A stretch of 54,473 nucleotides of DNA. It comes from Chthonomonadaceae bacterium. Its GTDB lineage: Bacteria; Armatimonadota; Chthonomonadetes; Chthonomonadales; Chthonomonadaceae. A model generated the notes under the pieces. The model had not been told where the DNA came from. It did not search any database and worked only from the letters and a program-made list of their open reading frames with translations. The stretch is taken from contig JANWZQ010000042.1 of assembly GCA_025054835.1 (NCBI GenBank), positions 1 through 54,473 on the forward strand, written 5' to 3'. Below, piece after piece: positions 1 to 54,473 of the stretch. Made by a program: the position numbers and the translations under genes. The first letter of the stretch is position 1. The number at the start of each line of letters is the position of its first letter.

Positions 1-576
1 GATCTGCATGCGGGGCAGATACAGGGCTTCTTCGATCTGCCAGTGGATCACCTGTATGCAGGGCCTCTGATCGCCGACTACCTGATTGCCGCCGGGTTGC
101 ACAACGGCAACACCGTGGTAGTCTCCCCGGACGTGGGGGGAGTGGCGCGTGCCCGTGCCCTTGCGGAGCACCTGAAGACGCCGATTGCTATCATCGCCAA
201 AAGGCGGCCCGAACCCAATAAAGTGGAGATCATCGAGATCATCGGGGATGTGGAGGGCAAGGTCTGTGTGATGATCGACGACATGATCGACACGGCCGGA
301 ACGATTGTGCAGGGGGCAGAGGCGCTGATGGAGCGCGGTGCGGCTTCTGTGCACGCCTGCTGCACGCATCCCGTGCTCTCTGGAAAGGCTGTGGAACGAT
401 TGAACTGCTCTCCCCTGCGATCCATCATCGTAACAGATACCATTCCGCTGCCCCCGGAGAAGCAGATCCCCAAGATCAAGGTGCTGTCCGTAGCCCCACT
501 CCTGGCGGATGCCATCCTGAGGATCCATGAGGACAGCTCTGTCAGCGAACTCTTCGAGCACTACGCAGACCATTGA
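1..576 (+). CDS. prs: ribose-phosphate pyrophosphokinase, 3' part
   Basis: Makes PRPP from ribose 5-phosphate and ATP in the cytoplasm, the precursor of purines, pyrimidines, His and Trp. The frame is open from base 1 and starts [11 protein letters not shown], so the 5' end lies outside the window. About 191 residues are visible of the usual 310-320. They include [11 protein letters not shown], the [10 protein letters not shown] stretch and the PRPP-binding loop DDMIDTAGT at residues 93-101 of the fragment, all diagnostic of PRPP synthases. The stop is followed after 40 bases by the creatininase-like gene, probably in the same operon. Identity is very secure; only the N-terminal third is missing. 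Confidence 0.96.
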
Positions 577-616
577 TCCGGGTGCTGCATGTCGAGGTAG
601 TACGGAGCAATTGAGC

Positions 617-1396
617 GTGCAGCTGGGAGAACAGATCTGGACACAGGTGCCGGAGCGGACTGGCCGGGTTGTGGTGGTACCCCTCGGTTCACTGGAACAG
701 CACGGGCATCACCTCCCTCTGCTGACCGATACGCTGATTGCCACGGAGATTGCCCGCCGGGCAGCGTTAGAGCTTCAGGAAGAAGCGGTCTTTCTGCCAG
801 CACTCTGGCTGGGCGCGTCCGATCATCATCGTGCGATGCCCGGAACAGTCAGTGTGCGCAACAGCGTCTACGTGGAGATGCTCAAAGACGTGCTGGACAG
901 CCTGATCGGGGGGGGCTTTCGGCGCCTCTTCCTGTTGAACGCGCATGGGGGCAACATCACTCCGGGGCGCATGGCCATCTACGATACCCATCTCAAGTAT
1001 CGCCATATCAAGGACCTCTGGATTGCCTTCAGCTCCTGGTGGACGATTGCCGCCGATCAGATCGCAGCCATCGAGAGCCTGGATCAGAAGATTGTCACCC
1101 ATGCCTGTGAACTGGAGACGAGCATGATCCTGCGTTTGCGTCCGGAACTGGTGCGGATGGAGGTGGCACGCGGGGCTAACATTGCTTTCCAATCGGCGTT
1201 CTACTGTCCCGATTTCTCGCAGAACAGTCGCGTGGATGTTCCCCGGGCATTCGATCAGATCAGCGTGACCGGTGCCTTCGGTCACCCGGAGCGCGCAACA
1301 GAGGATAAGGGGGAGGCGTTGTTCACAGCGGCTGTGCAGGAAGTGGTGGCATTCGTGCGTGAATTCGCACGCTGGCAACCGTTCGATCCGCACTGA
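617..1396 (+). CDS. creatininase family protein (amidohydrolase)
   Basis: Metal-dependent cyclic-amide hydrolase of the creatininase fold. The open frame begins at 527 inside prs. I prefer GTG at 617, nine bases after GGAG at 604-607, giving 259 residues, the usual family size; TTG at 611 is possible. Metal-binding signatures are SLEQHGHHLPLLTD (residues 25-38), NAHGGN (108-113) and ELETS (165-169), with the Glu, His and Asp ligands present. The family includes creatinine amidohydrolase, formamide hydrolases of riboflavin/F420 synthesis and many proteins of unknown substrate. Nothing nearby points to creatine metabolism, so I leave the substrate open. Confidence 0.85.
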   Translation: MQLGEQIWTQVPERTGRVVVVPLGSLEQHGHHLPLLTDTLIATEIARRAALELQEEAVFLPALWLGASDHHRAMPGTVSVRNSVYVEMLKDVLDSLIGGGFRRLFLLNAHGGNITPGRMAIYDTHLKYRHIKDLWIAFSSWWTIAADQIAAIESLDQKIVTHACELETSMILRLRPELVRMEVARGANIAFQSAFYCPDFSQNSRVDVPRAFDQISVTGAFGHPERATEDKGEALFTAAVQEVVAFVREFARWQPFDPH

Positions 1397-1407
1397 GAGG
1401 AGCGGCA

Positions 1408-1701
1408 ATGTCTGGTGTCTCTGCAGAACATAGCGTGCTTGCAGCCGGTGCTTCCCCGGGATCCAGACTGAAGCACTACATGAATGCCCGCGTCAATGTG
1501 TACTACGACAACAACGCCTACTCCGACCTGGGTACCCTGACATACATGGACAACTTCTGGGTCGAGCTCACCAAGGACAGTGGCGAACGCCTGCTTATCC
1601 CCACCAGTGCGATCCGCATTGTGAAGCTAATCGAGCCTGCAGGACGGCATCCGGAGTCGGCTCACCTGTTGCGTCCAGCAGCTCCTGATGGAGGAAATTG
1701 A
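1408..1701 (+). CDS. small conserved-looking protein of unknown function
   Basis: 97 residues, ATG at 1408 with GAGAGGAG just upstream, 11 bases after the creatininase stop. I do not recognise the family. Residues 20-75 form a compact, mostly beta-strand stretch (ARVNVYYDNNAYSDLGTLTY, then WVELTKDSGERLLIPTSAIR). Its pattern of short strands and a conserved-looking glycine turn is reminiscent of Sm/SH3-like small barrels, but that is an impression, not a match. The ends are low-complexity. It is cytoplasmic (no signal or membrane segment) and overlaps or abuts the next gene, so the two are probably co-translated. Confidence 0.7.
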   Translation: MSGVSAEHSVLAAGASPGSRLKHYMNARVNVYYDNNAYSDLGTLTYMDNFWVELTKDSGERLLIPTSAIRIVKLIEPAGRHPESAHLLRPAAPDGGN

Positions 1702-1706
1702 GTCCC

Positions 1707-2312
1707 ATGCGCCCGCGTCCGGATCGGGGCCCGCGCAAACCGTCTGGGTCGAAGAACTCTTCGGCGCGTGGAGCCGGCAGGCGTACGCGGGAAGCCAGTC
1801 CGTCCTTCCAGATCGTGGAACGTCCCGCGCTCACCGGAGAGCCACCCGGGTTCTCCGGCCCCTTTCGGGTTCTGATCGCGGTGCATCGCCCTCGTTTTCG
1901 CGGGCGGGCCGAGCGCGCCGCTGCGCTGGTGGGGTGGGAGGTAACCGCCCTGTTGAACAAACAGGACCCGGTCGGATACTGCCAGAAGCCGCCACGCCCT
2001 CCCGATGTGCTGCTGCTGTCGGGCGATTTCGGGCGCCAGAAGGACTACGCGATTTTCCGCGCCGTGCAGCGTTTCCGCGCACAGGGCATGCAACTGATCG
2101 GTCTGGTGGAGGACTGTCAGTCCCCGCCGGAGGGTTTTCCGGACTCCGTGCCCGATCGACTCTGTGATGTCTGCCTGACGCCTCCCTACAGGACAGCGGA
2201 CCTGCGCGCAGTGCTTGTGCAGATCTACGAGCGGATGCGGGGTGAGCCGGCGCCTCCACCCATCACAAAGACCAGCACCAATCTGGAAGATGAGTCAGAC
2301 GCAGAAATATGA
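1707..2312 (+). CDS. receiver-like domain protein with disordered basic N-terminus
   Basis: 201 residues from ATG 1707; TTG 1698 overlaps the previous stop and is the alternative, both served by GGAGG at 1690-1694. The first ~55 residues are Arg/Pro/Ser-rich and probably disordered. Residues ~55-175 have alternating strands and helices like a response-regulator receiver: RVLIAV, WEVTALLN, DVLLLSGDF, QLIGLVED, then an LTPPYRTADLRAVL ending that resembles the receiver C-terminal helix. The acidic pair expected after strand 1 is absent (IAVHRP) and the usual Lys is not visible, so it would be a pseudo-receiver. No output domain is present. The fold call is inference; the reading frame is well supported by context. 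Confidence 0.65.
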   Translation: MRPRPDRGPRKPSGSKNSSARGAGRRTREASPSFQIVERPALTGEPPGFSGPFRVLIAVHRPRFRGRAERAAALVGWEVTALLNKQDPVGYCQKPPRPPDVLLLSGDFGRQKDYAIFRAVQRFRAQGMQLIGLVEDCQSPPEGFPDSVPDRLCDVCLTPPYRTADLRAVLVQIYERMRGEPAPPPITKTSTNLEDESDAEI

Positions 2313-2341
2313 ACTGGATGGAGCCGGAGACGCGCTGAAGA

Positions 2342-3664
2342 TCATCGGTAGCGGTTGAACAGATCCCATGCGGGCCACTCCGATACCTGCGCAGCGGCAC
2401 GGTGCAGCGCCCCATCTATGTCGCCGTCAGCGCGCTTGTTGAACAGAACGGCCCAGGAGAGCCCATTGGCGAGCCGGACCAGCAGGGCCGAAGTCCCGGG
2501 CATGCTCCCGGAGTGCCAGTAGTTCGCGCTACCGTTCGGTGCCAGAGGCCGTACCATCCACCCGAGACCGTAGTAAGTCGGGGTGGGAGAGCCATCCGCG
2601 GTGTGCCCGAGTGGAGGAGCCGGGCGCGCGTACATCTGTGCGGTGGTCGATGGGTTCAGGACTGGTCGGACGCCCGGCCGGTCCAGAGCAACCGCGAACC
2701 GCGCAAGATCCACAACAGAAGCGATCCATCCGCCGTGCGCGTCCATCGTTTGTGGTGAGGCGAATCCATAGGGTGTCGGTACCTGCTTCGAGCGATCGAA
2801 ATAGGCGGCGGTCGTCTTCTCATCTCCATCGTAGTAGCAGACCTCTCCTGTGAAGCGCTCACTTTTCTGGCCCCGACCGATCCGCGCTCGCCGGATCCCC
2901 ATGGGCGCAAGCACGTGCTTGCGCACATAGGCCTCATACGACATTCCTGTTACCTTCTCGATCACGCGCCCCAGGACGCAGTACCCGAAGTTGGAATAGG
3001 CATATCGGGTTCCAGGGTCGAAATCGAGTGGACGTCCCATGGTCCAGCGGATCAGCGACGTGTGATCGACTGGCAGGGGGATACCCATCTCCGCCGCGAT
3101 CTGAAAGTGCTGGAACATGATGTCTCCGCTGCGCTCGCGGTCCCATCCGCCGGAGTGTTGCAACAGGTGCCGGACGGTGATGGCGTTGAGACGCGGGTCG
3201 GGCGTTTTGCCCTCCGGGAGGAATGGCTTGAGGCCGAGAAGCGGGAACACAGGAGCGTCGAGATCAAGCCGGTGACGCGAGGACTGCACCAGTGTCAGGA
3301 TGGCTACTGCTGTGATCGGCTTGGAAACGCTGGCAATGCGAAACAGGGCATCCGGTTGCACCGGAGTCTGTCGCTCGAGATCCGCGTAGCCGTACCCGCG
3401 GGCATAGACCAGGCGTCCCCTGACAACAACCGCCAGAGCCCCTCCCGGGATCCTGTGGGCTTTCATGTGGGCGATCATGGCCGCATCGAATGGATGCATG
3501 GCCGGCAGGTAAGCGCCCGTTGTCGGGATACCTTCTATGACCGGTGTCGATGCGATCTCCTTCTCTACTTCCACCGGAGGGATCGTTGTGAGGGAAAGAT
3601 TGGCCATACCCGTGCACAGCATGACGCTGCACCGGAGGAAGCCCGCGACCAGATGGTACAGCAT
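2342..3664 (-). CDS. beta-lactamase-family serine hydrolase, exported
   Basis: 440 residues. I start at ATG 3664, because AGGAG sits seven bases ahead and the protein then opens with a hydrophobic signal-like segment (MLYHLVAGFLRCSVMLCTG). Class C beta-lactamase / penicillin-binding signatures: SVSK at 112-115 (nucleophile Ser and Lys), YSN at 223-225 and HSG at 384-386 in place of KTG. Family members are D-amino-acid peptidases, esterases or amidases; true beta-lactamase activity should not be assumed. It lies 44 bases downstream of the pyrophosphatase on the same strand and is convergent with the upstream + strand operon. Confidence 0.88.
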   Translation of the reverse strand: MLYHLVAGFLRCSVMLCTGMANLSLTTIPPVEVEKEIASTPVIEGIPTTGAYLPAMHPFDAAMIAHMKAHRIPGGALAVVVRGRLVYARGYGYADLERQTPVQPDALFRIASVSKPITAVAILTLVQSSRHRLDLDAPVFPLLGLKPFLPEGKTPDPRLNAITVRHLLQHSGGWDRERSGDIMFQHFQIAAEMGIPLPVDHTSLIRWTMGRPLDFDPGTRYAYSNFGYCVLGRVIEKVTGMSYEAYVRKHVLAPMGIRRARIGRGQKSERFTGEVCYYDGDEKTTAAYFDRSKQVPTPYGFASPQTMDAHGGWIASVVDLARFAVALDRPGVRPVLNPSTTAQMYARPAPPLGHTADGSPTPTYYGLGWMVRPLAPNGSANYWHSGSMPGTSALLVRLANGLSWAVLFNKRADGDIDGALHRAAAQVSEWPAWDLFNRYR

Positions 3665-3708
3665 GATACCGCTCTCCTGTGGATACACGCCGCGCGCGTT
3701 GCGCCCGT

Positions 3709-5040
3709 TCACGCCATGTCGTTCAGGATCGCCAGAAGAGTCGGCACCAGCTGTTTCTTGCGGGAGACGATATCTTCCAGATCGTATTCGTGATTCGAGA
3801 TCCGTGTGAAGGGCAGGGCAGCGAGGATCCGGTTCTCGCCCTGGCAGAGAAGACGGCTCCGTCCCGTGATCACATCGGTGATCATCAGGGCGATCAGAGA
3901 GAGGCCTTCCCGGTTGAGCCGCGTCTGCATGGCTTCCAGGATCTCTTCCCGGCGATCCGGCAGTTCCTGAAAGCCTGTGACCTCGACCTGCGCGATGCTG
4001 ACCGGGCTGCCACCCATCTGATACGCCTTGCGATCGGCATCGAGGATCTCGTCTGCTGAACGCGCGGCCAGGCCCGGTGCGGCGCGCAGCAGCTCCTCGC
4101 CGTAGGGCACGATCTCAATCCGGGCCAGCTGCGCCAGCCAGAGCGCAACCTTCTCATCGCGCTCGGTGGCAGTGGGGGAGCGAAACAGAAGGGTATCTGA
4201 AAGGATGCCGCTGAGCAATACGCCGGCCAGACTGGCCGGAGGCGTCAGATTGCGCGCCTGACACTTCTCGGCAACCAGCGTGCTGGTACTGCCGACCGGA
4301 TCGATAACAAACGGGATAGGAAGCGCCGTCGGTGCGTTGCCCAGACGATGATGATCCAGAACGCCCACGATTTCCGCCTCATCCGCGTCCGGAACAGCCT
4401 GCGCAATCTCGTTGTGATCGACCAGAAACAACCGGGCACGGGGAGGGTTCAGGATCACCCGACGGGTAGCAATGCCCACGTACTGACCGGTGGCGGAGAC
4501 GACGAGAAAATCGTCCGTTTCGGAACGGAGCAACGCATTGCGGTGATCGCTGATGCGGTCATGCTCGAAGAAAGTTGGCGCGTGGGTAGCAATCTCCCGG
4601 CAGGGCTGCGCGAGCATCACTGTCACGTTCACCGGCGCCGTGTAGGCCCGGGCCAGCGCCAGCGAGGTCACAACCCCTACAGGTTTACCGTTCTCGTCCA
4701 CGACCGGGATCACCCGGTCTCCTTCTGCGACACGTGCCATGGCCGCAGGCAACGCGGCATCCGGCGGTACGGTCTTCTGAGGGGTCGCCGCATGTCCGAA
4801 AGTGGGTGCGACTCCGGTTAGCAGACGGGGAGGGGGCTGCTCGAAACGTTCCAGAACAAAGGCGGCCTGCTCGTTGGGTTGACCGGCGCGCGCCGCCACA
4901 ACGTCTTCCTGACCGATCTGTTGCAGGTACCATGCGTAGCCCAGTGCCGCAGCGATCGCATCCGTGTCCGGGCGCTGGTGCCCGATGACGTAGGTGACGT
5001 CCGGGCTCCATGTGTCCATCTTGTCTCTGCTGGCGTTCAT
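3709..5040 (-). CDS. ppaC: manganese-dependent inorganic pyrophosphatase with CBS pair
   Basis: Family II (DHH) pyrophosphatase hydrolysing PPi to phosphate in the cytoplasm. The catalytic DHH domain shows GHQRPDTDA (His21, Asp25, Asp27), VDHNE (207-211) and LDHHRLGN (DHH at 229-231); the DHHA2 domain follows. Residues ~84-198 between strands are an inserted CBS pair, the nucleotide-sensing module of CBS-PPases; I see no DRTGG domain, consistent with 443 rather than ~550-660 residues. Start chosen at ATG 5040; a consensus TATAAT ends only six bases upstream, so the message may be leaderless. ATG at 5021 is the alternative. Followed by the serine hydrolase. Confidence 0.93.
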   Translation of the reverse strand: MNASRDKMDTWSPDVTYVIGHQRPDTDAIAAALGYAWYLQQIGQEDVVAARAGQPNEQAAFVLERFEQPPPRLLTGVAPTFGHAATPQKTVPPDAALPAAMARVAEGDRVIPVVDENGKPVGVVTSLALARAYTAPVNVTVMLAQPCREIATHAPTFFEHDRISDHRNALLRSETDDFLVVSATGQYVGIATRRVILNPPRARLFLVDHNEIAQAVPDADEAEIVGVLDHHRLGNAPTALPIPFVIDPVGSTSTLVAEKCQARNLTPPASLAGVLLSGILSDTLLFRSPTATERDEKVALWLAQLARIEIVPYGEELLRAAPGLAARSADEILDADRKAYQMGGSPVSIAQVEVTGFQELPDRREEILEAMQTRLNREGLSLIALMITDVITGRSRLLCQGENRILAALPFTRISNHEYDLEDIVSRKKQLVPTLLAILNDMA

Positions 5041-5046
5041 GTTTCT

Positions 5047-5052
5047 ATTATA
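5047..5052 (-). promoter_or_regulatory. TATAAT -10 element directly ahead of ppaC
   Basis: On the minus strand TATAAT is separated from the ATG at 5040 by six bases. Transcription from such an element would begin at or next to the A of the ATG, predicting a leaderless mRNA. I see no good -35 hexamer 16-18 bases further upstream. Confidence 0.5.
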
Positions 5053-5144
5053 GCCCATGGACTGGTAGAGAACACAGGGGAGGTTGTGGCCGATCAGCAG
5101 GACCTGCCGGGTGCTCCAGATAAGGCGGGACTGCGGCGCCATAC

Positions 5145-5200
5145 CTGAATGAAAATTTAATCTGTGCTTAACATGCGCTTAATAGTCTGGCCAGTATAAT
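5145..5200 (+). promoter_or_regulatory. Pho-box-like array of four 11-bp-spaced hexamers with TATAAT
   Basis: Four hexamers start at 5145 (CTGAAT), 5156 (TTTAAT), 5167 (CTTAAC) and 5178 (CTTAAT), each separated by exactly five bases. A perfect TATAAT follows at 5195-5200, 11 bases after the last hexamer, and no -35 element is needed in that geometry. This is the arrangement of PhoP-type boxes (6-bp repeats, 11-bp period, four copies) bound by OmpR-family regulators. It lies between the divergent ppaC gene and the prepilin operon and points toward the latter. Confidence 0.6.
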
Positions 5201-5279
5201 GCACGGCAATGTCAGGACCGATGTCCCGGGCATTGCGCGGACGCTACTATGCTGCAGGGGATCGGGCAAGGAGGTACTC

Positions 5280-6167
5280 GTGGGATCGTTGTTATTGTCG
5301 CGACATGTCGCGCGCAGAGGTTTCACCCTGATCGAATTGCTGGTAGTAATCGCAATCATTGCCATTCTGGCTGCGATCCTCTTCCCGGTGTTCGCACAGG
5401 CCCGGGAACAGGCGCGGCGCGCTACCTGTCTGTCGAACATGCGTCAGCTGGGCAACGCGTGGTTGATGTACGCGCAGGACTACGATGAGCGGCTTCCCAA
5501 GACCGGGAACGGACGTCCGAACGAGGGCGAGGATACGGTGGGCGAGCCGTACCTGCTCCAGCCCTACATCAAGAGCATTCAGATGTTCTTCTGCCCGAAC
5601 CGCATGACCAGGTACTGGGAGTGCTGGTCGATCGAGAACCAGGGTGGCATCCCGATCACTGTTCCGATCGAGCAGCGGACCTCACGGTGCTTCGGATACG
5701 GAACGAACTTCGGACTCTACGACTATCGCTCTGGCAACGGCATCTGGGGGCCAGCACAGGCGGAAACTGCGCCGTGGGGCGGTACGCTCTGGGTGGGACG
5801 CTACCTGTCCGAATTCCCGACGCCGGCGCAGTGCGTGCTGCAGGGTGACTCTAACGATGAACCACCTGCCACGCTGACGCCCTACTTCCAGGGAATTGAT
5901 GGCACAACTCCCGGCGTCGTGCGACATAACGGGATGTACCAGTATTCCTTCGTAGACGGTCACGCCAAGTCAATGCCCGTCGCGGCGTACAGCATGGCGC
6001 GTGCCGCCGCAGGCTCATTCACGATCATGCCGAGGCGTCGGGAAGATCTGCTCATGTTCTGTCGCGACCCGGACAACATCGCGCAGTTTGAGTTCCGCTT
6101 CGCACAGGGCCGTACCTGCGCGCAGACCGTGGACCAGATCCTCTTCCGACGCGACGAGCTGCGCTGA
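5280..6167 (+). CDS. prepilin-like protein with H-x9-DG domain (DUF1559 type)
   Basis: Secreted or pilus-like protein processed by a type IV prepilin peptidase. Start chosen at GTG 5280, four bases after AAGGAGGT; the open frame extends to 5199. The leader ends RRGFTLIEL: cleavage after Gly14, Phe15 at +1, Glu19 at +5, followed by a ~20-residue hydrophobic helix. The H-x9-DG element is at His216...Asp226-Gly227. 295 residues, normal for the family. Such proteins are numerous in Armatimonadota and Planctomycetota; whether they form filaments or serve secretion is not known. First gene of a + strand operon with the next three genes, behind the Pho-like array. Confidence 0.9.
5316..5404 (+). repeat. 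prepilin-leader DNA repeat, copy 1
   Basis: 89 bp encoding the leader and hydrophobic helix. It matches 6454-6542 at all but four positions by my alignment, whereas the rest of the two genes has diverged. Confidence 0.85.
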
Positions 6168-6182
6168 TTGCCGGGAGCTCCT

Positions 6183-6395
6183 ATGAAGCAGAAGATCCAC
6201 CCGGTTGTGGCGGTTGCGCTCATCGTGCTGGCAGTTGTCGGCGCAGGAGTGTACCTGACGCGCCTGATGAATTCTGGAGTGGTGGGTAAGGAGTACCGGC
6301 CCGGTGAAAAACCTTTCGTCAACCGGAATCTGGACACTCCGGAAGACGAAACCGCGCGTGATGCCGAGCGCACCGGAGACCCGGATGGCAAGTAG
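6183..6395 (+). CDS. small single-span membrane protein between two prepilins
   Basis: 70 residues from ATG 6183, with GGGAG at 6173-6177 and a five-base spacer; the open frame begins at 6168 but that start has no ribosome site. One membrane segment at about residues 6-27 (PVVAVALIVLAVVGAGVYL), then a charged, Asp/Glu/Pro-rich tail of ~40 residues. No family recognised. Its place 15 bases after one prepilin gene and 37 bases before another suggests an accessory role at the membrane for those proteins, but that is only context. Confidence 0.75.
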   Translation: MKQKIHPVVAVALIVLAVVGAGVYLTRLMNSGVVGKEYRPGEKPFVNRNLDTPEDETARDAERTGDPDGK

Positions 6396-6432
6396 CTTCC
6401 GGCTGGCGTTGAAATGAACAGGACGGTCATGC

Positions 6433-7092
6433 ATGATGGCAATGGGCAAGCGGAGAGGCTTCACCCTGATCGAATTGCTGGTAGTGATCGCAGTCATTGC
6501 CATTCTGGCTGCGGTCCTCTTCCCGGTGTTCGCACAGGCCCGTGCGAAGGCACGTCAGGCTGCCTGCGCAAATAACACACGCCAGCTGGCAACGGGCCTG
6601 TTGCTGTATGTACAGGACTACGATGAGACCCTGCCTCCCGTCGCATACGAGATCGATGTGAACGGGGAAGAGGAGGAAGTACTCTGGAGCGATCTGGCCG
6701 CGCCTTACCTGAAGAATGAGCCAGTCCGGCGTTGCCCGGATGACGCGCTGGCCCGGGGTAACTCCTACGGTTTGAACGAGCTGGCGTTTGCGGACCTGGC
6801 GGACGAGGAGGGTGAACGGGCGCCCATCCGGATCCTGGCGGCTTTCCGTACCCCCGCGGAGACGGTGATGCTGGGCGACATCGGCACGGAAGACGATCTG
6901 CGCACCCCGCGTCCGGACGCGTACAAGATGGTTGCGCCCTCCTTCCCGCTGAACGATGACGAAGATGCCCGGCCCTCCGCGCGGCACTTTCTGCGGGTCA
7001 ATCTGGCTTTCATGGATGGGCATCAGAAGCCCTGTCGACTGGAGCAGTTCTATCTGGGACAACAACCACCGGATCGATGGTTCGAGCCCTGA
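6433..7092 (+). CDS. second prepilin-like protein with H-x9-DG domain
   Basis: 219 residues, shorter than its neighbour. ATG 6433 (followed by a second ATG) leads [15 protein letters not shown]: predicted cleavage after Gly9, Phe10 at +1, Glu14 at +5. The hydrophobic helix runs to ~30, the globular part starts FPVFAQAR, and H-x9-DG is at His185...Asp195-Gly196. The middle is strongly acidic (EEEEV, DEEGE, DDED). The leader-coding DNA is almost identical to that of the first prepilin, pointing to duplication or gene conversion. The ribosome site is weak (AGGACGG). Confidence 0.88.
6454..6542 (+). repeat. prepilin-leader DNA repeat, copy 2
   Basis: Partner of 5316-5404; four differences in 89 bp, all A/G or T/C transitions. 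Confidence 0.85.
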
Positions 7093-7119
7093 GGTGTAAT
7101 GCTGCTGCAAGGAGCAGGT

Positions 7120-7806
7120 ATGGCAAGCGAGTATGATCTGACACCGGGCATCTCCTGGCCAACCATTCTCTATCGGTGCAAATGGCGGGAGCATAACTCA
7201 GAGGCACCGGGGATCATCGAGCATCTTTACCAGATCCGGGCCCGATATACGCAGAACATCGCCAGCGAGGTAGCCCGATCCGCAAAGTCCAGCTACGGGT
7301 TGTTCGAAAGCCCGTTTGACCTGCTCGAGACCGATCATGCTGGACTGAAGAAACTGCGTGCGTTCATCGAAGAAGCGTTACAACTGGCAGTTTCCCATGT
7401 GAACGGGGCGCAGGTGCCCCCGGAACGCATCCAGCCCATCATTGTAGACAGCTGGTTCCATATCACCAACGACGGGGGGTACCACGACGCGCACTTCCAT
7501 GCCCACTGTTCCTGGTGCGGCATCTACTACCTTCAGGCAGGAGACAGCACAGCTGTGCCGGACCAGGGCGCCGGAAATGGGGTCAACCGCTTCTATTCTC
7601 CATTGACCTTTGCCGGTGCGTTCAGCGACTACGGCAACCATTATCTGAGTTCCAACCGGATTGATATCGTTCCTGAGGACGGTGTGCTGATCCTCTTTCC
7701 CGCATATCTGTTGCACAGTGCTCTGCCGTATCGGGGCCGGAAGGACCGGATCGTGATCTCTTTCAACAGCCAGTCTGTGCTGCGGGAAAGCGATGGTGTT
7801 GCATAG
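7120..7806 (+). CDS. putative 2OG-Fe(II) oxygenase (TIGR02466-like)
   Basis: 228 residues from ATG 7120, with AAGGAG at 7109-7114 and a five-base spacer (the open frame at 7099 lacks a site). The C-terminal half has the double-stranded beta-helix pattern of the TIGR02466 family: SWFHI, then HDAHFHAHC (residues 122-130) supplying the His/Asp iron ligands, GIYYL, LLHSALPY (distal His199) and Arg210 in DRIVISFN for the 2-oxoglutarate carboxylate. The family has no firmly known substrate. It is the last gene of the prepilin operon, 27 bases after the second prepilin, so hydroxylation of a small molecule or of the operon's own proteins are both open. Confidence 0.78.
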   Translation: MASEYDLTPGISWPTILYRCKWREHNSEAPGIIEHLYQIRARYTQNIASEVARSAKSSYGLFESPFDLLETDHAGLKKLRAFIEEALQLAVSHVNGAQVPPERIQPIIVDSWFHITNDGGYHDAHFHAHCSWCGIYYLQAGDSTAVPDQGAGNGVNRFYSPLTFAGAFSDYGNHYLSSNRIDIVPEDGVLILFPAYLLHSALPYRGRKDRIVISFNSQSVLRESDGVA

Positions 7807-7810
7807 AGAG

Positions 7811-7849
7811 CTTAACGCAAAATTAAAGTCCGCATAATCTCCAATTAAT
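7811..7849 (+). promoter_or_regulatory. second Pho-box-like array, ahead of the dockerin-protein gene
   Basis: Hexamers at 7811 (CTTAAC), 7822 (ATTAAA), 7833 (CATAAT) and 7844 (ATTAAT) with exactly five bases between them, i.e. four copies at 11-bp period as at 5145-5183. The -10 element is less clear here; TATTTA at 7849-7854 or AAAATA at 7861-7866 are candidates. The rest of the 195-bp intergenic stretch shows nothing I can name. Confidence 0.55.
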
Positions 7850-8001
7850 ATTTACCTCTCAAAATAACGAGCGCACAGGCGGTTATGGCGCTGTGACGAT
7901 GCATCAAGTCCGAGTGAGACAATCCGCTCAGCGATCCGAGCAGTACGCAGAGAGCGTGTGTTCCACTCAGGAAAGGTTCTTAACTGAGGAAGGAGTGCTC
8001 G

Positions 8002-9234
8002 ATGAAGAACGAAGCAATGAAGATTGCTCCTGCTGCAGTACTTGCTGGCGCTGCTGCTCTGATGTCCCCTTCAGGAAGCTCGGCGCAGGTCAACCTGTTC
8101 TCGGAGGATTTCGAGAACCTGACGCCAGTGCTCCGCCAGTTCGTAGACGAAACCCCGGCGCGGACCGGGAACCGCACGCAGCCCTGGGTGGGGCAGGGGG
8201 TCTGGACTCACTTCATGCCACTGGGTTGGACGCGTGACGACTCCGGAGTGCCGGGGCAGGGCGCACGGGAGTGGGCCGGGTGGTCCTTCGCCAACAAGGA
8301 CTTCTGGATTGCGGCAGCGAACAACCAGAACCGCATTCAGTACACCCGGGGGCAGAACATCGTCGCGATCGCCGACCCGGACGAGTATGACGACTATCGT
8401 GGCGGGATCCCCGGCAACGCCTACTACAACGTGTACATGACCACCCCGGATATCTACATTGGCGCGGTCGCTCCAGCTTCCCTGCGTCTCATCTTCGACT
8501 CCAGCTGGCGCCCCGAGGGCTTTGATGATGGCAGTCCGCAGGACAACAATCAGACCGCAATCATTCGTGCCTCCTACGATGGGGGACAGACGTGGACCGA
8601 GATCCTGCGGTGGGACTCGGATGTGTTCAGCGACTTCTTCAAGCCGGACGCTACCAACGAGAATGTGTCGCTGGTGCTGAACCCGCCTTCCGGCGCGACC
8701 ACTGTGCGGTTTGAGTTCGCATTGATCCTGGCGCGCAACGACTGGTGGTGGGCAATCGATAACCTGCGCGTTACCGGGAACCCGGTGGCGAATGCGCGCT
8801 CCATCTCCGGCACGGTGACCCGCGCGGATGCTTCAGGCCCGTTCGATGCGCGCTTCGTGCTGACGCCCACCGACGGCAGTGGCGCCATCACGGTGTTCGG
8901 TAAGGTGGCGGCCAATGGCAGCTTCACCGTCCCGGCTGTGCCCAACAAGAACTATCAGGTACGTGTCAAGGCCGGGAACACGCTCTCCCGTGTGGTGAAC
9001 GCCAACGCGACCGCTGGCAACGTGACCGGTTTGACCATCGCGCCCCTGCTGGGTGGCGATGCTAACGATGATGACAGCGTGGACCTGTTCGACCTGGCGG
9101 CGTTGATCGAAACGTTCGACGCCGATGTGAACACTGACACCTACCGCCCCGGTCCTGACTTCAACGCCGATGGGATCGTGGACCTGCTCGATCTGGCGAT
9201 CCTGATCGGCAACTTCGACCAGAGCGGAGAGTAA
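8002..9234 (+). CDS. secreted protein with jelly-roll-like domain and dockerin-type C-terminus
   Basis: 410 residues; ATG 8002 preceded by GAGGAAGGAG. Signal peptide at 1-28 ending SSA|Q. Residues ~30-260 look like a choice-of-anchor/MAM-type beta-sandwich (LFSEDFENL at the start; WWWAIDNLRVTG at the end). Residues ~265-345 are a carboxypeptidase-regulatory-like beta domain (SISGTVTRA...GSFTVPAVPNKNYQV). The last ~60 residues contain two dockerin-like calcium loops, DANDDDSVDLFDLA and DFNADGIVDLLDLA, a type I dockerin pattern. No enzyme motif seen. Exported or surface protein, expressed from its own Pho-like promoter region and closed by a terminator. Confidence 0.82.
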   Translation: MKNEAMKIAPAAVLAGAAALMSPSGSSAQVNLFSEDFENLTPVLRQFVDETPARTGNRTQPWVGQGVWTHFMPLGWTRDDSGVPGQGAREWAGWSFANKDFWIAAANNQNRIQYTRGQNIVAIADPDEYDDYRGGIPGNAYYNVYMTTPDIYIGAVAPASLRLIFDSSWRPEGFDDGSPQDNNQTAIIRASYDGGQTWTEILRWDSDVFSDFFKPDATNENVSLVLNPPSGATTVRFEFALILARNDWWWAIDNLRVTGNPVANARSISGTVTRADASGPFDARFVLTPTDGSGAITVFGKVAANGSFTVPAVPNKNYQVRVKAGNTLSRVVNANATAGNVTGLTIAPLLGGDANDDDSVDLFDLAALIETFDADVNTDTYRPGPDFNADGIVDLLDLAILIGNFDQSGE

Positions 9235-9369
9235 TGTCCCGCTGGCATCCCTGTCCGCGCGGCTTTCCTGCAACCGCGCCGGTCAGGTTCTTGGGTACAG
9301 GATAGAGAGGCTGCCCCTGATGCGATCAACTGTGGCGGGTGATCGGCGGGGGAGCAGCCAGAGATGAGA

Positions 9370-9413
9370 ATTCCCCCGGTTGTCTTCCTGCAACAATCCG
9401 GGGGAACTTTTCT
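9370..9413 (+). terminator. rho-independent terminator after the dockerin gene
   Basis: Stem TTCCCCCGG-TTGT pairing with ACAA-T-CCGGGGGAA (one bulge), nine-base loop, followed by CTTTTCTT. Lies in the 192-bp gap between convergent genes. Confidence 0.8.
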
Positions 9414-9426
9414 TACCTCAAAAAAG

Positions 9427-10878
9427 TCAGGCGAGGATCTGACGGATCGGCTCGACACGCTCTACCCCGACCAGCTTCTGGTCGAGGCCCGCGTAGAAGT
9501 AGGAGAGCCGGTTGGGATCGAGGCCCAGGCAGGTCAGGATCGTGGCGTGCAGGTGCTTCACGTGGAAGGGGCTCTCCACAGCCCGGCTCCCCAGCTCATC
9601 GGTCTGTCCCACGCTGACTCCACCTTTGATACCGCCTCCGGCCATCCACATTGTGAAGCCGTAGGCGTTGTGGTCACGGCCGGTACCTTCCGCATACTCG
9701 GCAACCGGTTGCCTGCCGAACTCACCTCCCCAGACGATAAGCGTGCTGTCCAGCAATCCGCGTTGCTTCAGATCCTTGATCAACCCGGCGATGGGTTTGT
9801 CTGTCTCGCCGGCGTGCAGGGTATGATTGGCGACCAGATCGCCGTGCGCGTCCCAGTTCGCGTCGTTGTGAGATCCGCCGGAGTAGATCTGTATGAACCG
9901 CACGCCGCGCTCTACCAGCCGTCGGGCCATCAGGCACTGCCGGCCAAAGGCCTCGGAGCGCTTATCGTTGATGCCGTAGAGTTCGCGGATGTACTCGGGC
10001 TCCTTGGAAAGATCGGTAGCCTCCGGAGCCGCTGCCTGCATCTTGAACGCCAGCTCATAGGAGGCAATGCGCGCCGCCAGGTCGGAATTATCGCCCCGGG
10101 ACACGGCGTGCATCTGGTTGTAGTCCCGCAGGGCATCCAGCATCCGGCGCTGCATCTGTTCCGACACCCCGTCCGGGCGCTTCAGGTCCAGAATAGGCGT
10201 GTCTGTGGCCGTGATCGTGGTTGCCTGATACGTGGCGGGCATGTAGCCACTCGACCAGTTCTTCGGTCCGGAGATCGGGCCGCCACGTGGGTCCAGCATC
10301 ACCACAAAGCCCGGCAGATTCTCGTTTTCCGTCCCGAGGCCATAGTTCACCCAGGAGCCGAGGCAGGGACTGCCAGAGAGGATCCGACCGGTGTTCATCT
10401 GTAACATGGCCGAGCCGTGAATGGGCGAGTCGGCGGTCATGGAGTGAATGAAGGCGATATCGTCCACGCAGGTCGCCAGATGCGGGAACAGGTCGGAGAC
10501 CCATTTGCCACACTGGCCGTACTGGCGGAATTTCCAGCGTGGCTCAACGATCCGCCCGACATTACGATGCCCTCCCCGACCGAACGTTTTCACCTGAACC
10601 GTCTGATTGTCCCGGCCATACATGTCGGGCTTGTAATCGAACGTATCGATGTGACTCGGGCCGCCGTACATGTAGAGAAAGATCACGCTGCGGGCTTTCG
10701 CCGGGAAGTGCGGCTTTTTCGGAGCCAGTGGATTCTGCCACCGGGTGACCCCATCAGCCGCCCGTGCCTGCTGCGCAAAGAACGACTCTTCCAGAAGACC
10801 CGCCAGCGCGGTCCCGAAGAACCCGGCGCCCATTTCCCAGAGGAACTGCCGTCGCGTACGTCCGCAGAAATTACCCAT
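9427..10878 (-). CDS. DUF1501 protein, Tat-exported
   Basis: 483 residues of the DUF1501 family, an alkaline-phosphatase/sulfatase-like fold of unknown substrate common in Planctomycetota and relatives. The N-terminus has a twin-arginine signal (TRRQFLWE, Arg9-Arg10, then a hydrophobic stretch and AQQARA), so it is folded before export. Family blocks visible: YMYGGPSHIDTFDYKPD, HSMTADSPIHGSAMLQMNTG, YSGGSHNDANWDAHGDL, VWGGEFGRQP and GRDHNAYGFTMWMAGGGIKGG. It follows the cytochrome/DUF1553 gene by 11 bases. The two families nearly always occur as a pair; a polysaccharide- or sulfoester-degrading role has been suggested but not shown. Confidence 0.93.
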   Translation of the reverse strand: MGNFCGRTRRQFLWEMGAGFFGTALAGLLEESFFAQQARAADGVTRWQNPLAPKKPHFPAKARSVIFLYMYGGPSHIDTFDYKPDMYGRDNQTVQVKTFGRGGHRNVGRIVEPRWKFRQYGQCGKWVSDLFPHLATCVDDIAFIHSMTADSPIHGSAMLQMNTGRILSGSPCLGSWVNYGLGTENENLPGFVVMLDPRGGPISGPKNWSSGYMPATYQATTITATDTPILDLKRPDGVSEQMQRRMLDALRDYNQMHAVSRGDNSDLAARIASYELAFKMQAAAPEATDLSKEPEYIRELYGINDKRSEAFGRQCLMARRLVERGVRFIQIYSGGSHNDANWDAHGDLVANHTLHAGETDKPIAGLIKDLKQRGLLDSTLIVWGGEFGRQPVAEYAEGTGRDHNAYGFTMWMAGGGIKGGVSVGQTDELGSRAVESPFHVKHLHATILTCLGLDPNRLSYFYAGLDQKLVGVERVEPIRQILA

Positions 10879-10889
10879 GATACCGCCCC

Positions 10890-13424
10890 TCAGTCCAGAT
10901 AGATAAACTCGTTCAGGTTCAATGCCACCAGACAGAAAGCGGTCAGCGCCTCCTGTGCCGTCTTTCCGTCTCTGGCTTGAATATCCTGTATCAGGCGCAC
11001 GCCACGTTGAACTTCCCGGGGTGCTGGCTCTCGTTGCAGAACCCGCCAGAGAGCCACCCGAACCTGGCGGGCCGGGTTATCGCCGGCTTTCCGGCGCACG
11101 AAGTCTGCAAAAAGGCGTGCCTGCTCCTGAATGAACTCACTGTTGAGCATCCCCAGCGCCTGTGTTGGCTGGGTGGTCACAAAGCGTACCGGGCAGGTAG
11201 CGTCCGTGTCAGCGGCATCAAACCGGGCCAGCATAGGCACCGCGAGCGAACGCTTGACCTTGATGTAAATGCTGCGTCGCGCCTGTTCCTCCGGGGGTGA
11301 CTCCCCCCACCCCTGTCCAGGAACCGATTGCCCCATCAACACCTCCTGCGGGAGCTTCACCAGCACCGAGGGGCCGTACATCTTCCGGTTCAACGTACCG
11401 TTGACCGCAAGGATCGAGTCCCGGATTTCCTCGGCCTCCAGGCGGCGCGGGTTAAATCTCCAGAACAGATCATTCTCCGGGTCCTGACGTAACGCCACTG
11501 GATTGGCCCGGGAGGACATCCGGTAGGTGCTGGAGAGCAGGATCATACGGTGCAACGGTTTCAGGCGCCATCCCCGGCGCACCAGCTCCGAGGCCAGATA
11601 GTCCAGCAACTCAGGATGAGTGGGAGGCGTACCGAGGAAGCCGAAATTGCTTGTGGTGCGCACGATCCCGCGGCCGAAGTGATAGTGCCAGATGCGGTTG
11701 GCCATCACGCGCGCCGTCAGGGGATTGGAGGGAGAGGCGATCCAGCGGGCGACTACGAGACGACGGCCACAGGTTTTTGCATCGGATGCGGGTTCCGGAA
11801 TGACCGGGTCCGGTACGCCCAGCACGGAGAAAAAGCCGGGGCGCACTTCCTCGGCCGGGGCATGCGCGCTGCCTCGCGTGAGCACAAACGTTTTCGGACA
11901 CTCCCGACCCTGTTCCGTGACGCAGAGCGCCCGCTCCAGACCTCGAGGCGGATGGGCGCGCAGGTCGCGCAACTCCCGGGTCAGGCGCTCGTACTCCGCG
12001 TACTGCTCGGCAGAAATCAGGCGAGGAACGCGCCTCCGGACGATCATCAGGCGGTTCTGCTCGTTCTCAAAGTCCTGCTTCTCCACGTTCTCGAAGTCCG
12101 GCCGTACGATCGCCTCGATGGCACGCAGTTGCTCCTCAACCTGTTGCACGCGTTGCCGGTAGGTGCGACTCTCCTGCTCGAAGCGCGTCTGTTCTTCCAT
12201 GGAGGCGATGGGGCGGACCGAGAACTTCTCGATCGACTCGGGAGAGCGCACCCCGAATCGGTTGATGTTACGGAAGAAGGCGGCGAACCGGTAGTAATCG
12301 CGCTGGGGCATGGGGTCTACTTTATGGTCATGGCAACGCGCACACCCGACAGTCAGGCCGAGGAAAGTCTGTCCGGTCGTAGAAAGGATGTCGTCCAGAT
12401 CATCATAGAAAGCCTGTTCCGGATCGGATGGCTCGTCGTCCCACGGTCCCAGGCGATAATAGCCGGTGGCAATCAGAGTTTCCGGAGTGGCATCGGGTAA
12501 CTCATCGCCAGCGAGCTGTTCGATGATGAACCGATCGTAGGGTTTGTCCTGATTGAACGCTTGGATCACATAGTCCCGATAACGCCATACGAAAGGCTTG
12601 TCGCCGTCTCGCTCGAACGAATTGGTCTCCGCGTAGCGCACCAGATCGAGCCAGTGCCGGGCCCACCGCTCCCCGTAGTGCGGAGACGCCAGCAACCGAT
12701 CCACCACCCGCTCCCACGCACCCGCCGCACGATCCCGCACGAAACCCTCCACCTCCTCCGGAGTCGGAGGCAGACCGAGCAGATCGTAGTACGCCCGACG
12801 GATCAGGGTGCGCCGGTCGGCTTCCGGGGCCGGGCGCAGGCCTTTTGCTTCCAGACGGGCCAGAATGAACGCGTCGATCGGTGTGCGCACCCAGCTGCGG
12901 TTCCGCACACGGGGCACTGCAGGACGCCGCACCGGCTGGAACGACCAGAATCGTCGGGTCTGCGCATTGACAGGGGGCGGACCATGATGTGCGGTATCTG
13001 CCAAAGGGGGTTGTTTCCCCCATGGAGCTCCTTGCGCGATCCACTGGCTGAGAGTGGCGATCTCTGCCTGCGGTAACTTACCCTGCGGGGGCATGCGGCG
13101 GCCCTCATAGCGAATAGCCCGCAGTATCAAACTGTCTGAAGGTTTGCGCAGGTCGATCGCCGGGCCGGAAGCGCCTCCCTTTTGCAGAGCTTCACGGGAG
13201 GTCAGGTTCAGGCCACCGGCCGGGTTCTCGCCAGTGTGACACGCGACGCAGCGTGCTTTGAGAATGGGCCAGACCTGCCTGTCGAAGTCCACAACGCGGC
13301 TTGCTGCCCGGGGGGAACGCTGCCCGATGGGGGGAGCCGGGGCGTTGCGCGCAAGCGCAACACTCACAATCAGCAGACAACCGGTCAGCAGGATCGTTGT
13401 ACGTAGAAGCGTTTCTCGGATCAT
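10890..13424 (-). CDS. DUF1549/DUF1553 protein with planctomycete-type cytochrome c domain
   Basis: 844 residues. Signal peptide at ~1-26 (MIRETLLRTTILLTGCLLIV). PSCyt1 haem domain with CVACH at 59-63. DUF1549 follows from ~175 (RTPIDAFILARLEAKGL...HYGERWARHWLDLVRYAETN) and holds a second CARCH at 361-365. A coiled-coil stretch at ~410-480 precedes the C-terminal DUF1553 domain (NPLTARVMANRIWHYHFGRG, LLSSTYRMSS, RRLEAEEIRDSIL). Periplasmic, likely binds haem covalently. First gene of the pair with DUF1501; the ribosome site is weak. Divergent from the CNNM-type gene across a 248-bp gap. Confidence 0.93.
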   Translation of the reverse strand: MIRETLLRTTILLTGCLLIVSVALARNAPAPPIGQRSPRAASRVVDFDRQVWPILKARCVACHTGENPAGGLNLTSREALQKGGASGPAIDLRKPSDSLILRAIRYEGRRMPPQGKLPQAEIATLSQWIAQGAPWGKQPPLADTAHHGPPPVNAQTRRFWSFQPVRRPAVPRVRNRSWVRTPIDAFILARLEAKGLRPAPEADRRTLIRRAYYDLLGLPPTPEEVEGFVRDRAAGAWERVVDRLLASPHYGERWARHWLDLVRYAETNSFERDGDKPFVWRYRDYVIQAFNQDKPYDRFIIEQLAGDELPDATPETLIATGYYRLGPWDDEPSDPEQAFYDDLDDILSTTGQTFLGLTVGCARCHDHKVDPMPQRDYYRFAAFFRNINRFGVRSPESIEKFSVRPIASMEEQTRFEQESRTYRQRVQQVEEQLRAIEAIVRPDFENVEKQDFENEQNRLMIVRRRVPRLISAEQYAEYERLTRELRDLRAHPPRGLERALCVTEQGRECPKTFVLTRGSAHAPAEEVRPGFFSVLGVPDPVIPEPASDAKTCGRRLVVARWIASPSNPLTARVMANRIWHYHFGRGIVRTTSNFGFLGTPPTHPELLDYLASELVRRGWRLKPLHRMILLSSTYRMSSRANPVALRQDPENDLFWRFNPRRLEAEEIRDSILAVNGTLNRKMYGPSVLVKLPQEVLMGQSVPGQGWGESPPEEQARRSIYIKVKRSLAVPMLARFDAADTDATCPVRFVTTQPTQALGMLNSEFIQEQARLFADFVRRKAGDNPARQVRVALWRVLQREPAPREVQRGVRLIQDIQARDGKTAQEALTAFCLVALNLNEFIYLD

Positions 13425-13548
13425 GGCGGTAACAGTCTGCAGGAAAGTCGAAAATCATTCCATATTATGACGCGCGGCCGATCGTTTTGTTGCACCGAAT
13501 GAGAAGGCTCCTTCGAATATCCGTGAAGACCCGTCCGGGCCCGATCCC

Positions 13549-13577
13549 TTGCTTCTCGATGGAAACTGTGCTATGCT
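13549..13577 (+). promoter_or_regulatory. extended -10 promoter for the CNNM/CorC-type gene
   Basis: TTGCTT at 13549-13554, 17-bp spacer, TATGCT at 13572-13577 preceded by TG at 13569-13570 (extended -10). It would give a leader of about 90 bases before the ATG at 13673, in which I see no recognisable riboswitch. Confidence 0.55.
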
Positions 13578-13672
13578 TAAAAGGCAACCAGAAGCGTGCG
13601 CACCCCGGCTTTCTCAGCAGAGCAGGCCGTGATCTGCGGGTGAAAAGCACCTGTGTGCAGAACCGGGATCTT

Positions 13673-15052
13673 ATGGATGAGGGCTCGAAAAACGCGCTCG
13701 GTTTGTTGGCTGTTGCCGGACTGGTGTTGCTCAACGGTTTCTTTGTAGCCGCTGAGTTCGCACTGGTGAGCGTGCGCAAAACGCGGATCGAGCAACTGGT
13801 CAACGAGGGCAATCGCCGTGCGCGAGCCGTACAACGTGCACTGGCGCATCTGGACACCTACATCGCTGCGACTCAGCTGGGCATCACCATGGCCTCGTTA
13901 GGGCTCGGGTTCATCGGGGAGCCTGCTCTGGCGCGTCTCATTGAGCCCCTGTTTCGAGCCTTTCTGCCGGAGCGCGGGGCCGCGATTACCGCGCATGGCG
14001 TTGCGATCACTGTAGCCTTCGGGATCGCCACGGCTCTGCACATCATCCTCGGGGAACTTGCCCCGAAAAGTATCGCCCTGCAACGGCCAGATACCACCTC
14101 GCTCTGGGTAGCCGGCCCACTGGACCTCTTTCTGCGTGTCTTCCGCCCCTTCATTCACGCGTTGAACGCTACCGGGAACCTGGTGGTGCGCCTGATGGGG
14201 CTCCGGTCAGTAGGGGAGCGTGCGTCCGTGCATTCAGTGGAGGAACTGGAACTGCTGGTACATACCTCACGAGAAGCAGGAATTATTGAAGAAGAGCAGG
14301 AGCGCATGGTCACCGGCGTGTTCGACTTCGAGGAGACCGTGGTCCGGAAGCTGATGACCCCCAGGCCGGACATCACCGCGATCGATGTGAATGCAACCCC
14401 TGAGGATCTGATCCGCGTGGTGAGCGAGTCCGGGCATTCGCGGATCCCCGTCTACGAGGGCAATCTGGACAACATCGTCGGTATCGTTCACATCAAGGAC
14501 GTGCTGAAACATCTGGCCGGGGAGAGGCCGCAGTTTTCTCTACGGGAGGTGCTGCGACCTCCCTACTTCGTGCCGGAAAACAAGCGGGCTGGCTACCTGC
14601 TCGCGGAAATGCGGCGCAGCCGGACGCAAGTCGCCATTGTGCGCGACGAATACGGTGTGGTCTCCGGTCTGGTCTCAATCGAGGACCTGCTGGAAGAGAT
14701 TGTGGGCGAGATACAGGACGAGTACGATGCAGAGCTACCGCCGGTAGAACAGGTAGATGAGAACACCTGGCTGGTGAATGGCACGTTAACTCTGGACGAC
14801 TTCAACGAGCTTACAGGTGCCGATGTGCCCTCCGATGAGGCGGATACCGTTGGCGGGTTCGTGTTCAGTCAGTGCGGACACCAGCCGGTGCAGGGCGAAA
14901 CCGTCGTCTGGGATGGGCTGGAGTTCACCGTGGACAGAACCGACGGACGGCGCGTCCTGCGTGTGCGCGTATTCAAACGCATGCATGCCCATGTTGAAGC
15001 GGACGCGCCGCAGGCAGAACAGGATGTGACACGGACCTCGTCAATCAGTTGA
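13673..15052 (+). CDS. CNNM/CorC-type membrane protein (hemolysin C family)
   Basis: 459 residues from ATG 13673; the frame is open from 13487 but the upstream part lies over the promoter and looks non-coding. N-terminal CNNM (DUF21) membrane domain: LLNGFFVAAEFALVSVRKTR, then hydrophobic helices to ~150. A CBS pair at ~200-330 (VVRKLMTPRPDITAID, SGHSRIPVYEGNLDNIVGIV, VAIVRDEYGVVSGLVSIEDL). A C-terminal CorC/HlyC transporter-associated domain from ~360 (WLVNGTLTLDDFNELTG). The family takes part in Mg2+/Co2+ transport or resistance; 'hemolysin' is a historical label. Single gene, 18 bases before waaA. Confidence 0.92.
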   Translation: MDEGSKNALGLLAVAGLVLLNGFFVAAEFALVSVRKTRIEQLVNEGNRRARAVQRALAHLDTYIAATQLGITMASLGLGFIGEPALARLIEPLFRAFLPERGAAITAHGVAITVAFGIATALHIILGELAPKSIALQRPDTTSLWVAGPLDLFLRVFRPFIHALNATGNLVVRLMGLRSVGERASVHSVEELELLVHTSREAGIIEEEQERMVTGVFDFEETVVRKLMTPRPDITAIDVNATPEDLIRVVSESGHSRIPVYEGNLDNIVGIVHIKDVLKHLAGERPQFSLREVLRPPYFVPENKRAGYLLAEMRRSRTQVAIVRDEYGVVSGLVSIEDLLEEIVGEIQDEYDAELPPVEQVDENTWLVNGTLTLDDFNELTGADVPSDEADTVGGFVFSQCGHQPVQGETVVWDGLEFTVDRTDGRRVLRVRVFKRMHAHVEADAPQAEQDVTRTSSIS

Positions 15053-15070
15053 GCTGGAACGATCGCTGGA

Positions 15071-16414
15071 GTGACCACCTACTTTGCTCATAACCTGCTC
15101 CTGCTTCTGCTCTCACCCCTGATTGCCGTGTATCTCGGGACGCGCTACCTGTCCGGCAGGTCCAGACCGGGATGGCGCGAACGCTGGGGGTATCTCCCGG
15201 AGCGGCTGCACGCACGCCCGAATGGACGACCGCGCATCTGGGTCCATGCAGTTTCCGCCGGAGAGGTTGTGGCCGCGGTACCCATCCTGCGGGAACTACG
15301 CGCCCGGTCAACAGAGCATGACATCCTGTTTTCGGTGGTGACACCGGCCGGGTATGAAATGGCGTGCCAGCAGGCTGCACCGTACGTGGATGGTATCTTC
15401 TATGCGCCCTTTGACTTCCCACCGGTAGTGCAACGCGTCATCCGGTTGCTTCAACCGGATGCCTATGTGAGCCTTGAGAGCGAGCTCTGGCCGAATCTGC
15501 TCTACCTGTTGAAGCAGGCGCAGGCCGTAACGGTTCTCGTAAATGGGCGTCTGTCCGAACGGAACTATCGCCGCGCACGGCGGTTCGCTCCCGGGTGGAT
15601 GCGCTGGATGCTGGGCCACGTGGACTGCTTGCTGATGCAGTCCGGGGGCGATGCCATGCGGGTGCAGGAGCTGCTCGGCAGCGCAAAGGCGCCGGGAAGG
15701 ATCCAGGTGATCGGCAATTCCAAGTTCGATCAGGAGATCCCCCGCCTCACACCCGGGCAGGTAGATGCCCTGCGCATCGAATTGCAACTGCCTCGAGAGG
15801 CTCCGGTCTTTGTGGCCGGCAGCACACGCAGTCCGGAAGAAGAGGCCGTGGTGATCCGGGCTTACTGTCAGTTGCGCACGGAGTATCCCGAGCTCTGCCT
15901 GATCATCGCCCCGCGCCAGATCGACCGTGCGGAAGCGGTGGCACAGGCGATGCGCGCTGCCGGGTTGCACCCGGTGCGGCGCACCCGATTGCAAGGGGCC
16001 TCGGGTCCGGTACAGCATCTCATTCTGGACACCATGGGCGAGCTCGCCTGCGTGTACGCTGTGGCCACAGTCGCTTTCGTCGGCAATAGCTTCCCTCCTG
16101 TTGTGAAAGGGGGAGGGCAGAACCTGCTGCAACCGCTGGCACATGGGAAACCCGTGCTGTTCGGGCCGTTCACCGCAACAATCCGTTCCGAGGTGGCTCT
16201 GGCAGTACAGCATGGCGTAGGCTTCCCCTGCCCGGACGGCAACGCACTCGTGGCGCAGGCACGCACATTGCTGGCCAACGGAGCGTTGCGCTGTGAAATC
16301 GAGCAGCGTGCCGTGGCGTTGATCGCGGCGCATCGGGGCGCATCGGCGCGCTATGCGCAGGAAGTCATCCATCTGATCCAGAACCGGAAAGCTCAGGAAG
16401 GCGAGAAGAAGTGA
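15071..16414 (+). CDS. waaA: 3-deoxy-D-manno-octulosonic acid transferase
   Basis: Adds Kdo from CMP-Kdo to lipid IVA on the inner face of the cytoplasmic membrane. 447 residues, GTG start at 15071. N-terminal membrane anchor (NLLLLLLSPLIAVYLGTRY), then HAVSAGEVVAAVPIL with the glycine/Glu motif of the family, SLESELWPNLLYLLK, NGRLSERNYRRA, the second Rossmann half with VAGSTRSPEEEAVVI, IIAPRQIDRAE and GNSFPPVVKGGGQNLLQPLAHGKPVLFGP. The 3' end overlaps the lpxK start by four bases (GTGA). First gene of the LPS cluster, showing that this organism makes Kdo-containing lipid A. Confidence 0.95.
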   Translation: MTTYFAHNLLLLLLSPLIAVYLGTRYLSGRSRPGWRERWGYLPERLHARPNGRPRIWVHAVSAGEVVAAVPILRELRARSTEHDILFSVVTPAGYEMACQQAAPYVDGIFYAPFDFPPVVQRVIRLLQPDAYVSLESELWPNLLYLLKQAQAVTVLVNGRLSERNYRRARRFAPGWMRWMLGHVDCLLMQSGGDAMRVQELLGSAKAPGRIQVIGNSKFDQEIPRLTPGQVDALRIELQLPREAPVFVAGSTRSPEEEAVVIRAYCQLRTEYPELCLIIAPRQIDRAEAVAQAMRAAGLHPVRRTRLQGASGPVQHLILDTMGELACVYAVATVAFVGNSFPPVVKGGGQNLLQPLAHGKPVLFGPFTATIRSEVALAVQHGVGFPCPDGNALVAQARTLLANGALRCEIEQRAVALIAAHRGASARYAQEVIHLIQNRKAQEGEKK

Positions 16415-17511
16415 ACCGTCTGGAGGACTATCTGCTCTCCGTCTCACGTGGGCGGCGCGGCGTGATACCGGCGTTGCTGCGCGGCACCACAGCCCTGCTC
16501 GCCCCCGTCTACGTGGCCGGGCTGCGAACCTACCTGCTGCCCTATGCGATTGGACTGCGCAAACGCGCCCATTTGCCCTGCCCGGTGATCTCCATCGGGA
16601 ATATCACCGCAGGAGGCACGGGCAAAACCCCGATGACCCAGATGCTCTGTCGGCTGCTCACCGCAGCAGGATATCGCGTGGCTGTCCTGATCCGGGGCTA
16701 TTCCGGAGAGCGAGAACACGATGGCGCGGTCGTTTCGGATGGCCGGGCAGTGCTCCTGAGTGTTGCCGAGGCTGGAGACGAGGCCTTTTTGCTGGCACAC
16801 TCCCTGCCCGGTGTACCCGTTATCGCAGGAAAAGACCGGCGCAGGACAGGCCGGCTCGCCTGCAGGGAGTTCCAACCCGATATCCTGCTACTGGACGATG
16901 GCCTGCAGTACTGGCAACTGCACCGTGATCTCGACATCGTGTTGCTCAATGCAACGTGCCCGTTCGACAACGGCCACACGTTCCCCCGAGGCCTGTTGCG
17001 AGAGCCACCGGCGCACCTGCGTCGTGCCGGCGTTATCATCCTGACACGGGCGCGCGAGGTCTCTGCCAGTGCATTACAGGCGCTACAGCAACAGGTACGA
17101 CAGCTGGCACCCGGATGCCCCATCCTGACTGCCGATCTGATCCCGGTAGGGCTGCATACCGTTTCCGATCACAACGAGTACCCTTTGAGCTGGCTGGATG
17201 GCCGGCGAGTAGCCGCATTCTCTGCAATCGGACATCCCGCGTCCTTCGAGTCGATGATTGGCGAGCTAGGGGGTATTCTGGCGGCGCGTTTCCGCCTGCG
17301 CGATCATCGGAGGGTCACCGCGCCGGAGCTGGAGCAGATGCTCTCCAGAGCCTGTTCCGCTGGCGCCGAGGCCCTGATCACAACCGAGAAGGACGCGGTC
17401 AAGATGCCCCGGGTATCGGCCTCCCTGCCCGTGCTGGCATTGCAGGTCACCATGCAGGTCGAAGGAGTCCATGAGCTGCTGGCCCGTATTGAGGGCGTGG
17501 TGCGTCCCTGA
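16411..17511 (+). CDS. lpxK: tetraacyldisaccharide 4'-kinase
   Basis: Phosphorylates the 4' position of the lipid A disaccharide at the membrane. 366 residues, GTG start overlapping the waaA stop. N-terminal hydrophobic segment, SIGNITAGGTGKTPM containing the P-loop (63-73), LIRGYSGE, AGDEAFLLA, LLDDGLQYWQLHRDLDIVL (the conserved DDGLQ...D signature), PRGLLREPPAHLRRAGVIILTR, and TTEKDAVKMP near the C-terminus. All are typical of LpxK. The TGA overlaps the ATG of the following acyltransferase, so waaA-lpxK-lpxL-like is translationally coupled. Confidence 0.95.
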   Translation: MNRLEDYLLSVSRGRRGVIPALLRGTTALLAPVYVAGLRTYLLPYAIGLRKRAHLPCPVISIGNITAGGTGKTPMTQMLCRLLTAAGYRVAVLIRGYSGEREHDGAVVSDGRAVLLSVAEAGDEAFLLAHSLPGVPVIAGKDRRRTGRLACREFQPDILLLDDGLQYWQLHRDLDIVLLNATCPFDNGHTFPRGLLREPPAHLRRAGVIILTRAREVSASALQALQQQVRQLAPGCPILTADLIPVGLHTVSDHNEYPLSWLDGRRVAAFSAIGHPASFESMIGELGGILAARFRLRDHRRVTAPELEQMLSRACSAGAEALITTEKDAVKMPRVSASLPVLALQVTMQVEGVHELLARIEGVVRP

Positions 17512-18521
17512 TGTCTGAGTCGCCTAGCAACACACAGGAGAGGACGCCTCTGCGCAAGCGCCTGGAACGCGCGGCGGGGAGACTGGCGTTGCGCATGCTG
17601 GTCACCCCCCTGCGAGCTCTGCCGCTTTCAGTGAACCAGAAGGTAGGGCGTCTGCTCGGAGGCATGCTCTACTATCTGCTGGGGAGGTATCGCCGGGTAG
17701 CGCTGATGAACCTGCAACTGGTGTTCGGTCAGGAGCTGACACCGGCCGAGCGTCGCCGTATGGCGCGCAGGGTCTTCCAGCACTTTGGCGCCGTCGCTAC
17801 CGAGTTCGTCAAGCTCCCCGGCCTCCGGCGTGATGACCTCGACCGATTGGTAACAGTCGACGGTCTGGAGCATCTGGAACAGGCCTATCAGGGAGGACGA
17901 GGAGTCCTCCTGATCACCGGCCATTTCGGCAACTGGGAGGTCCTCGCTCGCTGGCTCACCACGCACGGCCATACGCTCACCGTGGTGGCGCGCCGCGCGA
18001 ACGACGCGAAAACGGAAGAACTGCTCCGCGGCACGCGTGAGAAGAACGGGGTGCAGATTGTCAACCGGGGGGGCTCTGCCCGGGAGATCCTGCGCGCGTT
18101 GCAACAGAACACCATCGTGGGGATCCTGCCAGATCAGAACGATGCCGATGTATTCGTTCCCTTCTTCGGCCTGCCTACCGGCACAGTAGATGGGCCAGCG
18201 CAGATCCACCTGAGGACCGGCGCGCCGCTGCTCTTCGCATGGTGTGTGCGCGCTCCCGACAACCGCTTTCACGTCACGCTGGAACCGCCGGAAGTGATCC
18301 CGCCAACGGGCGACCGTCAGGCCGATGTGGAGCGTGTCATGACGCTCGTCAATGCGCGACTGGAGGCGCAGATCCGGCGTTACCCGGAGCAATGGCTCTG
18401 GTTGCACCATCGATGGAAAGCCTCTCCGGGTGTGTTCGCAGATGGTGCGGAACAGGCACGGCGGATCAAAATGCCCTCCAACAGGTACAAACAGGAGATA
18501 CAGGGGCGCCATGAGCGATAG
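17511..18521 (+). CDS. LpxL/HtrB-type lipid A acyltransferase
   Basis: Transfers a secondary acyl chain to Kdo-lipid A, or a related membrane lipid acceptor, at the inner membrane. 336 residues; ATG at 17511 overlaps the lpxK stop. The catalytic HX4E motif is HFGNWE at 138-143; FVKLPGL, VVARRANDAKTE, LPDQNDADVFVPFFGLPTGT and AQIHLRTGAPLLFAWCVR follow the family pattern. The C-terminus runs 11 bases into the next gene. The family covers LpxL, LpxM and PIM/LOS acyltransferases; the position inside an LPS operon favours the lipid A role. The exact acyl position cannot be read from sequence. Confidence 0.9.
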   Translation: MSESPSNTQERTPLRKRLERAAGRLALRMLVTPLRALPLSVNQKVGRLLGGMLYYLLGRYRRVALMNLQLVFGQELTPAERRRMARRVFQHFGAVATEFVKLPGLRRDDLDRLVTVDGLEHLEQAYQGGRGVLLITGHFGNWEVLARWLTTHGHTLTVVARRANDAKTEELLRGTREKNGVQIVNRGGSAREILRALQQNTIVGILPDQNDADVFVPFFGLPTGTVDGPAQIHLRTGAPLLFAWCVRAPDNRFHVTLEPPEVIPPTGDRQADVERVMTLVNARLEAQIRRYPEQWLWLHHRWKASPGVFADGAEQARRIKMPSNRYKQEIQGRHER

Positions 18522-19632
18522 CGCGTCCCGGGCAATCAACATGACCGGTGTGCGGCGTGTGCTGATCGTGAAACTGAGCGCGTTCGGAGACATTGTGCAC
18601 GCGCTGCCCGTCTCCGCTGCACTGGGAACGGCATTCCCGCACCGGGAGATCATCTGGGCAGTGGAAGAACCGTTTGTGGACCTCCTTTCCGGTAATCCGT
18701 ATGTGCAGGAGATCTTTCCCTTGCCGAAGTTGAAGCCCGGGCGTTTGATGTCTGCCACTTATCGTCGGACCTATCTGAGCCGACTGGGCGCGTTGCGCCG
18801 CCTCGGATGTGATCTGGCAATCGACCTGCAGGGGCTGACCAAAAGCGCGATCGTCAGCGTGGCCTCCGGAGCGAAAATCCGCATCGGCTATCACTGGTTG
18901 CGTGAAATAGCACCGTTGCTGGAACGGCGGGTGCCACGCCGACCGCAGAGCGTGCATATCGTGGACCAGTATCTCGATGTAGCGCGCTACCTGGGAGCAG
19001 ATCTCCCGGAAGTCATCTTTCCCTTCCACATCCCGGCGGAGGCCGCAACGTCCGTGAATGCAATGCTGGAGGAGGCCGGCATCGGGCCGCACACGCCATT
19101 CATCGCAATCAACCCTGCCTCCGCCAGGGCAAACAAGCAGTGGGGAGTAGATCGATATGCTGCGCTCATCGATCGGTGCCAGCACGATCTGCGCCTGCCC
19201 TGCGTGCTGGTCACCGCGGACCGGAAGGTCGCGGAAGCCGTTCAGGATCGGCTGGCCACCGCCTGCGTCAATCTTGCCGGTCGCACTGACCTGAAGCAGT
19301 TGGCGGCGGTCCTGAGCCGATGCGCCGTGCATGTGTGTGGCGATACCGGCAGCGCCCACCTGGCCGCAGCGCTCGGAAGGCCGGTTGTCATGCTGATCGG
19401 GCCTACCGACCCGGATCGCATTGGCCCGTACAACCAGAGGCACAATGTGATCACCCATCGGGAAGTCTGTGCGCCCGGTTGCACATGGCATCGGTGTCGG
19501 TATGAACCCCCGCGTTGTCTGTCGGCAATCCACGTAACAGAGGTCCTCGCAGGCATTCAGGCGAACCTCACCACAGGATCCGCGCAGGACACCCTGTCTG
19601 GCGTGCACCGTGCGCAACAGAGACGGCAGTAA
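18511..19632 (+). CDS. glycosyltransferase family 9 (heptosyltransferase-like)
   Basis: Adds a sugar, by family precedent ADP-heptose, to the LPS inner core. 373 residues from ATG 18511, preceded by AGGGG; the longer open frame from 18352 is inside the acyltransferase. GT9 signatures: VLIVKLSAFGDIVHALPVSAAL at residues ~17-38, AIDLQGLTKSAIVSVASGA, IAINPASARANKQWGVDRYAALID, and CGDTGSAHLAAALGRPVVMLIGPTDPDRIGPY at ~270-300, which forms the nucleotide-sugar site. Which heptose is added (WaaC, WaaF or other) is uncertain. Followed by a 140-bp gap before the nucleotidyltransferase. Confidence 0.9.
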   Translation: MSDSASRAINMTGVRRVLIVKLSAFGDIVHALPVSAALGTAFPHREIIWAVEEPFVDLLSGNPYVQEIFPLPKLKPGRLMSATYRRTYLSRLGALRRLGCDLAIDLQGLTKSAIVSVASGAKIRIGYHWLREIAPLLERRVPRRPQSVHIVDQYLDVARYLGADLPEVIFPFHIPAEAATSVNAMLEEAGIGPHTPFIAINPASARANKQWGVDRYAALIDRCQHDLRLPCVLVTADRKVAEAVQDRLATACVNLAGRTDLKQLAAVLSRCAVHVCGDTGSAHLAAALGRPVVMLIGPTDPDRIGPYNQRHNVITHREVCAPGCTWHRCRYEPPRCLSAIHVTEVLAGIQANLTTGSAQDTLSGVHRAQQRRQ

Positions 19633-19772
19633 TAGAAGCGCCCGGACCGCACGGCACAGGAGACACTCTGACCTTCCAGGATGATTGTGCCGACGATAAC
19701 AATGAGAAATCAGATCAGTACTCAGGTGCCGCAGGCTTCTTTGCGCCCGCCCGACGGAGTAGGAGATCCCGC

Positions 19773-20825
19773 ATGAAAGCAATGATACTGGCCGCCGGAG
19801 TAGGTTCCCGGCTCGACCCGTTGACCCGCAACGTTCCCAAGCCTCTGGTTCCCATCATCAATCGCCCCGTCATGGAGTACCTGGTTGAGTTGCTCAAGAA
19901 GCACGGTTTCACCGATATCATGGTCAACCTGCACTATCTGGGCGATCAGATCGAGGCCTACTTCGGAGACGGCTCAAAATGGGGTGTCAACATCCACTGG
20001 TCCCGGGAAGACCGGCTCTGGGGTGACGCGGGGAGCGTCAAGCGCGTGGAAGACTTCTTTAAAGAAGACACGTTTGTAGTGATCGGGGGCGATGACCTGA
20101 CCGACATGGATCTGACCCGGCTGGTCAAGACCCATAAAGAGAAAAAAGCGCTGGCAACCATCGCCCTCTCGCTGGTGGACGATCCCAGCGAATACGGTAT
20201 TGTCCTGATGAACGAGGACAGCAGGATCACCCGATTCCTGGAAAAGCCCAAGGGCGAGGTGATCTTCTCCAATACAGCCAACACGGGAGTCTACGTGTTC
20301 GAACCCGAAATCTTCGAACTGATCCCCCGTGGTGTGTTCTACCTGTTCGGCAAACAGGTCTTTCCCATGTTGCTGGAACAACGGCTCCCGCTGTACGGGC
20401 ACCTGACCGCCGCCTACTGGCGCGATGTAGGCAACCTGAAGATCTACCAGCAAACCCACCAGGACGTGTTGCAGGGAAGGGTCAACGCGCCGCTCCCCTA
20501 CAGAGAAGTGCGCAAGTACGTCTGGATGGGTGACAATGTGGAGATCGACGATACCGCGGAAATCGGCTACCCGGTTGCTATTGGCAACAACGTCCGGATC
20601 CTCGCGGGAGCCCGCGTTCTGGAGAACACCGTGATCGGCAACAATTGCGCCGTGGAAGAAGGTGCCACTGTTAAAGACAGCATCCTGTGGGATGGAGCTG
20701 TCGTCATGCGCAACACCCATGTCGAGCGATGCGTGGTAGGCAAGGACTGCCACGTTAAGACCAACGCGGCCATCTTCGACGGGATCATCGTGAACCCGCA
20801 GCGGCCTGAAGTCGCCTCCGGATAG
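19773..20825 (+). CDS. sugar-phosphate nucleotidyltransferase (NDP-sugar pyrophosphorylase)
   Basis: Makes an activated sugar from sugar 1-phosphate and NTP. 350 residues from ATG 19773 with AGGAG upstream; the frame is open to 19515 without a better start. N-terminal GT-A domain: MILAAGVGSRLDPLTRNVPK (nucleotide loop with Gly-rich motif and Lys), PVMEYLVELLKKHG, DDLTDMDLT, LEKPKGEV and YWRDVGNLKIYQQTHQDVL. From ~250 a left-handed beta-helix follows (IGNNVRILAGARVLENTVIG, WDGAVVMRNTHVERCVVG). Closest to mannose-1-phosphate guanylyltransferase-like / GlgC-like proteins; the sugar and base are not determinable. Ends the LPS cluster and is followed by a strong terminator. Confidence 0.88.
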   Translation: MKAMILAAGVGSRLDPLTRNVPKPLVPIINRPVMEYLVELLKKHGFTDIMVNLHYLGDQIEAYFGDGSKWGVNIHWSREDRLWGDAGSVKRVEDFFKEDTFVVIGGDDLTDMDLTRLVKTHKEKKALATIALSLVDDPSEYGIVLMNEDSRITRFLEKPKGEVIFSNTANTGVYVFEPEIFELIPRGVFYLFGKQVFPMLLEQRLPLYGHLTAAYWRDVGNLKIYQQTHQDVLQGRVNAPLPYREVRKYVWMGDNVEIDDTAEIGYPVAIGNNVRILAGARVLENTVIGNNCAVEEGATVKDSILWDGAVVMRNTHVERCVVGKDCHVKTNAAIFDGIIVNPQRPEVASG

Positions 20826-20850
20826 CGCACGTCGGGTGCCCCGGCGTCAG

Positions 20851-20883
20851 AACCCTGCCACATCCGGGCGGCAGGGTTTTTTC
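20851..20883 (+). terminator. rho-independent terminator closing the LPS cluster
   Basis: Perfect nine-base stem AACCCTGCC / GGCAGGGTT around a ten-base loop, running into TTTTTT. Confidence 0.93.
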
Positions 20884-20970
20884 TGTAGCAGGGCGTTCCA
20901 GGCGCCACTGCCCCGAAGGAAACCCGTCGGGCTTGCTCCTGCGTATCAGGCTTTGGAGGCGATGACCGGA

Positions 20971-22965
20971 ATGAACACACGTTTCAACGTCGCGGTAGCA
21001 GCATGCGCCTGTGTGGCGGTTCTTGCAGGGGTACTGGTTGCGGGGGATAGAACGAGAGCGTCCGTCAGAAATGCCTCTTTCAGACCACAGGAGGCGAAAA
21101 TGGACGCCCCCGATTTCCCGGCAACGCTGGAATGGCTCAACACGGACAGGCCGTTGTCCCTGAAAGATCTGCGGGGCAAAGTGGTCCTGCTCGACTTCTG
21201 GACCTACTGCTGCATCAACTGTATCCACATTATTCCTGATCTCAAGCGTCTGGAGGCCAGGTACCCCAACGAACTGGTGGTGATCGGGGTGCACTCTGCC
21301 AAGTTCCAGAACGAGAAGGACGTGGAGAACATCCGCAACGCCATTCTGCGCTATGAAATCGAGCATCCGGTCATCAACGACAAAGACTTTCTGGTCTGGA
21401 ACGCCTACGGTGCGCAGGCATGGCCAACCCTGGTGCTGATCGATCCGGCCGGCAAGTACGTCGGCTACGTTTCCGGGGAAGGACATTATGAACTGCTGGA
21501 CCGCACGATCAACCGGCTGATCCAGGAATTTGGCGACCGTAAACTCCTCAATCGCAAGCCAATGAAGTTCGTGCTGGAGAAGGAAGGGCGGCCGAAATCG
21601 GTACTCTCCTATCCCGGCAAAATTGTCGCTGACGAGGCCTCCGAGCGCCTCTTTTTCACGGACTCCAATCACAACCGGGTGATCGTGACTTCACTGAACG
21701 GGGCCGTGCAGACCGTCATCGGCGACGGCAACATCGGCCTGAAGGACGGCAGCTTCGCCACAGCACGCTTCTTCCGACCGCAAGGGCTCACCTACGACGC
21801 AAAACAAGACCTGCTCTATGTGGCAGACACCGAAAACCATGCGGTACGCCGGGTGGACCTCAAAGCGGGCACCGTGACCACGCTGGCCGGTAACGGCAAG
21901 CAGGCAATGTACCCGCCGGTGGGCGGGGTAGGCAGGCAGGTGGCGCTGAGTAGCCCGTGGGATCTGGTGCTCATCGGCAACACACTCTACGTGGCCATGG
22001 CGGGAACGCATCAACTGTGGGCCATCGATGTCACTACCGGGAAGGCGGCACCCTACGCCGGGACCGGTGCAGAAAACATCGTGGATGGACCGTTGAACCG
22101 CGCTCTGCTGGCTCAGCCTAGCGGGATCGCTACGGATGGTAGGGTGCTGTTCTTCGCCGACAGCGAGGTCAGTGCCGTACGCACCGCCGACCTGAGCCGA
22201 TCCGGCGAGGTGAAAACCCTGATCGGGCAGGGCCTGTTCGAGTTCGGAGACATCGATGGGGCGTATCCACAGGCGCGCCTGCAACACCCGATCGGCGTCG
22301 CGTATCATCAGGGCTATGTTTACGTGGCCGATACGTACAACCACAAGATCAAACGCGTGGACCCGAAAACACGCGTGGTGCAAACCGTGATCGGCACCGG
22401 CAAGCGCGGCATGAACGATGGCAAGGGCAAGCAGGCAAGCCTGAATGAGCCGAACGGACTGGTCTTTGCAAAGGGACGCTGGTTCATTGCCGACACCAAC
22501 AACCACCTGATCCGGGTGTACGATCCGGAGAAGGACGAGGTGACCACGCTCCGGCTCACGGGCATTGAGAAGCTGGCGCAGAAGAGCATTCCGGGCTTTA
22601 TCGGGAAAGAACAACGGGTGGCAGAGCAGCAGATCGCGCCAACAGCCAGCCGATTGCTGTTACTGATCCAGCTGCCCGGTGGCACCAAATTCACCCCGGG
22701 GGCGCCATTCCGCGTGCAGGCAGTCTCGGACCAGCCTGAAAGCGTCACGGTCGGGAAGTTCTCCATTGCAGAACCAACGGATATGCTCGCCATCCCCATC
22801 ACCCCCCGGCAGGGGAAAGCGACCATCACAGTGAACCTGAGCGTCAACTACTGTGCCACCGACAACACGGGGCTCTGCTACTTCAAGGAAGTCCGGCTGG
22901 TCGTCCCCGTTCAGGTCTCGCCGGAAGGCAGCTCCAACCCCATGGTAACCTGTGAGCTGCGATAG
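20971..22965 (+). CDS. NHLRC2-like thioredoxin-domain / NHL beta-propeller protein
   Basis: 664 residues. I take ATG 20971 (GGAGG at 20955-20959, 11-base spacer) over ATG 20962, which is too close to that site; the N-terminus is then a signal/anchor segment (FNVAVAACACVAVLAGVLVAG). A thioredoxin-like domain at ~45-190 carries LLDFWTYCCINCIHIIPDL with CCINC at 80-84, the active-site form typical of NHLRC2 homologues, rather than CxxC of classical thioredoxins. NHL repeats at ~215-530 (NHRVIVTSLNG, YVADTENHAVRRVD, YVADTYNHKIKRVD, FIADTNNHLIRVYD). A C-terminal beta-strand domain ends with YCATDNTGLCYFK. Function unknown; probably periplasmic. Confidence 0.88.
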   Translation: MNTRFNVAVAACACVAVLAGVLVAGDRTRASVRNASFRPQEAKMDAPDFPATLEWLNTDRPLSLKDLRGKVVLLDFWTYCCINCIHIIPDLKRLEARYPNELVVIGVHSAKFQNEKDVENIRNAILRYEIEHPVINDKDFLVWNAYGAQAWPTLVLIDPAGKYVGYVSGEGHYELLDRTINRLIQEFGDRKLLNRKPMKFVLEKEGRPKSVLSYPGKIVADEASERLFFTDSNHNRVIVTSLNGAVQTVIGDGNIGLKDGSFATARFFRPQGLTYDAKQDLLYVADTENHAVRRVDLKAGTVTTLAGNGKQAMYPPVGGVGRQVALSSPWDLVLIGNTLYVAMAGTHQLWAIDVTTGKAAPYAGTGAENIVDGPLNRALLAQPSGIATDGRVLFFADSEVSAVRTADLSRSGEVKTLIGQGLFEFGDIDGAYPQARLQHPIGVAYHQGYVYVADTYNHKIKRVDPKTRVVQTVIGTGKRGMNDGKGKQASLNEPNGLVFAKGRWFIADTNNHLIRVYDPEKDEVTTLRLTGIEKLAQKSIPGFIGKEQRVAEQQIAPTASRLLLLIQLPGGTKFTPGAPFRVQAVSDQPESVTVGKFSIAEPTDMLAIPITPRQGKATITVNLSVNYCATDNTGLCYFKEVRLVVPVQVSPEGSSNPMVTCELR

Positions 22966-23045
22966 CAGGACGTGCGATTGCGCGTCGGGCACTGCCCGCG
23001 GCACATGATCCTGCGGACAGGAGATGTGCTCTGGCGCAACCTGTC

Positions 23046-23074
23046 TTTACATTCCGGCAAAGCCGGGTTATAAT
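23046..23074 (+). promoter_or_regulatory. near-consensus promoter for the ATP-grasp operon
   Basis: TTTACA at 23046-23051, 17-bp spacer, TATAAT at 23069-23074. The spacer contains the inverted repeat CCGGC-AAA-GCCGG (23054-23066). The leader to ATG 23215 is about 135 bases; the rest of this 249-bp gap shows nothing else I can name. Confidence 0.75.
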
Positions 23075-23214
23075 GACCCATCAAGCGGAATATCCTGATC
23101 TCATGCCGTCTCCCATGCCCCGGAACCCCGGCTCCGGCAATGTTGCCGCCTTCACGTACTGATCGCGTCCGGCTCCAATGGCGGAACCGAATTGACCGGA
23201 GGTGCTTTGCGTCC

Positions 23215-24726
23215 ATGTCCATCTTTGCTGGCTACCAGACGGACGGCTTTTTCGATGAGATGTTTCAGGCCGACGGGCAGCCGCGGCCGCACTATCGCAA
23301 ACTCTACCAGCGCCTCTGCGCCATGTCGCCGGAAGAGTTCCGCCAGCGTGTGCGTCTCGCCGAGCTAACGCTGTTCAACCAGGGAGTGACCTTTGCCGTA
23401 TACGGCGACAAGCACGGAGTGGAAAAGCCATGGCCTTTTGACCTGATCCCCCGGATCATCCCGGCGGAAGAATGGGATCTGCTGGAACGTGGTCTGACCC
23501 AGCGACTCACCGCGCTGAACCTGTTCCTGTACGACATCTACCACGAGCAGAAAATTCTGCGCGATCGGGTGGTGCCCCGTGAACTGGTGGTGAACGCCGC
23601 ACACTATCGCCCGGAATTCCATGGCGCCGATCCCCCCGGTAAGATCTATGTGCACATCTGCGGCACCGACCTGATCCGGGATGCCGATGGCACCTATCGC
23701 GTGCTGGAGGACAACCTGCGCACGCCCTCCGGCGTCTCCTACGTGCTGGAAAATCGCAGCATCCTGACCCGCGTTCTGCCGCACGTCTTCCGGGACCTGC
23801 CCGTCCGCCCGGTCGACCACTACATCTCGCACCTGCTGGCCAACCTGCGTGAACTGGCGCCCCGCGGACGTGAGGCAGACCCGACAATCGTGCTCCTCAC
23901 CCCGGGAGTGTACAACAGCGCCTACTTCGAGCACACATTCCTCGCACAGCAACTCGGCATCGAACTGGTAGAAGGGCGGGACCTGTTTGTGGACGACAAC
24001 ATCGTCTACATGAAGACCACGCGTGGCCCGCAACGCGTGGACGTCATCTACCGCCGGATCGATGACGACTTCCTCGACCCACTGGTTTTTCGCCCGGACT
24101 CCCTGCTCGGAGTGCCCGGGCTGGTCAATGCGTATCGGGCCGGCAACGTGGCGCTGGCCAACTCCATTGGCACGGGAGTGGCCGATGACAAGGTGGTCTA
24201 CGCCTACGTGCCCCGTATCATCGAGTACTATCTCGGAGAAAAGCCCATCCTGCCCAACGTCGACACCTACCTCGCCTGGAACCCGGAACACCTGAAATAC
24301 ATCCTGGAACATCTGGACACGCTGGTCGTCAAAGCTGCCAACGAGTCAGGAGGGTACGGCATGCTCATCGGCCCGCAGGCTACGCGAGAGGAGCGCGAGG
24401 AGTTCGCCAGAAAAATTCATGCCCAGCCGCGTAACTACATTGCCCAGCCTCTTGTCCCACTATCCCGGGCGCCTGCATTCGTGGGCGATCATTGCGAGGG
24501 GCGGCATGTCGACCTGCGACCCTACCTGCTGGCAGGCAAGAATGGAGTGACACTGGTGCCCGGCGCGTTGACTCGTGTGGCCCTGCGCAAAGGATCCTAC
24601 GTGGTCAACTCCTCACAGGGAGGGGGAAGCAAGGACACCTGGGTCCTGGCGCGAGAGACCTGCATGGCGCAGCAAATGCAGGAGAGCAGTACGGTAACGG
24701 GCTATCAGACAGAAAAGGGGGAGTGA
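23215..24726 (+). CDS. circularly permuted type 2 ATP-grasp protein
   Basis: 503 residues from ATG 23215, with GGAGGT 11 bases upstream. Family hallmarks in order: [11 protein letters not shown] near the N-terminus, [90 protein letters not shown], and [10 protein letters not shown]...[10 protein letters not shown]...[16 protein letters not shown]-grasp enzymes form amide bonds with acyl-phosphate intermediates; this permuted family is predicted to make a peptide-like product with no proven substrate. It starts the conserved trio with the alpha-E and transglutaminase genes and stops five bases before the alpha-E ATG. Confidence 0.94.
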
Positions 24727-24730
24727 ACCG

Positions 24731-25717
24731 ATGCTCTGCCGTGATGCGGACGCCTGCTACTGGATCGGGCGTTATGTGGAACGTGCCGAGGCCACAGCGC
24801 GTATGGTCGACGTCCACTTTCACGCCGGTCTGGAGACCGTTTCCATGCAGCAGGAGAGCAATCCCGGGCGCCCGTTGCGCTGGCAATCCATCCTGACCAT
24901 CTCGGGCAGTCTGGACGACTTCCGACAGCGGTACAGAGAAGAAACCGACCGCAACGTGCTCTACTTTTTCGCCTTCGACACCGAGAACCCGAACTCGATC
25001 CTGAGCACCTGGACAAAAGCACGGGAGAACGCGCGTGCAATCCGGGAACAGATCTCCTCGGAGATGTGGGAAAGCCTGAACACCTCCTACCATGCGTTCC
25101 AGCGATGGGATGTCGACCGTATCCTGGCCGACAGCCCGCACGCATTCTTTCAGGAAGTCAAGAACGCTTCCCACCTGTTTCAGGGTATCCTGAACCGGAC
25201 CATGATGATGGGCGAGACCCGGGAATGGCTGGATACCGGCCGATTTCTGGAACGCGGAGGACAGACAGCGCGCCTGCTCGACGTGAAGTGTCAGGACATG
25301 TTGCCCGCCCTCTCGCTAACCAGCGCAACCATGCCAGCGCTCTCCGATCTCGTGCAGGTCTACAGCTGGATGGCCGCACTCCGATCCGTCAGCGCGCTGG
25401 AGATGTACCGTAAGACCTACCGGGACGGGATCCAGCCCGCACATGTGGTGGAATTCCTGGTGCTGAACGCGCAACTGCCCGCGTCAGTACGCCACTGCAT
25501 CGAGCGTGTGGAAACCTGCCTGCGACGCATCAGCGGCAACCAGAGTGGAGAACCCATGACATGGCCAGAGCGTCTGCTGGGCCGTTTGCGTGCCGATCTG
25601 ACCTACACCCGGCCGGAAGAGATCATGCAGGGAGGACTGCACGCGTTCCTGCAGGACGTGCAGAACCGGTGCGCTGAAATCGGCAATGCCATCACGCACA
25701 CCTACCTGTCCTACTGA
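24731..25717 (+). CDS. alpha-E domain protein (DUF403)
   Basis: 328 residues, mostly alpha-helical; ATG 24731 after GGGGGAG. Family pattern at the N-terminus: CRDADACYWIGRYVERAEATARMVDV, then LYFFAFDTENPNSILSTWTKARENARAIREQISSEMWE and, near the C-terminus, VEFLVLNAQLPASVRHCIERVE. No catalytic motif is known. It almost always sits beside the circularly permuted ATP-grasp protein and a transglutaminase, as here, and is presumed to act in the same pathway or complex. Cytoplasmic. Confidence 0.93.
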   Translation: MLCRDADACYWIGRYVERAEATARMVDVHFHAGLETVSMQQESNPGRPLRWQSILTISGSLDDFRQRYREETDRNVLYFFAFDTENPNSILSTWTKARENARAIREQISSEMWESLNTSYHAFQRWDVDRILADSPHAFFQEVKNASHLFQGILNRTMMMGETREWLDTGRFLERGGQTARLLDVKCQDMLPALSLTSATMPALSDLVQVYSWMAALRSVSALEMYRKTYRDGIQPAHVVEFLVLNAQLPASVRHCIERVETCLRRISGNQSGEPMTWPERLLGRLRADLTYTRPEEIMQGGLHAFLQDVQNRCAEIGNAITHTYLSY

Positions 25718-25731
25718 GGAGTGCATGCGTC

Positions 25732-26622
25732 GTGCGCCTGCGTGTCTACCACACAACGCGCTATCTGTACCCGCAACCGGCGCGCGAGAGCCATAACGAG
25801 TTGCGTCTGATGCCCCGCAGCGATGACGATCAGACCTGTCTGGACTTCCGGCTCAGCATAACGCCGCAGGCCAGGATCTTTGCCTACGACCTGCCATCAG
25901 GCCGTGTGCACCACTTCAACTACCGTCCTCCCCACAACACACTGACCATTCAGGCCGAAGCGCTGGTCGTGACACACCGGAGCGACCCCTTCTACTTCTT
26001 GCAGCTGACCACGGAAGACCGTGCCTTTTACCAGCTGGAAGGGGTGCGGCAACGCTACGCGGAATTCCTGGCGCCAACCCCGCGGGTGCCTCTCGTCGAG
26101 GATGCCGATCGGATCGCAGCCATCGCGCGGCGGCAAGCAGGGGCCAGCACCGCGTCGTTCCTGATCAGTCTGACCCGGGCCCTCTACCGCGTGATCACAT
26201 ATACACCCGGAGCAACACACGTCAATACCTCCCTGCAACAGGTGCTGGAAAAACGGCAGGGCGTCTGTCAGGACTTTGCCCACCTGATGCTGGCCGTCTG
26301 CCGCCGGCAGGGCATCCCGGCGCGCTACATCAGCGGGTACCTCTACACCGGCCAGCGCCATGAGGAAACGGAAGCACACCTGACTGCAGAATTGCCCGCG
26401 CCACTGGTCAGCGGAGATGCCATGCACGCCTGGGTCGAATGCCTGATGCCGGATGAACGCTGGTGTGGCTTCGATCCGACCAACAATCTGCTGGCCAACG
26501 ACCACTACATCAAGGTACACTACGGACGGGACTACAACGATGTGGCGCCGGTACGCGGGGTCTACCACGGCCCGGCAGAGCATACCCTGGAGGTCTCAGT
26601 GCGGGTTGTGCGAGAGGCCTAG
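25732..26622 (+). CDS. transglutaminase-like cysteine protease/transferase
   Basis: 296 residues, GTG at 25732 with GAGGAG ten bases upstream. N-terminal bacterial transglutaminase-like domain (RLRVYHTTRYLYPQPARESHNELRL), then the papain-like core with the triad Cys179 (RQGVCQDFAH), His232 (SGDAMHAWVE) and Asp248 (CGFDPTNN). Third member of the ATP-grasp/alpha-E/transglutaminase set, probably a peptidase or amide-bond remodelling enzyme acting on the product of the ATP-grasp protein; the substrate is unknown. No signal peptide. Followed after three bases by the PII gene. Confidence 0.93.
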   Translation: MRLRVYHTTRYLYPQPARESHNELRLMPRSDDDQTCLDFRLSITPQARIFAYDLPSGRVHHFNYRPPHNTLTIQAEALVVTHRSDPFYFLQLTTEDRAFYQLEGVRQRYAEFLAPTPRVPLVEDADRIAAIARRQAGASTASFLISLTRALYRVITYTPGATHVNTSLQQVLEKRQGVCQDFAHLMLAVCRRQGIPARYISGYLYTGQRHEETEAHLTAELPAPLVSGDAMHAWVECLMPDERWCGFDPTNNLLANDHYIKVHYGRDYNDVAPVRGVYHGPAEHTLEVSVRVVREA

Positions 26623-27839
<1,217 letters not shown>

Positions 27840-27845
27840 GCCTGA

Positions 27846-28400
27846 TCAGCTCCTCCCGATCAGGCCACGCTCGGTCAGATAGTGCAGAATGCGTTGCACC
27901 GACTCATCCACGCTCTCCACACTGGTGTGCACAACGATCTCCGGGTTATCCGGAGGCTCGTAAGGATCGGAGATACCCGTGAAATTCTGGATCTCGCCGG
28001 CCAGCGCTTTCCGGTACAGCCCTTTTACGTCGCGTTCAATCAGAGCCTCGATCGGCGCATGAGCGAACACCTCCACGAACGCGGCACGGCCCTCTGCCAG
28101 TGTCTGAGCCCGGATCTCGTCACGGATCTCCTTGTAGGGCGAGATCGCTGCTGTAATAGCGATGACCCCGTTGCGCGCCAGCACGCGCGCCACCCACCCG
28201 ATGCGCCGGATGTTCGTGTCACGATCTTCCTTGGAGAACCCCAGTCCCTTGGACAGGTGCGTCCGGACCTCGTCACCGTCCAGCAACTCAACTCTGTACT
28301 CTCTGGCACGAAACTCGCGGACCAGCCGTTCCGCAAGAGTGGACTTTCCAGCACCGGAAAGTCCGGTGAACCACAGGATAAATCCCTGGTGCGAACTCAC
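27846..28400 (-). CDS. cysC: adenylyl-sulfate kinase (APS kinase)
   Basis: Phosphorylates APS to PAPS using ATP. 184 residues from GTG 28400, which overlaps the stop of the RuvC-like gene (GTGA) and has GAGAGG ten bases upstream; the open frame starts at 28445 but that ATG is less likely. Walker [10 protein letters not shown] at 13-21, [18 protein letters not shown] with the family DGD motif, [54 protein letters not shown] and [18 protein letters not shown]. No ATP sulfurylase (cysDN or sat) or PAPS reductase is in the window, so the sulfate donor may serve sulfation or assimilation elsewhere. Confidence 0.95.
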
Positions 28401-28885
28401 GAATGCGTATCCTCTCTTCCTCGGTAAAATGCGTCTGAAATGCAATCTTCCGGCGGTGAGGCAACCGGTGCGCTCTGCCAGTAGTGCTCCGCGAGAATGA
28501 CCGCCACATAGTCATCATAGGGGCGGTCCGGCGTGCGGAGTGACCCGGGGATCCAGCGTTGCCAGCCACGGGGCGGGTTCTCCGCGACAAAACGTGCGCG
28601 AGCCTCCTCGGAAGTGCGCTGTTCGTCCACCAATGCCAGTGGTAGATCCGGAAACGCCTGCGCCGCCGACGCCACAATTGCCCGGCTACCAGTCCCTCCA
28701 CCCACCACCAGGACTGTCGGATGCCATTCCCGGAGTACCTGCTGTATCGTACCGATCAGTTCCCCGGTCGTCACCACCGCCCGATAGAGCACGCACCGAT
28801 CACTCCGGACCACCGCCAGACCACATTTGGAGCGCCCCGGATCCACGGCGAGCACACAGGGCAACAGGGTACGCTCACGATCCAT
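28397..28885 (-). CDS. YqgF/RuvC-like RNase H-fold nuclease
   Basis: 162 residues, ATG 28885 three bases after the DUF3084 stop. RNase H-fold acidic positions: [14 protein letters not shown] (Asp near residue 15), [23 protein letters not shown] and [14 protein letters not shown] at the C-terminus, the D-E-D-D layout of YqgF and RuvC relatives. The DEQRTSEEA block is closest to the DERxTT..A motif of YqgF (pre-16S rRNA nuclease / Holliday-junction resolvase-like). Because the N-terminal motif is only partly typical I do not assign the gene name. Confidence 0.78.
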
Positions 28886-28888
28886 GGA

Positions 28889-30499
28889 CTATTCCACCCG
28901 GGAGATGCCAAATGTGAGCCGCAGGGTGTCTGCGGAGGTCAGATCGTCGCGGGCAATGGCTTCCAGACGCACGCGCCCGCGCAATCGGCGCACCTTATCT
29001 GTCAACGAGACAATATCACGGGTGGTGATGACGCCTACCTGCTCGGTGCCTGTCTCCGGATCGACCTGAGGTATTATACCTTCTCGCTTGGCCGCCAGAC
29101 TGATGTCCTTCTGCAGAAACTGCACGATCGCATCCGCAACAACCTCCGAAGGGCGCCGGCCATCAATCACGCGCTCCGCCACAACCTGCCCTTTGCGGAA
29201 GACCGGTCGCACGGGCAGCAATGTGCATTCAATCAGCACCTGCTCGCCGGCCACCGTGTTATTGATCGCGTGCGCAATCACCACTGTGTCCACGTCACGG
29301 CCCGCCAGATTCTCTGCCAGAGCATCGATGCTGTCCTTCTCGCTGGTGTTCTGCACCCCGGCAGGCGTGACTACCCGCTTCCGGACAATGGCTACTGCAC
29401 GCCCATTGTCCCCGGGAACCGCCCCGAGACGCAGGGCGAGCGCACTCGCCTCATCCAGCAGACGCTCCAGCTCGCGCCGGACAGCAATGGGGCCCTGATG
29501 GGACGGGACAATCCGCCGACCCAGCTCACTGCCCGCATGCAGAATCAGTCGGCCCTGCCGCACCGCTGCGAACGACTGGTTGAAAGCCTGCCGTGTGCCG
29601 ACCAGACGCGAGTAGAGCGCGTCCTGCTCCGCCTGCAACTCTCGGATTTTCGCCTGTAACTCGGCAAACTGCTTCAGATTCTCCCGGTTGGCAGCCAGTT
29701 GCTGCCGGTTGGCCTCCTCCAGCGCCTGGTTCTTCCGAATAAGCTCCTGACCTTCTTGCTTCAGCTGCGCATTGGTGCGGGACAGGAGTGCGTTCTCCTC
29801 CTCTAGTGTGCGATTCTGCTGCTCCAGATCCAGATTGCTCCGGGAGAGCGCGAGGTTCTGCTGGCCCAGCTCCCGGTTGATCGCCTCCGCGTTCTGGTTC
29901 TGCCGCACCAGCGTGCGATACTGACGCTGCACAGAGGCCAGCAGGCGTTGATCCCGCCTCAGATCCTGCTCCAACCGTTGCTGCCGCCGGAGCAGTTGCG
30001 CGTTGCGTGCAGCCAGCTGTCGAACCGTCTGCTGCGCCTCCTGAATCTCACGCTGGCGCGCCCGGAGATCTTCACGCAAACGTGCCAGACGGGCACGCTC
30101 GGTCTGGAGCCGTGCGACAATCAGACGCCGCTCCTCAACCAGCTGCTGCCGCTCGCTCTCCCGCGTCTTCAACTCATTCAGCAGGGGAGTGAGCCGGTTC
30201 TGATTGGCGATACGCTCGGCAATCAGAGCCGCGTTCAGGCGCTTGTTCTCCCGAATGGCTCGTTCCCCCCGTAACACCACCTCACGCAGGGTAGGGGCCG
30301 CGATCAGAACGGTCAGAATGCTCAGCAGCGCGATGAATGCGCCGGTAAGGCTCGTGATCAGGATCGCGGTGTGCCTGGGGCGCAGGCCCAGAATAGAGAC
30401 GCGCTTCTTGCCCCAGCGGCGGCCCTGCAGGTCACCGTAGTACGAGAGAAACCCGCCAAGCACCACCAGGGCAACCAGCGCAAGAAATGTCCAGAACAT
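28889..30499 (-). CDS. DUF3084 membrane-anchored coiled-coil protein
   Basis: 536 residues. I choose ATG 30499, with AGGTGG five bases upstream; GTG 30508 is the alternative. Two membrane segments: FWTFLALVALVVLGGFLSYY at ~2-21 and ILITSLTGAFIALLSILTVLI around 47-67, separated by a basic loop (RRWGKKRVSILGLRPRHT). A long Gln/Arg/Leu-rich coiled coil fills ~85-310 (repeating heptads such as LEQQNRTLEEENALLSR). A globular C-terminal region at ~320-530 contains the family block VVTPAGVQNTSEKDSIDALA. Function unknown; sits directly after the LPS-export permease. Confidence 0.9.
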   Translation of the reverse strand: MFWTFLALVALVVLGGFLSYYGDLQGRRWGKKRVSILGLRPRHTAILITSLTGAFIALLSILTVLIAAPTLREVVLRGERAIRENKRLNAALIAERIANQNRLTPLLNELKTRESERQQLVEERRLIVARLQTERARLARLREDLRARQREIQEAQQTVRQLAARNAQLLRRQQRLEQDLRRDQRLLASVQRQYRTLVRQNQNAEAINRELGQQNLALSRSNLDLEQQNRTLEEENALLSRTNAQLKQEGQELIRKNQALEEANRQQLAANRENLKQFAELQAKIRELQAEQDALYSRLVGTRQAFNQSFAAVRQGRLILHAGSELGRRIVPSHQGPIAVRRELERLLDEASALALRLGAVPGDNGRAVAIVRKRVVTPAGVQNTSEKDSIDALAENLAGRDVDTVVIAHAINNTVAGEQVLIECTLLPVRPVFRKGQVVAERVIDGRRPSEVVADAIVQFLQKDISLAAKREGIIPQVDPETGTEQVGVITTRDIVSLTDKVRRLRGRVRLEAIARDDLTSADTLRLTFGISRVE

Positions 30500-30508
30500 A
30501 CCTTCCAC

Positions 30509-31660
30509 CTACCGCGAAGCGCGCACGGCGAGAACAATGCCCACAATCGCCCCGACAATGTCGGCAAGGAAACTGGCCAGGATCGGCGGCAATCCCCCGT
30601 TCTTGCCAACCACAAACATGGCATGATAAAAGACCCAGTACAGAAAGACAATGAAGATCGCCATGCCAAACCCAACGGTCTTACCCCCGCCACGTCGGGT
30701 GTTCACGCCGAGCGCCGCGCCCACTACACCAAAAATCAGGCTGGCCAACGGCAACGCGATCTTTCCGTAAAGATCCACTTCGTTGGCCCGACGGTTCGCC
30801 CCTCCCCGCGTGTCCGCAATGATCTCTGCACGCAGTTGCCGGAAGCTCTTCTGATTGTTGTCCTTCACCTCTGCAACCAGCACCTCATCGAAGTTCTTAC
30901 CCAGCGAAGCGCCCTGCGGCAACAACTTCAACTCGCGAAAACTGGTCGGCAGAAAATCGTTCAACTGACCGGTCTTCGGATCCGGAGTGTAGAGCGTAAA
31001 GTAACCGTCATAGTAAGTCCAGTCCAGCCCCTTGGTGTCCCGTACGCTGGCCCGATCTGCGTAAACAACCACTTCCGGCTGGCCAGCACGTCCGGGGTCC
31101 GTCGTGTTGTACTTGATGATCGAAACCCGGCGCAGCGTGCGTGTCCGCGAGTCAAACCCCCCCTGAATGTAAATGAACTGCTCGATGGTCACATCGTCCT
31201 TGCCGAAAATGGCGTAGGAGATCGGCTTGTCGGTACTGCGCAGATTTTTCAACGCCTGATTGCGGATGTTATGATACGCCGTACTGGCCGGGGGCACCAC
31301 CATGTCGTTCCACAGGAAGGCCGTAAGGCTAACCAGCGAACCCATCACAAACACCGGCCGGGCCGCCCGCATAAAGCTGATCCCCGTTGCGAACAGCGCG
31401 ACTGCCTCCCGATCCGCCGACAGGCGCCCGAATGCCATCAGGCCCGACAGAAGCATCGCCATGGGGAAGGTCTGCGTCACCACACTGGGCAGACTGTACA
31501 TCACAATCCGGAATACGACCTGTGCGGGCACGCCCTTGACCAGCATCTCCGTCGCGGGAAACATGTAGGCGGCGGCAAAAATCAGAAGCATGAACATAAG
31601 CAACCCGTTGATGAACGGGCCGATCAGGTCTTTGAAGACGAGCTTATCAACGAGCTGCAT
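30509..31660 (-). CDS. LptF/LptG-family LPS export permease
   Basis: Membrane subunit of the ATP-driven machine that pulls LPS from the inner membrane. 383 residues from ATG 31660 (AGAGG upstream); the open frame to 31888 is inside lptB. Membrane helices at ~15-35 (FINGLLMFMLLIFAAAYMF), ~60-80, ~100-120 and three at the C-terminus (IALPLASLIFGVVGAALGV, GFGMAIFIVFLYWVFYHAMF, and the last ~25 residues). A periplasmic beta domain lies between. Overlaps the lptB end by 14 bases. Only one such permease is present, whereas proteobacterial complexes use an LptF and an LptG, so it may act as a homodimer or have a partner elsewhere. Confidence 0.9.
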   Translation of the reverse strand: MQLVDKLVFKDLIGPFINGLLMFMLLIFAAAYMFPATEMLVKGVPAQVVFRIVMYSLPSVVTQTFPMAMLLSGLMAFGRLSADREAVALFATGISFMRAARPVFVMGSLVSLTAFLWNDMVVPPASTAYHNIRNQALKNLRSTDKPISYAIFGKDDVTIEQFIYIQGGFDSRTRTLRRVSIIKYNTTDPGRAGQPEVVVYADRASVRDTKGLDWTYYDGYFTLYTPDPKTGQLNDFLPTSFRELKLLPQGASLGKNFDEVLVAEVKDNNQKSFRQLRAEIIADTRGGANRRANEVDLYGKIALPLASLIFGVVGAALGVNTRRGGGKTVGFGMAIFIVFLYWVFYHAMFVVGKNGGLPPILASFLADIVGAIVGIVLAVRASR

Positions 31661-32471
31661 GATCCTCTTCCGGAGGAGCCTCTGGAACCAGCTGGCGTAA
31701 CTCCTCTTCTGCGGCCTGACGCAGGGCGCGCTCACGATCGATCCTTCGCCCGTACCCGTAGCGCTCGCCAAAATAAAAAGCACGGGCCTCGGGGTTCGCC
31801 AGCAACCCCTCCGAGCGTCCCTCGAACTTGATCTGCCCCTGAGCGATAATATAGGCGCGCTCCGTGATGCGCAACATCGCCTCCACATTGTGATCGGTGA
31901 TCAGGATCCCGATCCGATCGCGCCGGGCAAGCCGCTCGATGATCGTTTCGATATCCTCGATCGCCTTCGGATCCACGCCCGTGAACGGCTCATCCAGCAG
32001 GATGAATCGCGGATTGGCCGCCAGCGCCCGTGCAATCTCCACCCGTCGCCGTTCCCCGCCCGATAACAGCTTCCCCAGCGACCGACGGCGGTCCGCAATG
32101 TGCAGGTCCTCCAGCAACTGCTCTACACGCTCCCTGCGTTGCGTAGCGGTAAGCGGTTGCATCTGCAGAACCAGACGCAAATTCTCCTCAACCGTCAGGT
32201 TGCGGAACACCGACGGCTCCTGTGGCAGGTAGCCAATCCCCAGCCGCGCGCGCTGGTACATCGGCCGCCGCGTGATGTCCTGATCCGCCAGAAAAACCCG
32301 GCCACTCTGGGGACGCACCAGTCCAACAATCATGTAGAAGGTCGTGGTCTTCCCCGCGCCGTTGGGGCCCAGCAAACCGACAATCTCACCCTGACGTACC
32401 TCCAGGCTGATCCCATCGACCACTTTCTTGCTACCATACTGCTTGTACAGATTATCTGCGCGGATTTCCAC
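31647..32471 (-). CDS. lptB: LPS export ABC transporter ATPase
   Basis: 274 residues from GTG 32471; the frame is open to 32579 and a downstream-of-that ATG at about residue 18 of the long form is another possibility. Walker A GLLGPNGAGKTTT at ~33-45, Q-loop GYLPQEPSVFRNLTVEENL, signature LSGGERRRVEIARALA, Walker B ILLDEPFTGVDP, H-loop ILITDHNV. GIGYLPQEPSVFR and ARLGIGYL are LptB-type. About 30 extra residues at the C-terminus (REALRQAAEEELRQLVPE type, charged) exceed the usual ~240. Energises LPS transport together with the neighbouring permease and the LptC/LptA-like proteins. Confidence 0.94.
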   Translation of the reverse strand: MEIRADNLYKQYGSKKVVDGISLEVRQGEIVGLLGPNGAGKTTTFYMIVGLVRPQSGRVFLADQDITRRPMYQRARLGIGYLPQEPSVFRNLTVEENLRLVLQMQPLTATQRRERVEQLLEDLHIADRRRSLGKLLSGGERRRVEIARALAANPRFILLDEPFTGVDPKAIEDIETIIERLARRDRIGILITDHNVEAMLRITERAYIIAQGQIKFEGRSEGLLANPEARAFYFGERYGYGRRIDRERALRQAAEEELRQLVPEAPPEEDHAAR

Positions 32472-34101
32472 GGTTCGGAGCCGCCTTTCGAGAGGGAGAC
32501 ACTGGCGCAGAAGTGCCGGTTTCTGCATCGCGCGGTTGAAACCGGATCTCGCCCGTTGCTTGGGCACTCTCAATGTCAAATGTTAACAGGTCCTGCGACA
32601 GATCCAGCGTGAGGCTGGACGCGCCCGGGTCCCGGATCACGCCCGGCGCGGCAAGCGCAACCTCATCGATGATTTCAACTTCCAGAGGACCGGTTAGTTG
32701 AACCTCCCGTGCCTGCGCGGTGTTGCGAAAGGTTGCACGCTCCGCCTTCCCACGCGCCGCCTGAGGCCTTCCAGAGAGCGGGTCAACGCGCTGAACGTCA
32801 AAAGTAACTCCACCGGTCAGCTCCGCCGTGCTGACTACTTCCTCGTTGAGAAAACGTGCCACAACTTGCTGGCAGCGCACACGGGCAGCAGAGCCGGCAT
32901 CTGGAGCCTCACTGCGAAAAAAAAGGCCGGTCCCGGTGAACAACGCCTTCTCCCCCGGGACAAACTCCCCCCGCTCGAACGACTCGATCGTGATCGTTCC
33001 GAACGCAAAGCGGCTCCGGGGAGACGCATCAGAACCCGGAGATACCGGAGATCTGGGCGTGAACACCAGGCGTGACCGCTCCGGGCTGCCACTCACCGTG
33101 TAATGGTAAGGGCGACCGGTCATGAACGCGACCTGCTCGGCCAGCAGACGCCCCGGGCCCTGCAGAGCCTCCGCCGAAAGCAACGTCAGGTCCACCCGGC
33201 CCTTCAAAAGCACCTGCGCCTCTCTGGCGAGGAACACTGCGCGCTCACACTGCCCCTCCACCGTCTCCGGAGCACCCGTCCCGCGGGAACGTTCCACACG
33301 CGCCTGCACGCGACCCTCACCCGTTGCACGCGCAACCGTACGGTCATCGCTCTCAAAGGCCAGCGTGATCCGCTCTGCCTCAAAGCGCGCCCGTCCATCG
33401 CTCTGATCGATCTCAATGCGCGTCTCCGGTCCGGAAAAGGCCGCCTGGCGCCCCGGTTGAAACACCCCCTCCCGGAAGCGCGCAAGGCGCACCTCCTCCA
33501 CACGGGGCGTCCCGGAAGCCTCCGTGCGTGGCGCGAAGCGCACCTCGCTGTTGCTGTTCCCTGTGAGCTGGTACTGGAACGGGGTCACGCCGATCTGCAC
33601 GGCGATCCGCTCCGCGCGCAGAGTCGCCGGACGACGCAGACGCGCCGGATCCGTCAGGCGCGCGTCCACGTCACCTCTCAGTTCGATCTTCTGCTCCACC
33701 CTCCGGTACGTGCCGGCAACAGCGGTGCCCTCCAGAACGCGCTCTGTGCCGTCCGGATCCTTCTGCGTCACCGTATACCGGAGGTTGCCTCGCATGTCAA
33801 TAAAGTCGGACACATCCTGCTTCTCCTTGCGAAACAGGATCGTGTCCGCATGAAACACCAGAGTGGAACGGCTCGACTTCTCCGGTACCGTTACCACCGT
33901 CTTCGGGCCAACCAGGCGGATCTCCCGGTTGATGTTGCCTGAAACGCGCTGGAAATGGACTACCTGCACATCGCCAAACGTCAGACGCTTCACATCCTCC
34001 GGCGGTTGCCCTGCCCCGATAGCCGGCTCCACGAACCACACCGGAGCCAGCATACCGAACAGGCAGATCTGGAGCAACAGACACACACTGCGCGATTTCA
34101 T
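32452..34101 (-). CDS. large LptA/OstA-like periplasmic protein with repeated modules
   Basis: 549 residues from ATG 34101, which overlaps the lptC-like stop (ATGA). Signal peptide at ~1-30 (SVCLLLQICLFGMLAPVWF). I see three OstA/LptA-like beta modules with the recurring pattern 'glycine-rich acidic strand, ERAxF/AVAGTY, then L-x-G-x-V-x-L': around 95-160 (LEGTAVAGTYRRVEQKIELR), 255-320 (VEGQCERAVFLAREAQVLLK) and 450-520 (ARGKAERATFRNTAQAREVQ). LptA of E. coli is ~185 residues with one such module, so this could form a periplasmic bridge by itself. It overlaps the lptB start. No LptD is in the window. Confidence 0.82.
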   Translation of the reverse strand: MKSRSVCLLLQICLFGMLAPVWFVEPAIGAGQPPEDVKRLTFGDVQVVHFQRVSGNINREIRLVGPKTVVTVPEKSSRSTLVFHADTILFRKEKQDVSDFIDMRGNLRYTVTQKDPDGTERVLEGTAVAGTYRRVEQKIELRGDVDARLTDPARLRRPATLRAERIAVQIGVTPFQYQLTGNSNSEVRFAPRTEASGTPRVEEVRLARFREGVFQPGRQAAFSGPETRIEIDQSDGRARFEAERITLAFESDDRTVARATGEGRVQARVERSRGTGAPETVEGQCERAVFLAREAQVLLKGRVDLTLLSAEALQGPGRLLAEQVAFMTGRPYHYTVSGSPERSRLVFTPRSPVSPGSDASPRSRFAFGTITIESFERGEFVPGEKALFTGTGLFFRSEAPDAGSAARVRCQQVVARFLNEEVVSTAELTGGVTFDVQRVDPLSGRPQAARGKAERATFRNTAQAREVQLTGPLEVEIIDEVALAAPGVIRDPGASSLTLDLSQDLLTFDIESAQATGEIRFQPRDAETGTSAPVSPSRKAAPNRGNPRR

Positions 34102-34724
34102 TCGATAACAAAGTCCTTGAGCCGCGTGTCGAAAAGCACACGGTTGCTGAAAGAGGTAGCCCGCTGCCCGTTGGCAAGCCGCCGCGTCACCTGCGCGTTG
34201 CCACTGGCAACAATCGTTCCCGACCGCGTGTCCCACCGCATACGGTCCGCGCGAACCACTGTGTCCGGGGGATCACTCAACGAATGCACAATCACATTGC
34301 CCTTGCCGATAACCACACGATCCCGACGGTTCGCCGACACCTCCTGTGCCTCCACATAGGCAGCTGGCTTCCCCTCACGGAACAATTGCGCTCTCACCTT
34401 GCGCAGCTGCACCCGCACGTTGCCATCATCGTTCTTCATCGCGCCGGTCTCCGCGTTGGCAATCATCACCGGCACAGAGCGAGTCGGATCCTTCGGGTCA
34501 CGCACCTTCCACGGTACATACCACCCTTTACCGGTCACGGTGCCTTTCAGCTGCTCAATCTTCTCGATCTCCGGCTCCTGTTGCGCTGGCTTGGGGGGAG
34601 GATCTGGCCCGCAGCCGGCAACTCCGAACAGCAGCGTACCTGCAACCCCGCACACCTGCGGGAAAACAAAAAGACTCCGGTGTACTATGGAGCATCCCCT
34701 GTCAGATGTCCTGCGTCGAGGCAT
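34098..34724 (-). CDS. LptC-like lipoprotein of the LPS exporter
   Basis: 208 residues from ATG 34724, 16 bases after the rlmN stop; the longer frame to 34832 would run into rlmN. Lipoprotein-like signal: FPQVCGVAGTLLFGVAGC, with the lipobox Cys at residue 38. The C-terminal ~120 residues show the LptC/OstA strand pattern (VPVMIANAETGAMKNDDGNV, VSANRRDRVVIGKGNVIVHS, MRWDTRSGTIVASGNAQV). E. coli LptC has a membrane helix rather than a lipid anchor. Its place directly before the lptA-like gene supports the role. The start is uncertain because the ribosome site is weak. Confidence 0.8.
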   Translation of the reverse strand: MPRRRTSDRGCSIVHRSLFVFPQVCGVAGTLLFGVAGCGPDPPPKPAQQEPEIEKIEQLKGTVTGKGWYVPWKVRDPKDPTRSVPVMIANAETGAMKNDDGNVRVQLRKVRAQLFREGKPAAYVEAQEVSANRRDRVVIGKGNVIVHSLSDPPDTVVRADRMRWDTRSGTIVASGNAQVTRRLANGQRATSFSNRVLFDTRLKDFVIE

Positions 34725-34740
34725 CGCAGCACCGGCCACC

Positions 34741-35814
34741 TCAACACGATAATGGCAACGGGATCGCTCCCTCTGGACGTGCATCCGCGCCCCCTGTGAC
34801 GATGCGGCGCAACTGCCCGCAGGCCGCAGCAATCGCGTGCCCGCGAGTCATACGCTGGGTGGTGACACGACCGGCCCTCTCCAGCTCCTCCCGGAATCGG
34901 GCAATGCTTGCCCGTGAGGGACATCGATACCCCTGTGGCGTATCCACGAAATTAAAGGGGATCAGATTCACATTGCCCGGCAGGTGCTTGCTCTCAAGCA
35001 GGTGCGCCAGACGCCGGGCCTGTTCCGGACTGTCGTTCACCCCGCCGATCAGCAAATACTCAAAAGTCAGATTCCGCCCGGTGACCCGGGCATACTCGGC
35101 GCAGGCGTCCAGGATCTCCTCCAGCCGCCACTTGCGAGCGGTCGGTATCAACTCCGCGCGCAGCACGTCATCGGGCGCGTGCAGCGAAAGCGCCAGCGTG
35201 ATCGGAAGATTTTCCCGGGCCAGAGCGCGGATACCGGGGACCACTCCCACGGTAGAAACCGTCAGATTCCGCAACGACAGTCCCATCTCCCGGCCCAGAA
35301 GCCGCAGGCTCCGGACCACGTTGTCGTAGTTCCAGAGAGGCTCTCCCATACCCATATAGACGGCGTGCGAAATCCTCCGCGCACTCTCCGATTGCATGCG
35401 AAGCAGCTGCCCGACAATCTCACCCGCGGTCAGATTGCGCGCGAAACCACCCTGCGCCGTTGCGCAGAAGCGACACCCGGCCGGACACCCTACCTGTGTG
35501 GAAAGACAGACCGATACACGATCCGGGTAGGGCAGGTAAACGCTCTCGATCATCTGCCCGTCAGAGAGCGCTAGCAGATACTTGATGGTCCCGTCCTGCG
35601 CAACGTGCCGGCGCACCACAGGCAACGTGCCGACAACATAACGCTCCGCCAGACGCATGCGCAACTCCCGGGGCAGGTCCGTCATCGCCTCGAAAGTCTC
35701 AGCGCCACGCCGGTAAATCCACGCCGCGATCTGCCTGCCGCGGTACGCCGGATGATCCATCTCCTGAACCAGCCGTTCCAGCTCTTCGGTTGTTTTGCCA
35801 AGCAGGGAGTCCAT
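34741..35814 (-). CDS. rlmN: 23S rRNA (adenine2503-C2)-methyltransferase
   Basis: Radical-SAM enzyme methylating A2503 of 23S rRNA and A37 of some tRNAs. 357 residues from ATG 35814 (GTG 35820 also possible). N-terminal helical domain (HPAYRGRQIAAWIYRRGAETF), iron-sulfur cluster motif CPAGCRFC in LSTQVGCPAGCRFCATAQGG, SAM-binding VYMGMGEPLWNYDNVV, TVSTVGVVPGIRAL, LALSLHAPDD, and the C-terminal methyl-accepting Cys in AAACGQLRR. First gene of the operon that continues through the Lpt genes to the PHP gene. Confidence 0.96.
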   Translation of the reverse strand: MDSLLGKTTEELERLVQEMDHPAYRGRQIAAWIYRRGAETFEAMTDLPRELRMRLAERYVVGTLPVVRRHVAQDGTIKYLLALSDGQMIESVYLPYPDRVSVCLSTQVGCPAGCRFCATAQGGFARNLTAGEIVGQLLRMQSESARRISHAVYMGMGEPLWNYDNVVRSLRLLGREMGLSLRNLTVSTVGVVPGIRALARENLPITLALSLHAPDDVLRAELIPTARKWRLEEILDACAEYARVTGRNLTFEYLLIGGVNDSPEQARRLAHLLESKHLPGNVNLIPFNFVDTPQGYRCPSRASIARFREELERAGRVTTQRMTRGHAIAAACGQLRRIVTGGADARPEGAIPLPLSC

Positions 35815-35844
35815 ACCCACGTTCCACCCGGATATACTGCTTGT

Positions 35845-35850
35845 ATTATA
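35845..35850 (-). promoter_or_regulatory. TATAAT -10 element ahead of rlmN and the Lpt operon
   Basis: Perfect TATAAT on the minus strand, 30 bases before the rlmN ATG. No convincing -35 hexamer at the usual distance. Confidence 0.5.
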
Positions 35851-35897
35851 CTGCTTCCGGTGTGCTTTCTTCTGCGGGCCGCCCGGAAACAGTCAGC

Positions 35898-35923
35898 GGG
35901 AAAAGTACCGGGATAGTCCCGGT
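35898..35923 (-). terminator. terminator after transketolase
   Basis: Seven-base perfect stem ACCGGGA / TCCCGGT with a three-base loop at 35907-35923; on the minus strand it is followed by ACTTTTCCC. A second palindrome CCGGTAAGTTTACCGG overlaps it. Confidence 0.65.
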
Positions 35924-35962
35924 AAGTTTACCGGCGCTCCGGCAAGAAACAGTCGGCAAACC

Positions 35963-37822
35963 CTACCCGACAAGCGCTCTGACTGCCTTCACAATGCTCG
36001 CGGCATCGATACCTGCTGCCGCGAGCATCTGCTGCGGCTTGCCAGAGCCTGGCATATCCCGCACCGCCAGATGCCGTACAATCGGGTGCGCGCCACCCGC
36101 ATCAGCAAACACTGCCAGCACGGCATCGCCCATACCACCTTCCGGCCAGTGGTCCTCCACCACCACCAGCTTGCCTCCGCACTCGCGCGCCGCCGTTTGC
36201 AACGTTGCCGCATCGATGGGTTTAATCGAATACAGATCGATTACCCGGATCGCGATGCCCTGCTCCATGAGGATCTCATGCGCCTTCAGCGCCTCATGCA
36301 GCGTGATACCGGCAGCGATCACCGCAGCCTGATCGTTATCCGAGCGCCGCAGAACCTTGCTCCCGCCAACAGGGAACCGCTCCTCCGGACCGTAGATCAC
36401 AGGCGTCTTCTCACGGGTCGTACGCAGATAACAGATCCCCCCGCATTCCGCCATCTGCGCTACAAGGTGCACGGTAGCCGTCGCGCAGGAGGGATACAGC
36501 ACCGTACTGCCATGGACCGCCCGCATCATTGCAAGGTCCTCCAGGGCCATCTGCGACGCGCCGTCCTCACCAATCGAGACCCCGGCATGAGAACCGCACA
36601 GACGAATGTTGGCCCGGGATATAGCCGCCATGCGGATCTGATCATAAGCGCGCGTGAAGAAGGCCGCGAACGTTGAGGCAAAGGGCACCTTGCCCACCAC
36701 CTGCATGCCTACCGCCGCGCTCACCAGCTGCTGCTCCGCAATGTACACCTCGAAGAAGCGCTCGGGGTACACCTTCTTGAACTTCTCAGAGAACGTGGAG
36801 TTGCTCACCTCCCCGTCCAGCACCACAACGTCCGGGCGGGACCGGCCGAGCGCAACCAGCGCATCACCGTACGCCTCGCGCGTAGCTACCTTCGCTCCTG
36901 GCTCATAAACCGGTGGCTCGAACGGGCTGGCCGGCGGCAGAGGAGCCGGATCTCCGGCCCGCGGGCCCGCTACCGACACCCGCAACGTGCCTGCCGGATT
37001 GCCCAGCTCCGCCAGTGCCCGATCCACATCCGCAGCCGGGATCGCCTTCCCGTGATAGCCCTCCACATCCTCCGTGAACGAAACACCGGCCCCCTTCTTC
37101 GTCTTCGCAATAATGCAGACCGGCTTCCCGTTGCCCCGCTCTGCCTCCGTGTAGGCCGCATGAATGGCTTCCACATCGTGCCCGTCAATCAGAAGAACCT
37201 GCCAGCCAAAAGCGCGGATCCGTTCGGCATACACATCACCCTGCCATTGCAGCATGGTCGTGCCACGCTGACCGAGCCGGTTCATATCCACAATTGCAAT
37301 CAGGTTGTCCAGACCATAAAACCCGCCAATCTGAATGGCCTCCCAGACACTCCCTTCGGCCATCTCGCTGTCGCCCAGCAGAACCCAGACCTTCAGCGGT
37401 AATCGATCCAGATACTTGGCGCTGAGCGCGATGCCCACCCCGATCGGCAGGCCCTGCCCCAGAGAACCGGTGGCCACATCCACATAAGGCAGACCGTTCG
37501 GCGCTGGAACCGGATGCCCCTCAATCCGGCTACCATGCTCCCGCAGTGTCATCATCTCCTCGTCGGTGATCGCGCCAGCCGCCTTGAACATCGCATACAG
37601 CAGGGGAGCCGCATGGCCCTTCGAGAAGATCAAACGGTCATTGCGAACGTTACGCGGGTCCTGAAAATCATAATGCAGATGATCACGCAGCAGCACAGCC
37701 ATCAGATCCGCAGCAGACATGCTGGAGGTCGGGTGCCCGGAGCCCGCGCGAGACGTGCTGCGTATGCTGTCGGCACGCAGTTGCGTGGCCAGGTCCTTCC
37801 ATTCCTGTGGCGTATGGCCCAT
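35963..37822 (-). CDS. tkt: transketolase
   Basis: Moves two-carbon units between sugar phosphates in the pentose phosphate pathway, using thiamine diphosphate. 619 residues from ATG 37822 with AGGAAGGGG upstream. GSGHPTSSMSAADLMAVLL, DRLIFSKGHAAPLLYAMF, GSLGQGLPIGVGIALSAK, TPP site GDSEMAEGSVWEA...N, and the pyrimidine/C-terminal domains with VLDGEVSNSTFSEKF, IAEQQLVSAAVGM and SHAGVSIGEDGASQMALED. The motif wording and the ~620-residue length resemble the animal/archaeal-type transketolase more than the ~660-residue TktA type. Stands alone between two terminators. Confidence 0.94.
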   Translation of the reverse strand: MGHTPQEWKDLATQLRADSIRSTSRAGSGHPTSSMSAADLMAVLLRDHLHYDFQDPRNVRNDRLIFSKGHAAPLLYAMFKAAGAITDEEMMTLREHGSRIEGHPVPAPNGLPYVDVATGSLGQGLPIGVGIALSAKYLDRLPLKVWVLLGDSEMAEGSVWEAIQIGGFYGLDNLIAIVDMNRLGQRGTTMLQWQGDVYAERIRAFGWQVLLIDGHDVEAIHAAYTEAERGNGKPVCIIAKTKKGAGVSFTEDVEGYHGKAIPAADVDRALAELGNPAGTLRVSVAGPRAGDPAPLPPASPFEPPVYEPGAKVATREAYGDALVALGRSRPDVVVLDGEVSNSTFSEKFKKVYPERFFEVYIAEQQLVSAAVGMQVVGKVPFASTFAAFFTRAYDQIRMAAISRANIRLCGSHAGVSIGEDGASQMALEDLAMMRAVHGSTVLYPSCATATVHLVAQMAECGGICYLRTTREKTPVIYGPEERFPVGGSKVLRRSDNDQAAVIAAGITLHEALKAHEILMEQGIAIRVIDLYSIKPIDAATLQTAARECGGKLVVVEDHWPEGGMGDAVLAVFADAGGAHPIVRHLAVRDMPGSGKPQQMLAAAGIDAASIVKAVRALVG

Positions 37823-37881
37823 AACGGTACCCCTTCCTGTGGAGAATGTCGATCCCCGGATGCCGGAGAACATCGCCCTTG

Positions 37882-37887
37882 ATTATA
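37882..37887 (-). promoter_or_regulatory. TATAAT -10 element for transketolase
   Basis: Perfect TATAAT on the minus strand about 60 bases before the transketolase ATG; the -35 region is not recognisable. Confidence 0.5.
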
Positions 37888-37956
37888 CCCCTGTCGCCGC
37901 TCTCCCGACCGGAACCCGCACACCGTGAGATCCTCCGGACAGAAGCAGAACGGCAC

Positions 37957-37986
37957 AAAAAAACGCCTGCACCCTGTACAGGCGTT
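37957..37986 (-). terminator. rho-independent terminator after the 73-residue gene
   Basis: Minus strand: AACGCCTG stem, nine-base loop, CAGGCGTT running into TTTTTTT. Ends the transcription unit of the small gene at 38008. Confidence 0.92.
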
Positions 37987-38007
37987 CGCTTTCAACCGAT
38001 GTGGCCC

Positions 38008-38229
38008 TCAGGCAACACACCGCTCAGACTCCGGGGCGTCCACACGATAGAAACGTCGAGGCAGACGTACAATGCGTACCTCTTCCGGCAGGGTATCCAT
38101 ATGAAACAGGGTCACCAGAGCCCCGGTCTTGATGTCACGATACGTGCCCGGCTCCACAATCTCCCCGGAAACGAACACATCGCGCGCACGTGGCGCAAAA
38201 CGATCCTGCGCCTCAATCACATCGGCCAT
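38008..38229 (-). CDS. small protein of unknown function
   Basis: 73 residues from ATG 38229, with GGAGGGAG six bases upstream; the open frame to 38406 has no good start and overlaps the permease gene. No family recognised with confidence. A central segment DVFVSGEIVEPGTYRDIKTG, followed by ALVTLFHMDTLPEE and a basic RLPRRFYRV end, looks like a small beta protein; the 'exceeds-G-x-Y' layout is loosely like YjzC-type proteins. No signal or membrane segment. Lies 98 bases downstream of the sugar permease and is followed by a strong terminator. Confidence 0.72.
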   Translation of the reverse strand: MADVIEAQDRFAPRARDVFVSGEIVEPGTYRDIKTGALVTLFHMDTLPEEVRIVRLPRRFYRVDAPESERCVA

Positions 38230-38327
38230 CTGCCACTCCCTCCTGCATTGCGGAGATGCCCGGCATTTTGCCGGAACTATCCGCGTTATTCCACGCAGAA
38301 TTCCCGGAGGGGACTGGTATTGTTGCG

Positions 38328-39353
38328 TTATCCGGCACGGCGTTGCTGCAAAGCCGTGGTCAACACCGCCAGCAGCAGAACGCCCCCCACCACGGTACCC
38401 CGCCACAGAGTCGGTTCGCTCAGGTTCAGATTGATGGCGCTGAAAATCGCGTGCAACAGGCAGGCACCGATCACCGTACCGATCACACTGCCCTGACCAC
38501 CGCTCAAACTGGCTCCGCCCACCACAGCCGCCGCCACCGCGTCCAGCTCGTACGCCGTGCCCGTCTGCGGATCCCCCTGACCACCGTAGCCCGCCCAGAG
38601 GATCCCGGCCAGCCCGCCCAGAAACGCGCTGGCCCCGTATGCAAACAACTTCACCCGATACACGTTCACCCCGGAAAGCCGCGTCGCCTGCTCATTGCTG
38701 CCCACACTGTACAGATAACGCCCCATCTGCGTGCGCGTCAGCACAACATGCATCCCCACCGCCACAATCACCAGAATCACTGTCGGAATAGGGATCGCAA
38801 ACGGCGTATCCTCGAACAGCTTCCCGTTGGCCAGCCAGGTGAAGAACGGGTACCGGTCCGCCGGGATCGGGATCGGTTGACGCCGGTTCATCACCAGCGA
38901 TTGACTGCGCAGGATCAACAACGAGGCCAGTGTCACCACAAAAGCAGGCAGGCGCAACCGATGGATCAGCGTGGCATGCAGACTGCCAATCAACAGAGCG
39001 ATCGCCAGCGTCAGCACCGAAGCCAGAGCCATCGCCGCCCCGGCCACCAGCGTCTGATCCAGTGTGACCGTAAACAGGGCCACCAGCATGCCAGTAAATG
39101 CCAGCAGAGAGCCCAGCGACAGGTCGATCCCCCCCGTCAGGATCACCACCGTCTCCCCGATGGCAAAAATACCCAGCAACGACACCTGCAACGCGATGTT
39201 CTGCAGGTTGCGCGAACCGTAGAAAGCCTCCCGGGCCGGCGAGAACAGCATCAACACGCCCAGCAGAATCAGCACAACCACCACGCTGAACTCGCGGGAC
39301 GTGGCCAGCCGCCCCGGCACGGACAGGGGGCGTGCGCTCTCCTGCGCCATCAT
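38328..39353 (-). CDS. ribose-type ABC transporter permease (RbsC family)
   Basis: 341 residues taking ATG 39353; ATG 39392 is an alternative and neither has a strong ribosome site. About nine hydrophobic segments, from EFSVVVVLILLGVLMLF to the final LLLAVLTTALQQRR. Family blocks: VVILTGGIDLSLGSLLAFTGM, RLPAFVVTLASLLILR, GRYLYSVGSNEQATRLSGVNV, KLFAYGASAFLGGLAGILW and VVGGASLSGGQGSVIGTVIGA. Forms the membrane channel of a carbohydrate importer with the binding lipoprotein encoded 104 bases upstream. No ATPase (RbsA-type) gene is adjacent on either side. Confidence 0.92.
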   Translation of the reverse strand: MMAQESARPLSVPGRLATSREFSVVVVLILLGVLMLFSPAREAFYGSRNLQNIALQVSLLGIFAIGETVVILTGGIDLSLGSLLAFTGMLVALFTVTLDQTLVAGAAMALASVLTLAIALLIGSLHATLIHRLRLPAFVVTLASLLILRSQSLVMNRRQPIPIPADRYPFFTWLANGKLFEDTPFAIPIPTVILVIVAVGMHVVLTRTQMGRYLYSVGSNEQATRLSGVNVYRVKLFAYGASAFLGGLAGILWAGYGGQGDPQTGTAYELDAVAAAVVGGASLSGGQGSVIGTVIGACLLHAIFSAINLNLSEPTLWRGTVVGGVLLLAVLTTALQQRRAG

Positions 39354-39457
39354 GGCACGACCGTGGCGCAGACCGCCACCATCCCGCAGCATGCATGGGC
39401 CCGGACACGCAAATTCACATCAACGCCTGCAGCAGGATCACCCATCAGAACCTCCGC

Positions 39458-40594
39458 TTACGTAGACTCCAGACCGCGCGCCTTCAGCTCCGCCAGAAAC
39501 GCATCAGCGTTCTCCGGAGTGACCACCGTCACCCCGGTGTCCAGGATCCGCTTCTGCTTATCCAGCTTCATGCCCAGCTTGTTCGCCTCTTTCTCCAGCT
39601 CATCCAGGGCCGCAGAGAGCCCCTTCCGATTGATCAGGCTGAGCAGGTGCGCCGCCAGACGGCCAAACTCATACGGCTTCTGCACCACAGTCACATCCAC
39701 CTTCCGCTTGCGCAGGTTCTCCAGAGTGCGCGGCTCCCCATCAAAGCAGATGATCTTCACCTTGCCCAGCAGACCCGCCTTCTCTACCTCATCCACAATG
39801 GCCGGGCCGTTATAAGAATAGAGCCCCAGAAAGCCATTGATCTTATTGCCATAGCGCGTGATCGCATCAGCCACATTGGAGTGCGCGCGCCCCACAGCAT
39901 CCTTATCGTCCTCATATGGCTCCTGCAGCATCTGGATCTTGCCCTGCGTGGCGTCCAGAAATCCCTGATACCGCTGCCGGGCGTTCTCCGCGCTCATATT
40001 GCCCACAAACGCCACAAAATTACCTCCGTTCGGGAATAGCTTGAGCGCCGCCTCCCCCGCAGCCCGACCTGCCTCGTAATTGTTCGTACCGATGTATGCC
40101 AGCCGCTTGCTGGAAGGAGAATCCGAGTCAAACGTGATCACCGGCACCTTCTTATCCACCGCCGCATCAATCACCGCAACGAACGCCTCCGCCTGTATGG
40201 GCGACACCGCGATCCCATCCGGATTGGCCGCCAGCGTCTGCTCAAAAAGCGTCTTCTGGCTGGCATGATCCGTCTGCTGCGGCGCATTCCAGTCCCCCTT
40301 TGCGCCCACCTCCTTCAAACCTACCGCCAAACCCTTGCCCATCGAATCCCAGAACGGACTGTTGCCGTTCGTGATCACCTTGATGGTCAGAGCGCCTTCA
40401 GGCTTCCGTGGTTTCTCAAACGCCTCCAGATAATCCGTGCTGCCTCCGTTGGCAGAGGTTGTGCCCGTGGTAGCGGCAGGCGAAGAAGTCGCGCTCGGAG
40501 GCGTCTCTCCGTTCTGCTTCGGGTCACAACCCGGCAGAACAAGCGCGCACGCCATCGCCGCAAACACCCCGGCGAGAGAAGACAGTGTCCTCAT
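39458..40594 (-). CDS. ribose-type sugar-binding lipoprotein (RbsB family)
   Basis: 378 residues from ATG 40594, GAGGAG upstream; the frame is open further but those starts overlap nothing useful. Lipobox LVLPGC with Cys at about residue 22 predicts a lipid-anchored protein. A Ser/Thr/Pro-rich linker to ~50 precedes a periplasmic-binding-protein type 1 fold: IKVITNGNSPFWDSMGKGLAVGLKEVG, DGIAVSPIQAEAFVAVID, VPVITFDSDSPSSKRLAYIG, NYEAGRAAGEAAL, VQKPYEFGRLAAHLL. Ligand not identifiable; pentoses, hexoses and deoxysugars are all seen in this family. First gene of the sugar import pair. Confidence 0.92.
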   Translation of the reverse strand: MRTLSSLAGVFAAMACALVLPGCDPKQNGETPPSATSSPAATTGTTSANGGSTDYLEAFEKPRKPEGALTIKVITNGNSPFWDSMGKGLAVGLKEVGAKGDWNAPQQTDHASQKTLFEQTLAANPDGIAVSPIQAEAFVAVIDAAVDKKVPVITFDSDSPSSKRLAYIGTNNYEAGRAAGEAALKLFPNGGNFVAFVGNMSAENARQRYQGFLDATQGKIQMLQEPYEDDKDAVGRAHSNVADAITRYGNKINGFLGLYSYNGPAIVDEVEKAGLLGKVKIICFDGEPRTLENLRKRKVDVTVVQKPYEFGRLAAHLLSLINRKGLSAALDELEKEANKLGMKLDKQKRILDTGVTVVTPENADAFLAELKARGLEST

Positions 40595-40712
40595 CACTGA
40601 TGGCTCCTCAGCAAATAGAGATGCGTGTTGCCACAATGCGCGGCCCATATTCAATAAAACGACCGCAGTTTCCTGCCCGAAGGCCCTCCATCTCCGGTCC
40701 CACGTGGCAACA

Positions 40713-42221
40713 TCACAACCGGTACAGATCCCGATACTTCGTCTGCAAATACGCCGCATAATGGTCCGCAGAAGGGGGTGCACCGGTCGCACGTGTGATC
40801 AACTCCGCAGGAGGATACTTGCTACCATAGCGATAGATATGCTGCTGCAACCAGTCCAGCATCGGAGCAAAAACACCCCGCTCAATCTGCGCGTCCAGAT
40901 CAGGCAACGCAGCACGCAACGCATCCCAGATCTGCGCCGAATACAGATTGCCCAGACTGTACGTCGGAAAATAACCGATCAACCCCTCCGACCAGTGCAC
41001 GTCCTGCAAACACCCGCTCGCGTCGTCCGGAGGAACCACACCCAGATACTCCCGCATCCGGGCGTTCCACACCTCGGGAAGCTCCCGCACTGCCATCTTC
41101 CCGGTCAACAGGTCCGACTCAATCTCAAAGCGCAGCAGAACATGCAGATTATAGGTCACCTCATCAGCCTCCACGCGGATCAGCGAGGGCTCCACCCGGT
41201 TGACCGCGCGATACAGATCCTCCGCATCCACACCCTCCAGCGCGTCCGGAAAGAACCGCTGCAGAACAGGAAGCAAATAACGCACAAAAGGACGCCCCCG
41301 CCCGACCAGATTCTCCCACAAACGCGACTGACTCTCATGCACCCCCAGTGAAGTGCCTCCAGCCAGCACCGTACCCTCATACTCCGGCGCAGAGCCCTGC
41401 TCGTACAGACCATGGCCCGCCTCATGCAGCGAGGAATACAGGCCCTGCGTCAGATGCGCCGTGTCGTAACGCGTCGTCAAACGAACATCATCCCGACCGA
41501 AGTTCGCGCAGAATGGATGCGCCGCCTCGTCCTGACGCCCGCGTCTCAGATCAAAACCAATCGCCTCCAGCACATGCAACGTCAACTGCCGTTGCGCCTC
41601 CACCGGGAAAAACCCCTGAAGCGCAGACACCCCGGACTCATCCCGTCGGCTCTCCACAATCGCCTGCGTCAGAGCTACCAGCGCCGGCTTGATCCCGGCA
41701 AACATCGCCGCAACCGAAGCATGGGTCGCACCCTGTTCATAACCATCGAGCAACGCGTCATAAATATGATCCCGATACCCGTAGTACCCGGCCTGCTGCC
41801 CCACCAGATCAAACATCTTCTCCAGAGCCGGCTGAAACAGAGCGAAGTCATTCCGCGCACGCGCCTCCACCCAGACCCTGAAGCTGTGCGACTGATGCCG
41901 GCTCAACTCCGCCACAAAAGAAGCCGGCAAACGCGTCGCACGCTCATACTGCCGCCGGAGCAACGCCAGCATCCGTCTCTCATCGCTATCCGCCTCCATC
42001 CCCTCCGTCTCGCGCTCCGCGGCCTCCAGCAACTGCCCCGTCTCGTCCGCCGTGAACAGCTCGTGCGCCAGCTCACTCAACGTACCGATCTGCTCCCCAC
42101 GCGTCTCGGCCGCGCCAGCAGGCATGTAAGTCTGCTGATCCCACCCGAGCAAACCCGCAGCCTGATTCAAATACACAACCCGACGGACGCGCGCCTTCAG
42201 CAACTCAAAGCTCTGGCTCAT
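40713..42221 (-). CDS. metallocarboxypeptidase, family M32
   Basis: Thermostable-carboxypeptidase-1-type enzyme removing C-terminal residues from peptides in the cytoplasm. 502 residues, normal length. ATG 42221 has GAGAGGGGG five bases ahead. Zinc site HEAGH at 266-270 (SLHEAGHGLYEQG), with the third ligand in GVHESQSRLWEN (Glu296). Other family blocks: GWDQQTYMPAGAAETRGEQI, the DDVRLTTRY segment, ADEVTYNLHVLLRFEIE, LQDVHWSEGLIGYFPTYSLGNLYSAQI. 118 bases before the sugar-binding lipoprotein, a gap in which I see no clear promoter. Confidence 0.95.
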   Translation of the reverse strand: MSQSFELLKARVRRVVYLNQAAGLLGWDQQTYMPAGAAETRGEQIGTLSELAHELFTADETGQLLEAAERETEGMEADSDERRMLALLRRQYERATRLPASFVAELSRHQSHSFRVWVEARARNDFALFQPALEKMFDLVGQQAGYYGYRDHIYDALLDGYEQGATHASVAAMFAGIKPALVALTQAIVESRRDESGVSALQGFFPVEAQRQLTLHVLEAIGFDLRRGRQDEAAHPFCANFGRDDVRLTTRYDTAHLTQGLYSSLHEAGHGLYEQGSAPEYEGTVLAGGTSLGVHESQSRLWENLVGRGRPFVRYLLPVLQRFFPDALEGVDAEDLYRAVNRVEPSLIRVEADEVTYNLHVLLRFEIESDLLTGKMAVRELPEVWNARMREYLGVVPPDDASGCLQDVHWSEGLIGYFPTYSLGNLYSAQIWDALRAALPDLDAQIERGVFAPMLDWLQQHIYRYGSKYPPAELITRATGAPPSADHYAAYLQTKYRDLYRL

Positions 42222-42288
42222 AACAACCCCCTCTCACAGGTTGGACGAAATAAAACAACATGGGGAAACAGCACCGCGGAAACGCTCG

Positions 42289-43131
42289 CTACGGGCCTCT
42301 CTCCGTACCGGGCTCCGAAGAAGTTGCGCTCAACTGCCACGAGGCCAGCAGATAGGGCTCCACAAGCGTCACAGCACGACGCGCCGCCACACGAACAAGC
42401 TCGGGCGCAAACCCGCCGCGCGATACCAGAAAAGCGTGACGTGCGCCACACTCCGCACGCCACGCCTCCAGAGCATTCCCCGCGTCCACAGTAGCCGCCT
42501 GCCCACCCGGAAGAATACAGGCAACCTCCAGACGGCACTCCCCGGGCGCATGCAACACAAGTTCCACTGGCCCGTGCGCACGCGCCAGCTCCACCGTGTA
42601 ACCACGCCGCGCCAGGATCTCCTGTACCTCCCGTGCAAAATCCCCTTCCGCAAGCGCACACAGGCGCGCCACAGCAGCCTCCAGAGCCGCCTCACGCGAC
42701 TGCGCACGCGCTCGATCCAGCTGATCCTGCTCACGCAAAACGCGCCGCGACGCCGCACGCGCCCGACCCGAACGCTCCTCCGCGCGCGCACGCGCCTCCC
42801 GAACCGCCTGCTGCCGGGCACGTTGTGCCGCCTCACGCCCCTGACGCAACGCACGCTTCTGGAACTGTATCCGCTCCTGCTCCGCACACCACCTCTCAGA
42901 ACGCCACCACCGGAACCAGCGCAGCAACCATACCACCAGACCACCGCCGCTCCCCAGCACCACCAGCCATCCCGCCACGCGACTGCTCGCATCCGGGCTC
43001 AGAACACCGGCCACACCGAACCCCGCCACCGCACACACCAGCAGTAGAGACCGTAACGCCGGCCGCCCCACGCGATACAATACCGCAAACCCTTCCCCCG
43101 GAAACGTGCGTCGCCACCCTGCCGGTATCAC
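42289..43131 (-). CDS. membrane protein with degenerate Mrr-like endonuclease domain
   Basis: 280 residues from GTG 43131 (start uncertain; no clear ribosome site). Two membrane helices at ~27-45 (RSLLLVCAVAGFGVAGVL) and ~52-72 (VAGWLVVLGSGGGLVVWLL), an Arg/Glu/Ala-rich coiled coil at ~80-155, then ~110 residues with the layout of the Mrr restriction-endonuclease fold: FAREVQEILARRGYTVELA, VELVLHAPGECRLEVACI, ARHAFLVSRGGFAPELVRVA. In active Mrr domains the middle segment carries Asp and Gln/Glu-x-Lys; here it reads PVELVL and LEVAC, so catalytic residues appear lost. Probably a membrane-bound binding or structural protein. Divergent from the PH-domain gene. Confidence 0.68.
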   Translation of the reverse strand: MIPAGWRRTFPGEGFAVLYRVGRPALRSLLLVCAVAGFGVAGVLSPDASSRVAGWLVVLGSGGGLVVWLLRWFRWWRSERWCAEQERIQFQKRALRQGREAAQRARQQAVREARARAEERSGRARAASRRVLREQDQLDRARAQSREAALEAAVARLCALAEGDFAREVQEILARRGYTVELARAHGPVELVLHAPGECRLEVACILPGGQAATVDAGNALEAWRAECGARHAFLVSRGGFAPELVRVAARRAVTLVEPYLLASWQLSATSSEPGTERGP

Positions 43132-43233
43132 CGCGCAAAGAAATGCAACGCATTACAGACAAAAAACGTACCCTTGAAAAAGCGCACGTCAGAGAACACG
43201 GGCAGCGCACAGCGTGCCCCCAGAGGAGATCCT

Positions 43234-43692
43234 GTGTCCACCTACCTCTTCCGCGAAGAACAGAAAATCGCGCCCGCAGTCATGCGCGCGGTCCTCTGCA
43301 TCAACCTGCTAACCTTCGGCGGCATTGCCATCGCGGAACGACGCATCGACGTCATATACGTGGCCCTGCTGCCCATCGGGCTCATCTGGCTCATCGCCGA
43401 AAAAATGCGCCTCATCACCGAAGTACGAGACGATGGCCTCTACGTGCGTCTCCTGCCCTTCGGCTTCCGGAGAATCCCGTTCGAAGACATCACCTCCGCC
43501 ACCGTACGCCGCTACCGCCCTCTCCTCGAATACGGAGGATGGGGCATCCGATACGGCCGGGAAGGCATGGCCTACAACGCCTCCGGCAATCGCGGCGTGC
43601 AACTGGTGCTCCACAGTGGCCAGCGCATCCTGATCGGCTCTCAGCAACCCGAAGAACTCCTGATCGCCATCGAGCACGCGAGACGCCGCTAA
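43234..43692 (+). CDS. membrane protein with bacterial PH-like domain
   Basis: 152 residues. GTG 43234 is preferred because AGAGGAG lies five bases upstream; the open frame from 43174 has no site. N-terminal pair of hydrophobic segments (VLCINLLTFGGIAIA and VIYVALLPIGLIWLIAE, ~15-55), then a beta-rich region EVRDDGLYVRLLPFGFRRIPFEDI...GIRYGREGMAYNASGNRGVQLVL, HSGQRILIGSQQPEELLIAIE typical of DUF6141/PH-like domains used in membrane-bound proteins of unknown role. Followed after 11 bases by the DUF2256 gene. Confidence 0.78.
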   Translation: MSTYLFREEQKIAPAVMRAVLCINLLTFGGIAIAERRIDVIYVALLPIGLIWLIAEKMRLITEVRDDGLYVRLLPFGFRRIPFEDITSATVRRYRPLLEYGGWGIRYGREGMAYNASGNRGVQLVLHSGQRILIGSQQPEELLIAIEHARRR

Positions 43693-43703
43693 CCCCCGCA
43701 CCC

Positions 43704-43862
43704 ATGCCCGGATTTCGCAACCCCCATCAGCTCCCAACCCGCATCTGCCCCATCTGCCGCCGACCCTTCCACTGGCGCCGCAAATGGGCACGCAACTGGC
43801 ACAGCGTCCGCTACTGCTCCGAAGCCTGCCGCAAGCGCGCCCGCCAGCAGAACACATCGTGA
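43704..43862 (+). CDS. DUF2256 small zinc-ribbon-like protein
   Basis: 52 residues, ATG 43704. It is in the same frame as a much longer non-coding open frame and so is easily missed. The protein reads RICPICRRPFHWRRKWARNW followed by HSVRYCSEACRKRAR: two CxxC-like pairs (CPIC and CSEAC) around a WRRKW core, the exact DUF2256 arrangement. Family proteins are 40-60 residues, predicted to bind zinc, function unknown. The ribosome site is not obvious; coupling to the PH-domain gene 11 bases upstream is likely. Confidence 0.82.
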   Translation: MPGFRNPHQLPTRICPICRRPFHWRRKWARNWHSVRYCSEACRKRARQQNTS

Positions 43863-43869
43863 ATCCACA

Positions 43870-45927
43870 TCAACGAGGAAACGCCTCTCGTAGTCCCCCG
43901 TCAACCGGCAAAAACGCCCCGGTCGTCTTCGCACTCCGATCCGAAGCGAAAAACAGAGCCGCCTCCGCCACATCCCGCGCCAGCACCGCCGCCCGGAGCA
44001 GATTACTCTGCCGGATCGCCTCCTCAAACTGCTCCACCGGGATCCCCTTGGCCCGGGCCCGCTCCGCCTTCAACTCCGGCGTCCACAAACCAGCCTCAAA
44101 CACCGCATCCGGGTTTACCATATTCACACGGATCCCGAATGCCCCGTTCTCCACCGCCAGAATCCGGGCCAGCTGATACTGCGCCGCCTTCGCACAGGAA
44201 TATGCCCCGAAATCCGCACCCGGAGCCGTCACATTCTTCGTCACATTGAACACAATGCTCCCACCGAGCCCCTGCGCGCGCATCACCCGCACCGCCTCCC
44301 GGGCCACCAGAAAATGCCCCGTAGCATTGACCGCAAGACTCCGCTCCCACGTCCCCAGAGGCAACTCCTCAATCCGACCGGTCGGCGCAATCCCCGCGTT
44401 GGAAACCAGAATGTCCAGACCGCCAAAAACACGCACTGCCTCCGCAAAGCCCGCCTGCACCGCGCCCTCATCGGTCACATCCATCGCCAGACCAACCGCG
44501 CGCCCCGCACCCTGCTTCGCGCAGATCCCCGCCGCAACCGCCGCACACGCGTTCGCGTCCAGATCCGTAACAACCACATGCGCCCCCTCCTCCGCGAAGC
44601 GCTCCGCAATCGCCCGGCCAATCCCGCTCGCAGCACCGGTCACCAGAACAATCCGCCGCGCCAGCTCCTTCTCCGGGGGCGCCAGCGTCAGCTTGTACAG
44701 CTCCAGACCCCAGTACTCCGCCGCAAAAGCATCCTGCTCCGGCAACGACCGGTACGCCGCAACCGCCTCCGCATCCCCCAGAATCCGTATCGTATGCCGG
44801 TAGATATCCGCCGAAATCAACGCCGCGTGCGCATCCTTGCCACTCGTCCACATACCCAGCCCGGGCACCAGAATCACACGCGGAGTCGGATCCAGCATCG
44901 GCTCATCCACCCGATAACGATGATAATAAGCCTCATAAGCCGCGCGCCACTCCGCTGCAGACCGGCGCACCGCCGCAATCACCCCCGCAACATCCCCCGG
45001 GTCGTCAACCGGCACATAAAGAGGCAGCACCTTCGTGTTCAGAATATGGTCCGGCGTTGCCGCACCAACCTGCGACACCCGTGGAGCCGCCTCCGAACTC
45101 ACAAACTCCAGTACCTCCGGCCCATCCTCATAGCGAAGCACCATCCGCTTCGGCACACTGATCGCCCCGCGCAACGCCGGAGCTACCTGCGCAGCCACCG
45201 CGCGCCGCTCCCCCTCCGCAAGCGCCCGCACCCGGGGCGCACCAAACACCACCCGGCCCCGCCGCCGCGAAGCCAGATACTCCTCCGCGCGAGTCGTCAG
45301 CGCAATATGCGCCTCATACGCCTCCCGGCAGGTCGCCCCCCACGTGATCAACCCGTGGTTCATCAACACCAGCCCCGGCGCATCCGGACGACCCCGCACC
45401 GCCAGCCCCACCTCCTTCGAAAGCAAAAAACCCGGACGACGGTAGGGGATCCGCACCACATCCTCCCCCAGAGCCTCCCGCACCGCCTCCTCGCCCCGCG
45501 TGTTGTTCGACAACGCAACAATCGCATCCGCATGACTGTGCGCCACCACCGGAGCCGGCAGAAACGCATGCAACAACGTCTCGATCGAACCACGGGGCTC
45601 CGACGGATGCATCAGAGCGCAGGATAGATACGCCACCATCTCCTCATCGCTCATGTCCTCCCGCTCCATCAACGGCAGCACATCCTCCATCCGCACCCCG
45701 CTGAAGTGCTTCCGCTCGATCGTCTTCATGTCGGAACCACTGCCCTTCACCCGCAACACATAGGTGTCCCGACCCCGAAAGTCCTTCTCCCACACCTTGA
45801 TCGAAGTGTTCCCGCCTCCCCACAGCACCAGATCCGGCTCCGCGCCGATCAAACGCGACATATACACCAGCTGATCCAGGGGCGCCAGCGTCGCAGCAAC
45901 CGCTTCCTCCCACAGACTACGCATCCT
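43870..45927 (-). CDS. bifunctional class II aldolase / short-chain dehydrogenase (RhaE type)
   Basis: 685 residues, close to the ~690 of rhamnulose-1-phosphate aldolase/lactaldehyde dehydrogenase fusions. ATG 45927 has AAGGAGG seven bases upstream. N-terminal class II aldolase domain (~1-400): VLWGGGNTSIKV, GSIETLLHAFLPAPVVAHSHADAIVAL with the zinc His pair, LMNHGLITWG with the third His. C-terminal SDR (~425-685): VLVTGAASGIGRAIAERFAEEG for NAD(P), NAGIAPTGRIEEL, and catalytic Tyr-x3-Lys in YSCAKAAQYQLARIL. By precedent it cleaves rhamnulose 1-phosphate and oxidises lactaldehyde, but no rhamnose isomerase or kinase is nearby, so the sugar is not certain. Confidence 0.92.
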   Translation of the reverse strand, partial: RMRSLWEEAVAATLAPLDQLVYMSRLIGAEPDLVLWGGGNTSIKVWEKDFRGRDTYVLRVKGSGSDMKTIERKHFSGVRMEDVLPLMEREDMSDEEMVAYLSCALMHPSEPRGSIETLLHAFLPAPVVAHSHADAIVALSNNTRGEEAVREALGEDVVRIPYRRPGFLLSKEVGLAVRGRPDAPGLVLMNHGLITWGATCREAYEAHIALTTRAEEYLASRRRGRVVFGAPRVRALAEGERRAVAAQVAPALRGAISVPKRMVLRYEDGPEVLEFVSSEAAPRVSQVGAATPDHILNTKVLPLYVPVDDPGDVAGVIAAVRRSAAEWRAAYEAYYHRYRVDEPMLDPTPRVILVPGLGMWTSGKDAHAALISADIYRHTIRILGDAEAVAAYRSLPEQDAFAAEYWGLELYKLTLAPPEKELARRIVLVTGAASGIGRAIAERFAEEGAHVVVTDLDANACAAVAAGICAKQGAGRAVGLAMDVTDEGAVQAGFAEAVRVFGGLDILVSNAGIAPTGRIEELPLGTWERSLAVNATGHFLVAREAVRVMRAQGLGGSIVFNVTKNVTAPGADFGAYSCAKAAQYQLARILAVENGAFGIRVNMVNPDAVFEAGLWTPELKAERARAKGIPVEQFEEAIRQSNLLRAAVLARDVAEAALFFASDRSAKTTGAFLPVDGGLREAFPR

Positions 45928-45944
45928 CAGGCCTCCTTGCAGCA

Positions 45945-45950
45945 ATCATA
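45945..45950 (-). promoter_or_regulatory. extended -10 (TGC-TATGAT) for the aldolase/dehydrogenase gene
   Basis: Minus strand TATGAT preceded by TGC, about 17 bases before the ATG; no -35 consensus. It predicts a leader of only ~10 bases, which would still contain the ribosome site in part. Confidence 0.4.
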
Positions 45951-46119
45951 GCACACAGGGCATACCCGGAAATTATCGGCGATTCCCCGCCCGCACACAC
46001 CCGCACACGCGAGAACCATACCCCGCAACCACCGGAACCGCGTCAGGATTGTACCTCATCCCGGCAACCGACCCGGAACCAGACCCGCACAACCCGCTTT
46101 CTTTTGCTTGCATTTGCGA

Positions 46120-46149
46120 TTGATCTCCTTCGATTGCATCGAGTATCAT
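46120..46149 (+). promoter_or_regulatory. promoter for the fused E1 dehydrogenase gene
   Basis: TTGATC at 46120-46125, 18-bp spacer, TATCAT at 46144-46149. A CGATTG direct repeat overlaps the region. The remainder of the 281-bp divergent gap holds nothing I can name. Confidence 0.55.
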
Positions 46150-46208
46150 AAACAAAGAAGTCAACCAACCCCACAGCCCAACGGAGCCTGTACCTGAGGA
46201 GTGTTCCC

Positions 46209-48695
46209 ATGCCCAGATCGCTCGCCATCCGCCCCGACGACGTGCGCCGCAGCGGCCAGCTGGAATTCAAACCCATCCCCATCAATCAGTACCGACGCAC
46301 CCTCCGCGACGAGCTCGACCGCTTCGCGCGCGAAGACCTCATGCGCATCCACCGGGATATGGCCCTCATCCGCGCCTTCGAAAGCATGCTCAACGACGTC
46401 AAACTCAAAGGCAACTACCGCGGCATCGAATACAACCACCGCGGACCCGCACACCTCAGCATCGGACAGGAAGCCGCCGCCGTCGGACAGGCCTTCCTCC
46501 TCACCGTCGACGACCACATCTTCGGTAGCCACCGCAGCCACGGAGAAATCCTCGCCAAAGGCCTCTCCGCCATCGAAAAACTCGACGACGACGCCCTCAT
46601 GGCCATCATGAAAAACTACATGGACGGAGCCATCCTCCGCGTCCTCGAAAAAAGCCCCGCAGAAGCCGCGCCCACCAGCGTCAAAGCCCTCGCCGTCGAC
46701 TTCCTGCTCTACGGCGCCCTCGCAGAAATCTTCGGCCGCGAAGCCGGCTTCAACAAAGGCATGGGAGGCTCCATGCACGCCTTCTTCACCCCCTTCGGCA
46801 TCTACCCCAACAACGCCATCGTCGGAGGCTCCGCAGACATCTCCGTCGGCGCCGCACTGTTCAAACGCATCAACCGGAAAAAAGGCATCGTCATCTGCAA
46901 CATCGGAGACGCCTCCGCCAGCTGCGGACCCACATGGGAAGCCCTCTGCTTCGCCACCATGGACCAGTTCAAAATCCTCTGGGACGAAGCACACCGCGGA
47001 GGACTCCCCCTCATCGTCAACTTCGTCAACAACTTCTACGGCATGGGAGGACAACCCGTCGGCGAAACCGGAGGCTTCGGCGTCCTCGCACGCATGGGCG
47101 CCGGACTCAACCCCGAGCAGATGCACGCCGAACGCATCGACGGGTACAACCCCCTCGCCGTCGTCGACGCCATCGCGCGCAAAAAAGAACTCCTCGAACA
47201 GGGCGCCGGACCCGTCCTCCTCGACACCGTCACCTACCGCTTCAGCGGACACTCCCCCTCCGACGCCTCCTCCTACCGCGACCGCGCCGAAATCGAAGAA
47301 TGGCAACAGGTCGACTCCCTCGTCACCTACGGACAGGAACTGATCAAAGCAGGCGTCTGCACCGTAGAAGACCTCAACCGCATGCAAAACGACATCGACG
47401 CCCTCATCCTGCGCACCTACAAACGCGCCATCGACCTCGAACTCTCCCCCCGCGCCAACCTCTACGCCGTCGGATGCCTCCTCGAAAAAACCATGTTCTC
47501 CAACCAGCGCGTCGAAACGTTCGACCCCGAACGCCAGCCCGAACTGCTGCAAAAACTCGAAGAAAACCCCCGCGTCCAGCAACTGGCACAGCGCAACCGC
47601 TCCGGCATCGGACCCGACGGCGAACTCCTGCCAAAAGCACGATGCATCGGCATCCGCGACGCCCTCTTCGAAGCCATCGTCCACCGCTTCTGCACCGACC
47701 CCACCCTCATCGCCTACGGCGAAGAAAACCGCGACTGGGGCGGAGCCTTCGCCGTCTACCGCGGACTGACCGAGCTCCTCCCCTACCACCGCCTCTTCAA
47801 CAGCCCGATCGCCGAAGCCGCCATCGTCGGAACCGCCGTCGGATACGCCCTCGAAGGCGGACGCGCCCTCGTCGAACTCATGTACTGCGATTTCATGGGA
47901 CGCGCCGGCGACGAAATCTTCAACCAGCTCGCCAAATGGCAATCCATGAGCGGAGGACTCCTGAAAATGCCCGTCGTCCTCCGCGTCTCCGTCGGCAGCA
48001 AATACGGCGCCCAGCACTCCCAGGACTGGACCAGCCTCTGCGCGCACATCCCCGGACTCAAAGTCGTCTTCCCCGCAACACCCTACGACGCCAAAGGACT
48101 CATGAACACCGCACTCGCCGGCACCGACCCCGTCATCTTCTTCGAAAGCCAGCGCATCTACGACCAGCCCGAACTCTTCCACGGAACCGAAGGCGTCCCC
48201 ACCGGCTACTACGAAATACCCATCGGAGAACCCGACATCAAAAAACCGGGACGCGACCTCACCATCCTCACCATCGGAGCCACCCTCTACCGCGCGCTCG
48301 ACGCCGCACAAACCCTGGAAAACGAATACGGACTGCAGGCCGAAATCATCGACGCACGCTCCCTCGTGCCCTTCAACTACCAGCCCCTCATCGATAGCGT
48401 CAAAAAAACCGGCAAAATCCTCCTCACCTCCGACGCCTGTGAACGCGGCAGCTTCCTCCACACCATCGCCACACACCTCACACGCTTCGCCTTCGACTAC
48501 CTGGACGCACCCCCCGTCGTCGTCGGCGCGCGCAACTGGATCACACCCCCCGACGAAATCGAAGACGCCTTCTTCCCCTTCCCATCCGACCTGCTCGACG
48601 CCATCCACACCCACCTCGAACCCCTGCCCGGATACACCGTCAGAAGGCCCACCGACAACCCCGAACTCCTGCGCAGAAACCGGGAAGGCATCTGA
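46209..48695 (+). CDS. fused alpha/beta E1 component of a 2-oxo acid dehydrogenase
   Basis: 828 residues from ATG 46209 (TGAGGAG seven bases upstream). Residues ~35-400 match E1-alpha: [35 protein letters not shown], the TPP-binding stretch [15 protein letters not shown] ... VNFVNN, where the usual GDG is GDA, and [15 protein letters not shown]. Residues ~480-800 match E1-beta: [63 protein letters not shown], and [13 protein letters not shown]. Such fusions decarboxylate pyruvate or branched-chain 2-oxo acids using thiamine diphosphate. No E2 or E3 is nearby. Third codon positions are almost all C, unlike the G-ending minus-strand neighbours. Confidence 0.92.
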
Positions 48696-48721
48696 AACAC
48701 ATCCCCCACCACACCACAAAC

Positions 48722-48754
48722 GGGCCCGATACCCACCGGGCCCCAAACTTTTTT
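48722..48754 (+). terminator. rho-independent terminator after E1
   Basis: Stem GGGCCCG / CGGGCCC with an eight-base loop, then CAAAC and TTTTTT at 48749-48754. Confidence 0.88.
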
Positions 48755-48775
48755 CCCGCGAACTTTACCGGGCAG

Positions 48776-48825
48776 TTGACGCGTAAACGAGGCGTCAGGT
48801 ATTCTCTAATTGAGAATCATTCCTA
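48776..48825 (+). promoter_or_regulatory. peroxiredoxin promoter overlapped by Fur/PerR-like operator
   Basis: TTGACG at 48776-48781, 18-bp spacer, TATTCT at 48800-48805. The dyad ATTCTC-TAATT-GAGAAT (48801-48817) covers the -10 and start point, and the overlapping 7-1-7 element TGAGAAT-C-ATTCCTA (48811-48825) resembles Fur-family boxes (consensus half TGATAAT). Its place over the promoter of a peroxide-detoxifying gene fits repression by PerR or Fur. Confidence 0.6.
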
Positions 48826-48957
48826 TCTAGCTGTCCGCAGCACCGGGCGCACAACAACACGCAACGTCAGAACCCGGAGCCACCAACCAGCCCGGCGCCG
48901 CGCAGCCAGACATCACAAACGCACAACAGCGTCACTTTCAGAGAGGAGAACGCAACA

Positions 48958-49512
48958 ATGGGTTACGCAAGAGTAGGACAGCCGGCCCCGGACTTCACCA
49001 TGGCCGTAGCACGACCGGACGACACCCCGAAAACCGTCGGCAGCAAAGTGTCCCTCTCCGACTACCGGGGCCGATGGCTCATCCTCTTCTTCTACCCCCT
49101 CGACTTCACCTTCGTCTGCCCCACCGAAATCACCGCACTCTCGGACCGGTACGAGGAATTCCAGGAACTCGGAGCCGACATCCTCGGCGTCTCCGTCGAC
49201 TCCGTCTACTCCCACCTCGCATGGATGAACCACCCCAGAGACCAGCACGGACTCGGAGGCATCCGCTATCCCCTCGCCTCCGACATCACCAAAGAAGTCT
49301 CCCGTGACTACGGCGTGCTCATCGAAGAAGAAGGCATCGCCCTCCGCGGCCTGTTCATCATCGACCCGGATGGCGTCCTCCAGTACGCCGTGATCAACAA
49401 CCTCAACATCGGCCGCAGCACCGACGAAACCCTCCGCGTCCTGCAGGCCCTGCAAACCGGAGGCCTCTGCCCCTCCGACTGGAAACCCGGCAAAGAACTC
49501 CTGACCGTCTGA
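48958..49512 (+). CDS. 2-Cys peroxiredoxin (AhpC/TSA family)
   Basis: Reduces hydrogen peroxide and organic peroxides in the cytoplasm through a peroxidatic thiol. 184 residues, ATG 48958 preceded by GAGAGGAG. Peroxidatic site [20 protein letters not shown] (Cys at ~52), [49 protein letters not shown], and resolving Cys in [11 protein letters not shown] near the C-terminus, so a typical 2-Cys enzyme. No AhpF-type reductase is adjacent. Its promoter is overlapped by a Fur/PerR-like operator, and the 5' leader is ~150 bases. Confidence 0.95.
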
Positions 49513-49536
49513 ACCCCGCACAAACACCCCGGAACC

Positions 49537-49568
49537 TGCAGGCCCTTCCGGTATCGGAAGGGCCTGCA
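49537..49568. terminator. long hairpin between convergent genes
   Basis: Perfect 14-base stem (TGCAGGCCCTTCCG / CGGAAGGGCCTGCA) with a GTAT loop. No T-tract on either side, so it is a terminator or mRNA-end stabiliser by position rather than by full consensus. Confidence 0.6.
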
Positions 49569-49594
49569 CATCCACCACACACCCCGAACCCGCA

Positions 49595-50935
49595 TCACCC
49601 GGCATCCGCCGCCTCGCACAGCAACGCATGGATCCGGGCAACATACCCCGCATGCTCCGGCTTCATCAAACAGGAACGCAGGCAGAGAACCGTATCCTGA
49701 TCCCACTCCAGAGACCACCGATCCCGAACCAGATCCGCAGGCAACCGCACCAGCGCCAGATGCAACTGACGACGGGCCGCCGCATCAAAAATCCGACGGT
49801 TGCGCCGGGAAGCCTCCCCGGCACTCCCGGCACGCGCCGACCAGACCAGAATGTCCAGCTCCGGCTCCCACACCACCAGAAAACGCCCGTCCCGCTCCAG
49901 CAAACGGAACAACGCCAGCGCAGCCCGCCGGCAATCAGAAAGCATCCCGGCAAACGCCCCGCCCGGCACACAGGGCAGAAGCTGCTGCGTGGCCCACAGC
50001 GCCACAGCCGCCGCACCGGCCCGCGAACACTCCAGACTGATCTCCCCGGGATGCCACTCCGCCTGCGTGAAATACGTGTAGGGCGAATCATGACGATAAA
50101 AACGAACCACGTCCGCATCCCGGAACAACACACACCCGCACCCGTACGGCTGCAGGCCATGCTTGTGCGGATCTACCACAACCGAATCCACCTGCGACAA
50201 CACATCGAAAGCCGCGCGCGTCTCCGGAGCCAGATTATCCGCCAGCACAAAATAACCGCCGTACGCCGCATCACAGTGCAACCAGAAGCCATAACGCGCG
50301 CGCAACGCCAGCAAGTCGGGCAACGGATCCACACTGCCCACCGCAGTGGTGCCCGCCGTAGCCACCACCGTGCCCACATCCCCCCGCTTCAGGCGCGCCT
50401 CCAGCGCCGTGCAATCCATCCGCCCGGAACGATCCACCGCAACCGTCTCAAACGGCACCCCCATCAGCGCACAGGCCCGGCGATGCGTGTAATGCGCCTG
50501 CGCAGAAGCCAGCACCGTCCGTCGGCCCATCGCCTCACCGGCAATCCACAGCGCCTCCAGATTGGCCATGGTGCCGCCACCCGTCAGATGCCCCGCATGC
50601 CGCTCCCAGCCCCACATCCGGGCAATGTGCGCCACCGCCTCACGCTCCATCGCCACACTGGCCCGGCCCCCATCCACCGCATGATTGTTCGGATTCATCC
50701 ACAGCGCCAGCGCATACGCCATGCGAGCCACCGCATGCGGCGGCTTGAGCATCTGCCCGGCGTAGAGCGGATGCGGGTAGGGGAAATTATCCTGCAAACG
50801 CCGCGCAACCTCCAGCAACACCGCACGCACCGCCGCAACGTCCACATCCGGCGTGAACGCCGGTAACTCCGCAAAGCCCGCCTCCAGCACCTCCAGTGCC
50901 TCCCCCAGCAGAGGCAGGCTCTCCCGATCCAGCAT
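49595..50935 (-). CDS. PLP-dependent group II amino-acid decarboxylase family protein
   Basis: 446 residues from ATG 50935, six bases after the stop of the PQQ-repeat gene. The fold-type I PLP decarboxylase pattern is clear: HPLYAGQMLKPPH at ~60, AHIARMWGWERHAGHLTGGGTMANLEAL, VATAGTTAVGSVDPL, FWLHCDAAYGGYFVL with the PLP-binding Asp, and DPHKHGLQPYGCGCVLFRD with the Schiff-base Lys. Relatives decarboxylate Glu, Trp/Tyr/DOPA or diaminobutyrate, and some are aminotransferase-like; I cannot name the substrate. Co-transcribed with the beta-propeller protein. Confidence 0.9.
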   Translation of the reverse strand: MLDRESLPLLGEALEVLEAGFAELPAFTPDVDVAAVRAVLLEVARRLQDNFPYPHPLYAGQMLKPPHAVARMAYALALWMNPNNHAVDGGRASVAMEREAVAHIARMWGWERHAGHLTGGGTMANLEALWIAGEAMGRRTVLASAQAHYTHRRACALMGVPFETVAVDRSGRMDCTALEARLKRGDVGTVVATAGTTAVGSVDPLPDLLALRARYGFWLHCDAAYGGYFVLADNLAPETRAAFDVLSQVDSVVVDPHKHGLQPYGCGCVLFRDADVVRFYRHDSPYTYFTQAEWHPGEISLECSRAGAAAVALWATQQLLPCVPGGAFAGMLSDCRRAALALFRLLERDGRFLVVWEPELDILVWSARAGSAGEASRRNRRIFDAAARRQLHLALVRLPADLVRDRWSLEWDQDTVLCLRSCLMKPEHAGYVARIHALLCEAADAG

Positions 50936-50940
50936 CCCCG

Positions 50941-52278
50941 CTACTTCCCGATGCAATACAACCGCCGCGTGGTCCGCAGAAACAGATTGCCCCGCGCCAC
51001 CGCAATCGTCGACCGCACATCCGGATCCTCGGAGTTATCCATGGCCACCGTATGCAGGATCTTCCCGTCACGCGCCTGCACCACACACACCTCCCCGCGC
51101 AGATTGACCAGATAAATCTTCCCATCCGCCCCGGTCGGAGATGCCCAGTACATCGTGTTCCCCGGCAACGGCACAGACCAGACCACCTGCCCGGTCTGCG
51201 GTTCCACACAGCTGAGCGCCTTGCGCAGATCACTCAGCACGTAAAACCGGTTCTGATAGAACAGCGGCGTCGGCACATCACTGGTCACCTCGCTGCGCTC
51301 CTCACTCTTCCAGACCAGCCCGCTCGTCCCCAGAGTGCCGGATCCGCCAGCGCGCGCCGCATACACCGGAGCCCGCTTGGGCGCACAGACCACCACCACA
51401 CCCCCACCGGCCACCGGTGAAGGCACCAGCCGCCACCACGCCTCCCGATGCCCCGGGTTCCACGTGCCCCACCGCCACAGCTCTTTACCGGTCTCCGGAT
51501 CGTGCCCGGTCAGCACATCCCCGCCTGCGATAATCAGCTCCCGCCGCCCGTTGTGCTCGTACGGGATCGGCGTGCTGTACGCCTCCAGCGACTCCATCTG
51601 CGCCGGGGACGGACGCACGTGCCGCCACAACTCCTTGCCCGTTGCCGGATCCAGCGCCAGCAGATACGACGGGTTCCCATCCTTGCCCCGATTGCCAACA
51701 GCCAGATTCCGCTGCAGCACCTGCAGATACAGCTTCCCGGCATACAGCTGCGGACTGCTCCCGAAAGTCCACTGGAACGCAAAATCCCCGTACTCCTTCT
51801 GAATGTTCCGCTGCCAGAGCTTCCTGCCCTGCAGATCAAACGCCGCCAGATCCCCGTTGCCAAAGAAGAACACCACGCGCTTCCCATCCGTTACCGGCGA
51901 CGGCGAGGCATAGTTGCTCCGCGAGTCCAGCTGGATCTCATTCCCCTCTCCGCCCGGGCGATAACCCGTGCCCACATAGTGCTGCCAGCGCACCTTGCCC
52001 GTCTGCCGATCCAGACAGAGAGCCAGAAGCCCCTGATTCTTCAGATCCGTGCTGGTCAGGAACACCTGATCGCCCCAGATGATAGGCGTGGAGGCCGCCG
52101 GCCCCGGAAGACTCACCGACCACTTCACGTTCTCCGTCGGTGAAAACCGGACCGGCAGGCCCGTCTCGGGGGAAGAACCATTGTAATAGGGACCCCGCCA
52201 GTTGGGCCAGTCCGCCCCGAATACCGCGCCGGGAACCAGCGCCAGCAGAAGCGCCATACCGGTGATACCACGTCTCAT
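50941..52278 (-). CDS. exported PQQ-binding-like beta-propeller protein
   Basis: 445 residues from ATG 52278, with AAGGAGAGG upstream; the open frame to 52416 has no site. Signal peptide ~1-21 (ITGMALLLALVPGAVFG|ADWPNWRGP). WPNWRGPYYNG is the typical opening of this family; blades carry LDRQTGKVRWQH, FDLQGRKLWQR, LDPATGKELWRH, GHDPETGKELWRWG and VEPQTGQVVWSVPL repeats. Most members lack the catalytic residues of PQQ dehydrogenases and are periplasmic proteins of unknown role; I see no enzyme motif. Divergent from the 153-residue unknown. Confidence 0.92.
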   Translation of the reverse strand: MRRGITGMALLLALVPGAVFGADWPNWRGPYYNGSSPETGLPVRFSPTENVKWSVSLPGPAASTPIIWGDQVFLTSTDLKNQGLLALCLDRQTGKVRWQHYVGTGYRPGGEGNEIQLDSRSNYASPSPVTDGKRVVFFFGNGDLAAFDLQGRKLWQRNIQKEYGDFAFQWTFGSSPQLYAGKLYLQVLQRNLAVGNRGKDGNPSYLLALDPATGKELWRHVRPSPAQMESLEAYSTPIPYEHNGRRELIIAGGDVLTGHDPETGKELWRWGTWNPGHREAWWRLVPSPVAGGGVVVVCAPKRAPVYAARAGGSGTLGTSGLVWKSEERSEVTSDVPTPLFYQNRFYVLSDLRKALSCVEPQTGQVVWSVPLPGNTMYWASPTGADGKIYLVNLRGEVCVVQARDGKILHTVAMDNSEDPDVRSTIAVARGNLFLRTTRRLYCIGK

Positions 52279-52330
52279 TCCTGCGTCCTCTCCTTCCAAA
52301 CGTGAAGTACTACGTTGTTTCCACACCGCC

Positions 52331-52350
52331 TCCGGAACTCCTCTTCCGGA
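52331..52350. promoter_or_regulatory. inverted repeat between divergent genes
   Basis: TCCGGAA / TTCCGGA, perfect seven-base arms around CTCCTC, in the 161-bp gap between the beta-propeller gene and the + strand unknown. Operator or hairpin; no other support. Confidence 0.35.
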
Positions 52351-52439
52351 AAGCCCGGGCGCGCCCGCAGGCAGGAAACCGGTTGCAGGGCGCAAAAACG
52401 GAACCACAGAACCCATCCCGCTGGAAAAGGAGCAACATC

Positions 52440-52901
52440 ATGGACCTTCCAGAAGCCATCGCACGCGCCTGCGCGCCCCTGTTCGCAACCCTCCCGCTGG
52501 AGCAGGCCATGCCCCATCTGCTGGGCAGTCACCCCGTGCACACCGCACTGGTCGAGGAAATCCTGCGTGACCCGGCGATCCGCAACCGCCCCGAACTGAT
52601 TGCCGGCCTGTGGCTCTACGTGGACGACCTGGAGCGCAGCCACACCGTCAGCCAGAAGATCGACACCCCCACCGGAGCGTTCTGGCACGGGATCATGCAC
52701 CGACGTGAGGGCGACTTCGGCAACAGCCGGTACTGGTTCCGCCGCGCGGCAGGGCACCCGTTGCTGGTCACACACCCGGAGCTGGACCCGGAACGCCTGG
52801 TGGAGGCGGTAGCACGCGCCCACGGGGATGACCCGGCGCTCCTGCAACAGCAACGCGCGGAATGGCAGGCCCTGTTCTCGTGGTGCGCGCGCAACCCGTA
52901 A
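52440..52901 (+). CDS. conserved-looking cytoplasmic protein of unknown function
   Basis: 153 residues from ATG 52440 with AAGGAG seven bases ahead. No named family recognised. The central stretch LYVDDLERSHTVSQKIDTPT plus GAFWHGIMHRREGDFGNSRYWFRRA, rich in His, Arg, Trp and Asp, looks like a conserved core, and I believe similar uncharacterised proteins exist in Planctomycetota and Armatimonadota (memory, unverified). No signal or membrane segment. The + strand changes from C-rich to G-rich inside this gene. Confidence 0.78.
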   Translation: MDLPEAIARACAPLFATLPLEQAMPHLLGSHPVHTALVEEILRDPAIRNRPELIAGLWLYVDDLERSHTVSQKIDTPTGAFWHGIMHRREGDFGNSRYWFRRAAGHPLLVTHPELDPERLVEAVARAHGDDPALLQQQRAEWQALFSWCARNP

Positions 52902-52935
52902 CCGGCGCACGGCGCACAAAAAGCGTCTCCGCCCC

Positions 52936-52965
52936 TTGACAGGGACGGGCACGGAGGAATATACT
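52936..52965 (+). promoter_or_regulatory. strong promoter of the membrane-protein/regulator pair
   Basis: Consensus TTGACA at 52936-52941, 18-bp spacer, TATACT at 52960-52965. Transcription would begin near 52972, at the base of the hairpin described next. Confidence 0.75.
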
Positions 52966-52970
52966 GGAAC

Positions 52971-53005
52971 GCAGAGAGTGCTTTGCTCCTCAAAGTACTC
53001 TCTGC
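52971..53005 (+). promoter_or_regulatory. leader hairpin / inverted repeat at the transcription start
   Basis: GCAGAGAGT pairs with ACTCTCTGC; inside it CTTTG pairs with CAAAG around the loop CTCCT, with one G/T opposite. It begins at the predicted start point, 40 bases before the ATG at 53045. As DNA it could be an operator for the winged-helix regulator encoded downstream; as RNA its loop is complementary to the GAGGA of the ribosome site. Confidence 0.55.
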
Positions 53006-53044
53006 AAATCGCACCATCCTGAGCCGCGTTTCGAGAGGACGTGT

Positions 53045-53671
53045 ATGCCCCCCTTGCGCGAGACCTTTCTCCCGGATGTGCGCGAGGCCGAAGAGAACCT
53101 GCGCGTCATCCGGGAACTGATGGAACGTTCCACAAAGTACTCCACGTTCTCCGGATGGTCCGGGATCCTGGCCGGGATCGCCTCCATCGCCGGTTGCGTG
53201 GTCACACAGGCGCTGCAGCAACGCTATCCTCGTCCGCAGGATCTGCGCCTCCCTTTCCTGATCACGTGGTCCGTGGTGATCCTCTTCGCCATCGGCGCCG
53301 ACTACAGCATCACCAAGCGCCGGGCCGCGCGCGTGGGCAAGACCATCATCTCGCGGCTGGGCAGGCAGATGGCCCTCGCCTCCGCTCCCGGGCTGGGTAC
53401 CGGGGCGTTGCTGACGCTGCATCTGGTGCAGCGCGGGCAGATCCAGGACGTCTACCCGATCTGGATGCTCTGCTACGGCATTGCGGTGTCGGCCGTCGGG
53501 TTGTTCTCCCAGCGTGAGGTGACCTGGCTGGGCACAGCCTTCCTGCTGGCCGGTGCGGCCACACTGCTGTGCTTCCCGGCAGCCGGCCTCGCCATGACCG
53601 CGGTCACATTCGGCGGGTTTCATATCCTCTATGCGCTGGCCGTGGCCCGCCGGGATGGATGGGAACTGTGA
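53045..53671 (+). CDS. multi-pass membrane protein paired with a regulator
   Basis: 208 residues; ATG 53045 with GAGAGGAC upstream. A charged N-terminal ~35 residues (DVREAEENLRVIRELMERST), then hydrophobic segments at ~37-57 (GWSGILAGIASIAGCVVTQAL), ~70-90 (PFLITWSVVILFAIG), ~140-160 (IWMLCYGIAVSAVGLF), ~165-183 and ~185-203. I do not recognise a named family. The gene ends 11 bases before a winged-helix regulator, an arrangement common for membrane proteins whose own expression the regulator controls. Confidence 0.82.
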   Translation: MPPLRETFLPDVREAEENLRVIRELMERSTKYSTFSGWSGILAGIASIAGCVVTQALQQRYPRPQDLRLPFLITWSVVILFAIGADYSITKRRAARVGKTIISRLGRQMALASAPGLGTGALLTLHLVQRGQIQDVYPIWMLCYGIAVSAVGLFSQREVTWLGTAFLLAGAATLLCFPAAGLAMTAVTFGGFHILYALAVARRDGWEL

Positions 53672-53682
53672 GGACGCAGGGA

Positions 53683-54108
53683 ATGTCAGAAACACGGCCC
53701 GTTGCAGGGGAGAAGAACGCTTTTCGTGCCGAGGATGCGCGCGAGGCGCTGGAGGCGCTGGATGAGGTCATCCATCAGAAAGTGCGGCTGGGCATTATGT
53801 CGACGTTGCTGGCTCTGGGAGAGGCCGATTTCAAGCTCCTCCGCGAAACGCTCGCCCTCTCGGATGGGAACCTCAGCACTCATCTGGCGCTGCTGGAGGC
53901 CAGAGGGTATGTGACGGTGCGCAAAGAGTTCGTGCGGCGCAGGCCGCACACGTCCTACACACCCACCGAAGCCGGGCGCATCGCGTTCCAGCGCTACCTG
54001 GACGCGCTGGAGCGTATCATCCGGGCCTCACAACCGGTTGTGATGCAGCCGCGAGCGGCGCATGGAAAGGCGTGTCGCGCCGGTACCCTGGAGCCGAAGA
54101 ACGCATGA
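53683..54108 (+). CDS. winged-helix transcriptional regulator (MarR/ArsR-like)
   Basis: 141 residues from ATG 53683 (AGGACGCAGGGA upstream); the open frame to 53569 is inside the membrane-protein gene. DNA-binding domain: HQKVRLGIMSTLLALGEADF, LRETLALSDGNLSTHLALLE (recognition helix region) and RGYVTVRKEFVRRRPHTSY with wing residues, then PTEAGRIAFQRYLDALERII. This single-domain form (HTH_27 type) is often cotranscribed with a membrane protein. Likely autoregulatory through the inverted repeat at 52971-53005 (inference). Confidence 0.88.
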   Translation: MSETRPVAGEKNAFRAEDAREALEALDEVIHQKVRLGIMSTLLALGEADFKLLRETLALSDGNLSTHLALLEARGYVTVRKEFVRRRPHTSYTPTEAGRIAFQRYLDALERIIRASQPVVMQPRAAHGKACRAGTLEPKNA

Positions 54109-54121
54109 GAGGGAGGAGGCT

Positions 54122-54337
54122 ATGTCATATCGGCATTCTCTGCATCGTGGAATGCATCGGGGAGAGTACAGGGAGGGCGCCGGCCGGCCTGGCCAGAAGG
54201 CGCGCCGGAGCCCACGACATGCCGTGACGCGGTCGCGCCGGAGGGCACCGGGGCACGCGCAGGAAGCGCTCCCGGCCGTGTGGCTGCCACCTCTCGCGGG
54301 GCTGGAGAACCGGTTGTACGCGCTTTTCGGGGACTAG
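54122..54337 (+). CDS. small Arg-rich protein of unknown function
   Basis: 71 residues, ATG 54122 behind the strong site GAGGGAGGAGG, 13 bases after the regulator. Highly basic (about a fifth Arg), no membrane segment, no family recognised. The good ribosome site and spacing argue for translation; the low-complexity Arg/Gly/His composition argues for caution. Confidence 0.5.
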   Translation: MSYRHSLHRGMHRGEYREGAGRPGQKARRSPRHAVTRSRRRAPGHAQEALPAVWLPPLAGLENRLYALFGD

Positions 54338-54381
54338 CAGGGAAAATGGGGTGGAGCGTTGTGCGCTCCCGGTCGCGCAGT

Positions 54382-54401
54382 ACCGTTTCACGTGAAACGG
54401 T
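54382..54401. promoter_or_regulatory. parS-type centromere site 1
   Basis: Perfect 20-bp palindrome ACCGTTTCACGTGAAACGGT containing the universal ParB core GTTTCACGTGAAAC. Intergenic. Confidence 0.85.
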
Positions 54402-54455
54402 GCCGCAGTATCACAACCCCCACCATCAGGAGCCCTGCACAGGCCGGATCCCACC

Positions 54456-54471
54456 CGTTTCACGTGAAACA
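54456..54471. promoter_or_regulatory. parS-type centromere site 2
   Basis: CGTTTCACGTGAAACA, 15 of 16 positions of the ParB consensus TGTTTCACGTGAAACA, with its centre 72 bp from site 1, at the very edge of the window. Confidence 0.85.
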
Positions 54472-54473
54472 TC

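Follow-up and report, generated by a model that had tools for sequence, protein, structure and literature searches.

The window, i.e. the whole stretch of 54,473 nucleotides analysed here, contains at positions 5145-5183 a repeat array, a putative operator and in all probability a genuine switch for phosphate starvation (Pho box). The pilin-like genes behind it seem to belong to the phosphate-hunger response of the cell. The whole proposal, in which this Pho box is bound by a PhoB/RegX3-type regulator encoded on contig C47 and switches on a prepilin operon at low phosphate, seems to us likely to hold. Its observed part comprises the sequence, the spacing, the genome-wide repetition, the arrays at pstS and some regulator genes of relatives and the shared phosphatase targets.

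Results

The repeat array and the genes around it

Direct reading of the sequence confirmed the preliminary description, which had reported four hexamers at an exact spacing of 11 bp and, 11 bases further on, a TATAAT. The reported absence of a -35 element was borne out by a consensus scan, which detected no sigma-70 -35/-10 pair at 5145-5200. Scored on the window sequence, the array agrees with YTTAAY x4 at 23 of 24 positions and is the best 11-bp array of the window. A Pho-type operator should comprise two to four direct half-sites with an 11-bp period and should lie about 10 bp 5' of the -10 element, where it replaces the -35; the array has this architecture, with N11 to the TATAAT. The features in this region are:

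5145..5183, + strand, putative Pho-box array, CTGAAT (5145-5150), TTTAAT (5156-5161), CTTAAC (5167-5172) and CTTAAT (5178-5183), period 11 bp
5195..5200, + strand, -10 element TATAAT, 11 bases past the last repeat, no -35
5268..5274, + strand, probable ribosome-binding site AAGGAGG, read from the sequence
5280..6167, + strand, DUF1559 prepilin-like gene, first of the operon, GTG start (N_methyl PF07963, PF07596, TIGR02532)
6183..6395, + strand, small membrane protein of 70 aa, called by codon score only
6442..7092, + strand, second prepilin-like gene, start at 6433 or 6442 (TIGR02532)
7099..7806, + strand, putative 2OG-Fe(II) oxygenase (PF13759)
7811..7849, + strand, second, weaker array, CTTAAC (7811), ATTAAA (7822), CATAAT (7833) and ATTAAT (7844)
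8002..9234, + strand, exported protein with a dockerin-like C-terminus, behind the second array (PF00404, 24.0 bits, cut-off 22.9)
3709..5040, - strand, divergent manganese-dependent inorganic pyrophosphatase (DHH-CBS-DHHA2), likely start 5040
5047..5052, - strand, the pyrophosphatase's own probable -10, TATAAT (5052-5047), just upstream of its start

The start of the first gene is most likely the GTG at 5280 behind AAGGAGG and not the ATG at 5199; the ORF listed from that ATG begins inside the -10 element. The oxygenase at 7099-7806 has no relatives among 60 related genomes and was possibly acquired recently. The second array matches YTTAAY x4 at 20 of 24 positions, and its -10 is poor (CAAAAT, 7860-7865, at N10).

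It had also been suggested that the array perhaps controls the divergent pyrophosphatase, and this idea was not supported. The array, about 90 bp away from the likely start of that gene, is directional, with a -10 in register solely on the + strand. Furthermore, the pyrophosphatase has its own TATAAT beside the likely start, and there is no sign of activation from the array. The gene is probably outside this array's control.

Arrays with an 11-bp period recur throughout the genome

Among periods of 6-19 bp other than 11, no array scoring at least 18/24 was found in the window. A search of the window for YTTAAYN5YTTAAYN5YTTAAY with up to 3 mismatches gave 3 matches where 0.06 were expected, and none of 100 shuffles reached 3. 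Over the full 3.7 Mb of the genome, this pattern of three repeats had 20 matches versus 0 for the reversed pattern. The array plus its -10 (TTAAN7TTAAN{11,13}TANNNT) occurred 17 times genome-wide versus 0 times when reversed, and TTAA x3 with one mismatch 46 times versus 4, counts that include both strands of a near-palindrome. The genome-wide matches collapse to about 20 array promoters; the reversed patterns give 0-2. These shuffle and reversed-pattern controls, the single preferred period and the conservation of pstS sites across families (see below) contradict an origin by chance, in which AT-rich intergenic tracts or a UP element would have landed at 11 bp. Although the upstream regions are AT-rich and the subsites of UP elements have a similar spacing of about 11 bp, we regard chance as extremely improbable.

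In 15 arrays of the genome that were picked without regard to any -10, TATAAT (at least 5/6) was found at N10/N11 past the last repeat in 10; neighbouring spacer pairs that share neither 10 nor 11 had at most 1 array with a -10 each. This spacing is the geometry of PhoB-activated promoters.

One strong array with a perfect TATAAT lies between two convergent genes (G000:C138:38378-38432; L025:6379-6433, minus strand) and reads antisense into an epimerase-like gene. Since no clear ORF starts there, its product may be a small RNA or an antisense RNA.

Related genomes carry such arrays ahead of pstS

We searched 60 related genomes for PstS and for the array. Arrays scoring at least 18 were present upstream of pstS in 16 of 44 cases, versus 13 of 967 other windows of the same loci (p = 4e-16); at this cut-off more than half of the relatives' pstS genes have no array. 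The pstS site of genome G003 reads CTTAAT-TTTAAC-CTTAAC-CTTAAA, then TATACT (CTTAATCTAAATTTAACGCGCTCTTAACATTACCTTAAAACGCATTGACTATACT), and another example comes from G009 (TTTAACCTGCCCTTAACATTTTCTTAACATTGTGCGGGTTATACT). A matrix trained on the relatives' pstS promoters alone gave the 5145 array 17.5 bits and rank 1 of all window positions; the best window site outside it, in the 7811 array, reached 8.6 bits. G027 belongs to another family; there, arrays stand before pstS, directly before phytase, and before two phosphoesterases and several prepilins. Between G027 and the window genome the phytases share 66% identity and the phosphoesterases 70%, and both proteins come from array-led operons.

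The check proposed earlier, enrichment of arrays at phosphate genes, thus gave a positive answer: the motif stands ahead of pstS in relatives and ahead of the genome's own phytase, glycerophosphodiesterase (GDPD) and phosphoesterase operons. On the basis of these sites, of the arrays at some regulator orthologues and of the rank under the pstS matrix, the 5145 array is a putative Pho box of the cyanobacterial (CTTAAC) type.

In G030, from the same order as the window genome, many contigs carry dispersed TTAATGNACAGTTAATG elements in many copies. They contain TTAATG twice, 11 bp apart, and are a separate, REP-like repeat family.

A PhoB/RegX3-type candidate regulator

The genome encodes only two ordinary OmpR-family DNA-binding regulators, on contigs C47 and C177. 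The C47 protein is of the PhoB/YycF/RegX3 type, and its paired kinase is closest to PnpS and PhoR. Both fall below the NCBIfam equivalog cut-offs (regulator: PhoB, TIGR02154, 263.4 vs 296.2 and YycF 270 vs 340; kinase: PnpS 379 vs 400 and PhoR 309.7 vs 334.2); the sub-cut-off PhoB score touches the name of the regulator, not the class of the operator. Among solved structures, the regulator is closest over its full length to RegX3 of Mycobacterium, and its DNA-binding domain is closest to YycF, RegX3 and E. coli PhoB. The recognition helix is near-identical in the C47 regulator (YVEERTVDVHVRWLRE) and in E. coli PhoB (YVEDRTVDVHIRRLRK).

Orthologues of the C47 regulator occur in nearly all relatives. 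In 12 genomes (G008, G013, G020, G021, G023, G026, G029, G030, G032, G035, G038 and G053) no more than 6 kb separate the best homologue from pstS; in G008 this homologue is directly behind pstB. An array precedes the orthologue's own gene in G006, G013, G021 and G029, and by position in G034, which resembles autoregulated phoB genes. In the window genome no array stands before the C47 regulator gene, and the gene is not pst-linked. The OmpR-family regulator that a Pho box calls for is present as a PhoB-type protein with a PhoR-type kinase, and the pst linkage is found in relatives. Together with the relatives' pstS arrays, the genome's own phosphate-gene arrays and the PhoB-like geometry, this regulator supports the original assignment of the array to the Pho-box class.

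PstS, PhoU and PiT had no family match in the 97%-complete assembly. The pst genes form one operon in relatives, so one assembly gap could hide all of them. Because the cell needs some route of phosphate import, a pst operon hidden in this way is no less probable than a true loss.

The second regulator raises another explanation, namely that the array is a PmrA/QseB/CusR-type operator through which C177, a heavy-metal OmpR-family regulator, answers metal or envelope stress. The half-sites of PmrA, CTTAAG/XTTAAT with 5 bp between them, are almost identical to the present hexamers and share their period (PMC3973317), and YTTAAN half-sites 5 bp apart are indeed present in the array. In relatives, however, the arrays accompany pstS and the C47-type regulator genes, and C47 homologues lie inside the pst cluster. 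The best models for C177 are heavy-metal regulators; with 192 bits against a PmrA cut-off of 330 the genome has no PmrA-type regulator by this model, and no array adjoins the C177 genes. We consider control by C177 unlikely and retain the C47 regulator as the candidate for the Pho box.

Genes behind the arrays

The array-led genes and operons of the genome include:

C84, prepilin and beta-propeller phytase (PF02333), operon
C163, two prepilins and a YVTN/phosphoesterase (PF04185), operon
C150, glycerophosphodiester phosphodiesterase (GDPD, PF03009)
C74, organophosphate-antiporter-like (OPA-type) transporter and TIGR03364 oxidoreductase, operon
C73, regulator, prepilin and sulfatase, operon
C125, prepilin and 3-keto-disaccharide hydrolase, operon
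C163, Alginate_exp outer-membrane protein
C38, dockerin and FG-GAP proteins
Window, from 5280, + strand, prepilin - small protein - prepilin - 2OG oxygenase, operon

Many of these genes have no evident phosphate role. A DUF1559/prepilin gene is first behind 9 of the approximately 20 arrays (hypergeometric p about 6e-12 for 19 arrays and an assumed total of 3300 genes), and the genome contains 57 prepilin motifs. This association could mean that the array is a generic DUF1559 prepilin promoter, which serves a dedicated pilin regulator and has no tie to phosphate. Yet among the 55 prepilin promoters examined an array or a remnant occurs in about 12 and is absent from about 43, so the array is not a general prepilin promoter. 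There are also pilin-free array targets, i.e. pstS and phytase in relatives and GDPD here. We reject the generic promoter as very improbable; the Pho box remains the preferred reading.

Inspection by eye indicated that prepilin genes commonly precede one exported protein and that the array-free ones precede other kinds. We infer that pseudopilin-like proteins may go together with specific secreted enzymes, and that the pseudopilins related to phosphate may now be under the Pho box.

At the genome's own DUF1559 loci (L227-L266), most prepilin-like genes are followed by one exported protein, which differs between loci (TPR, PQQ-like, PEP-CTERM-like and others), as though every pilin-like gene had a cargo of its own.

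Discussion

Proposed mechanism and meaning

The binding, the activation and the phosphate signal are the part of the proposal that we infer. The four 6-bp half-sites with their 11-bp period would bind copies of the phosphorylated C47 PhoB/RegX3-type regulator head to tail, and the regulator would work with the PhoR/PnpS-type kinase. The last half-site, 11 bases before TATAAT, would stand in for the -35, and the bound regulator would recruit sigma-70-type RNA polymerase. Phosphate shortage would in this way turn on the prepilin - small protein - prepilin - 2OG oxygenase operon; the weaker 7811 array would do likewise for the exported dockerin protein.

We suggest tentatively, and with rather less than even confidence, that the phosphate-starvation regulon of this phylum is built from cassettes in which a Pho box is followed by a DUF1559 prepilin-like gene and then by a secreted phosphatase or another exported protein, with the prepilin-like proteins helping to export or display the enzymes. 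If true, this gives DUF1559 proteins a testable role. In the four papers of the searched library that mention DUF1559, phosphate is no subject of the titles or abstracts. A subset of these numerous prepilin-like proteins is here tied to phosphate starvation, which provides a concrete condition for a search for their function. From sequence alone, the analysis also defines a putative Pho regulon in a little-studied group, together with the operator and the probable regulator.

Comparison with known systems

The Hxc system of P. aeruginosa is a phosphate-controlled type II secretion system, in which starvation induces secretion parts along with secreted phosphatases. Its likeness to the present case is one of idea only: here we find single DUF1559 prepilin-like genes and not a full secretion operon. 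SenX3-RegX3 has been named as the mycobacterial phosphate system (PMC4415409). Its resemblance to the present case was assessed at the level of the regulator protein, RegX3 against the C47 regulator. The PmrA box shares CTTAAT/CTTAAG half-sites with a 5-bp gap (PMC3973317), but it has two half-sites and other target genes. In E. coli, PhoB recognizes direct repeats of 11 bp that lie some 10 bp before the -10 element (PMC1906773, PMC4415409). The E. coli Pho box thus shares with the present arrays the direct repeats and the distance to the -10, in addition to the near-identical recognition helix of its regulator; its half-site is CTGTCAT-like, whereas that of the arrays is CTTAAY.

The cyanobacterial SphR Pho box consists of three copies of CTTAACCT with a 3-bp linker, as in pstS2 of Synechocystis (CTTAATTCtatCTTAATTTcgaCTTAATCA), and it shares with our arrays the hexamers, the 11-bp period, three or more repeats and the position before pst genes (PMC1906773). 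In contrast to the SphR case, the host is, as far as can be told, not a cyanobacterium, and the operons behind most arrays encode prepilins or exported proteins. What is new here is the cargo, i.e. Pho-box arrays that drive a DUF1559/prepilin gene first.
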